Positions 1 to 40,610 of a DNA stretch of 40,610 nt are shown here, piece by piece. Every line of letters starts with the position of its first letter. Position 1 is the stretch's first letter. The stretch spans positions 1 to 40,610 of the IMG/VR virus record IMGVR_UViG_3300027987_000164; one strand, 5' to 3'. Made by a program: the position numbers and the translations under genes. Source of the stretch: a virus. Below the pieces are notes generated by a model, which saw nothing but the letters and a program-made list of their open reading frames with translations, had not been told where the DNA came from and did no database searches.

Positions 1-93
1 AGATATTAATGTATAAAGTGTATATAGTGAAATAAATATTTGTTGTACACTTCCCAATGTTCGACGGTCTAGGCCTTTTTTCCGGTTTATCAC

Positions 94-117
94 ATTCCCC
101 CATAAAAAATGGGGAAT
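94..117. other. Inverted repeat (hairpin)
   Basis: ATTCCCC at 94-100 pairs with GGGGAAT at 111-117; two more pairs form inside after a bulged C at 101, leaving an A-rich loop. No T-run follows on the plus strand, so it is not an obvious rightward terminator. It may be part of an origin or a control site. Confidence 0.45.
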
Positions 118-158
118 ATACAGTTTGAAAAAGTCAAAGTGTATAAAGTGTATCAGCG

Positions 159-197
159 CCCCTCGATTTTGGCCGAAATTCTTTTAGAATCAAGGGG
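159..197. other. Inverted repeat (hairpin)
   Basis: CCCCTCGATT at 159-168 faces AATCAAGGGG at 188-197: ten pairs with one mismatch and a 19-base loop. It sits between two copies of the TATACAGTTTG repeat and upstream of the first rightward gene. Its role is unknown; origin or operator are both possible. Confidence 0.45.
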
Positions 198-329
198 TTA
201 GCTGTATACAGTTTGGGGGTTAGTGGTCACTTACTTGGCGGTTGGGGGTTTGGCGTTTTCAATACTACGAAATGGCCCCCCAACCATGTTAAACTACGCC
301 CCACCACGAACAACAGACCGAGAGCAACC

Positions 330-521
330 ATGATAAGCGTTAAAGACAAAAAAACCATCATTGAACATCTGGAGCGGAAAATGGATTCAATTCGGTTCGG
401 CTCAAAACATCACGTCGTACCAAGTATGCGTAACGGTTTGAAGGATAAAGTCGACGGTTACCGAGCTTGCATACAAGACTTGAAAGAGAAAATTAATTTC
501 AATCATTCAGGCGGAGTTTAA
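330..521 (+). CDS. Small hypothetical early protein (63 aa)
   Basis: A 63-residue product I do not recognise. ATG at 330 is preferred over TTG at 213, because the extra 39 residues are tryptophan- and glycine-rich and overlap the repeat region. The protein is rich in Lys, Glu and Arg, is probably largely helical (opening with an acidic-basic stretch around ELERKMD), and has no membrane segment or cysteine motif. It is the first gene after the control region, three bases before the next gene, so the two are likely co-transcribed. It is AT-rich relative to the virion genes. It could be a small early host-takeover protein; that is inference from position. Confidence 0.5.
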   Translation: MISVKDKKTIIEHLERKMDSIRFGSKHHVVPSMRNGLKDKVDGYRACIQDLKEKINFNHSGGV

Positions 522-524
522 TTT

Positions 525-737
525 ATGAAAAAACCAGATCTGTCCGATGAGGCTTTGCGAAAGTCCGACGAAGCGTTGAGAAAATTTCATGAGACTTTGG
601 ATATAGTTTGTGAAAAAATTAAACCCCCGCAAGATGTAAGATTCGCAATAATCCCTATTGATAAAGATGATGATGATTACTTCAACGATTTTATAGGCAA
701 AAAGTCTTATAATTCAGAAAAGACTAGGATTAAATAA
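525..737 (+). CDS. Small acidic hypothetical protein (70 aa)
   Basis: A 70-residue, highly charged product with no recognised family. ATG at 525 has a good ribosome site (GGCGGAG) inside the end of the previous gene. A short near-repeat stands at the N-terminus (SDEALRKSDEALRKF, a tandem heptad), followed by a predicted helix, and an Asp run (DKDDDDY) lies near residue 50. No cysteine pairs or membrane segment are seen. Base composition is AT-rich, like the neighbouring accessory genes. It is followed six bases later by the candidate small terminase gene. Possibly a small early protein; function unknown. Confidence 0.55.
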   Translation: MKKPDLSDEALRKSDEALRKFHETLDIVCEKIKPPQDVRFAIIPIDKDDDDYFNDFIGKKSYNSEKTRIK

Positions 738-743
738 CCCTGC

Positions 744-1160
744 ATGACCACTGACAAACCCAAACGCGGGCGACCGCGCAAGATGACCAAGAAAGTCCGT
801 ACCACTGAGGTTTGCGGCGACGATATTAATCGCGAGGAACTGACCCCCGAGGTCATAAAGAAAAGCGCGGACGATGCCGGCATACTCCCCCACGAATGGC
901 TATGTTGTGTGATGCGCGGAGAGAAGATCACCCAGATGCGCCAGGTCATCACCTACTGGCAAGAGGGTGAGCACAAAGGCAAGGAGAAGTCTCGCGAGTG
1001 GGTGCCTGAAGAGTTGTACCCTGACTTCGCTGTTCGCCTGGACGCGGCCAAAGCCTGCGCTCAGTACTACGCGCCTAAACTACTCGGCCGCCCCACGGAG
1101 GAGACGTTGGACGACGTGGCTAAGTTGTTCGCTGTTCTTGGTAAGAAACTGCCTGATTAA
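744..1160 (+). CDS. Candidate terminase small subunit
   Basis: A 138-residue protein with a basic N-terminus (KPKRGRPRK, AT-hook-like) and a central helical part. Its ILPHEWLxxVMRGE ... DAAKACAQYYAPKLLGRP pattern resembles a recurrent phage family often annotated as small terminase or DNA-packaging protein. Such subunits bind the packaging site on the concatemer and hand DNA to the large subunit. Here the large subunit gene is 2 kb downstream with accessory genes in between, which is unusual and fits insertion of cassettes after this gene. Its last codons lie inside a 46-bp sequence that is repeated at 1474. The AT-hook-like start would suit DNA binding. A general DNA-binding regulator is the alternative. 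Confidence 0.5.
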   Translation: MTTDKPKRGRPRKMTKKVRTTEVCGDDINREELTPEVIKKSADDAGILPHEWLCCVMRGEKITQMRQVITYWQEGEHKGKEKSREWVPEELYPDFAVRLDAAKACAQYYAPKLLGRPTEETLDDVAKLFAVLGKKLPD

Positions 1161-1178
1161 AATAAATATTTGTTTGCA
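1133..1178 (+). repeat. 46-bp direct repeat, copy 1
   Basis: Forty-six bases here recur without mismatch at 1474-1519 (offset 341). The copy covers the last codons and stop of the candidate small terminase gene plus the following AAATAAATATTTGTTTGCA element. With copy 2 it brackets exactly one promoter and one small gene, which looks like the scar of a cassette insertion or duplication. Confidence 0.85.
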
Positions 1179-1207
1179 CTGTTCGATCATTCATAACAAA
1201 AAAGTAT

Positions 1208-1235
1208 TTGTGCTGTTACTGGTAACAGTTATAAT
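1208..1235 (+). promoter_or_regulatory. Sigma70-like promoter with embedded operator dyad
   Basis: TTGTGC at 1208-1213 and a perfect TATAAT at 1230-1235 are spaced 16 bases apart. A dyad, CTGTTAC-TG-GTAACAG (1213-1228), fills the spacer and touches the -35 box, the usual place for a repressor to block polymerase. The promoter is about 30 bases upstream of the 73-residue gene starting at 1264. Promoter likely; repressor unknown. Confidence 0.65.
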
Positions 1236-1263
1236 TAACTTAACAACTGAGGAGATAGAGCAT

Positions 1264-1485
1264 ATGCGAACCTTAAAAGAAATACGAAAACAACTGGATA
1301 ACGGCTTGATAGATTTGAGCGAAGTAATAGGCGAGTCAGTTAAGATAGGATTCATGGCCTTGGTTATCGAAGGGTACGAAGAGACTCCCAAGGATTGTTT
1401 TCCGAACGTTTGGCACTTATCAGCCAACGAAAAGAAATATGAATTTACACCTTACAATGGTCTATACCAGGTTTGTTCTTGGTAA
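1264..1485 (+). CDS. Hypothetical cassette protein (73 aa)
   Basis: A 73-residue product I do not recognise. ATG at 1264 is set by a strong ribosome site (GAGGAGA at 1249-1255) and by the promoter at 1208-1235; the longer frame upstream runs through promoter and repeat and is rejected. The N-terminal 35 residues look helical (TLKEIRKQLDNGLIDLSEVIG) and the rest mixed, with W50 and an aromatic end. Its last three codons (Cys-Ser-Trp) and stop lie inside repeat copy 2, the same DNA that encodes the end of the terminase-like gene in another frame. It is AT-rich and has its own promoter, so it behaves like a self-contained accessory ('moron') gene. No helix-turn-helix is evident, so it is not clearly its own repressor. 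Confidence 0.6.
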   Translation: MRTLKEIRKQLDNGLIDLSEVIGESVKIGFMALVIEGYEETPKDCFPNVWHLSANEKKYEFTPYNGLYQVCSW

Positions 1486-1519
1486 GAAACTGCCTGATTA
1501 AAATAAATATTTGTTTGCA
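1474..1519 (+). repeat. 46-bp direct repeat, copy 2
   Basis: Exact second copy of 1133-1178. Here it covers the end of the 73-residue gene and supplies the AT-rich element and the -35 box of the next promoter. The identity suggests a recent event or ongoing gene conversion. Confidence 0.85.
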
Positions 1520-1543
1520 TACACTGTGGGGTTGGGTTATAGT
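1515..1543 (+). promoter_or_regulatory. Sigma70-like promoter for the LRR genes
   Basis: TTGCAT (1515-1520), a 17-base spacer and TATAGT (1538-1543) make a good sigma70-type promoter. It is preceded by the AT-rich AAATAAATATTTG element that could act as an UP element. The first LRR gene begins 34 bases downstream of the -10 box. Confidence 0.6.
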
Positions 1544-1576
1544 TAGTTTAACAACCTTGCACCTAACAGCACCACG

Positions 1577-1981
1577 ATGAAATTAATCCGAATCAAGCAC
1601 TACGTCGAGAACTCTTACGAGCGCAAACCCTCGTTCGTACTGGCTATGTCTGATGGTTACGACTACATCAGCAACGGCTGTGTGTTCGTCCAGGACACCC
1701 CCGAAGGACGGGAGGGCCTCATTAACGACTACAACTGCCAGAAGGAGCTGTCAGAACTGTTTACGGCTCCCGGTATTGAAACCCACCAGTTAACCAACGG
1801 CGGGCACATGTTCGCCGGCTGCACGTCCCTGACTGAGGCGCCCCGTGAGCTGCCAGCGTTGACCGACGGCACGTTCATGTTCTACGGCTGCACTTCCCTG
1901 ACTGCGGCCCCACGTAAGCTGCCAGCGTTAACCAACCGCCGGCACATGTTCTACGGCTGCACTTCCCTGACTGAGGACTAA
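1577..1981 (+). CDS. BspA/DUF285-like leucine-rich-repeat protein, short copy
   Basis: A 134-residue protein. Residues 1-75 form a unique N-terminal domain beginning MKLIRIKHYV. The rest is a 23-residue repeat of the type MFxGCTSLTxAPRxLPALTxxxx, present about 2.5 times and ending abruptly inside a unit (CTSLTED). The repeat resembles the BspA-type/DUF285 leucine-rich repeats of surface proteins of mycoplasmas, treponemes and anaerobes, which bind proteins or surfaces. No signal peptide is seen, so a cytoplasmic binding role is more likely. It is a tandem paralogue of the next gene, and the truncated repeat array suggests loss of units. The ribosome site is weak. Family assignment rests on the repeat pattern; partner unknown. 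Confidence 0.7.
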   Translation: MKLIRIKHYVENSYERKPSFVLAMSDGYDYISNGCVFVQDTPEGREGLINDYNCQKELSELFTAPGIETHQLTNGGHMFAGCTSLTEAPRELPALTDGTFMFYGCTSLTAAPRKLPALTNRRHMFYGCTSLTED

Positions 1982-1984
1982 CCC

Positions 1985-2527
1985 ATGAAATTAATCCGAA
2001 TCAAGCACTACGTCGATAACTCTTACGAGCGCAGACCTTCGTTCGTGCTAACCATGTCGGACGGCCGCGATTACATAAGTAACGGGGGTCTGTTCCTCCA
2101 AGATACCCCTGAAGCGCGAGAGCGGCTGATTAGACTCGGCTACCGGGCGACACTTTGGGAGCTGTTCGGGGCCCCCAGCATTGAAGTCGACCAGCTAACC
2201 AACGGTCGGTTCATGTTCGCCGGCTGTGAGTTTCTGACGGAGGCTCCTCGTAAGCTGTCAGGGTTAGTCGACGGCCGTTACATGTTCTACTTTTGCGAGT
2301 TGCTGACAAGGGCCCCTCGCCAGCTGCCAGCGTTGCGTCTCGGCATGGGGATGTTCTACTACTGCACGTCTCTGATCGTGGCGCCCCAGGAGATGCCGGT
2401 GTTAGTCGACGGCCGGTGTATGCTCGAGGGGTGTAAGTCACTGGAGAAGGGTCCCCGGAAGATGCCAGCGTTAAACAATCGTTGGGGGATGTTCGAGGGG
2501 TGCACTAGCCTATTCCCGCACGCATAA
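1985..2527 (+). CDS. BspA/DUF285-like leucine-rich-repeat protein, long copy
   Basis: A 180-residue paralogue of the preceding gene, starting three bases after its stop, with GAGGA at the end of that gene as ribosome site. The N-terminal domain (1-75) is nearly the same (MKLIRIKHYVDNSYERRPSF). Five 23-residue repeats follow, each opening MF or ML with a Cys at position 5 and carrying an APRxLPAL-like second half. The last unit is cut at SLFPHA. No signal peptide or membrane segment. The repeats are more diverged from one another than the two N-termini are, so the gene pair looks like an old duplication with independent repeat drift. Likely a protein-binding solenoid; target unknown. Confidence 0.7.
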   Translation: MKLIRIKHYVDNSYERRPSFVLTMSDGRDYISNGGLFLQDTPEARERLIRLGYRATLWELFGAPSIEVDQLTNGRFMFAGCEFLTEAPRKLSGLVDGRYMFYFCELLTRAPRQLPALRLGMGMFYYCTSLIVAPQEMPVLVDGRCMLEGCKSLEKGPRKMPALNNRWGMFEGCTSLFPHA

Positions 2528-2577
2528 TTTTTAACTAAAGGGCCCCCCAGACATTTAATCGCTATTCGAGATTAAAA

Positions 2578-2784
2578 ATGAAAGCATTATTAATTCTAAA
2601 ATGGGTTTTATACCTGGCACTAATTGCCCTGTTTTGCATTCCCGCTGGCCCTTTGTTCCTGTGCCTTGCGCTGATAAATAGCCGGGAGACGCGGGACTAC
2701 ACCGAATTTATGGGCAAATACCTGGCGCACCTATGCCGCGAGGAGTTTCGGAGGCTGCGGATAAAAAACACCAAATTAAAATAA
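2578..2784 (+). CDS. Small membrane protein (68 aa)
   Basis: A 68-residue protein with a hydrophobic N-terminal half: about residues 2-33 (LLILKWVLYLALIALFCIP and a second hydrophobic run) can form one long or two short membrane helices. A basic cytoplasmic tail rich in Arg and Lys follows. Start ATG 2578 has only a weak ribosome site (GAG). It lies 50 bases after the LRR genes and may share their promoter. Not a recognised holin, although size and layout would allow it; superinfection exclusion is another option. Function unknown. Confidence 0.5.
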   Translation: MKALLILKWVLYLALIALFCIPAGPLFLCLALINSRETRDYTEFMGKYLAHLCREEFRRLRIKNTKLK

Positions 2785-2792
2785 ATAATTAC

Positions 2793-2821
2793 TTGTAAAA
2801 TAGATGGGTTGATAAGATAAT
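2793..2821 (+). promoter_or_regulatory. Sigma70-like promoter
   Basis: TTGTAA (2793-2798), 17-base spacer, GATAAT (2816-2821), with the AT-rich element AAATAAATAATTA just upstream. It lies about 30 bases before the GTG start at 2852. It is the third rightward copy of this promoter arrangement in the accessory region. Confidence 0.6.
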
Positions 2822-2851
2822 AAGACCTCAGTTAAGTTCGGAGGAAAAGAG

Positions 2852-3097
2852 GTGGGCAATAAAAAATTTATAAATGAGCTTCGAGGCGGCGGCCACGTCC
2901 TGGCCTCAAAAGAATCCATAGAAAGGGCTTCTTCTGTGAAAAAACACATAGAAGAGATTGATAAAAAAATCAAAGAGCTTGAAAGAGATAAGGCAGACCT
3001 TCTTGATCGCTGCAACCATGAGGTTTTATGGGATTCTCCCGGTTGTGATTTTTATGTTAGGGAGTGTTTGGCTTGCGGCAAAAGGGAATTGCTCTAA
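2852..3097 (+). CDS. Small coiled-coil protein with Cys/His cluster (81 aa)
   Basis: An 81-residue product with GTG start at 2852, chosen for the purine-rich GGAGGAAAAGAG just before it. Residues 25-52 are a charged helix typical of a coiled coil (KKHIEEIDKKIKELERDK). The last 30 residues hold C53, H55, C65, C73 and C76 (CNH ... C ... CLAC), a plausible zinc-binding site. It has its own promoter. No family recognised; a small dimeric zinc protein, perhaps a regulator or inhibitor. It is AT-rich and precedes the terminase gene by 63 bases. Confidence 0.6.
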   Translation: MGNKKFINELRGGGHVLASKESIERASSVKKHIEEIDKKIKELERDKADLLDRCNHEVLWDSPGCDFYVRECLACGKRELL

Positions 3098-3128
3098 CCA
3101 CCTCCGGGGAACTAAAAACTATGATAAA

Positions 3129-3158
3129 CTGCGCCGCTGAACCCTCAGCCCGGCGCAG
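3129..3158 (+). promoter_or_regulatory. Hairpin immediately before terminase start
   Basis: CTGCGCCG (3129-3136) pairs with CGGCGCAG (3151-3158), leaving a 14-base loop that can pair further within itself. It ends two bases before the ATG of the large terminase gene, which has no Shine-Dalgarno sequence in the usual window. No T-run follows, so a translational role is more likely than termination. Confidence 0.5.
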
Positions 3159-3160
3159 TA

Positions 3161-4519
3161 ATGTCAGCACGAGACCAAGCACTACAAAAGCATTTTGACC
3201 GGTGGTATGACCTCAACCCCCACCCAGTACAAGAGGCCCTGGTCAATGACCCATACCGGTTCAAGATAGTCCCCGCTGGGCGCCGATCTGGTAAGACTGA
3301 GCGTGCCAAGCGCAAAGTGGTTAAAGAGGCCATGCGGGTAGTCGGCCCATACTTCATAGCTGCCCCCACTCGCGACCAAGTCAAGCGTATCTACTGGGAA
3401 GATCTCAAGTTGATGTGCTTCTCCTCAATCCTGCCCCGTAATAACATTTCAGAAAGTGAGCTGACCATCAAGCTGCCCAACGGGTCGAGCATAGTGCTGA
3501 TCGGTCTGGACAAGCCCGCTCGAATTGAGGGGGCATTCTGGAAGGGGGGCATAGTTGATGAAATGGCGGATTGCAAACCGGATAGTTGGCCGCTCCACAT
3601 ATCCCCAGCGCTCGACACTTACAACCCGACCGACCCGGATTATCGGGCTTGGTGCTGGTTGATTGGTGTGCCGGACGGGCTCGGCGGCATGGCCTTTTAC
3701 GAAGAGATGGCGACCATGGCTAAAAAGCCGGGTAATGAGGACTGGGGGTTTTACACTTGGCCTTCTTCCGACATTCTGCCCCCCGATGTGATCGAAGCGG
3801 CTAAGCGCCGAATGACAAAGGACCAATTTAACCAAGAATATGGGGGCATGTTCGTCAAGGCTTCGAGCCTTGTTTATCACAATTACTCCCACTGGAACGA
3901 GGTGAGCGCCACAATTAAACCGTATGAGCAGCTGCTTTGGATGCACGACTTTAACTATTCCCCCATGAGTTCTGCCATTGGTGTCATACGTGACGAAGTT
4001 GATCTATACTTGCTCGACGAAATTATTTTGGAGAGTGCTACAGCTCGCCAGTCGGCCATTGAATTTTGCGAGAGGTACCGAAAGCACAAGAATAGGAAAG
4101 TGTTAATTTATGGGGACCCAGCCGGGCGCGCAGGGGAAAAGCACGGCCACGCATCGGACTACCTGGAGATTGAGGAAGTTCTAAGCCGCAACGCTTGGAT
4201 TTTTGAGCGTAGAGTTAAGAAGCAAGCCCCCAACATAATCACGGGTCAAAACGCAGTAAGGCGTAAAATACTGAACGCGGCTAATGAAATAACGTTATTT
4301 GTAAACCCGCACACTGCGCCTTGGGTGCATGAGGGTCTGAGAACTTTGCAGGTCAAGCCAGGCTCCACGTTCATTGAGGACGATAAAAACAAGTACCAGC
4401 ACGTTACATCCGCTATTCGCTACTGCTGTGATTACGAGTGGCCAGTTATTCACGAGGGCGACAACAAAGTGATTGAGTTGCCCGGATCAATTAAATTCCC
4501 GAAAGGTCGGAGGGGTTAG
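3161..4519 (+). CDS. Terminase large subunit
   Basis: The DNA-packaging motor: an ATPase that pumps DNA through the portal and a nuclease that cuts the concatemer. The 452-residue protein has Walker A at residues 39-46 (AGRRSGKT) and Walker B with catalytic Glu at 132-135 (VDEM). The C-terminal RNase H-like nuclease has acidic residues near D263 (MHDF), D319 (YGDP) and D333 (SDYLE). Length is normal for the family. The ATG sits directly behind a hairpin and lacks a ribosome site; the only in-frame alternative upstream is a CTG before the TAA at 3125. The portal follows after one small inserted gene, so packaging genes are grouped. Headful packaging as in P22 would fit the portal and coat type but is inferred. 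Confidence 0.93.
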   Translation: MSARDQALQKHFDRWYDLNPHPVQEALVNDPYRFKIVPAGRRSGKTERAKRKVVKEAMRVVGPYFIAAPTRDQVKRIYWEDLKLMCFSSILPRNNISESELTIKLPNGSSIVLIGLDKPARIEGAFWKGGIVDEMADCKPDSWPLHISPALDTYNPTDPDYRAWCWLIGVPDGLGGMAFYEEMATMAKKPGNEDWGFYTWPSSDILPPDVIEAAKRRMTKDQFNQEYGGMFVKASSLVYHNYSHWNEVSATIKPYEQLLWMHDFNYSPMSSAIGVIRDEVDLYLLDEIILESATARQSAIEFCERYRKHKNRKVLIYGDPAGRAGEKHGHASDYLEIEEVLSRNAWIFERRVKKQAPNIITGQNAVRRKILNAANEITLFVNPHTAPWVHEGLRTLQVKPGSTFIEDDKNKYQHVTSAIRYCCDYEWPVIHEGDNKVIELPGSIKFPKGRRG

Positions 4520-4521
4520 CA

Positions 4522-4935
4522 GTGCGTGGTAAAAGAATCAATAAGATAAATGAGAATATTATTAATTGGGTGGAGGCTACCCTAACTGGGCCCATGACCG
4601 TTGAGCCGTTGGGAAAGGGGGTTTTTAACTACCAGTGTCACTCCAATTGTGTTGCTGAGGCTTTAGAGGATTCAGATAATACTGAAATTATTCAGGTTAT
4701 TTGTAAACAATCCTCTCATGTATATTTGCACTATATAATTTTTAGGGGCGGTAAATACTTAGACCCCTCTATCGGCTGGTTAGTCAACCACACAAGATAT
4801 TTTTACTTAAAAACTTTGGGCAAAGATGACTGGGAGTCAATCCACCATGATTTTGAGCAATCACAAGATCATTACTTTCATAAATTCACCAACTGGTTTG
4901 ACAGAAATTTTTTAAAAATTGACAGGGTTTTATAA
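4522..4935 (+). CDS. Small Cys/His/Asp protein, possible papain-like fold
   Basis: A 137-residue protein between terminase and portal, starting at GTG 4522, two bases after the terminase stop. Its stop overlaps the portal ATG (TAATG), so portal translation is probably coupled to it. C39 (QCHSN), H70 (VYLHY) and D81 (YLDPS) appear in the order and spacing expected of a small papain-like or NlpC/transglutaminase-like fold, and similar unnamed phage proteins carry a CHxN ... H ... D pattern. Composition is visibly more AT-rich than both neighbours, which suggests it was acquired. Enzyme activity is inference; it could be a toxin-like or host-modifying protein carried as an accessory gene. Confidence 0.55.
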   Translation: MRGKRINKINENIINWVEATLTGPMTVEPLGKGVFNYQCHSNCVAEALEDSDNTEIIQVICKQSSHVYLHYIIFRGGKYLDPSIGWLVNHTRYFYLKTLGKDDWESIHHDFEQSQDHYFHKFTNWFDRNFLKIDRVL

Positions 4936-7031
4936 TGGACAGTGAAGAAAAACCAAACAAGTTGAACGAGATCCACAGCGAAGCACTACGCGAGTTTAAC
5001 CGCGCCCAGTCTGTCCACTGTGAACTTCGTGAAGAGTGCAAAAGTGACCGCAAGTTTGCGACAGTGGCCGGCGCTCAGTGGGAGAGTGGGGACTACGCTG
5101 ATTATTTTGATAAGCGCATTCGGCTTGAGGTGAACAAGGTCGGTCAGTCACTAACCAACATCACAAACGAGTACAGGGCTAACCGGATAACAGTTAACTT
5201 CGTCAGTAAGGACGGAAGCAAAGCGGACGCACTGGCCGATATGTGTGACGGTCTTTACCGGGCGGATGAGCAGGACTCTGTTGCTAATGAAGCATACGAT
5301 AATGCGTTTGAGGAAGGCACAGCCGGAGGTATGGGAGCATGGCGTCTAACTGCCGTAGAGGAAGACCCCGGCGACCCAGACAATGACTATCAGCGAATTC
5401 GTATTACCCCCATTTTTGAGGCTGACACCTCCGTTTACTTTGATCTTGACGCTAAGCGCCAGGATAAGTCAGACGCTAAGAAATGCTGGGTCATTCAGCC
5501 GATGGACCGGGAAGCGTTCATGGATAAGTATGACGAAGATCCGGCGAGCTGGCCCAAAACTGATGCGTCAGAAGATTTCGACTGGTACACACTGACCTCA
5601 CCCGATGTGGTTTTCATTGCTGAGTATTTTTGCATCGAGGAAGTGAACACCAAGTACATGGTCTATGAGTCCATGGTCACGGGTAAGACAAGCGACCACA
5701 CTGAGGAGGATCTGGAGGAGACCCAGGAAAACACAGGCCTTACGCTTAAGGAAACTCTTAAGGCCACAGGCAGCAAGTTCTTGAGGGAAAAAACCAAAAC
5801 CGTTAAGAAAGTCCACAAGTACATAATGTCCGGTGGCTGCATTCTGGAAGATTGCGGCTATATCGCCGGGTCACACATACCAATTATTCCTTACTATGGT
5901 AAACGTGTTTTTATTGAAAACGCTGAGTATATTTGTGGCCACGTTCGCATGGCGCGCGACCCTCAAGTGCTCAAGAACATGGAGACCAGCAAGTTAGCAG
6001 AGCTGTCTGCGCTGAGTTCTGTTGAGAAACCGATTTTTACTCCAGAGCAAATGGCTGGGCATACTGCAATGTGGGAGGATGACAATTTAAAAAATTACCC
6101 TTATCTCCTTGTCAACCCAATTAAGGACCAAGACGGGCAAATGGTCCCTGCCGGGCCTCTGGGCTACACCAAACCTCCGCAGATTCCCCCAAGCACAGCC
6201 GCTTTGCTGCAACTTACCGAGAATGACCTAAACGAGATTCTTGGTAATCAGAAGGACGGTGAAAGGTTGCAGGGAAATATTTCTACTCAAACCGCAGAGT
6301 TGATACAAAATAACATTGATCTCCAGACTTACATCTACATGAGCAACTTCGCTAAGGCGATCCGCCGCACTGGCCAGGTGTGGTTGTCGATGGCCAAAGA
6401 TATTTACGTGGAGGAGGACCGAAAACTAAAAACAATCAGTTCTGCGGGCGAAGTATCTCAGGTCCAGATTATGAAACCGGCCGCAGTCGGTGCGTCGACC
6501 CGGTTTGACAATGATTTATCGCTCGCCCGCTTTGATGTCAGCGTAGAGGTTGGCCCTTCCAGTGCCACGCAGCGCTCTGCTGTCGTTCGGTCACTTTCTG
6601 AATTATTGAAAGCACCCCTCGACCCTGAAACCTCACAAACTTTAATGTTCATGATAATGACTAACCTGGAGGGCGAGGGCCTTGGGGATATTCGGGCCTA
6701 TTTCCGTAAAAAACTTGTTCGACAGGGGGTCATGACCCCCACACCGGAAGAAAAAGCAGAGTTGGAGCAAGAACAACAGAACACGCCCCCCGATCCGAAT
6801 GCGGTCTACCTGGAAGCGGCGGCGGAGAAAGAGCGTAGCCAGGCGGCTAACTACCAAGCGGATATACAGCTCAAGGACGCCAAGGCCCAGGAATCGGCGG
6901 CTAAGACTTTGGAGACTTTCGCGAACATCGACATGGCCAAGATTGATAAACTTTTGGCGGTGGTAGATCGAATGGGGCCGCTGATTGAAAAGTTGGGGGC
7001 TCAGGGCCAAATCCCGACCGAGCAGGAATAA
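4935..7031 (+). CDS. Portal protein, P22 gp1-like
   Basis: Forms the dodecameric ring at one capsid vertex through which DNA enters and leaves and onto which the tail is built. At 698 residues it is close to P22 gp1 (725). The N-terminal part (RFATVAGAQW-like motif near residue 40, then an acidic stretch) and the central clip/wing region with NKVGQSLTNITNEYRANR match P22-type portals. The C-terminus (about 580-690) is Ala/Gln/Glu-rich and helical, like the barrel of P22. Its start overlaps the preceding stop. Followed by packaging-independent capsid genes under a separate candidate promoter. Confidence 0.88.
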   Translation: MDSEEKPNKLNEIHSEALREFNRAQSVHCELREECKSDRKFATVAGAQWESGDYADYFDKRIRLEVNKVGQSLTNITNEYRANRITVNFVSKDGSKADALADMCDGLYRADEQDSVANEAYDNAFEEGTAGGMGAWRLTAVEEDPGDPDNDYQRIRITPIFEADTSVYFDLDAKRQDKSDAKKCWVIQPMDREAFMDKYDEDPASWPKTDASEDFDWYTLTSPDVVFIAEYFCIEEVNTKYMVYESMVTGKTSDHTEEDLEETQENTGLTLKETLKATGSKFLREKTKTVKKVHKYIMSGGCILEDCGYIAGSHIPIIPYYGKRVFIENAEYICGHVRMARDPQVLKNMETSKLAELSALSSVEKPIFTPEQMAGHTAMWEDDNLKNYPYLLVNPIKDQDGQMVPAGPLGYTKPPQIPPSTAALLQLTENDLNEILGNQKDGERLQGNISTQTAELIQNNIDLQTYIYMSNFAKAIRRTGQVWLSMAKDIYVEEDRKLKTISSAGEVSQVQIMKPAAVGASTRFDNDLSLARFDVSVEVGPSSATQRSAVVRSLSELLKAPLDPETSQTLMFMIMTNLEGEGLGDIRAYFRKKLVRQGVMTPTPEEKAELEQEQQNTPPDPNAVYLEAAAEKERSQAANYQADIQLKDAKAQESAAKTLETFANIDMAKIDKLLAVVDRMGPLIEKLGAQGQIPTEQE

Positions 7032-7065
7032 AAAAACGCCCCGGAGGGCGCTAAGGAGATTTGAA

Positions 7066-7173
7066 GTGACTACGTGGAGTAGAGATCCCACTATAGCTAA
7101 TTTGCGTTTAATTATCAATTGCACACCCACAACCATTTTGCTATATAATGCCAACATTCTGGCGCGAAGCTGA
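7066..7173 (+). CDS. Very small ORF after portal (35 aa)
   Basis: GTG at 7066 with AAGGAG eight bases upstream opens a 35-codon frame. The product has a moderately hydrophobic middle (NLRLIINCTPTTILLYN) and no known family. The frame overlaps a candidate promoter at 7119-7149, so it could equally be leader sequence. Kept because of the good ribosome site; low confidence. Confidence 0.25.
   Translation: MTTWSRDPTIANLRLIINCTPTTILLYNANILARS
7119..7149 (+). promoter_or_regulatory. Candidate promoter for capsid genes
   Basis: TTGCAC (7119-7124) is followed by TATATA at 17 bases (7142-7147), overlapping TATAAT at 7144-7149 (19 bases). It lies in the AT-rich gap between portal and scaffold, about 80 bases before the scaffold start, and could boost coat-protein synthesis. 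Confidence 0.5.
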
Positions 7174-7228
7174 GCAAATCCGGCTTTTAGCGTCAAAGTT
7201 CCGCCGCTTAAGGTGAGTAGAGGGTTTA

Positions 7229-8137
7229 ATGACTGAACAAGCTAATTCTGTACCCGATTCTGAGGAAGATTTGACCACTGATAACGAAGTGGTCGAAATT
7301 GACGATGAAACTGGGGAAGAGGCCGAGGTTAACAACGAGGAAGCAGAGTCACCCGAGGGTGGTCAGGCAGAGTCAGAGAAAGCCCCGGAGAGTCAGGACA
7401 AGTTAACTGTTTACACTGAGGAGCCCGACGATTCGGAAGAGTCCGAGGAAAGCGACGACGAAGCCCCCGGGCTTGTCAATAAGCTAAGGCGGAAACTGCG
7501 CGAAACTGCGAAAGAGAACAAGGAACTCAGACGAAAGTTTGAGGAACCCGAAAGCTCCAAGCCCGCAAAGACACTTCGCCCCAAGCCCAAAATCGCTGAC
7601 CATGAGTACGATAGTGAAGCCTTTGAGGCTGATCTCGAAAAATGGTATTCAGAAAAACAGGAGGTTGAGAGGGATAAGGCTGAGCGCGACAATGCGGCTA
7701 AACAAGAGCAGGAAGCCTGGCAACAAACCCTGAACCGCTACGCGGAGCAGAAAAGCCAGATTAAACGCCAGGATTTCGCCGATATTGAGCAAAACGTTCT
7801 TGGCTCACTTTCTCAAACTCAGCAAGGAATTTTGGTAGAAGGCGCTGAGAACGCAGCAAACGTTATCCTCGCCCTCAATCAGAATCCTGACAAACTGGAT
7901 GAATTAGCGGACATCACTAACCCCGTAAAATTTGCTTTTGCGGTTGCCAAGTTAGAGGGCTCTATCAAAGTGGCCAGCAAGAGAAAACCACCACCTCCGG
8001 AGAGACCAGCACCTACAGGTGCGCCCAAGTCAGTCGGCGGAGGTGACAAGCATTTAGATAAATTGCGGGCCGAAGCGGAAAAGACCGGGGACTATACTAA
8101 AGTTCACCAGTATAAACAGCAGTTAAAGGCCCGCTAA
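7229..8137 (+). CDS. Scaffolding protein
   Basis: Directs coat-protein assembly and leaves the capsid before or during packaging. The 302-residue protein has the expected build: a very acidic, low-complexity N-terminal 80 residues, a long helical middle (LRRKLRETAKENKELRRKF and later coiled-coil segments), and a basic C-terminus (DKLRAEAEK ... YKQQLKAR) where P22 scaffold binds coat. The sequence is poorly conserved in this family, so position between portal and coat carries much of the weight. P22 scaffold is 303 residues. ATG at 7229 follows GAGGGTTTA. No protease gene is nearby, so scaffold probably exits intact as in P22. Confidence 0.8.
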   Translation: MTEQANSVPDSEEDLTTDNEVVEIDDETGEEAEVNNEEAESPEGGQAESEKAPESQDKLTVYTEEPDDSEESEESDDEAPGLVNKLRRKLRETAKENKELRRKFEEPESSKPAKTLRPKPKIADHEYDSEAFEADLEKWYSEKQEVERDKAERDNAAKQEQEAWQQTLNRYAEQKSQIKRQDFADIEQNVLGSLSQTQQGILVEGAENAANVILALNQNPDKLDELADITNPVKFAFAVAKLEGSIKVASKRKPPPPERPAPTGAPKSVGGGDKHLDKLRAEAEKTGDYTKVHQYKQQLKAR

Positions 8138-8161
8138 GTTTAACCAAACTTAGGGGGCCAT

Positions 8162-9433
8162 ATGGCTACGAACGACTTTAGCAAAGAAGAGCGCGTTGCT
8201 TTTGAAGCTATTTTAGAGGGCTACAATGACGCGCTTGTACTCTCACAAGCAGTACGAAAATTTCCTATCGGAACTCCCGAAAACGCCGAGCGCTCAAACG
8301 ATATTATCTGGCGCCCACAACCTTATATTGCTCAGACCTTTAACGGCCGAGATCAGACCGGCAATTTTTACGGTAATACTCAACTTTCTGTACCGGCAAC
8401 CGCCACCATCGAAAAATCAAGTCCCACTCAACTCTCTTCAACAGATCTGCGCGACCAACTTCAATCCGGCCGCTTGGGCATGGCGGCCGCGCAGAAATTG
8501 GCCAGTGACATTAACATCTCGGTGATGAACGTTGCGGCTAACCAGGGCACTTTGGTTGTTAAGCGAACCGTTGCCTCCTCTGGTTATGATGATGTCGCCA
8601 AGTGTGACGAGATCATGAACGAGCAAGGCATTGCAATGGATGAGCGCTACTTGGCGCTGTCCAGCCGAGACTACAATGGCATGGCCAGTAATTTGGCGGC
8701 CCGTGGAACCATGAACCAAAAGCCTACTGCTGCCTATGAGCGTTCATCCGTGGGTATGGTCGCCAGCTTCGAGACATTGAAGCTAGACTATGCTAACCGG
8801 CTGACCGCTGCGGCGGGTGGTGGTGGCCTTACCATGGACACCCAGGCGGCGGCTAGCAACTACTACACGCCAGTGGCTAAGCGGACTGCAGTTACTGGGG
8901 AAACTTCGAACGTTGACAACCGCCGCCAGACGGTGACTATATCGAGTACGGTCAATGTTGCTGCGGGGGATTGCTTTACTATCGCTGGGGTTGAGGCGGT
9001 CCACCACATCACCAAGAACTCAACGGGAAACCTGAAAACGTTCCGTGTGATCTCGGTGGAAAGTGCTACCACCATGGTGATCTCTCCCCCCATTATCAGT
9101 AACCAAGGCGGCACTGACGCGGAGGCCCAGTATCAGAACGTTGAAGTTACCGAGGACGCCACAGCGGCCATTGTGTTCTTAAACACAGTGACTAACTTCG
9201 TCAACCCCTTCTGGCACGGCGACGCTATCGAGCTGCACCCAAGTAGCCATGCGGTACCCACTGACGGCGGCCCAGCTGTAATGAAAGCGACCACGGACCA
9301 AGGGATTGAGTTAATGATGGTCAAATGGTTGGATGGTAACACGCTGGAAACCTTTTTCCGGTGGGATATTCGGTACGGGGTAACGATGCTGCAACCTCAA
9401 ATGGCAGGCATTATGCTATTCAGCCAAACCTAA
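8162..9433 (+). CDS. Major capsid protein, P22 coat-like
   Basis: The HK97-fold shell protein. Its 423 residues compare with 430 in P22 gp5. The start (MATNDFSKEERVAFEAILEG) and the segment DALVLSQAVRKFPI fit P22-type coat N-arms. Around residues 260-300 the text DCFTIAGVEAVHHITK strongly recalls the inserted I-domain of P22 coat (DKFTIAGVxAVHxITK). The C-terminus (FRWDIRYGVTMLQPQMAGIML) is also typical. The codon start is preceded by AGGGGG. A terminator-like hairpin directly follows, which would set coat message high relative to downstream genes. Confidence 0.93.
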   Translation: MATNDFSKEERVAFEAILEGYNDALVLSQAVRKFPIGTPENAERSNDIIWRPQPYIAQTFNGRDQTGNFYGNTQLSVPATATIEKSSPTQLSSTDLRDQLQSGRLGMAAAQKLASDINISVMNVAANQGTLVVKRTVASSGYDDVAKCDEIMNEQGIAMDERYLALSSRDYNGMASNLAARGTMNQKPTAAYERSSVGMVASFETLKLDYANRLTAAAGGGGLTMDTQAAASNYYTPVAKRTAVTGETSNVDNRRQTVTISSTVNVAAGDCFTIAGVEAVHHITKNSTGNLKTFRVISVESATTMVISPPIISNQGGTDAEAQYQNVEVTEDATAAIVFLNTVTNFVNPFWHGDAIELHPSSHAVPTDGGPAVMKATTDQGIELMMVKWLDGNTLETFFRWDIRYGVTMLQPQMAGIMLFSQT

Positions 9434-9441
9434 TTTGACAT

Positions 9442-9462
9442 AGGGGCTCAGCGGCCCCTTTT
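9442..9462 (+). terminator. Rho-independent terminator after coat gene
   Basis: AGGGGC (9442-9447), six-base loop, GCCCCT (9454-9459), then a short T-run (9459-9462). The stem is GC-rich and the T-run short, so partial termination is likely, lowering expression of the distal genes relative to coat. Confidence 0.65.
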
Positions 9463-9484
9463 CTGAATAAAGAGGATTTTTATC

Positions 9485-11206
9485 ATGTCTACTAAAGTTT
9501 ACCCTTTTGGAACTGTCACGGTCACTGTACCGGACGGCCAAAAAATTACGGTTTTTGCAGAGGATGGCGGTGCGGTAGTTTTTCAGGTAGTTGGGTATCC
9601 CAATCTCCCTGACACCAACAACCAAGTTGCTGACATTACCAACACAACTTATACATCAGCCGCAGTAAGTGGCCCTACTGATTTCGTAATCTCAGCAGGC
9701 CCGGACGGCGCGGTTTACGCGGTGGGGGCTTCCCCCTCGATTTCTGATCCTGTTGGAGATCTCCAGGGTGCAGAAGCTACCTTCAATATTGACGGCCTTG
9801 ACGCTGCTCAGGGCGGAACGGTCGACATTGCGGGCGGTACGTCAAGTACATCGGCCAACGCTGGTGGGGCTGTCAGCTTAACAGGCGGTACTCCGGGGGC
9901 TACTGGTGCGGGTGGCGCTGCCACGGTTGCCGGTGGCGCTGGTGGCTCAACTTCAGGCGCTGGTGGTGCCGTCAGTATTGATGCTGGGGACGCCACAGCG
10001 GGTAACTCAGCCGGCGGGTCAACTTCTGTTACAGGTGGTGATGGATCCGGCTCTTCCTCTGGCGGTGCTGCTACGGTAACCGGTGGCGCTGGTGGTGCTA
10101 CGGGTGCCGGTGGCCCAGCGTCCGTCACTGGTGGTGCTGGTGGTGCTACCTCTGGTGCCGGTGGTGCTACTTCTGTCACAGGGGGCGCGGCCACAGCCGG
10201 TAATAGTGCCGGTGGTGCTGCTTCTGTTGTAGGTGGCGGTGGTTCCGGCTCCGGTGCGGGCGGTGCTGCCAATATCACGGGTGGTGCCCCCGGTGGCAGT
10301 GGTACTGGTGGGGCTGTTGTCCTCACTGGTGCGGCTGGTGGTGCGACTACGGGCGCAGGTGGTGCGATCACAGCTACAGCGGGCGCTGGCACTGGAGGTA
10401 ACAGTGTTGGTGGCGCGGCTAGCTTAACAGCAGGCGCGGGTCAAGGTACTGCAGCGGGTGGCGCGGCCAACTTAACAGCGGGCGCCTCGGGCGCTGGCGC
10501 TACCGGCAACGGTGGGGCAGTATCGGTGCTGGGTGGGGCGGCAGCTTCAACCAATGGCACTGGCGGTGCTGGCACGTTTACTGGTGGTGCTGGTACGGGC
10601 ACCGGGGCAGGTGGTGCGGTTTCAGTAACTGGCGGCGCTGGTGGCGCTTCGGGCGCGGGTGGCGCGGCTAATATTGTGAGCGGGGCTGGTGGTGCCACTA
10701 CGGGCGTCGGTGGCAATATCAATATCACCGCAGGCTCTGCCAATGGGGGCAACTCCAACGGGGGTAGTATCGTAATGACCCCGGGGGTTCAGGATGGTAC
10801 TGGCCTGGTTGGTAATATCCGCATTAAAGGTTTGCACATTGAGCAGCAGATAGCCCCAACCGCTGAAACCGGAGCCGCTACGCTATCGGTTGCTGACTTG
10901 ACTCGGGGCTTGATTACTATTACCCATGCCACCGGGGCAGACGTTGCACTGACCCTTGATACCGGAACTTTGATGGATGCCGGTGTTACTATGGATGTTA
11001 ACGATGCTTTTGATTACTCAGTAATCAATCTGTCGGCAGCAGCTCTGGACACGGCAACGGTTACTGCGTCGGCTGGCCATACGCTGGTCGGGGTGGGGGT
11101 TATTCAGTCCGCCCATGCCACCACGGGTGGCTTGTATGGTAACGCGGCCACCTTCCGGTGCCGTAAGACTGCGGCCAATACGTTCATTTCGTATCGTATT
11201 GCTTAA
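9485..11206 (+). CDS. Glycine-rich head or tail fibre with collagen-like stalk
   Basis: A 573-residue three-part protein right after coat. Residues 1-105 are a small beta domain (FGTVTVTVPDGQKITVF ... VGYPNLPD) of a type I associate with small proteins next to coat genes, probably the virion-binding part. Residues 110-442 are twenty Gly-rich units of 16-18 residues, each starting GG and often reading GGAxSVTGGAGGxTGA. Residues 443-573 are a compact C-terminal domain (ITHATGADVALTLDTG ... FRCRKTAANTFISYRIA) also seen at the ends of other phage surface proteins. The repeat would form a polyglycine-II-like bundle or narrow beta-solenoid, probably trimeric. Likely a capsid decoration fibre that sticks to cells or mucus; a tail fibre is the alternative. 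Confidence 0.7.
   Translation: MSTKVYPFGTVTVTVPDGQKITVFAEDGGAVVFQVVGYPNLPDTNNQVADITNTTYTSAAVSGPTDFVISAGPDGAVYAVGASPSISDPVGDLQGAEATFNIDGLDAAQGGTVDIAGGTSSTSANAGGAVSLTGGTPGATGAGGAATVAGGAGGSTSGAGGAVSIDAGDATAGNSAGGSTSVTGGDGSGSSSGGAATVTGGAGGATGAGGPASVTGGAGGATSGAGGATSVTGGAATAGNSAGGAASVVGGGGSGSGAGGAANITGGAPGGSGTGGAVVLTGAAGGATTGAGGAITATAGAGTGGNSVGGAASLTAGAGQGTAAGGAANLTAGASGAGATGNGGAVSVLGGAAASTNGTGGAGTFTGGAGTGTGAGGAVSVTGGAGGASGAGGAANIVSGAGGATTGVGGNINITAGSANGGNSNGGSIVMTPGVQDGTGLVGNIRIKGLHIEQQIAPTAETGAATLSVADLTRGLITITHATGADVALTLDTGTLMDAGVTMDVNDAFDYSVINLSAAALDTATVTASAGHTLVGVGVIQSAHATTGGLYGNAATFRCRKTAANTFISYRIA
9812..10810 (+). repeat. Gly-rich coding repeat array with four-unit superperiod
   Basis: Encodes twenty units. 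Units 1-12 have lengths 16,17,17,16 three times over, giving three 66-residue (198-bp) super-units at 9863-10060, 10061-10258 and 10259-10456; the third unit of each carries GNS near its end. The next block has lost one unit (51 residues, 10457-10609) and a last block of 67 residues closes the array. The pattern points to growth by duplication of four-unit blocks. Confidence 0.85.
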
Positions 11207-11211
11207 AACCA

Positions 11212-11239
11212 AGCCCCAGGGATTAACCTCTCTGGGGCT
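11212..11239 (+). terminator. Hairpin after fibre gene, weak terminator
   Basis: AGCCCCAG (11212-11219) pairs perfectly with CTGGGGCT (11232-11239) across a 12-base loop. No clear T-run follows, so it may protect the upstream mRNA or terminate only weakly. Confidence 0.4.
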
Positions 11240-11266
11240 AGTATCCACTAACTTGAGTATTTTATC

Positions 11267-11554
11267 ATGCCAGTCAAAAAACCCACTGATGAGGAAGCCT
11301 TAAATGAAGATGTCAAGAACAAAAAAGCCAGTGAAGAAGAAACCCCCAGTAAGGGCGATGGCCAAGAAGAGCAAGTACAAGAAAAAGTAACCCCGTTCCT
11401 GCCCAGGCTGGTTTACCGGACTCCTGGTTACCACCAAGCACCTGGCACTACGTATGACTACAAGCGGGTCTCAAGTGCTGAGGAGATGGAAGCAGCGCTC
11501 GAAGAAGGGTGGTTTAAAACATTGCCCGAGGCTTTAGCGGATGTCAGAAAGTAA
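11267..11554 (+). CDS. Small head-region protein (95 aa)
   Basis: A 95-residue protein with a charged, disordered N-terminal half (Glu, Lys and Gln-rich) and a conserved-looking C-terminal half: LVYRTPGYHQAPGTTYDYKRV, then AALEEGWFKTLPEAL. I recall this YRTPGxHxxPGxTYDYK ... GWxxTLPEA pattern from many phage small proteins near capsid genes; no function is established to my knowledge. Its end overlaps the gp4-like gene by 14 bases. Probably a structural or assembly factor. Confidence 0.6.
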   Translation: MPVKKPTDEEALNEDVKNKKASEEETPSKGDGQEEQVQEKVTPFLPRLVYRTPGYHQAPGTTYDYKRVSSAEEMEAALEEGWFKTLPEALADVRK

Positions 11555-12020
11555 GCGCCGAGTAATTGAAAACAGCTTAGGTAAAATCGGGTATAACACC
11601 TACACGTTCGACCTCCAGCCGGAGCACTACAGTGACGCGTTGAGCATTCTTGATGGCATGGTCGCGCAGTGGGGGCTTGTGGGAAACTACGTGAGAGCCC
11701 CTATCTCAGACAATCCAGATGACTCCGACCTGGACGAGGACAGCAACATTCCCGTGGCGTTCCTTGAGGCGGTTAAGTGCAACTTGGCGTTGGCACTCGC
11801 CCCACTTTACGGCAAAGAGCCCTCCCGGCAGCTTATTCAGCAGGCCAAAGATGGTAAGGACATGTTGTTAATCCATGCGGCTAAGCCCGAGGAGATGCAA
11901 TATCGATCTAATACCCCCAGGGGTGCAGGCAATCGGGCGAGGGGTTATTTCAGAGAGCGCCGATTTTATGAGGTTAAAGACCGAATCCGCACACGAGGCG
12001 GCAAAAACTTGGATTTATAG
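11541..12020 (+). CDS. Tail accessory factor, P22 gp4-like
   Basis: Head-completion protein that binds under the portal ring and starts tail assembly; in P22 it is gp4 (166 residues), which also has peptidoglycan hydrolase activity. This 159-residue product shows the family features: an N-terminal helix (RRVIENSLGKIGYNTYTFDL), a short loop (LDGMVAQWGLVGNYV) and the segment FLEAVKCNLALALAPLYGKEPSRQL. The position between coat/fibre and gp10-like genes matches P22. It starts inside the preceding gene, so translation is coupled. Catalytic activity cannot be judged here. Confidence 0.8.
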   Translation: MSESKRRVIENSLGKIGYNTYTFDLQPEHYSDALSILDGMVAQWGLVGNYVRAPISDNPDDSDLDEDSNIPVAFLEAVKCNLALALAPLYGKEPSRQLIQQAKDGKDMLLIHAAKPEEMQYRSNTPRGAGNRARGYFRERRFYEVKDRIRTRGGKNLDL

Positions 12021-12023
12021 CTT

Positions 12024-12494
12024 ATGAGTATCAACGAACTTAATAGAACAAGCACGGTCACTGCGGGCGACTTAATGGCCGTTTACCGCAGTGGCCAGGG
12101 TGAGACCATGGCCGCCGCCATGTCAACTCTATTGGCATACATGCAAGCCAACTTAACCATTGGGGGCTTTGGGGATTTCGTCACTCAGTACTCAGCCCCG
12201 GCGGCCACCGGATTCAATATCACTATGACGGATGGCAGCGACGACGACGAGAACATTCACCTCATTTTAACCCCAGTTGCGGGCTATGCCGCCGGGACCA
12301 TCACTCTCCCCCCATACGCAGACGTTGTGGATAAGCAAGAACTGTTGGTTAACTGCACCCAGGTGGTCACCACGTTGACCGTCGCGGCCAATGGGGCTAC
12401 CTCCGTTATTGGCGCGCCCACTACTTTGGCAGCCAATGACTTTTTTAGGCTTAAGATGGATAAGCCGACTGGAAACTGGTACAGAATAGGGTGA
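12024..12494 (+). CDS. Small structural protein (156 aa)
   Basis: A 156-residue protein with an N-terminal helical part (INELNRTSTVTAGDLMAVYRSGQGET) that resembles start segments of virion proteins, then a beta-rich half ending FFRLKMDKPTGNWYRIG. Comparable proteins with a closing 'FxxLxxD...NxWxRxG' strand occur in podovirus tail regions. Lies three bases after the gp4-like gene and four before the next gene. Likely a minor virion or fibre-adaptor protein; exact role unknown. Confidence 0.55.
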   Translation: MSINELNRTSTVTAGDLMAVYRSGQGETMAAAMSTLLAYMQANLTIGGFGDFVTQYSAPAATGFNITMTDGSDDDENIHLILTPVAGYAAGTITLPPYADVVDKQELLVNCTQVVTTLTVAANGATSVIGAPTTLAANDFFRLKMDKPTGNWYRIG

Positions 12495-12498
12495 ATCT

Positions 12499-12798
12499 AT
12501 GACTATCCACAAGAATTTTGAGCCCATACGTGGGGCTAATCAGGTAACAACCCCGGCTGCCGTGGCGGCATCGGTAAATTTAACCCGGAAATCGAAGTCA
12601 GTCCGGTTGGTGAACACTGGAGGCAATATTTGCCATGTTAGAATAGGCGAAGGGGCCCAGACGGCAACCACGGCAGACATGCCGGTGGCTGCGGGGACTG
12701 AAATCATTGTAAGTAAGGCAGAAACGGACGAAATTCTATCCCATATTTCGGCGGGTGGAACTACTCTGCATGTCCAAGAGGGCCATGCGGGGACTTAA
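12499..12798 (+). CDS. Small beta-rich virion protein (99 aa)
   Basis: Ninety-nine residues, mostly beta: KSKSVRLVNTGGNICHVRIGEGAQTATTADMPVAAGTEI. The layout 'NTGxNxCxVRxG ... ATxADMPVxAG' recurs in small phage proteins near connectors. It may be a decoration or stopper protein. Lies four bases after the preceding gene in the same operon. Function not established. Confidence 0.5.
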   Translation: MTIHKNFEPIRGANQVTTPAAVAASVNLTRKSKSVRLVNTGGNICHVRIGEGAQTATTADMPVAAGTEIIVSKAETDEILSHISAGGTTLHVQEGHAGT

Positions 12799-12862
12799 CA
12801 AAGGGCGCGGTAGCCAAAAAAACTTGCAGGTTACACTCGGAAGCAGTAGAGGGATAAAGCAA

Positions 12863-13159
12863 GTGTTAGATATTTTTAGCAAGTTGTCGGAGTTACCGCC
12901 CCAATTAGCAGGGGCGCTTATGTCGGTGGTTATAGCTTTTTTTCGGATAATCTACGACCAGGAAGAAACCAAACCGGTCAGGGCCATGCTTGAGTGCTTT
13001 ATGTGTGGCGCGCTCAGTTTGGCCGCAGGCTCGGCGATTAAGGCGCTCGGGGCTGACGATAATTGGATACTTTTTGTGGGTGGTTGTATAGGGTACCTCG
13101 GCCCTTTAACGGTTAGGGCCCTGTTACTTTCAATGATCAAACGTAGAATTGACAAGTAA
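12863..13159 (+). CDS. Holin, lambda S-like family
   Basis: Makes holes in the inner membrane at the end of infection so that a lysin can reach the wall. The 98-residue form begins at GTG 12863, chosen for AGAGGGA eight bases upstream and because it gives the usual length; ATG 12785 would overlap the previous gene. Three hydrophobic segments are visible (LAGALMSVVIAFFRII, MLECFMCGALSLAAGSAI, ILFVGGCIGYLGPLTV). VRAMLECFMCGALSLA and the GGxIGxxG segment match lambda-type holins. The C-terminus is basic (LLSMIKRRIDK), as in this family. No lysin gene stands beside it, which is odd. Confidence 0.75.
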   Translation: MLDIFSKLSELPPQLAGALMSVVIAFFRIIYDQEETKPVRAMLECFMCGALSLAAGSAIKALGADDNWILFVGGCIGYLGPLTVRALLLSMIKRRIDK

Positions 13160-13161
13160 GT

Positions 13162-14574
13162 ATGCAAATTCCTATTTTGAGTGGTGTTTATACAAGCCAG
13201 GACTCAGATTACCGGGTTTCCTACCCTAAAAACCTCGTTCCCGTTGTTCAGGATACCGGCATAAGTTCGGGCTATCTGAGGCCCGCCGATGGTTTTGTCA
13301 ACTTCCCAAACGTAACGCCCCCCGGCCTTGATAGGGGAGGCATAAATTACAACGGCATATGCTTCAAAGTTATGGGCGCCCGTTTCGTCTCTGTTTCGGA
13401 GTTCGGCATAATTACTGACCATGGAGTAGTGCCAGGTGTTGACCCGGTAAAAATGGACTACTCGTTTACCCACTTGGGCATAGCATCTGATAAAAAGTTT
13501 TATCTGTGGGATGGCGGCGCGGTCACTCAAGTCACTGACCCAGATTTGGGTGATGTAATCGATTTTATTTTCGTTGATGGGTACTTTTTGACCACAGATG
13601 GGAGTAACGTGGTAACCACTGAGCTGGGAGACCCGTTTAGCGTTTTGCCATTTAAATTTGGCTCAAGTGAGGTCGACCCTGATCCCGTACTGGCTATTTT
13701 AAAACTTAGGAACGAGCCGCACATTTTAAACCGCCACACAATTGAGGTTATGGAAAATATAGGGGGCACTAATTTTCCATTTGCTGTTATTGATGGAGCA
13801 CAGATTACAAAGGGCGTTGTCGGTACTCATGCTTGCTGTGTTTATTTGGATAATATTGCTTTTCTGGGTGGCGGTCGCAATGAAGGAATCTCTGTCTGGC
13901 TCGGATCAGGAGGAAGAACCGTAAAAATATCCAGCCGGGAAGTTGATTTGCTCTTGGAAAATTATACGGACGCGGAATTAGCCGATAGTTATTTAGAGGC
14001 CAGGGTGGATAAGGACTACCGGCAACTTTTCCTGCACCTTAAGGACATGACTTTAGTGTATGACGGTGGTGCTTCCACCGCTCTGGAGCAGCCAGTCTGG
14101 TTTATTCTAAGTTCAAGCCAAAATTTCCAAGGTACAGAGGCATTGCAGGGTCGTTATTTTGTACGATGCTACAACAAGTGGATTTTAGGCAACCCCTACG
14201 CGTTGAATATCGGGTTTTTGTCCAGCGATGTCCACTCCCATTGGGACCAAGATGTTTCTTGGGAGTTTTCCACCACTTTTATCTACAACGAAGCCAGGGG
14301 GGCTCAGGTCCACGAGCTTGAGTTAATTGCACTAACCGGGCGAAATTTACCGGGAACAGAATCCTTCATTTATACCGACTATTCGCTTGATGGTATGGAG
14401 CACAGCCAGCCGAAAAGCATTAACGCCTGGCAGACAGGGCAAAGAAAGAAAAAATTAGTCTGGATTGGTCAAGGGGCAATGGAAACGGTAAGGTCTCAGC
14501 GATTTTATGGGCACTCCAGCTCTAACTTGTCGTTCTCAAGGCTTGAGGCTAGATTGGAGGCTTTGGCTTACTAA
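13162..14574 (+). CDS. Tail hub/DNA stabilisation protein, P22 gp10-like
   Basis: In P22, gp10 (472 residues) forms a hexameric ring under gp4, plugs the DNA exit and carries the needle and tailspikes. The 470-residue product matches in size and in its start: MQIPILSGVY, then a Ser/Asp-rich stretch and RPADGFVNFP. Repeated beta strands (LGIASDKKFYLWDGG, FLTTDGSNVV, KNxEIS-like segments) and the SSREVDLLLENYTDAELADSYLEARVDKDYRQLFLHL region fit the family. Starts two bases after the holin gene; its stop overlaps the next start. Confident assignment. Confidence 0.85.
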   Translation: MQIPILSGVYTSQDSDYRVSYPKNLVPVVQDTGISSGYLRPADGFVNFPNVTPPGLDRGGINYNGICFKVMGARFVSVSEFGIITDHGVVPGVDPVKMDYSFTHLGIASDKKFYLWDGGAVTQVTDPDLGDVIDFIFVDGYFLTTDGSNVVTTELGDPFSVLPFKFGSSEVDPDPVLAILKLRNEPHILNRHTIEVMENIGGTNFPFAVIDGAQITKGVVGTHACCVYLDNIAFLGGGRNEGISVWLGSGGRTVKISSREVDLLLENYTDAELADSYLEARVDKDYRQLFLHLKDMTLVYDGGASTALEQPVWFILSSSQNFQGTEALQGRYFVRCYNKWILGNPYALNIGFLSSDVHSHWDQDVSWEFSTTFIYNEARGAQVHELELIALTGRNLPGTESFIYTDYSLDGMEHSQPKSINAWQTGQRKKKLVWIGQGAMETVRSQRFYGHSSSNLSFSRLEARLEALAY

Positions 14575-15071
14575 TGGCAGACGATCTTTTTAGACAAAAC
14601 AGAGATGATCTTATAAGTTTTCTGGGCAATAACCAAAGGCTGATACGCGCATTTGAAACGCTTTTTAGGGTTGTGCCGGAGGTCCAGGAAACCTTAAGTA
14701 TAATCGAGTCGGAGACACTAGACATAGGCACGCCTCCACAGCTCACATCATTGATCCAACAATTCAGCCGGTTAGATGTCGAAGTGGCCACCCAGCCCTC
14801 GGAAAATGGGCAAAGAGTCAGGGACGTGGAGCGAAGGCTTGGGGAGTTGGAGGCTTTTTTGTTCGGCCCCGACCCGCGAACCGAAATGAAACAACTCTCT
14901 GATCAGGTGGATTTTATCGAGCAATTGTCAGACTCTCGCCCCAATGATAACCTTGACAAAATTCACAAGCGGCTCGAACTTTTGGAAGCTGCGTCTGTGG
15001 GTGGGGAAGGCCAAAACTTGTCAAGTTTGAGTAGCCGTGTAACTTTTTTAGAGCAATTTTTGGGTATTTGA
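14574..15071 (+). CDS. Coiled-coil protein, tail needle candidate
   Basis: A 165-residue, almost wholly helical protein whose ATG overlaps the stop of the gp10-like gene. The first 40 residues (NRDDLISFLGNNQRLIRAFETLFR) look like a docking helix. The rest carries heptad-like repeats in several segments (VRDVERRLGELEAFLF, LSDQVDFIEQLS, IHKRLELLEA, LSSRVTFLEQFL), suggesting a trimeric rod. P22 places its needle gp26 in this position. No gp26-type tip or beta-helix is visible, so needle is inference from position and coiled coil. Confidence 0.5.
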   Translation: MADDLFRQNRDDLISFLGNNQRLIRAFETLFRVVPEVQETLSIIESETLDIGTPPQLTSLIQQFSRLDVEVATQPSENGQRVRDVERRLGELEAFLFGPDPRTEMKQLSDQVDFIEQLSDSRPNDNLDKIHKRLELLEAASVGGEGQNLSSLSSRVTFLEQFLGI

Positions 15072-15072
15072 C

Positions 15073-15420
15073 ATGCCATTAATAGAACGTTCTGTATTAT
15101 TCGACCCTGAGGACGTGGATAACGCGGCCTCAGATGTTTTAATTACTGTGCCGTCCGGCAATAACCGCGTTTTAATTGGTGGTCGGGTCAGGTTCACGAA
15201 CCATACAGGCGCAGGCGTCACGATTATTTGCCACGCTGTGCCCAGCGGGGGTAGCCCTGCAACTACCAATATTGCCTACCCCACGACAACTATCGGGGCT
15301 AATAGCTTCGTTGACGTTGACGTACCTCTGATTGAGGCTGGTGGCACTTTTGAAGCACAAGCGGGAGCCGCCACCTCTATTACCGCGCAGTGCTTGGCAG
15401 GGGCTTACTACGTACCGTAA
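15073..15420 (+). CDS. Small beta-sandwich virion protein (115 aa)
   Basis: A 115-residue protein rich in Val, Ala, Gly and Thr with alternating beta-type stretches (NRVLIGGRVRFTNHTGAGVTIICHAVPSG). It starts one base after the preceding stop and ends with TAA at 15418. A jelly-roll-like minor virion or fibre-tip protein would fit. No family recognised. Confidence 0.5.
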   Translation: MPLIERSVLFDPEDVDNAASDVLITVPSGNNRVLIGGRVRFTNHTGAGVTIICHAVPSGGSPATTNIAYPTTTIGANSFVDVDVPLIEAGGTFEAQAGAATSITAQCLAGAYYVP

Positions 15421-15489
15421 TTTTTAAACTTTACAACCTAAAATTGCTGAGTTAACTGGCCGCCAGCAGCCGAATAGGTAGGACTATTT

Positions 15490-16311
15490 ATGTTAACTCA
15501 AGCAATCATAAACCCGCACGATAATACATTAGCACTTGTTGAAAGCAAGTTGCTTGACCTCCCCCAAGACTCAGCCTCGGTTACCCACCGCTTCGGCCCA
15601 GGTATTTATATTCGCGAAGTTTTCCTGCCTGCGGGCTCCCTCGTTATTGGCCACAGACATAAAGTCGCCCACTCCAACGTCATGCTGAAAGGTAAAATGG
15701 CGGCGGTTGTCTCTGAGGAAAAAATTGTGGAAATGCAAGCCCCGTTGTTTTATACCAGCGGGCCGGGTAGAAAATTTGTCTACGTTATAGAAGATGTGGT
15801 TTTTCAAAATATCTGGGCTACGGGTGAGACCAACATAGACAAGTTGGAGGACATGTTCTTGGAAAAGGGCCAGACATGGCGCAAAGAGCGAGACCAGTTT
15901 TTTAACTTCCAGAAAAAATTACAGCAGTTTGCACGAGATGACTTCAACAGAATAAAAGCCGGGGTCTCGGAAGAAAAAGCTAAGGAGTTTATTTTCTTTC
16001 GCAAACTTCGACAGTTTAAGGGCGTTGAGGATAAAAAATTCTCTGTCCGCCGCTCCCCCATTGAGGGGCGTGGCTTATACGTTACCTCCCCAGTCAATCA
16101 GGGTAGATTGCTGCTCTGTGTAAAAGTAAATTTAATAAATGCCTACAAGGAAATTTATTACATTAACCACTCACCTAAACCAACACTTGGCGTTGACAGG
16201 TGCGGAGACTTCATTAATTTTTATGCCGCTGAATTTCTGCCCGGCTGTATCGGGGGTGACGAGGGGACAGAGTTGACGGTCAGCTACGCTGAATTGTTGG
16301 GGGTTTTATGA
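15490..16311 (+). CDS. Cupin-SET fusion protein
   Basis: A 273-residue two-domain protein. Residues about 15-120 have a cupin layout: FGPGIYIREVFLPAGSLVIGH, metal-ligand candidates H55, H57 and H61 (GHRHKVAH), a turn Gly at 68, and GPGRKFVYVIEDVVFQN for the second motif. Residues 183-273 read as a short SET domain: IEGRGLY (191-197), YINHSPKPT (224-232) and ELTVSY (261-266), matching the GxG, NHSxxPN and ELTxDY motifs of lysine methyltransferases. The Asn after NHS is Thr here. A helical linker joins the parts. Such fusions occur in other phages but I know of no assigned role. It starts in the tail/ejection cluster; its stop overlaps the next start. Activity is inference. Confidence 0.65.
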   Translation: MLTQAIINPHDNTLALVESKLLDLPQDSASVTHRFGPGIYIREVFLPAGSLVIGHRHKVAHSNVMLKGKMAAVVSEEKIVEMQAPLFYTSGPGRKFVYVIEDVVFQNIWATGETNIDKLEDMFLEKGQTWRKERDQFFNFQKKLQQFARDDFNRIKAGVSEEKAKEFIFFRKLRQFKGVEDKKFSVRRSPIEGRGLYVTSPVNQGRLLLCVKVNLINAYKEIYYINHSPKPTLGVDRCGDFINFYAAEFLPGCIGGDEGTELTVSYAELLGVL

Positions 16312-16928
16312 GCGCTGTTGCTGCCGTTACTGCCGTTACTGCCGCGAGTGTTGGTAAAAGTTTATTGGATAGAAAAGCAGCGAAGGACGCTTCCCGCGAG
16401 CAGAGGCAGGCTACCGATCAAGCTATTGCGTTCGACGAAGAGCGGTTCAACAAAGTTGTTGAGCTTTTGCAGCCCTACATTGACGCAGGGAACAAAGCAA
16501 ACCAGGCGCGTTTGAATTTCCTTGGCCTTGGGGGTGAGGGCGGGCAACAAGCGGAGATCGACGCACTTCGGCAGTCGCCCGAGTTTTTATCCCTTGTTCA
16601 AGAGGGCGAGACCGGGATTTTACAAAATGCCTCAGCTACGGGGGGCTTAAGGGGTGGTAACGTTAGTTTGGCGCTTTCCCGCTTTCGCCCCCAATTGCTT
16701 GGTAGTTTTTTAGATAGAAGGTTCGCTCAATTATCGAACGTGGCGGGTCAAGGCCAAGCGGCGGCAGCTGGGCAAGCGGCGGCAGCCCAGAACTCACAGG
16801 TGCCCCAGCTCCTACTTGAGCGGGGAGCGGCGAAGGCCGGGGGCATACTTGGGCAGAATCAGGCTTTCACCAATATAGCCGATTCGATTGGGCAAGTGGC
16901 AGGCTTAAAAGGTTTGGGGATTATTTAA
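16308..16928 (+). CDS. Ejection (internal virion) protein A
   Basis: A 206-residue protein with an Ala-rich hydrophobic N-terminus (AVAAVTAVTAASVGKSLL), a helical region (EERFNKVVELLQPYIDAGNKANQ), then RQSPEFLSLVQEGETGILQNASATGGLRGGN. This last pattern is typical of the podovirus family 'xSPxFxxxxxEGExAIxxxAxxxGGLxSG', annotated as DNA-transfer or internal virion proteins. An Ala/Gln stretch follows. Its start overlaps the previous stop (ATGA). In P22 three such proteins (gp7, gp16, gp20) travel from virion to host envelope to pass DNA across it; this is the best gp7 equivalent. Confidence 0.65.
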   Translation: MSAVAAVTAVTAASVGKSLLDRKAAKDASREQRQATDQAIAFDEERFNKVVELLQPYIDAGNKANQARLNFLGLGGEGGQQAEIDALRQSPEFLSLVQEGETGILQNASATGGLRGGNVSLALSRFRPQLLGSFLDRRFAQLSNVAGQGQAAAAGQAAAAQNSQVPQLLLERGAAKAGGILGQNQAFTNIADSIGQVAGLKGLGII

Positions 16929-16929
16929 A

Positions 16930-18318
16930 ATGGTTGATCCGATTGATTACGGCAAATTTTTTAATAGGGGCCGCGACGTTTTGGGAACTTTCCAGGGCGC
17001 TGCTGAGGTTGGCGCAGGCATTGAGAACTTAAAGCTTGCGCGGCTCAAGCGGGAAGATTTTGAAACCCAGCAGGCCCAGGCCCAGAAGCGTCAGGAGCAA
17101 ATGACTAAGGACTTTAGGGATATATTCGACAACCCGGACCCCAGCCGAATTGCTCGGACTATGGCGATGTACCCGGAGCTGCAAGAGCAGATTACGGCGG
17201 GCTATAACTTAATCTCGGAAGATTTCAAAAGAGAAAAGTTAGAGGCTGCGGGCCAAATTGACGTGGCACTTAATTCGGATAAACCAGAAGTTGCTGCGGA
17301 CTTAGCCGAGCGTCAGGCCCAGATATACGAACAGGCAGGCCGCGAAAAAGATGCTAAGGAAATGCGGGATTTAGTCAAAATGATTGGGTTAGACCCCAAA
17401 ATGGCCTCGGGCATGGTGGGCACTTTTTTAGCTTCTGTGGACCCAGAAAAATACGTCGAGAACGCTGTTCGACTACAAGCTGAGCGGCGGGCCCAAAATC
17501 TTGAGGGCGCGGAGCTGACTAGGGCCCAAGCTGAGGCCAAAGAGGCGGCGATTAGGTCAGATTTTGCGGAGTCCAAAGCGGCGCAGGAATTGGCTAAGGA
17601 TTTCTGGGATATTCAGGCATTACAAAATGACATCGCGATCAAAAAAGAAAATTCCCGAATTGCTTTGATCAATACTGATATTGAACGCGAGAAAAACGAC
17701 ATTAAACGGGAGGAACTTCAAGCCAAAAAAGAAGAGATGGAGGCTAAGCGGGATGAGATGTTGCGGGAAAAAGCAGCGGAGGTTGCCACTATTCGTGCTG
17801 ATTTGGATAATTTTACCAGTACGATCGATGATCTTCTGCTTACTCCTGTGGAAACGCTAGAAGATTCACTGGGCGCCTTTGATGGCTCTTATATTGGTAA
17901 ATGGATAGATTCCTTTGACCAGGATGTACAGGATTTTTATGCCACGCTTGAGTCTGTACGCAACCAGGCGTTTGTGGCACAAATCCCCAAACTCAAAGGC
18001 AGTGGCTCTATTTCGAACACTGAGGGCGAGAAGTTTGAGAACGCAATCCAAAGCTTAAAAGAAAAGCAAAGCCCCTCTCAATTTCTTGAAAAGCTACGGG
18101 AAATACAACGCCTCACTCAAAAAACGCGTGACAACTTAACCACTAAATATGGAGTGCCTGATAATTTGCCGGATCGCCGCCGCCTTGACGAGATCGAGGA
18201 GAAAAATCGACGGGAGGCTGGTTACGTGGAACCAGCCTCAATAGACTACATTCCCGCAGAATCGGGTGGCCCGGTTATTTCCGAGTTTAAAGTTATTGGG
18301 GTTAGAGATGCCCAATAA
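16930..18318 (+). CDS. Ejection protein B, coiled-coil rich
   Basis: A 462-residue helical protein. Residues 35-60 (LARLKREDFETQQAQAQKRQEQ) and 235-290 (IALINTDIEREKNDIKREELQAKKEEMEAKRDEMLREK) are strong coiled coils. The position one base after ejection protein A and before the large protein C parallels P22 gp20. Content is rich in Gln, Glu and Ala as expected of proteins that unfold, exit through the tail and refold in the envelope. No enzymatic motif seen. Assignment rests on context. Confidence 0.6.
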   Translation: MVDPIDYGKFFNRGRDVLGTFQGAAEVGAGIENLKLARLKREDFETQQAQAQKRQEQMTKDFRDIFDNPDPSRIARTMAMYPELQEQITAGYNLISEDFKREKLEAAGQIDVALNSDKPEVAADLAERQAQIYEQAGREKDAKEMRDLVKMIGLDPKMASGMVGTFLASVDPEKYVENAVRLQAERRAQNLEGAELTRAQAEAKEAAIRSDFAESKAAQELAKDFWDIQALQNDIAIKKENSRIALINTDIEREKNDIKREELQAKKEEMEAKRDEMLREKAAEVATIRADLDNFTSTIDDLLLTPVETLEDSLGAFDGSYIGKWIDSFDQDVQDFYATLESVRNQAFVAQIPKLKGSGSISNTEGEKFENAIQSLKEKQSPSQFLEKLREIQRLTQKTRDNLTTKYGVPDNLPDRRRLDEIEEKNRREAGYVEPASIDYIPAESGGPVISEFKVIGVRDAQ

Positions 18319-20377
18319 GATCTACACAGTACAAACCCCTGACGGGCAGGTGATTGAGATCGAAGGCCCGGAAGGCGCAGGCCCAGAGCTTTTACAGTCT
18401 GTGGCAGATAGCTACATTCAGACCGCCAGGTCACCCGCCCCTATGCCAGAGGGGTTTGCACAAGAGCAAGAAGATACCGGCCCCACAATGGGGGATACTC
18501 TGGTAGGTACTAGTGAGGCGGCCTTAACATTAGCCACAGGTGGAACCTCCGGCATGCTGGGGCAAGTGCTTGGCACCCTGAACGGCATCGCTCGTGAAAT
18601 AGTGAGTGGGGAGTTTGGCACTAAAGAGTCAGGGGATCGCGTAAAAGCCGAGGCCATGAAGGGCGCGGAGGCCTTAACCTACACACCAAGAACAGAGGAG
18701 GGGGTCCGCCAAGTGGGTGCGGCAGCAGAGGCCTTAGCACCCCTGGAGGGGCTTATTCCACTTATGCCGCAGGCGGGGGCCGTTCGGGGTGCCGGGTTAG
18801 TGGCCAGTCAGGCAGCTCGGCGGGGAGCCACGGCAGCCGTTGGGACAACTAAAGCGGCACTTGGTAAAGGGCGAGAGCTGGCCACTAAGGTGATCAGCCG
18901 CCAGGAGCCGGAGCCTACAAACTTGGCATCGGTGCGAGTACCTGAGGTGGTACAAGCACCTTCAACACCTTCAGCACGAGCCCCTGTGGCACCCTCGGCA
19001 CCCTCGGCACCCTCGGCACCCTCGGCACCCTCGGCACGGGCACCTTCAACACGAGCCCCTGTGGCACCCTCGGCACCGGTGCGAGCACCTGAGGTAATAC
19101 GAGCACCTGAGGTAATACGAGCACCTGGGGGCCTTGATCAATTGCCCGTCCCCATACGCCCCACTCGTGGAGAGGCCACCGGCAATTTTGCGCAACAACG
19201 TTTTGAGCGTGAGACGGCCAAAGATCCAGAGCGCGGAGTGGCCCTGCGCCAGCGGTATGCTGAGAATCGGCGAGCTGCTGCGGAGAACTTCGACCGCTTT
19301 ATCGATGAGACGGGGGCTCAGGCACGCACACCCAGGGAGACGGGGTTATCCGTTGACAAGGCCCTTACTGCCCGTATGAACCGGGATAAGGCCGCCATTA
19401 AAAAAGCCTACGACGAAGCGGAGGCCGCCGGGGAGCTAAGCCAGCCAATCAAACTGGACTCAGTGTCAAAGTATTTAAATGAGAACCGTGCGGAGCGGAC
19501 CAAAGACGGCATTATGACTAAAGTTCAACGCCAGATAGACGTGCTTGAAATTGGTAAGGGGGATTTTGCTGACGGAACTCTTACATTTAAAGACGGGGTG
19601 ACGGCCAAACAAGCAGAGGCGTTGCGGAGATTCATTAACAAGAATGTAAACAAAGCAGACTCGAATGACATAAGAATCGGCAGCCAGATAAAGGCAGTTA
19701 TTGACCAGTCCACTGACGCGGCAGGGGGCAGTGTTTACAAGCGAGCGCGCCGACTTCGCCGCCAGTTTGCAGAGAATTACGGCAACACCGCATTGATTAA
19801 AAACCTACTCAGCACAAAGCGAGGAACGGATGACCGCGCCATAGCGTTGGAGGATGTAGCCCGCCGATCCATTATTGATTCCTCCGCCTCCGTGGACGCG
19901 ATCAGTAAGTTACGAACTTTGCTTCGGTCTGAGGGCGAAGTGGGCAAACAAGCCTGGAAGGATTTGCAAGGAGAGACTTTACGTTACATCAAGCGCCAAA
20001 TGATTCCCGACCGATCCGCAGCCAGGGATGAATCTGGCAACCGGTTTTTATCGGCTTCGGGGCTTAACAAAGTGATCACCGAAATGGACCGCAATGGCAA
20101 GTTAACACTTGTTTTCGGCAAAGATGGAGCGTCTAAATTAAAAATACTCCGGGACGCGGTAAATACAGTGACAACCGAGGCGCCGGGAGTGTCGAATACC
20201 TCTAACACGGCCACGGTTTTGGCGGCTATGCTCGATGTAGTGGGCTCCGGGTTAACCGGTGTACCCGCACCCATAGCGAGTGGGTTTAGGGCCATCACTG
20301 CCCGCATAAAAGACAAAAGAATTAGGGCCAAAGTAGAGGCGGCCCTATCCGACCAGCTTAAGGAGCCGCAGCAATGA
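18308..20377 (+). CDS. Ejection protein C, gp16-like candidate
   Basis: A 689-residue protein. ATG at 18308 is chosen over an upstream start at 18266 because the text then opens with a typical small N-domain: MPNKIYTVQTPDGQVIEIEGPEG, like start segments of podovirus internal proteins. An Ala/Gly-rich hydrophobic section (residues 55-190) precedes a Pro/Ala/Ser linker made of SAP and RAP repeats (about 210-275). A helical C-terminal half (RYAENRRAAAENFDRFIDE onwards) follows. The last 60 residues hold a hydrophobic stretch. No transglycosylase motif is evident. It overlaps the genes on both sides, so the three ejection genes are coupled. Confidence 0.6.
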   Translation: MPNKIYTVQTPDGQVIEIEGPEGAGPELLQSVADSYIQTARSPAPMPEGFAQEQEDTGPTMGDTLVGTSEAALTLATGGTSGMLGQVLGTLNGIAREIVSGEFGTKESGDRVKAEAMKGAEALTYTPRTEEGVRQVGAAAEALAPLEGLIPLMPQAGAVRGAGLVASQAARRGATAAVGTTKAALGKGRELATKVISRQEPEPTNLASVRVPEVVQAPSTPSARAPVAPSAPSAPSAPSAPSARAPSTRAPVAPSAPVRAPEVIRAPEVIRAPGGLDQLPVPIRPTRGEATGNFAQQRFERETAKDPERGVALRQRYAENRRAAAENFDRFIDETGAQARTPRETGLSVDKALTARMNRDKAAIKKAYDEAEAAGELSQPIKLDSVSKYLNENRAERTKDGIMTKVQRQIDVLEIGKGDFADGTLTFKDGVTAKQAEALRRFINKNVNKADSNDIRIGSQIKAVIDQSTDAAGGSVYKRARRLRRQFAENYGNTALIKNLLSTKRGTDDRAIALEDVARRSIIDSSASVDAISKLRTLLRSEGEVGKQAWKDLQGETLRYIKRQMIPDRSAARDESGNRFLSASGLNKVITEMDRNGKLTLVFGKDGASKLKILRDAVNTVTTEAPGVSNTSNTATVLAAMLDVVGSGLTGVPAPIASGFRAITARIKDKRIRAKVEAALSDQLKEPQQ
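18940..19131 (+). repeat. Coding minisatellite in ejection protein
   Basis: CACCCTCGG is repeated in tandem (about 18990-19030), a longer unit around CACGAGCCCCTGTGGCACC occurs twice, and an 18-bp unit with GAGCACCTGAGGTAATAC repeats near 19082-19128. They encode a Pro-Ser-Ala / Arg-Ala-Pro linker. Length variation among relatives is expected. Confidence 0.75.
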
Positions 20378-22188
20378 GCGTGCTATCGTTACTTGAAACC
20401 TACCAAAACTTTGGTGATTTGCAGGGTGGGCCACTTAATAATGGCTATATTTATATTGGCACAGCGGGCACTAACCCCGAAATAACAAGCAATCAGCTTT
20501 CCCTTTTTTGGGACGTTGACTTGGCAATTCCCGCCGCTAACCCAGTCCGCACCATTAACGGCTACCTCTCTCGTTCCGGCTCGCCGGGGGATATCTACTT
20601 TACAGCGGAGACTTACTCCGTAACCGTTAGGGACAGTAACCTTAATCTGGTTTACTCCAACCTCAACTATAAAATACGGTTGCCGCTGTCCGCGTTTGAC
20701 ACTCAGTTTTTACGGATATACCCCACCGTGGACGATTTAAGGGATGCCCTTGCTGACGGTACGCTTGGCAGTGGCGAGCACTGCAAAGTGATTGAGAATG
20801 TAGGGGGTGCGGGCTATGAAGGGGCCAACTACTTCAACACACGCAACTATACAGGCGCGAGTGACGACGGGGGTAGCCTAATCGTGCCTGCTGTATCCCC
20901 CACTGTTGAGGCCGTGGGCGCTTTCGAGAACGGGGTTAATATCTTCCAGTTTGGGCTTGTGGGGGATGACTCTACGGAAAACCTGACCCAAGGCACCACG
21001 GCCATGGTGTACGCGGCCGGGAAGAAATTAAAACACCCTGGAAAACCAACGTCGGGCACCTTCTTATTCAGACACAATGGGGCGTTTAGCATCCCAGCCC
21101 AAACAACCGGGCTATTTTTAGATGGTGAGTGCGTCGAGACCAACCGCTATAAACAGATGTCGACCACTGCGGACGCACTAAAGCTACTCGGTGAGGCGGA
21201 CGCTTGCGTGTTGTCCTTCGTGCATTTCCAGTGCAACACTACTTCAAGTGGCTATGGTTTCAACTCAGAAGCCACAGCGGCGGCTACCCCATTACGGGAC
21301 TTTTTATTCTATTACAGCAATATCAGCGGCTACCTTCGTGGGATTAGTATCGCCGGGGGTCTCGGCGATCACATTGTGGGGGGCCGGGTTTCTGGCCCTG
21401 GCGTGGCCGTGGCTAACAGTATTGGCATTAAGTTAGGTAACAGCATCACGGTTGGAATTAACAACGGAAGTATTACTAATACCTACACGTCCAGCTATCA
21501 GGTCTGTGTGTTGGTGGTTAACTGTACGCCTTGTGGCATTAAAGGCGCCATTATGGGGCCATCGGGCACCACCGCGAACGGGCGAACACTGCAAGTTATT
21601 GGCTCATCGGTCATTACCATTAGCCACTGTTATTTCGACGGTGAGAGCGACTATGCGATAGAGAACAGCGGTGGCTACATCGCGCTGGATTCTTGCACGT
21701 TCTCATCAACCGGCGCGCAGGTGATTACTTCGAGCACGCAACGATTCCGACAACTGGGGGGTGACATCCCCAGGGTGGACGTTTACCGCACAGGCGGAGG
21801 CCAAACTATCGCGCCGGGCGCGCCTGTTAAGATCCAACTAAATGGGGTTACGAGTGATTCCGAGGGGGATTTCGACGCAGTAACCAACTTCCGTTACACA
21901 GCCCGCCGGCCGGGCACTGTGTTCGTGGTGCTGGCTGCCTTTATCAATGTGCCCGAGTTGGACCGGGATTATAAGATCATGATCTACAAGCAGGGCGCCG
22001 TAGTAAAACAGGCCAACTTGCACGGCCGATCTGGTGGGGCTGCCTACAACCGGACTGTTTATGTCGGCGCTTGGGTATACCTGGACCAAGCTGATAGAAT
22101 AGAGGCCTACATCGAAACCAACCAGGCGGGCAATAACACTGTTAATGCTGGCGCTATCGATACATTTATGCAAATTATGCCGCACTAA
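20374..22188 (+). CDS. Tailspike with P22-like head-binding domain
   Basis: The host-recognition protein, 604 residues. Residues 1-110 match P22 tailspike head-binding domains: QNFGDLQGGPLNNGYIYIGTAG, then VDLAIPAANPVRTINGYLSRSGSPG and YSVTVRDSNLNLVYSN. The middle (about 190-460) has repeated short strands and turns (SISGYLRGISIAGG, GSSVITISHCYFDGESDYAI) typical of a parallel beta-helix that binds or cleaves surface polysaccharide. The end (about 480-604) looks like a C1q/TNF-like jelly roll (FRYTARRPGTVFVVLAAF ... DRIEAYIETNQAG). No catalytic residues can be assigned. It overlaps the previous gene by four bases. Confidence 0.85.
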   Translation: MSVLSLLETYQNFGDLQGGPLNNGYIYIGTAGTNPEITSNQLSLFWDVDLAIPAANPVRTINGYLSRSGSPGDIYFTAETYSVTVRDSNLNLVYSNLNYKIRLPLSAFDTQFLRIYPTVDDLRDALADGTLGSGEHCKVIENVGGAGYEGANYFNTRNYTGASDDGGSLIVPAVSPTVEAVGAFENGVNIFQFGLVGDDSTENLTQGTTAMVYAAGKKLKHPGKPTSGTFLFRHNGAFSIPAQTTGLFLDGECVETNRYKQMSTTADALKLLGEADACVLSFVHFQCNTTSSGYGFNSEATAAATPLRDFLFYYSNISGYLRGISIAGGLGDHIVGGRVSGPGVAVANSIGIKLGNSITVGINNGSITNTYTSSYQVCVLVVNCTPCGIKGAIMGPSGTTANGRTLQVIGSSVITISHCYFDGESDYAIENSGGYIALDSCTFSSTGAQVITSSTQRFRQLGGDIPRVDVYRTGGGQTIAPGAPVKIQLNGVTSDSEGDFDAVTNFRYTARRPGTVFVVLAAFINVPELDRDYKIMIYKQGAVVKQANLHGRSGGAAYNRTVYVGAWVYLDQADRIEAYIETNQAGNNTVNAGAIDTFMQIMPH

Positions 22189-22197
22189 GGGGAACAA

Positions 22198-22821
22198 ATG
22201 AAACTCAATAAATTAATTGCCGCGCACCGCCCAAAACCCGCCGAAGGTTTTGAGAAAGTGGAGCCAATATCTGTAGATGAGGCCGAAGAACTGCTTGGCC
22301 CGCAAACTCTATTGCCAAGGGCGGAGCACATAAGATACACCAAGCGAACCGTTGTCGAGGATGGGGTTTGGGTAACCCATCCCCAGATTGAAATGCATGA
22401 ATTCCAACTTTGCCTTTGCTGTGGGGGGACGCGGGAAGTCCCTAATTCGGTCACCGGTACCTCCCCCTGTGAAAGCTGTGATAAGGATGATGACGGCAAC
22501 CCCAGCGGGCTTTGGCATGCGCGGGCCTTTAACCGCAGGGTTTACCCCAATCAGGGCAAGGTAATTTCTGATGCTGTACCCCTGACCAATGAAGCCGCGA
22601 TCGCTTTTGAAGCTATTCGTGGGGCTAACCAGGCCCCCGACGTTTCAATCCAATTTATTCAAGCTGAGGCTATGGGTGTGTCCCTGGCCACGTTCCTGTA
22701 TATTCAAAGCGTGGCCGACACTGAAAAGCGCGACATTTTACTGGTTAGGGATGAGCTGCAAGCTACGGCTGACGCGGCGAAAATATCGCTTGATCAGCAC
22801 GTGCTCAACTTGCAGAGTTAA
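22198..22821 (+). CDS. Zinc-ribbon hypothetical protein (207 aa)
   Basis: The last rightward gene. The 207-residue protein has a clear CxxC ... CxxC pair in the middle (CLCCGGTREVP ... SPCESC, about residues 72-100) that can bind zinc. The N-terminal 60 residues are unremarkable; the C-terminal 70 form helices (KRDILLVRDELQATADAAKISLDQH). ATG 22198 has AAGGGG eight bases upstream. It follows the tailspike by nine bases, so it may be a tail chaperone or late accessory. No family recognised. Its TAA ends exactly where the opposing gene's stop begins. Confidence 0.55.
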   Translation: MKLNKLIAAHRPKPAEGFEKVEPISVDEAEELLGPQTLLPRAEHIRYTKRTVVEDGVWVTHPQIEMHEFQLCLCCGGTREVPNSVTGTSPCESCDKDDDGNPSGLWHARAFNRRVYPNQGKVISDAVPLTNEAAIAFEAIRGANQAPDVSIQFIQAEAMGVSLATFLYIQSVADTEKRDILLVRDELQATADAAKISLDQHVLNLQS

Positions 22822-23334
22822 TTACACAATAGCCCGAGGGTTAAACTGAATCAGACTTTTTGCTTGGTGACGGGCATCATCAAGGGCGTTGTGGTAAACC
22901 CCTTCGCGCTTCATTCTAGGCGCCCCTGCCATCACCGTTCGATAGCATCGATCCCTGAAATCGAAGGGGCATTTTAACCCACACTTGCGGTAAGCGTGCA
23001 TGAGTATGGCGTTATCGAAAGCGGAGCCGTTGCCCCAGACTTTGGCCTTTGGGGGCAAAAAGTTTGTAAACTGCTCCAGAACAAGTGCCAGACTTTCGCC
23101 CTTTTCGTTAAAAACCGCTCTTGCTTCTTCGCTCTGCCGCTCCCACCAATCCAGGGTGTCTTGACTCGTTGTAAGCCCGGCATCCAGGCAGCTTTGTTTA
23201 TCAACTACTTTGTAAAAGCCAGGGGCTGGGCTGACCCCTTCCCGGTTAAATTGCACTGCGCCGATTGATACAATGACAGCGGTGGGGCAGTTGTCGAGGG
23301 TTTCCAGGTCTACCATTACATGGCCGTAAGCCAT
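22822..23334 (-). CDS. DEDDh 3'-5' exonuclease (RNase AS / Rv2179c-like)
   Basis: Removes nucleotides from 3' ends; related proteins act on RNA or DNA. The 170-residue protein has the DEDDh set: D9 and E11 (VDLET), D107 (GSAFDNAIL), H148 and D153 (YHNALDDARHQA). Spacing and the text SAFDxxIL ... YHNALDDA match the short RNase AS-like branch (DUF5051) more than DnaQ proofreading subunits. AAGGAA eight bases before ATG sets the start. It is the last gene of the leftward block, 11 bases after the MazG-like gene, with no visible terminator before the opposing gene. Confidence 0.85.
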   Translation of the reverse strand: MAYGHVMVDLETLDNCPTAVIVSIGAVQFNREGVSPAPGFYKVVDKQSCLDAGLTTSQDTLDWWERQSEEARAVFNEKGESLALVLEQFTNFLPPKAKVWGNGSAFDNAILMHAYRKCGLKCPFDFRDRCYRTVMAGAPRMKREGVYHNALDDARHQAKSLIQFNPRAIV

Positions 23335-23345
23335 ATTAAATTTCC

Positions 23346-23882
23346 TTAGTAGGCTTTCGTGTTGTCGTTAACTTGGTGGTCGGGGCGGGTTTTGTTGTAT
23401 TCCAATTTTTCATTCACTGCCCCGCGGAGGTCGTATGCTTCCTCTTGGCATATTTGGAAAATCCCACTTATAGCGTAGCCAATCTGCGTGACCACAAGAC
23501 TCACCATCCCCATATCGTGTAAGCGCCCCAATTTTACTAATTCATCGACCAACCCGAAGTGACGGGCGGCTAAGCTATTTTTTATAGACCAGGTATTAGG
23601 CCAGGTGCTGGGTACTTTGACTTCTTTAAGGTCATACCCAAACCCTTCTGCCCAATCCAGTAGCCGAATAAAAAAATCGGCCATTTCCACCTCTGCCATT
23701 TTCCGGTGGGGGAGATGGTCGTCCGGGGCATTTTTGCGATCACCTTGGGTGCCCTCGCAAATTTCTGTGTTTGCCAGTTGCAGGGCTTCAATGGGGCAGC
23801 GATTTTTACCTTCCCACCACTTCGCGTAGTTAAGCCCGTGGATTTTCTTGGCCAGTGCTACTATTTCATCAATTGAGTACAT
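23346..23882 (-). CDS. MazG-like nucleotide pyrophosphohydrolase
   Basis: Members of this all-alpha family hydrolyse NTPs, dNTPs or alarmones to monophosphates; phage versions are thought to tune nucleotide pools or the stringent signal. In this 178-residue protein E40, E43, E66 and D69 (NTEICEG ... EVEMADFFIRLLD) form the metal-binding pattern. DDHLPHR between the helices is characteristic of the family in phages. GAGGGG precedes the ATG and the start overlaps the helicase end by 22 bases. It belongs to the nucleotide/replication cluster. Confidence 0.78.
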   Translation of the reverse strand: MYSIDEIVALAKKIHGLNYAKWWEGKNRCPIEALQLANTEICEGTQGDRKNAPDDHLPHRKMAEVEMADFFIRLLDWAEGFGYDLKEVKVPSTWPNTWSIKNSLAARHFGLVDELVKLGRLHDMGMVSLVVTQIGYAISGIFQICQEEAYDLRGAVNEKLEYNKTRPDHQVNDNTKAY

Positions 23883-25393
23883 GAGGTCCCCTCAAATTCC
23901 TCGGCTTCCGCCATAAGTGCTTTTAATAAACGTGATTGGGTGACATCTTTTTCACACAGCCGGGGATATATTCGCTCCTCCACTGTCCCGGCGGCCTCGA
24001 ACATATGCAAGGTAACTTTAGACGCCGGGTTCCCTTGACGCCACACTCGCCCAATAAATTGCTGAAGCACCTCCAGGTCATAAGTTAACGTGTAAGTAGC
24101 AATGTGCTTGCACGCTTTTTGTAAATTAAGGCCCATCGAAATGCTTGTTAAATTGCCGAATAGTAGTTCAATCTTCCCTGCGTTCCAATCCTTTTGGAGC
24201 TTGTCTGGGTCCTTTTGATCCTTGAATATTACCGCCTGGGGAAAGCGCTTTTTTAACTTTTCCAGGTCGTGATTAAACACATAAGCCAATAGCAATGGCT
24301 GGCCCTGCAAACCATCAACTAAATCTTCAAGCGCGTCTAACTTAGCATCGTGCAAATCAAACCATTCCCGAACCCCCCTCGACCTGAGAGCGCGGGCGAT
24401 TAGCTTTTCTAGGTCGTCCGTGTGAATGTCGTTTTTATAAAGCGCCCCATTGCACACTTGGAGACACTTAATTTGAGCGGCCGCCGCCGTGGGCGCTGAT
24501 ACACCTTCACCCCTAATGGTTGTGTACATATCATCCTCAAGCTGCTTATACAGCTTAAAAATTTTATCTGGCAGTTCAAACTTAATGTGATTGTAGGCAA
24601 GTTCTGGCTTTTTAGCGCTGCCCTCCCCCTCCAGGCGCAGCATTAAGGGTTTCACCGCCTCGTAAATCTGCTCTTCGGCGCCGTCGCGCAAATTCCAGTC
24701 GTAGCCATTAAAACCTAGCGTCATGTACTTATTTCTAAAGTGGGTAACGTACTTACCCAGACATGCCCCTTCATCGAGTGCATAACATTCACCGAATAAG
24801 TTTTCCAGGTGACGGGGTGCGGGAGTCGCAGTTAGTCCCCAACGGGTTTGGAAGAGCGACACAATCTGCTTAATCGCCCTAAACCGGTCAGTATTGACAT
24901 TCTTTAATTTGCTGAGTTCATCCCAAATAATAGTGTCAAAACCGTAAGCCTTAAATTTTTTAGTATCAACAATTATTTTAGCCTTCCCAGTTAGTTTTGA
25001 CTTTACTTTCTGCCAGTCAATTAACCACTTAAGGCCCTCGTAGTTGATAATGTAGACATCAACCTCTTTTTGCAGGTTTTCAAATTTATCTTTGCCCCAC
25101 AATAAGGTGTGCGTGAGCGTGGAGGTTTGCTCCCACTTGTTAATCTCCTGCCCCCAAACCATACGCGCCGCGTAGGTAGTGGTAACTACCAAAACTTTCT
25201 GGCCAAGGCCCCCTCGTCGTATGTCTTGAAGTGCCATTAATGAGGCACTGGTTTTACCCTCGCCGGGGTCGAGCAAAAGGCCCGCGCAGGGCTGCTCTCT
25301 CAAGTACTTTCTTCCGCGCTTTTGTAGTGGCGACGGTTCCCAACGCGCTAAAGACGACGTTGAACGCCTCTTCTTCATTGTCGCAAGTTTCAA
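23861..25393 (-). CDS. SNF2/DEAD-like superfamily 2 helicase
   Basis: An ATP-driven DNA translocase for replication or recombination. The 510-residue protein shows Walker A at 42-48 (DPGEGKT), the DExx box as DEL at 158-160 (IIWDELSKLKN), motif III LTATPAP (187-193) and motif VI FIGRVWRQGN near residue 465, the order expected of SNF2-type SF2 enzymes. I keep a TTG start (25393), which has GAGAGGG seven bases upstream; ATG at 25378 is the alternative and shortens it by five residues. Its first 140 bases overlap the VRR-NUC gene in another frame, so the two enzymes are probably made and used together. Confidence 0.85.
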   Translation of the reverse strand: MKLATMKKRRSTSSLARWEPSPLQKRGRKYLREQPCAGLLLDPGEGKTSASLMALQDIRRGGLGQKVLVVTTTYAARMVWGQEINKWEQTSTLTHTLLWGKDKFENLQKEVDVYIINYEGLKWLIDWQKVKSKLTGKAKIIVDTKKFKAYGFDTIIWDELSKLKNVNTDRFRAIKQIVSLFQTRWGLTATPAPRHLENLFGECYALDEGACLGKYVTHFRNKYMTLGFNGYDWNLRDGAEEQIYEAVKPLMLRLEGEGSAKKPELAYNHIKFELPDKIFKLYKQLEDDMYTTIRGEGVSAPTAAAAQIKCLQVCNGALYKNDIHTDDLEKLIARALRSRGVREWFDLHDAKLDALEDLVDGLQGQPLLLAYVFNHDLEKLKKRFPQAVIFKDQKDPDKLQKDWNAGKIELLFGNLTSISMGLNLQKACKHIATYTLTYDLEVLQQFIGRVWRQGNPASKVTLHMFEAAGTVEERIYPRLCEKDVTQSRLLKALMAEAEEFEGTSCTQLMK

Positions 25394-25616
25394 CTATATA
25401 CCCTCTCGATCTTAGGTTTTGGTGAATTGCTGCCTGTAATGGGCTAGGCTTTTCGCCTTCCCGTTTAAATTCAATGAACACTGAAACGCCACCCCAGCAC
25501 AGAAAAAGCCTGTCGGGGTAGCCCTTTTGCTTGATTTTTATGCTCGGCGTGAGCAGCCACTCCTCGATTTTTTTACAGGCTGGCCGCTCTACCTTACTTT
25601 CGCGGGACAGGTTCAT
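25254..25616 (-). CDS. VRR-NUC domain nuclease
   Basis: A small restriction-fold nuclease of the type that phages often pair with an SNF2 helicase; the human member of the family is FAN1. The 120-residue protein carries the core GxPDR (G32-R36, D35), FIEFKREG with E49 and K51, and Q61 in PSPLQ, matching the catalytic D-ExK-Q pattern. The last 30 residues are basic and lie over the helicase start. No good Shine-Dalgarno is seen before ATG 25616. Presumably resolves branched DNA with the helicase; inference. Confidence 0.85.
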   Translation of the reverse strand: MNLSRESKVERPACKKIEEWLLTPSIKIKQKGYPDRLFLCWGGVSVFIEFKREGEKPSPLQAAIHQNLRSRGYIVETCDNEEEAFNVVFSALGTVATTKARKKVLERAALRGPFARPRRG

Positions 25617-25645
25617 GACAAATATTTAGGCAAAAGGAACAAATC

Positions 25646-25813
25646 TCATAATTGTTCGAGCCTCTTTTGCTGCGACTTTCTGCCAAATAGACTAAAAAAA
25701 TTAAGCGCTGCCCATCGCTTTAAATCAAAAACACAGGGCATAAACTCCAACACGATTGGAACACAGGGGGCCAAGGCGATGGCGAAATAGATTAAAATTA
25801 ATAAGCTAATCAC
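25646..25813 (-). CDS. Small membrane protein (55 aa)
   Basis: A GTG start at 25813 is chosen because GAGGAGG lies eight bases upstream, inside the end of the previous gene; longer versions overlap more and have no ribosome site. The 55-residue product has one hydrophobic span (VISLLILIYFAIALAPCVPIVLEF) and a basic cytoplasmic end (FSLFGRKSQQKRLEQL). Eight-base overlap with the previous gene implies coupling. Function unknown; lysis timing, exclusion or membrane anchoring are open. Confidence 0.5.
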   Translation of the reverse strand: MISLLILIYFAIALAPCVPIVLEFMPCVFDLKRWAALNFFSLFGRKSQQKRLEQL

Positions 25814-26138
25814 TGTAAGCGCCCTCCTCTGGCTCATAGGGGGCGTAAGTTTCTGTGAACAGCAGAGGCGTGCGAACACAAAAGTCACCATTTTGGCGCC
25901 TTACAACGAAATCACCGGGGTGAGCCCTTGGTTGCCCAATGGGAAGAACTGTGGGTATAAATATGGAAAGCCCGTTGTACTCAGACTCTGGCGCGTCCTT
26001 GCGGCTGCTGTTAACCCAATTAACAATGGTTTCCGCCACTTCCCTTTGTTGCTCGGGATCTGGGCAGATAATGAACTCCGCCGCTTCGATTACAACCGGG
26101 CGCTTAACGTATTTTTTGACTAATAGATTCTCGTTCAT
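25806..26138 (-). CDS. Conserved phage protein of unknown function (110 aa)
   Basis: The ends KKYVKRPVVIEAAEF and HPGDFVVRRQNGDFCVRTPLLFTETYAPYEP fit a common phage pattern 'KKPVVIEA ... PGDWIVxxxxGEFYxxxPxxFxxTYEP' found in many tailed phages and prophages, for which no role is settled. 110 residues, mostly beta, no membrane segment. ATG 26138 is preceded by GGAGCTGTAAACC. It lies between the membrane protein and the PD-(D/E)XK nuclease in the replication cluster. Confidence 0.65.
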   Translation of the reverse strand: MNENLLVKKYVKRPVVIEAAEFIICPDPEQQREVAETIVNWVNSSRKDAPESEYNGLSIFIPTVLPIGQPRAHPGDFVVRRQNGDFCVRTPLLFTETYAPYEPEEGAYSD

Positions 26139-26151
26139 GGTTTACAGCTCC

Positions 26152-26886
26152 TTAGTATTTACATTGACCGCCACCGTTGGCCGCGTTGACCTTCCGGTAA
26201 TGGCACCAGTTACAAAATTTATTCGCCCTCGGGGGAAACTTCGTTGCTTTCAACATAGGGGCAACTCGTCTGTCCCACAGTTTAATTAATCTCGGCAAAT
26301 CCGCACGGGTAAACTCCAAGCCTTTCTCTGGGTAAATATAACCCGAATCGAGGTAATACAAATAACATTTCAGATTCTCAATATCTGGGCGTTGCAAAAA
26401 CGTAGCCAGGGCATAAAGTTCCAGCTGCTCCATATAGTCCGCGGCGGAGTCTTGTCGAAATTTTCCGGTTTTCCAATCCCGCAAAATACCCAAACCATTC
26501 TCAGCCTGGAGAAAGTCTACTTTAACGCGGGTAGCGCAGTTTTGCCAATCAAACCAATCTGCAATTTCCCAGTCGCTCGTAAAGCCCCAGTTTTCCTCGA
26601 TCGCAATTAAGTCAGTCTTTTTGTAAGCCCGGCGCGCATCTTTGAAAACTTCCTTAAATTTTTCCAGGCACGCGGGCATTTTTTGTATTTCGCTTTTTAC
26701 GTACTGCTCGGCCTTGGTGTGAGCCTCTATACCTCGCTCAAGGTGTGGGTTTTTCGGCTCTTCGATTTTGTCGATAAATTTCAGCTTTGCTTTAAGTGGG
26801 CACTGTTTAAAAGTGCTGTACCGGCTATAGCTCCAACTTTTAATAAGGGGCTCGCCCTCTGGCTTGGCTTTAATTGCTTTTTTCAT
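26152..26886 (-). CDS. Cas4/RecB-like PD-(D/E)XK nuclease
   Basis: A 244-residue nuclease of the RecB-like family, probably acting in end processing or recombination. Y20-P30 (YSRYSTFKQCP) is the usual N-terminal Cys motif, H55 lies in IEAHTKAE, D124 in KVDFL, D137 and K139 in RDWKTGK, and Q154 in QLELYA. C29, C225, C228 and C242 (CNWC ... QC) form a likely iron-sulphur site as in Cas4 and AddB. ATG 26886 is chosen over TTG 26892 for AGGGG upstream. Start overlaps the polymerase end by 17 bases. Confidence 0.85.
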   Translation of the reverse strand: MKKAIKAKPEGEPLIKSWSYSRYSTFKQCPLKAKLKFIDKIEEPKNPHLERGIEAHTKAEQYVKSEIQKMPACLEKFKEVFKDARRAYKKTDLIAIEENWGFTSDWEIADWFDWQNCATRVKVDFLQAENGLGILRDWKTGKFRQDSAADYMEQLELYALATFLQRPDIENLKCYLYYLDSGYIYPEKGLEFTRADLPRLIKLWDRRVAPMLKATKFPPRANKFCNWCHYRKVNAANGGGQCKY

Positions 26887-28879
26887 ACTCAATAACCCCT
26901 TTTTTGTCGTAAGTAATCATTTCACCCCAATTCGTCAAACTTATGTCGCCCTCTGATAGCATGGGCACTCGGGTTTCGATTGATTCCATTTGTAATCTCT
27001 GGACCTCCATGGCTTCTGGCAAGTCCTCAACGGGGGCGCTTGATAAAATCTGATCGTACACTTGTAGTTCCATTCTCCACTCAGGGTTTATGCTCTTAAA
27101 AGCCCGGTAAACGCGAATCATAGCCTCCTTTGTGATGTCAGCAGCGGAGCCTTGAATCAGGTGGTTGACCATTTTGTATTCCCATGTGCGCCACTCACCA
27201 TTGACTTTCGAGGGCTTCTCGCAATAAATTAACCGGCCCCCCCAAGTTCTGGCTGGCTGGCCTTTGGCCGCTCGGTTGGCCATGTCCGCATACATTTTTT
27301 TAACGCCGGGGAACACCTGATTTAAAATCGTCTCTTTAAGTTCCTTGGCAACTTCCTTGGGCAAATCAGTTTCTTTAGCCAGCAGTGGGATACCCTTAGC
27401 GTAAATAATCCCCAAATTAATAATTTTAATCGGCTTTCGCTCAAAGTTCCGCCCCAGTTTGGCCAGCTCTGCCTGTGCCTCGTCGTGTACATCCGCCCAG
27501 GGGTTACGCTGATAAATTTCTAAAATCTTACCGCCGTCAAAGTGGGCCAGCGTGCGCGGCTCCTGCTGGGAATAGTCGCGGTCGATAAAAACCCTTCCCT
27601 CACCGGGGATAATATAGCCCCGAACCACCGGTAAGTTTGGTAACCCTTTAATGGGCCGGCGAGGCAGGCCCTTGCCCTTGGCTTGGTCTGAAAACAAGGG
27701 TTGAAAGGTATTAGGTATGTTCAAAAAGTTTGGCTTTGTGCTCGATGGTCGGCCCGTGCGGGTTCCCATGGTAACCTTCCCGCGCTCGACTTTGGTTTGG
27801 TTCCACTGAGTGTATATTTTACCTCCGCTGGCTTGGGCCGATTCAAGCCAGGGTTTCATAAAGGTGGAAAGGCACGTTTGCAGTTGGGAGCGGTAGCGAA
27901 GCACAGCGCGCAGCTGTTTGTCAGTCACCGCTGCGTCAAGACTGCCCTTCGCGGTTGAGGGCTTGCCGGTCTTTTCTGTGCGCTCCATTTTTGACTCGTC
28001 GACAAACCCGGAGGCGGTCAGCGCGTTGGTAAATTCTTTGGGTGAGTTTAGGTTAGTATCCGGGGGGCAGGCGAGTTTCTTAATAACCCATGATTCAATC
28101 ATGGCCGCCCATATTTCGTAGTTTTCCACTTCCCGCGCCAGGCGCTCAGTGTCAACATTAACGCCTTGCTGCTCCAACTCCATGAGGATTGGCATTAGGG
28201 CAATTTCGCGCTCATACGCGGCCCCCATCCCTTGGCTGACTATCCATGGGTAAAGCAATTTAAAAAGTTTATACGTGCGGTTGGTGTCCCCGTTAGCGTA
28301 CTTACCCACCAGATCGCCGGGGGCGTAGCCAATATACTTACCCGCGTAATTCTTACCGCCCTTTTTCGGGGTTATTTTAATCCCCTCAATGGGCTGCTTA
28401 GCCACCAGCCAATCTATTACCGCGTCGCGCTCACCGGGGGGCTCACCCAATAAACGCTCGGCGGATTCTTTTAGCCCGATTTGCAGCTGGTGGGGGTCAT
28501 CCAAGAATAGTAAAAACTGAGTGTCATGTAGCTTGGCTTCCGGGTAAATGCCGAACTCCTCTTGCAATATTTCCACGTCGAATTTCGAGTTGTGAAAAAC
28601 AAGGTGCTTGGCTTTTTTGATCTCCGCCTTAAGCACCTTCTTTGCCTCTTTCCAGGTTGTGTTGTTTTTCGTGGGGTGGCCGTAGGCTAAATACTTAGGC
28701 GCCTTCGACCCCCATTTTAAAGAGACCCCGACAGAGGCCGGGGGGTAGTGGGGGCGAGGCTCTATGGGCATTGTCTCGAAGTCAACAGTCAGCAAATCAG
28801 AGGGCAGCTTTACGGCTTTATTGGGCACTCTATTATTCTGACGGGAACTGTCGCGGTTCGACAAACCGAATTTTCGCAT
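26870..28879 (-). CDS. DNA polymerase, family A, with 3'-5' exonuclease
   Basis: The replicative polymerase, 669 residues. The exonuclease domain has D33/E35 (VDFETM), N97/D101 (HNSKFD) and Y194/D198 (YANGD). The polymerase part has GTRTGRPSSTKPNFLNIP (374-391), motif A RDYSQQEPR with D435, motif B K485-IINLGIIYA (485-494) and motif C at 608-610. Position 489 is Leu, equivalent to E. coli residue 762. Motif C reads Y-D-Q where H-D-E is usual; the catalytic Asp is kept. ATG 28879 has AAGGTG upstream. The N-terminal 5' nuclease of bacterial Pol I is absent, as in other phage enzymes. Confidence 0.93.
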   Translation of the reverse strand: MRKFGLSNRDSSRQNNRVPNKAVKLPSDLLTVDFETMPIEPRPHYPPASVGVSLKWGSKAPKYLAYGHPTKNNTTWKEAKKVLKAEIKKAKHLVFHNSKFDVEILQEEFGIYPEAKLHDTQFLLFLDDPHQLQIGLKESAERLLGEPPGERDAVIDWLVAKQPIEGIKITPKKGGKNYAGKYIGYAPGDLVGKYANGDTNRTYKLFKLLYPWIVSQGMGAAYEREIALMPILMELEQQGVNVDTERLAREVENYEIWAAMIESWVIKKLACPPDTNLNSPKEFTNALTASGFVDESKMERTEKTGKPSTAKGSLDAAVTDKQLRAVLRYRSQLQTCLSTFMKPWLESAQASGGKIYTQWNQTKVERGKVTMGTRTGRPSSTKPNFLNIPNTFQPLFSDQAKGKGLPRRPIKGLPNLPVVRGYIIPGEGRVFIDRDYSQQEPRTLAHFDGGKILEIYQRNPWADVHDEAQAELAKLGRNFERKPIKIINLGIIYAKGIPLLAKETDLPKEVAKELKETILNQVFPGVKKMYADMANRAAKGQPARTWGGRLIYCEKPSKVNGEWRTWEYKMVNHLIQGSAADITKEAMIRVYRAFKSINPEWRMELQVYDQILSSAPVEDLPEAMEVQRLQMESIETRVPMLSEGDISLTNWGEMITYDKKGVIEYEKSN

Positions 28880-29034
28880 AGGAAAGCACCTTTTATTTCC
28901 ACTTGTAAGCCGCTTTCAAGGCGGGCGCAAACTCTGTTTTCTTCTGGGCTATGCCGGGGGGTTAAGGCCAAAATAACAATTGCTAAGATAAAGGCCCAAA
29001 TAAGTCCCTCTATTACTGACCAGGGGCTGGGCAT
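28810..29034 (-). CDS. Small single-span membrane protein (74 aa)
   Basis: A 74-residue frame with a hydrophobic segment at residues 8-27 (GLIWAFILAIVILALTP) and a Cys-containing soluble tail. It starts three bases after the stop of the RyR-like gene and overlaps the polymerase start by 70 bases in a different frame. No family. The overlap and weak ribosome site lower confidence, though the membrane segment and its fit in the gene spacing support it. Confidence 0.4.
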   Translation of the reverse strand: MPSPWSVIEGLIWAFILAIVILALTPRHSPEENRVCARLESGLQVEIKGAFLCENSVCRTATVPVRIIECPIKP

Positions 29035-29036
29035 TG

Positions 29037-29384
29037 TTACTCATTTCCGGCAAAAGTTCGTACAATTGAGATAAACAACGCGGCCTTAAGTTGCTGTTCA
29101 GCGGGCAGCTCCAGGTACTCCACCATACAGGGATGCTCCTTTTTCACCTCATCCTTAACAGGCCCGTAGACCCAGCCCGCAGCTTCTTTTTCCCGCAGCC
29201 AGTTATTGTGAGTGTCCCAAGGCTTAGAGTCTGGGTTAGTCATGTGAAACTGAACCCCGTTAATAGCACTCTCTTTCTGCCAGTCGGGCGCGCCCTGCCA
29301 GCTTAGCTGGCTGTTGTCGCCGAGTGTTTCACAATAAGCCCGGTTAGCCTCGTGACAAATTTTTGCAATATCTGAAATATTCAT
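29037..29384 (-). CDS. RyR-domain-like conserved phage protein
   Basis: A 115-residue protein of a widespread phage family: ICHEANRAYCETLGDNSQLSWQGAPDWQKESAINGV ... HNNWLREKEAAGWVYGPVKDEVKKEHPCMVEYLELPAEQQLKA in outline. The segment W-x-x-GPVKD-x-x-K-EHPC and LPxEQQxKA matches the RyR domain first defined in ryanodine receptors. Its role in phages is unknown to me. ATG 29384 with a CAGGAG site upstream. Lies before the polymerase gene. Confidence 0.8.
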   Translation of the reverse strand: MNISDIAKICHEANRAYCETLGDNSQLSWQGAPDWQKESAINGVQFHMTNPDSKPWDTHNNWLREKEAAGWVYGPVKDEVKKEHPCMVEYLELPAEQQLKAALFISIVRTFAGNE

Positions 29385-29420
29385 AGTATTCTCCTGAGTT
29401 AATTTTAACAGCTAATGTGC

Positions 29421-29771
29421 TTAGGTTAAGAAAAACGCCCGCTTCTTGTTGATGTCAACCTCCACGCTGGAGCCGTCGTTGAAATAAAAATCAATAAACC
29501 CCAAATGGGCGAGGGAGTCGTCGACTCGCGAAAAGTCGTGGGTTAAATAATCATCAATAAATCTCTGCCACAGTCCTTCAAATTTATAGAACTTGTCTTC
29601 TTGGTAGTCTTCCCCAACTGGGCCGTCGTAGTACTTCGCAATTTCCGCCAAAAAACTTTTTGCTAAGGGCGTAGGCTCGTTGATTGGGTCAGTCTCACTT
29701 ACCGGAAAAAGCGCTCGCTCTTCCGGCGAAAATTCCGGGGCCTCGGTTTGGGGGTTGCTATCTTCGTTCAT
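29421..29771 (-). CDS. Hypothetical acidic protein (116 aa)
   Basis: 116 residues with a disordered acidic start and a folded-looking second half (YKFEGLWQRFIDDYLTHDF ... LGFIDFYFNDGSSVEVDINKKRAFFL). No known family. ATG 29771 has AGGAG nine bases upstream within a GATCGAAACCATG context shared with several neighbours. It overlaps the HNH gene end by 14 bases. Function unknown. Confidence 0.6.
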   Translation of the reverse strand: MNEDSNPQTEAPEFSPEERALFPVSETDPINEPTPLAKSFLAEIAKYYDGPVGEDYQEDKFYKFEGLWQRFIDDYLTHDFSRVDDSLAHLGFIDFYFNDGSSVEVDINKKRAFFLT

Positions 29772-30123
29772 GGTTTCGATCTCCTGTGATTTTTAACGGG
29801 TTATCCCGTCGTTTGATGTTTTCCAGCCCGGTGACTGGCTCTAAGTGGTTCGGGTTAACGCAAAGCGTGTTGCGGCATAAGTGGTCCAACTCCAGGCCAT
29901 TGGCTTTTCCTAATGGGCGTACGAAAAAATCGTACGTAAACCTGTGACCTAAAAATCGGATATTCCAACACCAAAGCCTTGAGTAGCCCTTATTGCTAAC
30001 ATGGCTGTCTAAAATCCAGCAGCCATAAAAAGGGCAAATTTCTATTTTCTCAACTACATGGGCAGGTAACAAATTAATGTTGTAAACCTGCTCTTGCAGT
30101 TGTTCAATGCTCAGCCGCCCCAT
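29758..30123 (-). CDS. HNH endonuclease
   Basis: A 121-residue HNH nuclease. The motif is complete: D80-H81 (LELDHLC), N90 and H93 (VNPNHLEPVT), followed by ENIKRR. CxxC pairs (C83, C88) may hold a structural zinc. A Trp/Tyr-rich N-terminal half resembles DNA-binding parts of free-standing homing endonucleases of phages. Such genes may spread by cutting relatives lacking them, or help packaging. Position between small genes, away from terminase, favours a homing-type or accessory nuclease. Overlaps the following gene by 13 bases. Confidence 0.82.
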   Translation of the reverse strand: MGRLSIEQLQEQVYNINLLPAHVVEKIEICPFYGCWILDSHVSNKGYSRLWCWNIRFLGHRFTYDFFVRPLGKANGLELDHLCRNTLCVNPNHLEPVTGLENIKRRDNPLKITGDRNHERR

Positions 30124-30305
30124 TTTTCGCGAATCTCCTCCCGCTCCTTCTTCGCCCGTAACCGGTTAAAGCGGGAGTGAATGCGAAGAATTTCTGTCAA
30201 CGGACGTTTTTGTTTTTTGGCCAAGTTGAGGAGTTTTTTGCACTCCTCGTAGTCAGCCCGCATAAGGTTGGTATTAAGCCCAACCCATTTATTTTGATCA
30301 GTCAT
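30111..30305 (-). CDS. Small basic helical protein (64 aa)
   Basis: A 64-residue highly charged protein (LLNLAKKQKRPLTEILRIHSRFNRLRAKKEREEIREKWGG) that looks fully helical and nucleic-acid-binding in composition. No family. ATG 30305, overlapped at its end by the HNH gene. Twelve bases after the next upstream gene. Probably part of the early operon. Confidence 0.5.
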   Translation of the reverse strand: MTDQNKWVGLNTNLMRADYEECKKLLNLAKKQKRPLTEILRIHSRFNRLRAKKEREEIREKWGG

Positions 30306-30316
30306 TTTTCACCACC

Positions 30317-31114
30317 TTATCGCTTGCGTGGCCGTGACTTGGAAGTTCTGGGCTTAGCCCTCGGCGGAGGGGCTTCCTCTTCCTTGGGGTCCGGATAGGG
30401 GTACAGAATTTCCTCAGCCAGCCCCACCGCTCGCTCCCGGCAAATGCTCAGTGCGTCACCAGTCAATTTTTCCAGCATTTTAAACTTGATTTGAAATTGC
30501 GTCTTAGCGTCCGGCTCCACCGAAACCAGAGTGACCACAGTGTGAAGTGGCCGCTTGTGGAGCGTGGCGCAGGTTTTTACGTAGCCAGAAAAGTTTTTGA
30601 GCGAGGTGGGGGAGACTTTGAGAAAGACGACCTCACCGCCCTGAAAGTCCTCGGTATCTTCGAAAATCTCGAAATTGCCGTCATCGTCGAAATTGCCCGC
30701 GTGGAGCAGAGCCAGGCGGCGGCCATTTTTACAGGCTTTGCCTTTGCCCTTGTCGGCGCTGCCCCACTCATTGTCTGGGCACTGCTCGCAGGAATCCGCA
30801 ATAGCATCACCCCGATCAACTACGTTTTTAGCGGGTATAAGGTCGTCTTCATTGTGTGCTACCGCGTAGCAATCCGGTGGCTGTGGGTTGTCTGCGTCGT
30901 AATCAGAGAGATAGCGGGCGTTTTCAAACGCGTTGGCCAGAATAACACACGCCACTTGGTTATCGGGTAGCGCCTGACCGTTGTACTTGAGAATACCCCC
31001 AGCGGTTGAGAGTGTGGTTAGCCCGGAGCTTTCCTCTTTCGCAGCCTCCGCCGCTTCCCTTTCGAGTTCCTGTTCGAGTGTCATTACTTCTTTGTCTTTT
31101 GCTTTTTTAGCCAT
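30317..31114 (-). CDS. Conserved zinc-containing phage replication-region protein
   Basis: A 265-residue protein. The segment CEQCPDNEWGSADKGKGKACKNGRRLALL with C near 109 and 112 and a later Cys, preceded by DCYAVAHNEDDLIP and followed by SPTSLKNFSGYVKTCA, matches a recurrent family in tailed phages ('CxxCPxNxWGSAxxGKGKACKxxRRLALL ... PPTSLKNWxxYV'). Family members lie in replication clusters and have been suggested as DNA-binding or single-strand-binding proteins; I regard that as unproven. C-terminus is basic and Pro-rich. ATG 31114 is preferred over GTG 31126 for GAGGG five bases upstream. Confidence 0.65.
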   Translation of the reverse strand: MAKKAKDKEVMTLEQELEREAAEAAKEESSGLTTLSTAGGILKYNGQALPDNQVACVILANAFENARYLSDYDADNPQPPDCYAVAHNEDDLIPAKNVVDRGDAIADSCEQCPDNEWGSADKGKGKACKNGRRLALLHAGNFDDDGNFEIFEDTEDFQGGEVVFLKVSPTSLKNFSGYVKTCATLHKRPLHTVVTLVSVEPDAKTQFQIKFKMLEKLTGDALSICRERAVGLAEEILYPYPDPKEEEAPPPRAKPRTSKSRPRKR

Positions 31115-31122
31115 GCTGGCCC

Positions 31123-31503
31123 TCACTTAGCTTTGGTTATTGAAACGGATACCACATTAAAGAAATCAATGCCGGGGATTTTCTCCCCCTCTTCAAAACG
31201 GGCCTTAATGGCGGCCTCACTCAAACGGCGCTGGAGTAAATCAAAAGCCTCGTTTTCCTTCACGTAGTTGTAGAATTTATCGTAGTCCTTAACTTGGGGG
31301 ACGGCCTTGGTTACTACCCGGACGTTAGCCAGCTTGCCTGAAGCGCCGGTTAACTTGCTTTTGGGTAGTGACTCAATTACATGCTCTTTGAGTGCCTTAA
31401 TCTCCTCCTCAATGGCGGTGACTTTCTTGCTCGCCTCACGCTTTTTCTCATTGAGCTGGTACAGCTTATCGGCGCAGCCGCCTAAGGTTTTAGGAATTGA
31501 CAT
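31123..31503 (-). CDS. Conserved phage protein (126 aa), coiled coil plus conserved core
   Basis: A 126-residue protein. An N-terminal coiled coil (KLYQLNEKKREASKKVTAIEEEIKALKEHVIESLPKS) leads to a conserved-looking core: GKLANVRVVTKAVPQVKDYDKFYNYVKENEAFDLLQRRLSEAAIKARFEEGEKIPGIDFFNV. I recall 'DWDKFYxYVxKxxxFDLLQRR' from proteins commonly beside the previous zinc family, which supports a shared function. ATG 31503 has GAGGAG seven bases upstream. Role unknown; recombination or single-strand binding is possible. Confidence 0.62.
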   Translation of the reverse strand: MSIPKTLGGCADKLYQLNEKKREASKKVTAIEEEIKALKEHVIESLPKSKLTGASGKLANVRVVTKAVPQVKDYDKFYNYVKENEAFDLLQRRLSEAAIKARFEEGEKIPGIDFFNVVSVSITKAK

Positions 31504-31768
31504 CACTTATCTCCTCGTCTAAGATTTCCTGAATTTTTACACCATAAAAAATCATGTCCCGTAACCTTGTGTTTAAGCCACTGACAACAGTTTGCGCTTG
31601 TCGAGTAAGGGCCGCCGGACTAAATATGAAACCCCTTTTTGATACACAATCCTGAAACTCGTTGTACTCAGATGTGGTTAGTTGAATCTCCGTTATCTCA
31701 CTAGCTTTCGTTCCATGGACCAAATCCCATATTTTTTCGTAGATGTCTGGCTTATAAATTACTTTCAT
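31490..31768 (-). CDS. Hypothetical protein (92 aa)
   Basis: ATG 31768 (preceded by AAGGTGGAAG) is preferred over a start 33 bases upstream. The 92-residue product reads KVIYKPDIYEKIWDLVHG and EIQLTTSEYNEFQDCVSKRG, mixed alpha/beta, no cysteine pairs. Overlaps genes on both sides by 14-17 bases. Function unknown. Confidence 0.5.
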   Translation of the reverse strand: MKVIYKPDIYEKIWDLVHGTKASEITEIQLTTSEYNEFQDCVSKRGFIFSPAALTRQAQTVVSGLNTRLRDMIFYGVKIQEILDEEISDVNS

Positions 31769-31943
31769 CTTCCACCTTCTTGTTGTGATCAAAACGTTCA
31801 ATCACCATTGTCCCCGTGCAAGTTATATTGAATTGATGGTCAAGTATGTAACTGCCCGGTGGCAAAGTCAGCCGAATTTTTGCCACATCCCAGCTCGTGT
31901 AATCATCATCTGGATTAAACTCGATTTTTGTAAAATCAGCCAC
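31752..31943 (-). CDS. Hypothetical protein (63 aa)
   Basis: A 63-residue product starting at GTG 31943 with AAGGGTGAAAG upstream. Beta-rich (IRLTLPPGSYILDHQFNITCTGTMVIERF), possibly a small antiparallel domain. One-base overlap with the previous gene's stop. Unknown role; part of the tightly packed early operon. Confidence 0.5.
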   Translation of the reverse strand: MADFTKIEFNPDDDYTSWDVAKIRLTLPPGSYILDHQFNITCTGTMVIERFDHNKKVEDESNL

Positions 31944-32146
31944 TAACTTTCACCCTTAAAACTTTCAGAAATTATTCGAGCCTCTTTGGGTATAACTTCC
32001 CCTGCTTTCCAGCCGTTTAGATCCGGGTGGGCCTCGTTAGCTAGGCGTATTGCCTGGCCTTCGTTTTCCGCCAATACTACAAGCTCGTCAAGCTCAGTAA
32101 AATTAAAATCAGAGCCTCTATACAGGACATATATTTTTAAAGTCAT
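31943..32146 (-). CDS. Hypothetical protein (67 aa)
   Basis: A 67-residue protein: KIYVLYRGSDFNFTELDELVVLAENEGQAIRLANEAHPDL then a charged end. The 'ELVVLAExxxxAxxLAxxxxP' shape is shared by many small phage proteins without function. ATG 32146 overlaps the end of the J-protein gene by four bases. Confidence 0.52.
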   Translation of the reverse strand: MTLKIYVLYRGSDFNFTELDELVVLAENEGQAIRLANEAHPDLNGWKAGEVIPKEARIISESFKGES

Positions 32147-32418
32147 CGCTTCCCTTTCCCGTTACAAAATTTACAAGTTTCTTTTAGCACGTAGAACCCT
32201 TTGATAATTTCCCTGCACCCAAGCCCTTTGCAGGATTGACACTCAGTAAATTTTCCCTCAGCTTTAACTTGGTCGTAGGCTTCTTTGCACAGGGCGAACT
32301 GCTCAGCGCTTCCCCCCTTAGTGTCGGGGTGGGTCAGCTTGGCCATTTTGCGCCAGCGGGCTTTTAAATCCTCGGGGCTCTCGGCTCGGCGGAAGTAGTC
32401 TACATAATCCTTTAGCAT
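32143..32418 (-). CDS. Mini J-domain protein with zinc-finger repeats
   Basis: A 91-residue DnaJ-like protein. Residues 1-50 form a short J domain with the essential HPD at 30-32 (LTHPDTKGGSAEQF) after a basic helix (KARWRKMAKL). Residues 60-89 hold two CxxCxGxG units, CQSCKGLG and CKFCNGKG, as in DnaJ. DnaJ itself is about 375 residues; the Gly/Phe region and client domains are missing. It would stimulate host DnaK, perhaps for replication or virion assembly. ATG 32418 has no strong ribosome site. Confidence 0.75.
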   Translation of the reverse strand: MLKDYVDYFRRAESPEDLKARWRKMAKLTHPDTKGGSAEQFALCKEAYDQVKAEGKFTECQSCKGLGCREIIKGFYVLKETCKFCNGKGKR

Positions 32419-32425
32419 AAAACAA

Positions 32426-32647
32426 CTATTTATTTGTTAGTGTGGGCTTAATAGCCTTCATGTGTTCTTTAATGCGCTCGCTCAGCTCTGCGATCTTTTC
32501 CGCTTCCTCTTGGTGGATGGCCAAACGGGCGCCGAAGTAGGCAGGATCAGGGCAATCATCAATGATTTTGTGGACTTCCCGGCGTAAAGCCTCCAGGCCA
32601 CCACGGATTAGGGCCATGTCTTCCTCGGTCAAATTTAAATTACTCAC
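32426..32647 (-). CDS. Hypothetical helical protein (73 aa)
   Basis: GTG 32647 is chosen because it has GAGGG upstream and overlaps the previous stop by only eight bases; a longer start at 32746 would overlap 107 bases. The 73-residue product is helical (EEDMALIRGGLEALRREVHKIIDD and HQEEAEKIAELSERIKEHMK). No family recognised. Confidence 0.5.
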   Translation of the reverse strand: MSNLNLTEEDMALIRGGLEALRREVHKIIDDCPDPAYFGARLAIHQEEAEKIAELSERIKEHMKAIKPTLTNK

Positions 32648-32969
32648 CGGTGGGTCCCTCATCATTGCCCAGACAAAGCGCACAAAAGCAGTAGTCAAGG
32701 CTAGCTGGCTTTTCCCAAGAAATTTTAGCCCTGCCCCCCTGGTCACACTCGAACTCGAATGTTAAATCAGGGTGAATTGCATTTAATTCCTTCACCGCTG
32801 ACTGTATAAAGTAGGGCTCTGCGAAGTAGAGTGATAATCCCCCTCTATGACTATTCGGCAAAATTTTGGCTACGAATTGAATCAGGCAGGCTTTGCAGAA
32901 TTGATCACGGAAAGGCTGAGGTTTTTCGACACCACCTAAGCAGCGCATGTTATAAATTGATTTGCTCAT
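32640..32969 (-). CDS. Hypothetical protein with Cys pairs (109 aa)
   Basis: ATG 32969 overlaps the Fis-like stop (ATGA), so the two are coupled. The 109-residue product starts MSKSIYNMRCLGGVEKPQ, similar to the start of the protein at 36533-36880. A Cys pair near residues 25-28 (CKAC) and a CFCALC cluster near the C-terminus may bind zinc. Central strands (HPDLTFEFECDQGGRAKISW). Function unknown. Confidence 0.5.
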   Translation of the reverse strand: MSKSIYNMRCLGGVEKPQPFRDQFCKACLIQFVAKILPNSHRGGLSLYFAEPYFIQSAVKELNAIHPDLTFEFECDQGGRAKISWEKPASLDYCFCALCLGNDEGPTGE

Positions 32970-33256
32970 TTTGCCCACTTCCTGAAAGTTCCCCGGTTAA
33001 CCCCAATGGCTGCTGCTGCGCGGCTCTGGTTGCCGTGGCAGTGCTTCATAGCACCGTCGTACAAAGCCCGCTCAAGCTCCCGAAACAATCTTATTTTGAT
33101 GTTAGAGCCCCCGCACCTCAGCCAGTCAATAGTAAGCTCCCTGGCAACTTCGTATAGTCGCTTATCTGGAAGTGGGGGGTAATCTGTGCTGGAGTACAAT
33201 TTATTGGCCTCGACCTGCTTTCGGATCTCCAGAATTGCTTGTTGTGCGGTGTCCAT
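32966..33256 (-). CDS. Fis-like DNA-binding protein
   Basis: ATG 33256 (GAGGAAATCTTA before it) gives 96 residues, close to E. coli Fis (98). The last 40 residues match the Fis helix-turn-helix: LERALYDGAMKHCHGNQSRAAAAIGVNRGTFRKWAK against 'LLDxxxxxxxGNQTRAAxxxGINRGTLRKKLK'. The N-terminal half is not clearly Fis-like. Fis bends DNA and works in replication, recombination and rRNA transcription; a phage copy could control its own promoters or aid replication. It is coupled to the next gene and lies 10 bases after the previous one. Confidence 0.8.
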   Translation of the reverse strand: MDTAQQAILEIRKQVEANKLYSSTDYPPLPDKRLYEVARELTIDWLRCGGSNIKIRLFRELERALYDGAMKHCHGNQSRAAAAIGVNRGTFRKWAK

Positions 33257-33260
33257 TAAG
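33235..33260 (-). repeat. 26-bp repeat covering the Fis-like start
   Basis: The 26 bases at 33235-33260 recur at 33739-33764 with one mismatch. They encode the start region MD(T/I)AQQA in both places, so the start of the Fis-like gene has been copied 504 bases upstream. Confidence 0.7.
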
Positions 33261-33266
33261 ATTTCC

Positions 33267-33704
33267 TCATGGTTTATATTCGAGTAATTCAAACTGATCA
33301 TGTGATAGTTGCTCGAATAGAGTTTTTCCCGTTTTTGGGTTTTGAGCATAAGGTAAAAATACCTCTACCATTTGGGCCTGTTCGGCTTCAACAATTGCGA
33401 GTTGAGCTTCAATCCAGTCTTTAATAATCCGCCAAGCAACACGGGCCGCCTGGTCCCTAGTTGTTAACCTTCTGGGTACTTTATTGTCACGCTGAAGGAG
33501 AACATAAATTCGATCTATTTGGGCAGGCAATCGAAAGCTCACCATAGTGTTGCTGCACATCATTCTAAAAGATAACGCCGTTAAAACCTGCTCATCATCG
33601 TACTCAGTTATAACAGCTTGAGCGCCCGCCTTTACTAGTTTCGCTTGGATTTCGCCGGTCGTTTTCTCAACAGCTATTTGAGTGCTGTAGTTTAGAATAG
33701 GCAT
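33267..33704 (-). CDS. Conserved phage protein of unknown function (145 aa)
   Basis: The text MPILNYSTQIAVEKTTGEIQ, then RLPAQIDRIYVLLQRDNKVPRRLTTRDQAARVAWRIIKDWIEAQLAIVEAEQAQMVEVFLPY is a pattern I recognise from many phages and prophages ('MPILNYxTxVxxEKTxGEIQxxL ... RVAWRIxKDWxEAQ'). No function is established. 145 residues, soluble. ATG 33704 overlaps the stop of the 18-codon frame before it (TAATG), with GAGGAG inside that frame as ribosome site. Confidence 0.7.
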   Translation of the reverse strand: MPILNYSTQIAVEKTTGEIQAKLVKAGAQAVITEYDDEQVLTALSFRMMCSNTMVSFRLPAQIDRIYVLLQRDNKVPRRLTTRDQAARVAWRIIKDWIEAQLAIVEAEQAQMVEVFLPYAQNPKTGKTLFEQLSHDQFELLEYKP

Positions 33705-33760
33705 TAATTTAAAATCTCCTCACGCTGAGTGGTGGCGGTTGCTTGTTGTGCGATGTCCAT
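33704..33760 (-). CDS. 18-codon coupled leader ORF
   Basis: An 18-residue frame (MDIAQQATATTQREEILN) whose ATG overlaps the stop of the 101-residue gene and whose stop overlaps the ATG of the 145-residue gene, both as TAATG. Its first part copies the start of the Fis-like gene. It contains the ribosome site of the next gene. Probably a remnant of a duplicated gene start now used for translational coupling; a functional micropeptide is less likely. Confidence 0.5.
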   Translation of the reverse strand: MDIAQQATATTQREEILN

Positions 33761-33764
33761 TAAG
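33739..33764 (-). repeat. 26-bp repeat, upstream copy
   Basis: Second copy of the 33235-33260 sequence with one mismatch (A for G at one position). It spans the start of the 18-codon frame and the stop of the 101-residue gene. Confidence 0.7.
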
Positions 33765-34065
33765 CTCTCTCCAGTTTATTGATCCGACCGTACCTATCAT
33801 AATTTTTACGCTCATTATCAGTAAGTTCCTCCAGAATATATGGGAGTAGCCGGCCCCTCAGTTTTTCCAGCAATTCACACTCAACATACTCACAGAGGAT
33901 AACTTTACCTTTATAGTGTTGTGCGTATATCTCCATAATGTCTAGTTGGAGGCTTAAAAAACCCGTCGCCACTATGTCCACCACATTAAAAAACGTAATG
34001 TTATTGAGGTTTTTGATGTTTCTTACGACTTTTTTGAACTGTCTTCTGTCGAACTGCTTTCTCAT
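33760..34065 (-). CDS. Hypothetical protein (101 aa)
   Basis: A 101-residue protein with a basic N-terminus (RKQFDRRQFKKVVRNIKNL), a central hydrophobic patch (FFNVVDIVATGFLSLQLDIMEIYA) and a charged tail (LTDNERKNYDRYGRINKLERA). The patch is likely a buried helix rather than a membrane span. No family. Lies six bases after the lipoprotein gene and is coupled to the 18-codon frame. Confidence 0.5.
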   Translation of the reverse strand: MRKQFDRRQFKKVVRNIKNLNNITFFNVVDIVATGFLSLQLDIMEIYAQHYKGKVILCEYVECELLEKLRGRLLPYILEELTDNERKNYDRYGRINKLERA

Positions 34066-34071
34066 TGGTAA

Positions 34072-34254
34072 TCACGCCCCCTTACACTTAAACCGGGTTT
34101 CAGTGCCCCCAGCTCGGTGGTAATAACTGTCGAGTGTTCCTCGGTCGCAAGCACTGACCGCGGTGCTGATTGTGCAGCCCGCCAGGCCCAAGAGAAAAAT
34201 AATGGCCATGCAAATTAAAACAAAGCCTAGGAATTCAAGTATTGATTTTTTCAT
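34072..34254 (-). CDS. Small lipoprotein (60 aa)
   Basis: ATG 34254 is chosen for GGAGGT eight bases upstream. The 60-residue product has a basic start (MKKS), a hydrophobic run (FLGFVLICMAIIFLLG) and a lipobox LAGC, so it is likely lipidated at Cys 27 and anchored in the envelope. The mature part is short, Cys-containing and not Pro-rich, so it is not a typical Rz1 spanin. Superinfection exclusion is a common role for such early lipoproteins; inferred only. Confidence 0.6.
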   Translation of the reverse strand: MKKSILEFLGFVLICMAIIFLLGLAGCTISTAVSACDRGTLDSYYHRAGGTETRFKCKGA

Positions 34255-34283
34255 TGGTTTACCTCCGGGGTCTTTGCCCGTTA

Positions 34284-34505
34284 TCAATGCGCCCGGTCTA
34301 CTTGTCGATACGCTTCCAGGCAAGCTCGCAAGCTTTGCTTTTTAAGGGCTGCCCGGCTGCGTTCGGCATCTTCGAGGGTGGGCCCTCTCCCAATGTAAGG
34401 TATTTTTCGCCACTCACCCTCTAATTGGTAACTAATCATGCCGGGAGCCTGAAACTGTCCCCGGACAAGTTGGGTAGGTGTTGTTTGAACTATAATCTTG
34501 GCCAC
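34284..34505 (-). CDS. Hypothetical protein (73 aa)
   Basis: A 73-residue basic protein with a beta-type start (KIIVQTTPTQLVRGQFQ) and the segment YQLEGEWRKIPYIGRGPTLEDAERSRAALKK. ATG 34505 directly abuts the stop of the previous gene. No family; part of the early operon. Confidence 0.5.
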   Translation of the reverse strand: MAKIIVQTTPTQLVRGQFQAPGMISYQLEGEWRKIPYIGRGPTLEDAERSRAALKKQSLRACLEAYRQVDRAH

Positions 34506-34823
34506 TTAATTTGCCTCCAGTCGAATTGGGTTGATATCAAGTCCAGTGGCCCGGCTTATACCCTCATCCAGAAGGTTGGAGCCATCCAGGAAGTCAATGT
34601 CTGAGCGATTGCCAAACTCATCAATCAACAGCCCAGCGCCAGCGGGCACCACTACATCGCGGGCCCAGCGCGGAGCGCTTACGGGGGACATATCCAGTAG
34701 GATTTGTGCGACGGTGCGGCCATTGGTCGGTTCGTGGGCAATGCGGAAGCAGACTGCTCTGTCCGGGCCTGCTGGTAGTTTTGCAGCGTGTTGCAGCAGC
34801 ATCTTTTTGGTTTGTTCGTGCAT
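34506..34823 (-). CDS. Hypothetical protein (105 aa)
   Basis: A 105-residue protein: MHEQTKKMLLQHAAKLP, then GPDRAVCFRIAHEPTNGRTVAQILLDMSP and VVVPAGAGLLIDEFGNRSDIDFLDG. First gene after the candidate promoter at 34853-34882. Soluble, no motif recognised. Confidence 0.52.
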   Translation of the reverse strand: MHEQTKKMLLQHAAKLPAGPDRAVCFRIAHEPTNGRTVAQILLDMSPVSAPRWARDVVVPAGAGLLIDEFGNRSDIDFLDGSNLLDEGISRATGLDINPIRLEAN

Positions 34824-34852
34824 GGTTTGTACTCTCGGCAGTTGTCAATTTA

Positions 34853-34882
34853 AAGATAGCACAGTTTTAAAATGTTTGTAAA
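34853..34882 (-). promoter_or_regulatory. Candidate leftward promoter
   Basis: On the minus strand TTTACA (34882-34877) is followed at 17-18 bases by CTATCT/TATCTT (34859-34853). The AT-rich element AAATAATTATT lies just upstream. It would drive the gene starting at 34823 and those beyond, restarting transcription after the terminator at 35523-35544. Confidence 0.45.
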
Positions 34883-34886
34883 ATAA

Positions 34887-35123
34887 TTATTTGTTTTCTT
34901 TTATGTGTGACCCAACGCCGCCCTTCAACTCAAGGCTGCGCACCATGTTGGCTTTTGATTTGTAATAACCCTCCGCGTACGCCGCGTGTAGTTGCGGCCG
35001 TTCGTGGGGGCACCAGGGCGGCTCGAAGTCCCGGCCCCTGAGGAAATCAATGTGGCCCTTGACTCTGGCTTTGTTAAAAACCGAGGGGGTGGGACGGTCT
35101 ATGACTAATATTTTCGCGGTCAT
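34887..35123 (-). CDS. Hypothetical protein (78 aa)
   Basis: A 78-residue protein, basic, with the text FLRGRDFEPPWCPHERPQLHAAYAEGYYKSKANM in its middle. The His/Cys cluster (C38, H40, H46) may be structural. ATG 35123. Three bases after the next upstream gene. No family recognised. Confidence 0.5.
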   Translation of the reverse strand: MTAKILVIDRPTPSVFNKARVKGHIDFLRGRDFEPPWCPHERPQLHAAYAEGYYKSKANMVRSLELKGGVGSHIKENK

Positions 35124-35126
35124 GGC

Positions 35127-35291
35127 TCACCCCAGGTAAATCAGACCAGCTTTCGAGCCTGGGCGCTTGGCCCACTCCGCCGGGTTGAAGCCTTTATCGC
35201 GCTTGAACCCTTTGCGCGGGTGGTATCGCCACCCCGGCATGCCGAGATAGCCCTTAGGTGTGAACTGTGGCCCTTTGATCTTCTTTTTCAT
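35127..35291 (-). CDS. Small basic protein (54 aa)
   Basis: ATG 35291 with GAGGAG six bases upstream; a start at 35417 would overlap the neighbouring gene. The 54-residue product is very basic and aromatic (KKKIKGPQFTPKGYLGMPGWRYHPRKGFKRDKGF), probably nucleic-acid binding. No family. Confidence 0.5.
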   Translation of the reverse strand: MKKKIKGPQFTPKGYLGMPGWRYHPRKGFKRDKGFNPAEWAKRPGSKAGLIYLG

Positions 35292-35301
35292 AACTTTCTC
35301 C

Positions 35302-35508
35302 TCAGTATTTCTCACCGCAAAAAGGGCAGAACGATGCAAAAACATCCACCGGACGTTTGCGCACACTGCGACATTTTTTAGCAGTAACGACCTTAGTTCT
35401 CTGTGGGGCTTCCCCAAGGTCTTTTGTCATTTGGTAAGGAACGTCGATAACAGTGTTTAAGCCCTTAGCCTCCATCTTGGTGTTAATAACACTTACACAA
35501 TTACACAT
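35302..35508 (-). CDS. Small zinc-binding protein (68 aa)
   Basis: 68 residues with CNC at the N-terminus (MCNCVSVIN) and CRSVRK ... CPFCGEKY at the end, a likely zinc ribbon. ATG 35508 has GGAGG upstream, placed directly after the T-run of the terminator at 35523-35544, so its expression depends on read-through or a promoter not visible. Function unknown. Confidence 0.6.
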   Translation of the reverse strand: MCNCVSVINTKMEAKGLNTVIDVPYQMTKDLGEAPQRTKVVTAKKCRSVRKRPVDVFASFCPFCGEKY

Positions 35509-35522
35509 TATAACCTCCGGTT

Positions 35523-35544
35523 AAAAAAGCCCCCCGAAGGGGGC
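35523..35544 (-). terminator. Strong rho-independent terminator / attenuator
   Basis: On the minus strand a GCCCCC stem, TTCG tetraloop, GGGGGC stem and a T6 run: an ideal intrinsic terminator. It separates the cluster transcribed from 38.1 kb from the genes below. The next ribosome site begins four bases after the T-run. Confidence 0.85.
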
Positions 35545-35572
35545 AAAGGACTGTCCTTATCGGGGGATCATC

Positions 35573-35806
35573 CTAAGTGTAGCCGATCAATGAGTTCAAT
35601 CGATTAATTTCCGCTTCTAGCTCCTTAATGCGCGCCAACGATTTTTCGGCGACGTAGCGCGCACTTGACTCGGTGTCGTGATAGTCATAACCCAAAGAAT
35701 ACAAGAACTGGTCCAACTCAGTTTCCCGCGCCCGTACGCGTTCTTCGCAATTATGAAAATCTTTACCCCAGTCTCCAACTTGAATTCCGCATTTTTTACA
35801 TTTCAT
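35573..35806 (-). CDS. Small zinc-ribbon coiled-coil protein (77 aa)
   Basis: 77 residues. The start MKCKKCGIQVGDWGKDFHNCEE holds CxxC, then H18 and C20, a likely zinc site. The end (ARYVAEKSLARIKELEAEINRLNSLIG) is a coiled coil. It is the last gene before the terminator. ATG 35806 follows AAGGGC. Unknown role. Confidence 0.58.
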   Translation of the reverse strand: MKCKKCGIQVGDWGKDFHNCEERVRARETELDQFLYSLGYDYHDTESSARYVAEKSLARIKELEAEINRLNSLIGYT

Positions 35807-35809
35807 ACG

Positions 35810-35998
35810 TTAGCCCTTGAATGAGAGGACAAGTATCACCGCCGCTGTCGCCAGAGCCGCATAGAAAAAATACAACTCTAATTCGACCAGGGCTTGGTAG
35901 TCCCATCCGGCAATGGCAAACAACAGAATCAACAGATAATTTAGCGTCACGGCCACCACTGAGGCCAGGAAAAGGTAGTGCGAAATCTTAGTGATCAT
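35810..35998 (-). CDS. Small membrane protein, two spans (62 aa)
   Basis: 62 residues, almost entirely hydrophobic: ISHYLFLASVVAVTLNYLLILLFAIAG and ELYFFYAALATAAVILVLSF give two membrane helices. ATG 35998 overlaps the previous stop (ATGA). Could be a holin-like or exclusion protein; no motif decides. Confidence 0.55.
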   Translation of the reverse strand: MITKISHYLFLASVVAVTLNYLLILLFAIAGWDYQALVELELYFFYAALATAAVILVLSFKG

Positions 35999-36240
35999 AC
36001 CCGCCCCCTTTGAGCAAAGCGTGGTTGCTGGCTGCCGAACGGGAAGTCGAGTACATCACCGTTCTGGTTGTGAACTTCAAAATCAATACCCCAAGCTGCG
36101 GCCCAGCGGATTAGTTGGGCCTTGTCAGAGCTGACCGTAACTCGCTCTCCCCTGTCGTTTATCAGGCACCATGCCGAGCGGGTCATGTTGCCCCCAACGG
36201 GGCAGAGGTAATCGCCGATGTATTCAATTCGTGCTTTCAT
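35995..36240 (-). CDS. Hypothetical protein (81 aa)
   Basis: An 81-residue protein with strand-rich text (ARIEYIGDYLCPVG, SAWCLINDRGERVTVSSDKAQLIRWAAAWGIDFEVHNQNGDVLDF). No family. ATG 36240 abuts the previous gene by nine bases. Soluble; function unknown. Confidence 0.5.
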   Translation of the reverse strand: MKARIEYIGDYLCPVGGNMTRSAWCLINDRGERVTVSSDKAQLIRWAAAWGIDFEVHNQNGDVLDFPFGSQQPRFAQRGRV

Positions 36241-36249
36241 GAGTAATCC

Positions 36250-36468
36250 TCAATAGCTGTAAAAATCAATGTCGTCGTCATCGTGCATGTCAGTCAGTTC
36301 AAAGCTGAGCAATTGAAGCTCTCGACCTGTCATTGCGTCGAATGCGTGACACTCAGAAAACTTATCGTGGTCATAATGACGAACAGTGTTTCGGCAATCG
36401 TCGGGGTCAACGCACATAATGCTTTTAGGGTTAACTTCGCCTTTTTCCCAAACTCTCAACTCAATCAT
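36250..36468 (-). CDS. Hypothetical acidic protein (72 aa)
   Basis: ATG 36468 (AGAGGG eight bases upstream) preferred over a GTG nine bases earlier. 72 residues, acidic end (TDMHDDDDIDFYSY), middle SIMCVDPDDCRNTVRHYDHDKFSECHAFDAMTGRELQ. First gene after the promoter at 36501-36528. Function unknown. Confidence 0.52.
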   Translation of the reverse strand: MIELRVWEKGEVNPKSIMCVDPDDCRNTVRHYDHDKFSECHAFDAMTGRELQLLSFELTDMHDDDDIDFYSY

Positions 36469-36500
36469 TTGTGCCACCCTCTACTGTTGTCTATGTACTC

Positions 36501-36528
36501 AGTTTAACACAACCCACAAATAAAACAA
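36501..36528 (-). promoter_or_regulatory. Candidate leftward promoter
   Basis: Minus-strand TTGTTT (36528-36523), 16-base spacer, TAAACT (36506-36501), preceded by AAATAAATATTTG, the same element found at the rightward promoters of the accessory region. Confidence 0.45.
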
Positions 36529-36532
36529 ATAT

Positions 36533-36880
36533 TTATTTTTTGCGGTAGCCATGCTTTCTCAAAAATACCCCAAAGCCCTGCAAACCGCAGCTTTGGCAAG
36601 AGACAAAAACTGGCTCACCGTCTTCCCCCACGGTATAAATATGGTAAAAAACCCCTCTATCGGTAATTACAATTATCTCCCTAAAATCCTCCGCGTCTTT
36701 GATCCAATCCCCGGCGAACACCTTTTGCCCGTCACAATCATAAAAATAGTTACCCGCGTACTTTCCAGCGGGCTGCTGGGCTCGATTCTCTCGGCTGTAC
36801 TTGAACTCCACTTCGTTAAAGTCAACGCGGGTTTCGATGTCTGCAAGGCACTTCATGTTGTTGATGGATTTACTGCTCAT
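36533..36880 (-). CDS. Hypothetical protein with shared MSSKS start (115 aa)
   Basis: 115 residues beginning MSSKSINNMKCLADIETRVDFNE, like the start of the protein at 32640-32969 (MSKSIYNMRCLGG). A middle YDCDGQKVFAGDWIKDAEDFREIIVITDRGVFYHIYTV resembles small phage beta-barrel proteins that read 'GDxIxxxxG'. C-terminal CQSCGLQG may bind a metal. Function unknown. Confidence 0.52.
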   Translation of the reverse strand: MSSKSINNMKCLADIETRVDFNEVEFKYSRENRAQQPAGKYAGNYFYDCDGQKVFAGDWIKDAEDFREIIVITDRGVFYHIYTVGEDGEPVFVSCQSCGLQGFGVFLRKHGYRKK

Positions 36881-36883
36881 AGA

Positions 36884-37117
36884 TTAGCCCTCTATGTCAA
36901 TGGTGAAGCCATTATCTTCTAGCCAGCGCTGGGATTGTTCAGCCAAATCCTGGGGTATCGGGCCTTGTTTTGCGTAATGAATTCTAAGTTTGTGTAGAGA
37001 AATCAGCGCCACCTCATCACTTGGGGGCCGCTCCCACTGCTCGCTCAGGAAATCTTTAAAAGCCAGCACATCAAGATCGCGGGCAATAACCACTCTTTCA
37101 TCATGCTTACTGCTCAT
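36884..37117 (-). CDS. Hypothetical protein (77 aa)
   Basis: 77 residues starting MSSKHDERVVIARDLDVLAFKDFLSEQWERPP, then a helical end (HKLRIHYAKQGPIPQDLAEQSQRWLEDNGFTIDIEG). Its first four residues equal those of the next gene. Three bases separate it from that gene. No family recognised. Confidence 0.5.
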   Translation of the reverse strand: MSSKHDERVVIARDLDVLAFKDFLSEQWERPPSDEVALISLHKLRIHYAKQGPIPQDLAEQSQRWLEDNGFTIDIEG

Positions 37118-37120
37118 ATT

Positions 37121-37312
37121 TCACCCCTTTCTGGCTAACCGTTCTCGAATGCGAATGTCTTGATTCGCAAGCTTGTTAGGAAACTTATGCCCCTGGGCTG
37201 CGTATACGATAGCTAGTGCAGATCGCATTTGTTCTTTCCACCAATCCGCAGATCCGGGCTCTAATGCTCCCAGCGCTGGAAGCTCCTCATCGAGTTCAAT
37301 TTTAGTTGTCAT
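37121..37312 (-). CDS. Hypothetical protein (63 aa)
   Basis: 63 residues: MTTKIELDEELPALGALEPGSADWWKEQMRSALAIVYAAQGHKFPNKL, then a basic end. Amphipathic helices, no cysteines. ATG 37312 follows GAGGACACC. Unknown role; part of the cluster between RNA and terminator. Confidence 0.5.
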   Translation of the reverse strand: MTTKIELDEELPALGALEPGSADWWKEQMRSALAIVYAAQGHKFPNKLANQDIRIRERLARKG

Positions 37313-37330
37313 GGTGTCCTCACTAAGTCC

Positions 37331-37486
37331 CTACGCATGCGCGTAAAAAACATCAACAGAAATAATTTCGACATTACCCAGCCATTTTTTAGCCTGCGCT
37401 TTAGCGCTGACGTTATTGCTTGCATAAAAGAGCATTGATTCTTCTTCGTCTGGGTAAATTTTATAAGTAACTTTGTATGCGTGCAT
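37331..37486 (-). CDS. Small protein after the structured RNA (51 aa)
   Basis: ATG 37486 with GAGGAG seven bases upstream. The 51-residue product (MHAYKVTYKIYPDEEESML ... NVSAKAQAKKWLGNVEIISV) is a small alpha/beta unit of a type found at the end of Ash-like phage proteins, which gather next to C4-like immunity RNAs. The open frame actually continues upstream through the RNA region to 37690, so a longer Ash-type product is possible but would encode RNA-like sequence. A role as the RNA-controlled target is inference. Confidence 0.6.
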   Translation of the reverse strand: MHAYKVTYKIYPDEEESMLFYASNNVSAKAQAKKWLGNVEIISVDVFYAHA

Positions 37487-37499
37487 GTTTATCTCCTCA

Positions 37500-37720
37500 A
37501 TTAGCAAAACGGTTTTTAACCAGACCGTAAACTGGCCGCACTTCCTATCACCTTTGCGCCATCTGACGCTGCCTTCGCTCATATTAGACCCGGCTTTGCT
37601 GGCGGTCCTCTTGAGACCGGATAGGGAGTCACTCCCCCCATAGCCGGTTCTGCGTGCGTGCGGCACACAGCCGCTTATTGGGCGGCCCACCGGGGCAGGT
37701 AAGCTAGCAATCCCTCCCTC
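37500..37720 (-). ncRNA. Structured RNA, candidate C4-like antisense RNA
   Basis: The longest gap in the leftward block is packed with minus-strand hairpins: GCCC/GGGC (37685-37696), GCGGC-TGTGT-GCCGC (37660-37674), ACCGG/CCGGT (37616-37648) enclosing GGGAG/CTCCC, GCGTC-AGAT-GGCGC (37556-37569) and ACGGT/ACCGT (37509-37528). GCCGCAC in the second hairpin (37658-37664) is complementary to GTGCGGC near the downstream ribosome site (37535-37541). From memory, the AATAAGCGGC ... GCCGCACGCACGCAGAACCGG neighbourhood resembles C4 antisense RNAs of P1/P7-type phages, which silence an antirepressor message. No antirepressor gene is recognised here. Structure is clear; family is tentative. Confidence 0.45.
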
Positions 37721-37734
37721 AGTGTTTGTGTTTC

Positions 37735-38145
37735 CTACATTTCAGATGTTCGAATTATGGTTTTCATTTTCTGTAGCAGATTGCATACGTTGTCAATTTC
37801 ATCAATGTGAATTGGCACCACATGTGAGCCCGCTAATTTAAGACTTAGATGCACAGTTTCTCCGCCCGTCATGGCGCCGGGTTCATATTGAACACAGTGT
37901 TTTTCAAAGCTGAGTATTAGTGAACCATCAACACTGTGCTTAGGTTTTCGTTCTGCATCAGTTTTAGTTTGTTCGAGTGTAAAATGTTCGGGCATACTAC
38001 TTTGATGGGTAATCCCATCAACCTCGTAGGCAAAGATCGACCCATCGACCCGAGTAACCAAACCCACCCTGCCCCTCAAATGTTCGTAAAAGTTTTTCGG
38101 GAGTCCTTTTGCCCGTCTTATGCGGTCACCGACTTTAAATTTCAT
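37735..38145 (-). CDS. Hypothetical protein (136 aa), KOW-like start
   Basis: 136 residues. The start MKFKVGDRIRRAKGLPKNFYEHLRGRVGLVTRVDG looks like a small SH3/KOW-type barrel used for RNA or protein contacts. The C-terminal half (LSLKLAGSHVVPIHIDEIDNVCNLLQKMKTII) is a mixed domain. It is the first gene after the primase in the leftward direction with its own extended -10 promoter. Function unknown. Confidence 0.55.
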   Translation of the reverse strand: MKFKVGDRIRRAKGLPKNFYEHLRGRVGLVTRVDGSIFAYEVDGITHQSSMPEHFTLEQTKTDAERKPKHSVDGSLILSFEKHCVQYEPGAMTGGETVHLSLKLAGSHVVPIHIDEIDNVCNLLQKMKTIIRTSEM

Positions 38146-38178
38146 GGTTTTGTTTCCCGTTTGTGTGAGTGTTCAATG

Positions 38179-38187
38179 AATATACCA
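38179..38187 (-). promoter_or_regulatory. Extended -10 promoter element
   Basis: On the minus strand TG-G-TATATT, an extended -10 sequence, lies 33 bases before ATG 38145. The AT-rich element AAATAAATAATTATTTTG is just upstream; no good -35 box is seen, which extended -10 promoters do not need. Confidence 0.5.
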
Positions 38188-38213
38188 CAAAATAATTATT
38201 TATTTTATATCAT

Positions 38214-40364
38214 TTAGTAATTGTACCCGCCGTCGTTATCATCAATCAACTGCAAATAGGCTTCAATGTGGTTTTTCGCGGCACCTTGTGTCCAGGCCCG
38301 CCAGTTTTGTGGCTCTCTTATTTCAAAGTAGCGGCCCTGGCTGCCATCCCTGAGCTTGATGGGGCGGCCATCGCAGATCTGACGAAAGCCCGCACTGGTT
38401 AGCGCACGGCTCATGCCAGTAGCGGTCACCTTAGTTTGATTGCCCGGATCATAGAGGGTTAACAGCTCCCCACTGGTGTAAAGGCTGCGCTCGCGTGGCA
38501 AATTAGCTGCCCCCAGGAGACCATCGGGGTTTTCCATGAGCAGGTGGGCCCAGCTGGACAGGTCAGATTGGCCCTGTAAGATCATGCGCTGCTTGGCCGC
38601 TGTGCGGTACGCGGGCGCCGATGGGTCAAAGTCAATCGTCTGGACCCCCAGCAAATAGTGGAACAGGGCCTCGGCCCCTCCGTGGTCAAGCCAGTATTTG
38701 TAATTTTGATAGAACTCCATCTCTTTCGGCCCAGCCGTGACCTCGTGAATAAAATATCGGCGGTCGTCATCTTCGAGGAAAAACGCGTCAGCGTGTTGAG
38801 ACGTAAAGTAATAATTAATACAGTCAGGTACCCAGAATTCCCGCACGTTCTTGATGTTGACGCAAAGCTCCTCTTGTGTGATCAGGGTTTTTAGGAAGTC
38901 GGCATCTCGCCGATGCTTTGAGCCGGTGATGTCGTCCCCCATGACAAACTGTTTATTCTCTGCCCATCCACTGAATTCTCTGGTCACATCCCCTTGGCGG
39001 ATAGTACGGAAATTCTTCCCGTAAATGCGCTTAAGCGTGTAGCCCACCAGCGATTTACCGGTACCTTGCCGGATTCCATGCACTACCACCGCACTAAACA
39101 TCTTGGCGCCGGGATTTTGAAGGGGGTACGCGCACCACTTGAGGAACCACTTAAGAGCCTGGGGCTCGGCATCCTGGAAAAGGTGGTCCATGAGGTCGCG
39201 AAAAGGGTCAATGTTGCCGCGCTTTGGTTTGCACCCCCACCCTGGCCAGACGTTGTACTCACCCTCCCTGGTTATGCGGTCCTCGCCGGGGGCGTAGGTG
39301 ACTTTTTTGCATTCGGACCTCAGTGGCCATTTAAGCCAGGCGGCGGCGGCCGGCACTTTCTTATAGCTGATTTCTCCGTCTGCTTTTAGGGTTTGCTCCT
39401 GGTAAAAACAATTGGCCGCGTGGTGTTCTTTGAACGCGCCGGGGGCGAGCTTGTTGTCCATGTCGGATTGATCAACTATGAAGCCGGGATTTTTTATGTA
39501 GACGTATTTTTTATTGAGGTCAAAAAGTGGTTTCGTAATCCCCAATGGGAGGGCTTGGTACAGCAGCTCCTCGAAGCACTGGCCGGGGTTGGGCTGTGCC
39601 ACTAGGTAATCGTCGAGCCCGACTTTGTCGAGCCCTGGAAGTTGGGGCAGTGAGACTAAATAGGCAAAGGCTCCGCGCTGGTGGAGTGCGTCTGCGAATG
39701 ATTTAAGAGCGCTGCATACCGCCGGGTTGGTTCGGTAATCCGAATCGAAGCAGACATAGACATTTCGCCTTTCCCATTTAATAAGGTCCAGTGAAGGCAA
39801 CCAGTCAACACCTTTTTTTAATGCGCGCCAGTTATGCACACCCCCAAGGCCGATGCAGTTAAAACCTTCAATTGACGCCTTGGCCGCTTTTAGTTCGCCC
39901 TCAGTTACAACCAAGGGGACTTCTGCGTCATCGATTATGTCACCCCAGCGTGTGAAGCCTTGGGGGAAGTAAGTTACCGGGAGTGTGTTGGGTGGTTGTG
40001 AATAACGGAATGATTTTATGCCGCCGAATTCTTTTGAATCTTCGAGGTAACGGACCCGGAAAAATGGTTTTCCCTCTGGTATGTCAGAGAGTGGTTTGCC
40101 GTCGGGACCAAAGTAATTAAGTTTTAAACAATCAAGAGTTTTTGCACCTCGAAAAAGTTTCGCCGTTTTTTTGCAGCTGACGGTTTCTATTTTTAATTTT
40201 TCCGATTGGGCCTCGGTTATACCCGATGACTTTAATTTTTCCAATGCCGCGGCGCGGGCTTTTTTAGACAAACTATGGTCGGATTTGTACATTGGATCAC
40301 TCTGCTTGTAATTGTTGACTAAGCTCTCGGCTTCCCCTGACTCGGCGCTGGGGGAGTGCCCCAC
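38214..40364 (-). CDS. TOPRIM primase - superfamily 3 helicase
   Basis: Starts replication by making primers and unwinding DNA; 716 residues. Residues 130-255 form a TOPRIM-like (DUF3854-type) part with E155 (TEGELKA) and DSD at 207-209 (VCFDSDY), and KVGLDDYLV. From residue 390 an SF3/D5-type helicase (DUF5906-like) follows: Walker A GIRQGTGKS (430-438), VMGDDITG near 475 as Walker B, and a sensor motif INYYFTSQHADAFF. GTG 40364 lies inside an inverted repeat and lacks a Shine-Dalgarno site; ATG at 40292 is the alternative. Adjacent to the repeat-rich region, it may bind there as initiator. Confidence 0.9.
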   Translation of the reverse strand: MGHSPSAESGEAESLVNNYKQSDPMYKSDHSLSKKARAAALEKLKSSGITEAQSEKLKIETVSCKKTAKLFRGAKTLDCLKLNYFGPDGKPLSDIPEGKPFFRVRYLEDSKEFGGIKSFRYSQPPNTLPVTYFPQGFTRWGDIIDDAEVPLVVTEGELKAAKASIEGFNCIGLGGVHNWRALKKGVDWLPSLDLIKWERRNVYVCFDSDYRTNPAVCSALKSFADALHQRGAFAYLVSLPQLPGLDKVGLDDYLVAQPNPGQCFEELLYQALPLGITKPLFDLNKKYVYIKNPGFIVDQSDMDNKLAPGAFKEHHAANCFYQEQTLKADGEISYKKVPAAAAWLKWPLRSECKKVTYAPGEDRITREGEYNVWPGWGCKPKRGNIDPFRDLMDHLFQDAEPQALKWFLKWCAYPLQNPGAKMFSAVVVHGIRQGTGKSLVGYTLKRIYGKNFRTIRQGDVTREFSGWAENKQFVMGDDITGSKHRRDADFLKTLITQEELCVNIKNVREFWVPDCINYYFTSQHADAFFLEDDDRRYFIHEVTAGPKEMEFYQNYKYWLDHGGAEALFHYLLGVQTIDFDPSAPAYRTAAKQRMILQGQSDLSSWAHLLMENPDGLLGAANLPRERSLYTSGELLTLYDPGNQTKVTATGMSRALTSAGFRQICDGRPIKLRDGSQGRYFEIREPQNWRAWTQGAAKNHIEAYLQLIDDNDGGYNY

Positions 40365-40432
40365 CCACTTTTTCAGCTTGCCGAGAGCTTTTATTGCAGA
40401 GTTTTGGTGCTTTGCAACTGAGTGGGTGGGGC
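40358..40432. promoter_or_regulatory. Inverted repeat around the primase start
   Basis: GCCCCACCCACT (40358-40369) and AGTGGGTGGGGC (40421-40432) are perfect 12-base inverted copies separated by 51 bases. The left arm contains the GTG start of the primase gene. A looping operator or a structured 5' leader would both be reasonable; autoregulation by the primase or a repressor is inference. Confidence 0.55.
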
Positions 40433-40442
40433 GGGAAATGAG

Positions 40443-40578
40443 TATACAGGTTTGCTACAGTTTGGCAAAGTGTATACGGGGGGTGTGTTTTTTTGAAAAA
40501 AAAGTTTTGTTTAAAATCAATGACTTAAGTCCTCGGCGCACCAACTTGGTGCAATATACAGTTTGGCGTATACACTTA
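40443..40578. repeat. Iteron-like short repeats, right cluster
   Basis: TATACAGTTTG at 40555-40565, variants CTACAGTTTGGC (40455-40466) and TATACAGGTTTG (40443-40454), AAAGTGTATA at 40467-40476, and its inverse TATACACTTA at 40569-40578. These match the left cluster, so both belong to one region in the circular form. Confidence 0.6.
40538..40552. promoter_or_regulatory. 15-bp dyad, operator candidate
   Basis: GCACCAA-C-TTGGTGC is a perfect seven-base dyad with one central base, the size of a dimeric repressor site. It lies between the repeat copies, in the space that controls both divergent gene blocks. Confidence 0.5.
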
Positions 40579-40610
40579 GTTCCTATTCCCTGGCTTTTTT
40601 ATTTTATTAT

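Follow-up and report, generated by a model that had tools for sequence, protein, structure and literature searches.

A candidate structured RNA of about 140 nt shared by the early operons of two related phages

Searches of the early accessory regions in lytic phages usually look for nothing but small proteins. Several groups of structured RNA are close to what we describe here. The put- and nut-type antitermination RNAs of lambdoid phages are structured, operon-sense RNAs of the early operon. The C4 and c4-a1b1 RNAs of P1, P7, and related phages are noncoding RNAs upstream of a small open reading frame (ORF) on the same transcript, C4 being one long stem around two hairpins. The STAXI motif is a tandemly repeated pseudoknot found close to SSB genes and to C4 RNAs (Weinberg et al. 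2010, PMC2864571), and phage-derived small RNAs have been reviewed (PMC12197685).

The element considered here occupies about 138 nt (37549 to 37686, minus strand) of IMG/VR record IMGVR_UViG_3300027987_000164, the whole 40,610-nt stretch of which was analyzed and is called the window below. Like the C4 group, it is phage-encoded and noncoding and lies upstream of a small ORF on the same transcript, but its architecture is different, it has no match to a covariance model of that group, and it comes with neither an antirepressor nor an Ash gene, nor with a significant complementary target nearby. It shares with STAXI a predicted structure and a place among DNA-replication genes of mobile DNA, but it is single and unrepeated, with no Rfam match at E ≤ 10. 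Likewise, it resembles the put and nut RNAs in being structured, operon-sense, and early, whereas its mid-operon position, its rarity among relatives, and again the lack of an Rfam match set it apart. With phage-derived small RNAs it has in common an early or accessory region and possible processing; none of them is a sequence relative of the element.

The initial annotation had proposed a C4-like antisense RNA here, and membership of the C4 family could be tested directly. Neither the window nor the related phage contig described below (G041) matched the C4 model RF01695 (gathering score, 45 bits) at E ≤ 10, and the window had no match to c4-a1b1 (RF03163) at the same cutoff. In the same search the positive control, phage P1, gave C4 at 68.8 bits, and cmscan found both C4 and c4-a1b1 there. 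Across all of Rfam 15, nothing exceeded its gathering score in the window or, with lax filters, in the intergenic gap alone; the best low-scoring matches (HOTAIR_2, M23, and Clostridiales-2) fall far short of the threshold and are not plausible. Neither the long stem enclosing two hairpins that defines C4 nor C4 target segments were found. The Ash family (PF10554) is absent from the window, which removes the Ash-type neighborhood that had been part of the proposal, and we reject C4 family membership. The tyrosine integrase (PF00589) and ANT (PF03374) domains are also absent from the window. The different immunity circuit that the initial annotation had raised as a possibility therefore has no footing in the evidence.

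The gap itself, given earlier as about 250 bases, is real: it spans 248 nt (37487-37734) between two minus-strand genes and is richer in G+C than its flanks. Upstream of the element is a 136-aa ORF (37735-38145, minus strand) with a weak phrog_4317 match (E = 9e-4), and downstream is a 51-aa ORF (37331-37486, minus strand; ATG at 37486, Shine-Dalgarno [SD] sequence GAGGAG at 37498-37493) that has no known family and no Pfam match. Both belong to a leftward early operon whose first gene is the primase gene (38214-40364, minus strand). Some 80 nt ahead of the primase start, at 40441-40468 on the minus strand, a promoter-like site (TTGCCA, 16 nt, TATACT) is a candidate for the start of this operon. 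ARAGORN found no tRNA or tmRNA genes in the window.

Read alone, the gap gives no ground for calling its sequence special. The minus strand is predicted to form 5 or 6 hairpins, in line with the "at least five" counted initially, but the minimum free energy (MFE) of -86.2 is close to the shuffle mean of -84.5 (z = -0.35; 65 of 200 shuffles fold as well), and the plus strand has the same z against dinucleotide shuffles; unusual folding stability is thus rejected. The seven-base complementarity to the leader of the 51-aa gene (GCCGCAC/GTGCGGC) does exist. Its proposed antisense meaning does not stand, since complementarity of at least 7 bases to the leader arises in 41% of dinucleotide shuffles. 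A stop-free minus-strand frame crosses the gap into the 51-aa gene; we reject a coding extension of that gene because the homologous gap described below has stops in all three frames. A conserved RNA can occupy a gap of ordinary folding energy, and this one came into view once a distant relative was found.

A near relative by DNA was not found in the phage collection; the window's primase has homologues of 46 to 49% identity in Stenotrophomonas phage AXL_3, Pseudoxanthomonas phage PW916, and one unclassified phage. Seventy viral contigs were retrieved with an alignment of primase homologues and compared to the gap by blastn, which gave a single suggestive match. It lies in a locus (L057) of G041, the 36.9-kb contig IMGVR_UViG_3300038859_000015, whose proteins are 60% (terminase), 55% (primase), 53% (DNA polymerase), and 52% (portal) identical to those of the window. 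The homologous element covers positions 10993-11138 (plus strand) of L057. With match/mismatch scores of 5/-4, blastn aligns window positions 37683-37548 to G041 positions 16067-16209 over 148 columns with 66% identity (E = 5e-6); with 2/-3, element and homologue give E = 0.002. The p value estimated from shuffled queries by a Gumbel fit is 1.3e-5. Because the match was chosen from 74 sequences, an honest E value is perhaps twenty times larger, which is still small. Single-sequence nhmmer did not detect the pair.

Of 105 aligned columns 35 carry a substitution, so that the two elements are about 67% identical, and the genes of the two phages are 64 to 67% identical in nucleotides. A noncoding gap that aligns as well as genes do is therefore under constraint. 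A shared protein is excluded, since each of the three frames of the L057 gap contains stops and the alignment contains indels of 1 and 2 nt that break the frame; ordinary coding sequence is thereby set aside. The longest identical block is the 14-nt UAUCCGGUCUCAAG, of which AUCCGGUCUCAAG (37610-37622, minus strand) is a part, and further invariant blocks are the loop CCAAUAA and CAGAACCGGCU.

The two sequences also support common helices, all given for the minus strand of the window. Hairpin S0 (37670-37686), GCCGC-CCAAUAA-GCGGC, corresponds to AAGGC-CCAAUAA-GCCUU in L057: all five pairs are kept, three of them altered on both sides around the identical loop, and the hairpin occurs in both the MFE and the centroid fold of the window. 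Hairpin S3 (37556-37569), GCGUC-AGAU-GGCGC, corresponds to GCCGU-ACAG-ACGGC, again with 5/5 pairs kept and three altered on both sides, and it occurs in the MFE folds of both sequences. S3 and a GCC/GGC pairing are enclosed by helix S5 (37549-37604), in which CGCC (37604-37601) pairs with GGUG (37552-37549); the L057 counterpart is UGCC/GGCG, with 4/4 pairs kept, two of them through one-sided changes to G-U. Helix S1 (37616-37648), ACCGG (37648-37644) with CCGGU (37620-37616), closes an apical hairpin of variable sequence. Its five pairs are all invariant, so it is uninformative on covariation, and since the window's MFE structure pairs ACCGG with a GCCGGGU stretch instead, S1 is tentative.

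Shifting the partners abolishes the pairing. For S3 alone, under a conservative null in which random letters replace those in the changed columns, the chance of keeping its pairs is about 0.065, and S0 is comparable; column shuffles for the helices are not extreme. All G-U pairs in the counted helices are minus-strand pairs that would become A-C on the plus strand, which supports assigning the RNA to the operon-sense strand. Taken together, S0 and S3, the invariant loops and blocks, and the strand-specific G-U pairs make a good, though not final, case for a structured RNA. The initial annotation's suggestion that the leftward early operon contains a structured RNA is in this way supported, on grounds that were not visible in the single sequence, by homology to a relative and by compensatory changes: six two-sided changes, all leaving a pair, although two sequences make this covariation support modest.

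The element's surroundings differ between the phages. Among the other relatives examined, a conserved 269-aa gene nearly always comes straight after a Gp157-like gene or is separated from it by a short leader. L057 has a 48-aa ORF and the element at this place, between the two genes; in the window the same two genes meet without a gap, and the element is about 6 kb away, flanked by genes with no counterpart in L057. Both phages carry a single copy. A covariance model of the element found no copy besides that of G041 in 73 whole relative records and only the G041 copy in the 74 source loci. No third homologue appeared in blastn searches of phages and plasmids, in five pattern scans of viral contigs and one of genome contigs, or in a loop-based scan; other pattern-scan matches look like chance or coding sequence. 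By these searches, the element is rare and accessory.

At the level of sequence, then, the comparison establishes homology, noncoding character, compensated helices, the operon-sense strand, a single copy, unrelated neighbors, and rarity. The reading we favor, tentatively, is a new, rare, and movable accessory noncoding RNA unit of about 140 nt in two lytic-type phages, produced from the early transcript and acting in trans. Under this reading two related phages would have acquired a structured, operon-sense RNA, each at its own point in the early operon. Because its neighbors differ while the RNA persists, as in a moron-like unit, it would act on its own. It would bind a protein or an RNA, of the phage or of the host, while the cell is being taken over, and would not serve to regulate the adjoining gene. 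There is no match to a strong promoter directly upstream of the element or to a terminator directly downstream, so the RNA would be cut from the operon transcript or act within it. As a defined sequence of 138 nt with listed helices, the element would offer a target for transcriptome searches.

The distance from the end of the element to a downstream start codon is about 60 nt in both phages, and a cis-acting leader would fit this similar spacing too. Control of the translation or stability of the next gene by a 5'-untranslated-region element, perhaps through a phage protein, is the main rival reading, which we regard as somewhat unlikely. A good SD sequence stands at that start codon in both cases (the 51-aa ORF in the window and the 269-aa ORF in L057), and in L057 it is predicted to be paired (unpaired probability, 0.07). 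Leaving the element out, however, hardly alters that pairing (0.13), and the SD of the window is open (0.54), so occlusion of the SD by the element is not supported. The downstream genes are moreover unrelated in the two phages, which together with the element-independent SD pairing weakens the case for a cis leader, and the 269-aa gene lacks such an element in other relatives.

It seems decidedly unlikely that the element serves the remainder of the long early operon as a cis-acting antitermination or RNA-processing signal for RNA polymerase or RNases, either put-like or a cleavage site. Such a role would agree with the operon sense of the RNA and with a position not bound to one gene, and about 2 kb downstream in the window there is a good same-strand intrinsic terminator (35552-35528, minus strand; GCCCCC-UUCG-GGGGGC followed by UUUUUU) in a 64-nt gap inside the leftward operon. 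Against it, the element sits in mid-operon rather than at the operon start and is absent from most relatives, and the scanned stretch of G041 gave a single strong terminator on the same strand (12719-12746), which is upstream of the element (16096).

That the two copies are a decaying remnant without present function, alike by descent, is improbable. Only two copies are known, in different places and with ordinary folding energy, as such a remnant might have; yet at 64 to 67% nucleotide identity between genes, neutral DNA should have lost identical blocks of 11 and 14 nt, and six two-sided compensations are unexpected in neutral noncoding DNA. Very improbable, too, is a DNA element for replication or packaging that would fold into its hairpins when single-stranded. 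The primase gene is near the element in the window and the position is not tied to one gene, but G-U at compensated positions fits an RNA of one strand, neither copy has iterons nearby, and the skew minimum in both phages is at the primase end of the operon rather than at the element. Finally, a C4-type antisense RNA controlling the neighboring gene, to which hairpins upstream of a small ORF and the seven-base complementarity would be suited, is hardly credible given the failed RF01695 and RF03163 searches beside a working control, the chance-level complementarity, and the missing Ash and ANT domains.

A bolder version of the trans-acting reading is unlikely. In it the element would stand for a class of mobile phage RNAs that is new: a cassette of about 140 nt, complete in itself, that hops from one early-operon site to another in related phages and acts alone, for example as a counter-defense or host-takeover RNA or as a self-cleaving ribozyme. 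If a conserved structured RNA does move like a gene, functions in takeover and counter-defense can be RNA-borne. As it stands, the element, with its two members, is a candidate for a new family of RNA.

Further features were noted. Just before the 51-aa gene (37505-37530, minus strand), two small hairpins that could not form together, GCCAG/CUGGU and ACGGU/ACCGU followed by UUUU, resemble a weak attenuator and are not conserved in L057. In the same leader, UUAAAAACCGUUUUGCU (37503-37519, minus strand) is 71% complementary (12/17) to the conserved AGCAAAGCCGGGUCUAA (37584-37600), with no counterpart seen in L057. That the gene downstream of the element in L057 encodes a single-strand-binding protein, which would suggest autoregulation, found no support: it has no Pfam match and no meaningful fold match. 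The AlphaFold model of the 269-aa protein has a pLDDT of 74, with no fold match in the PDB. Its gene in the window (30317-31126, minus strand) and its homologues encode a conserved early protein (phrog_27714) beside the Gp157-like gene in many relatives. In five of these (L014, L008, L016, L017, and L018), the leader upstream of the 269-aa gene contains GC-rich complementary segments and TAACTAGTTAGGAGTTCCTAATC; in L014, for instance, it spans about 4770-4857, at the junction that holds the element in L057. These are possibly another leader RNA.
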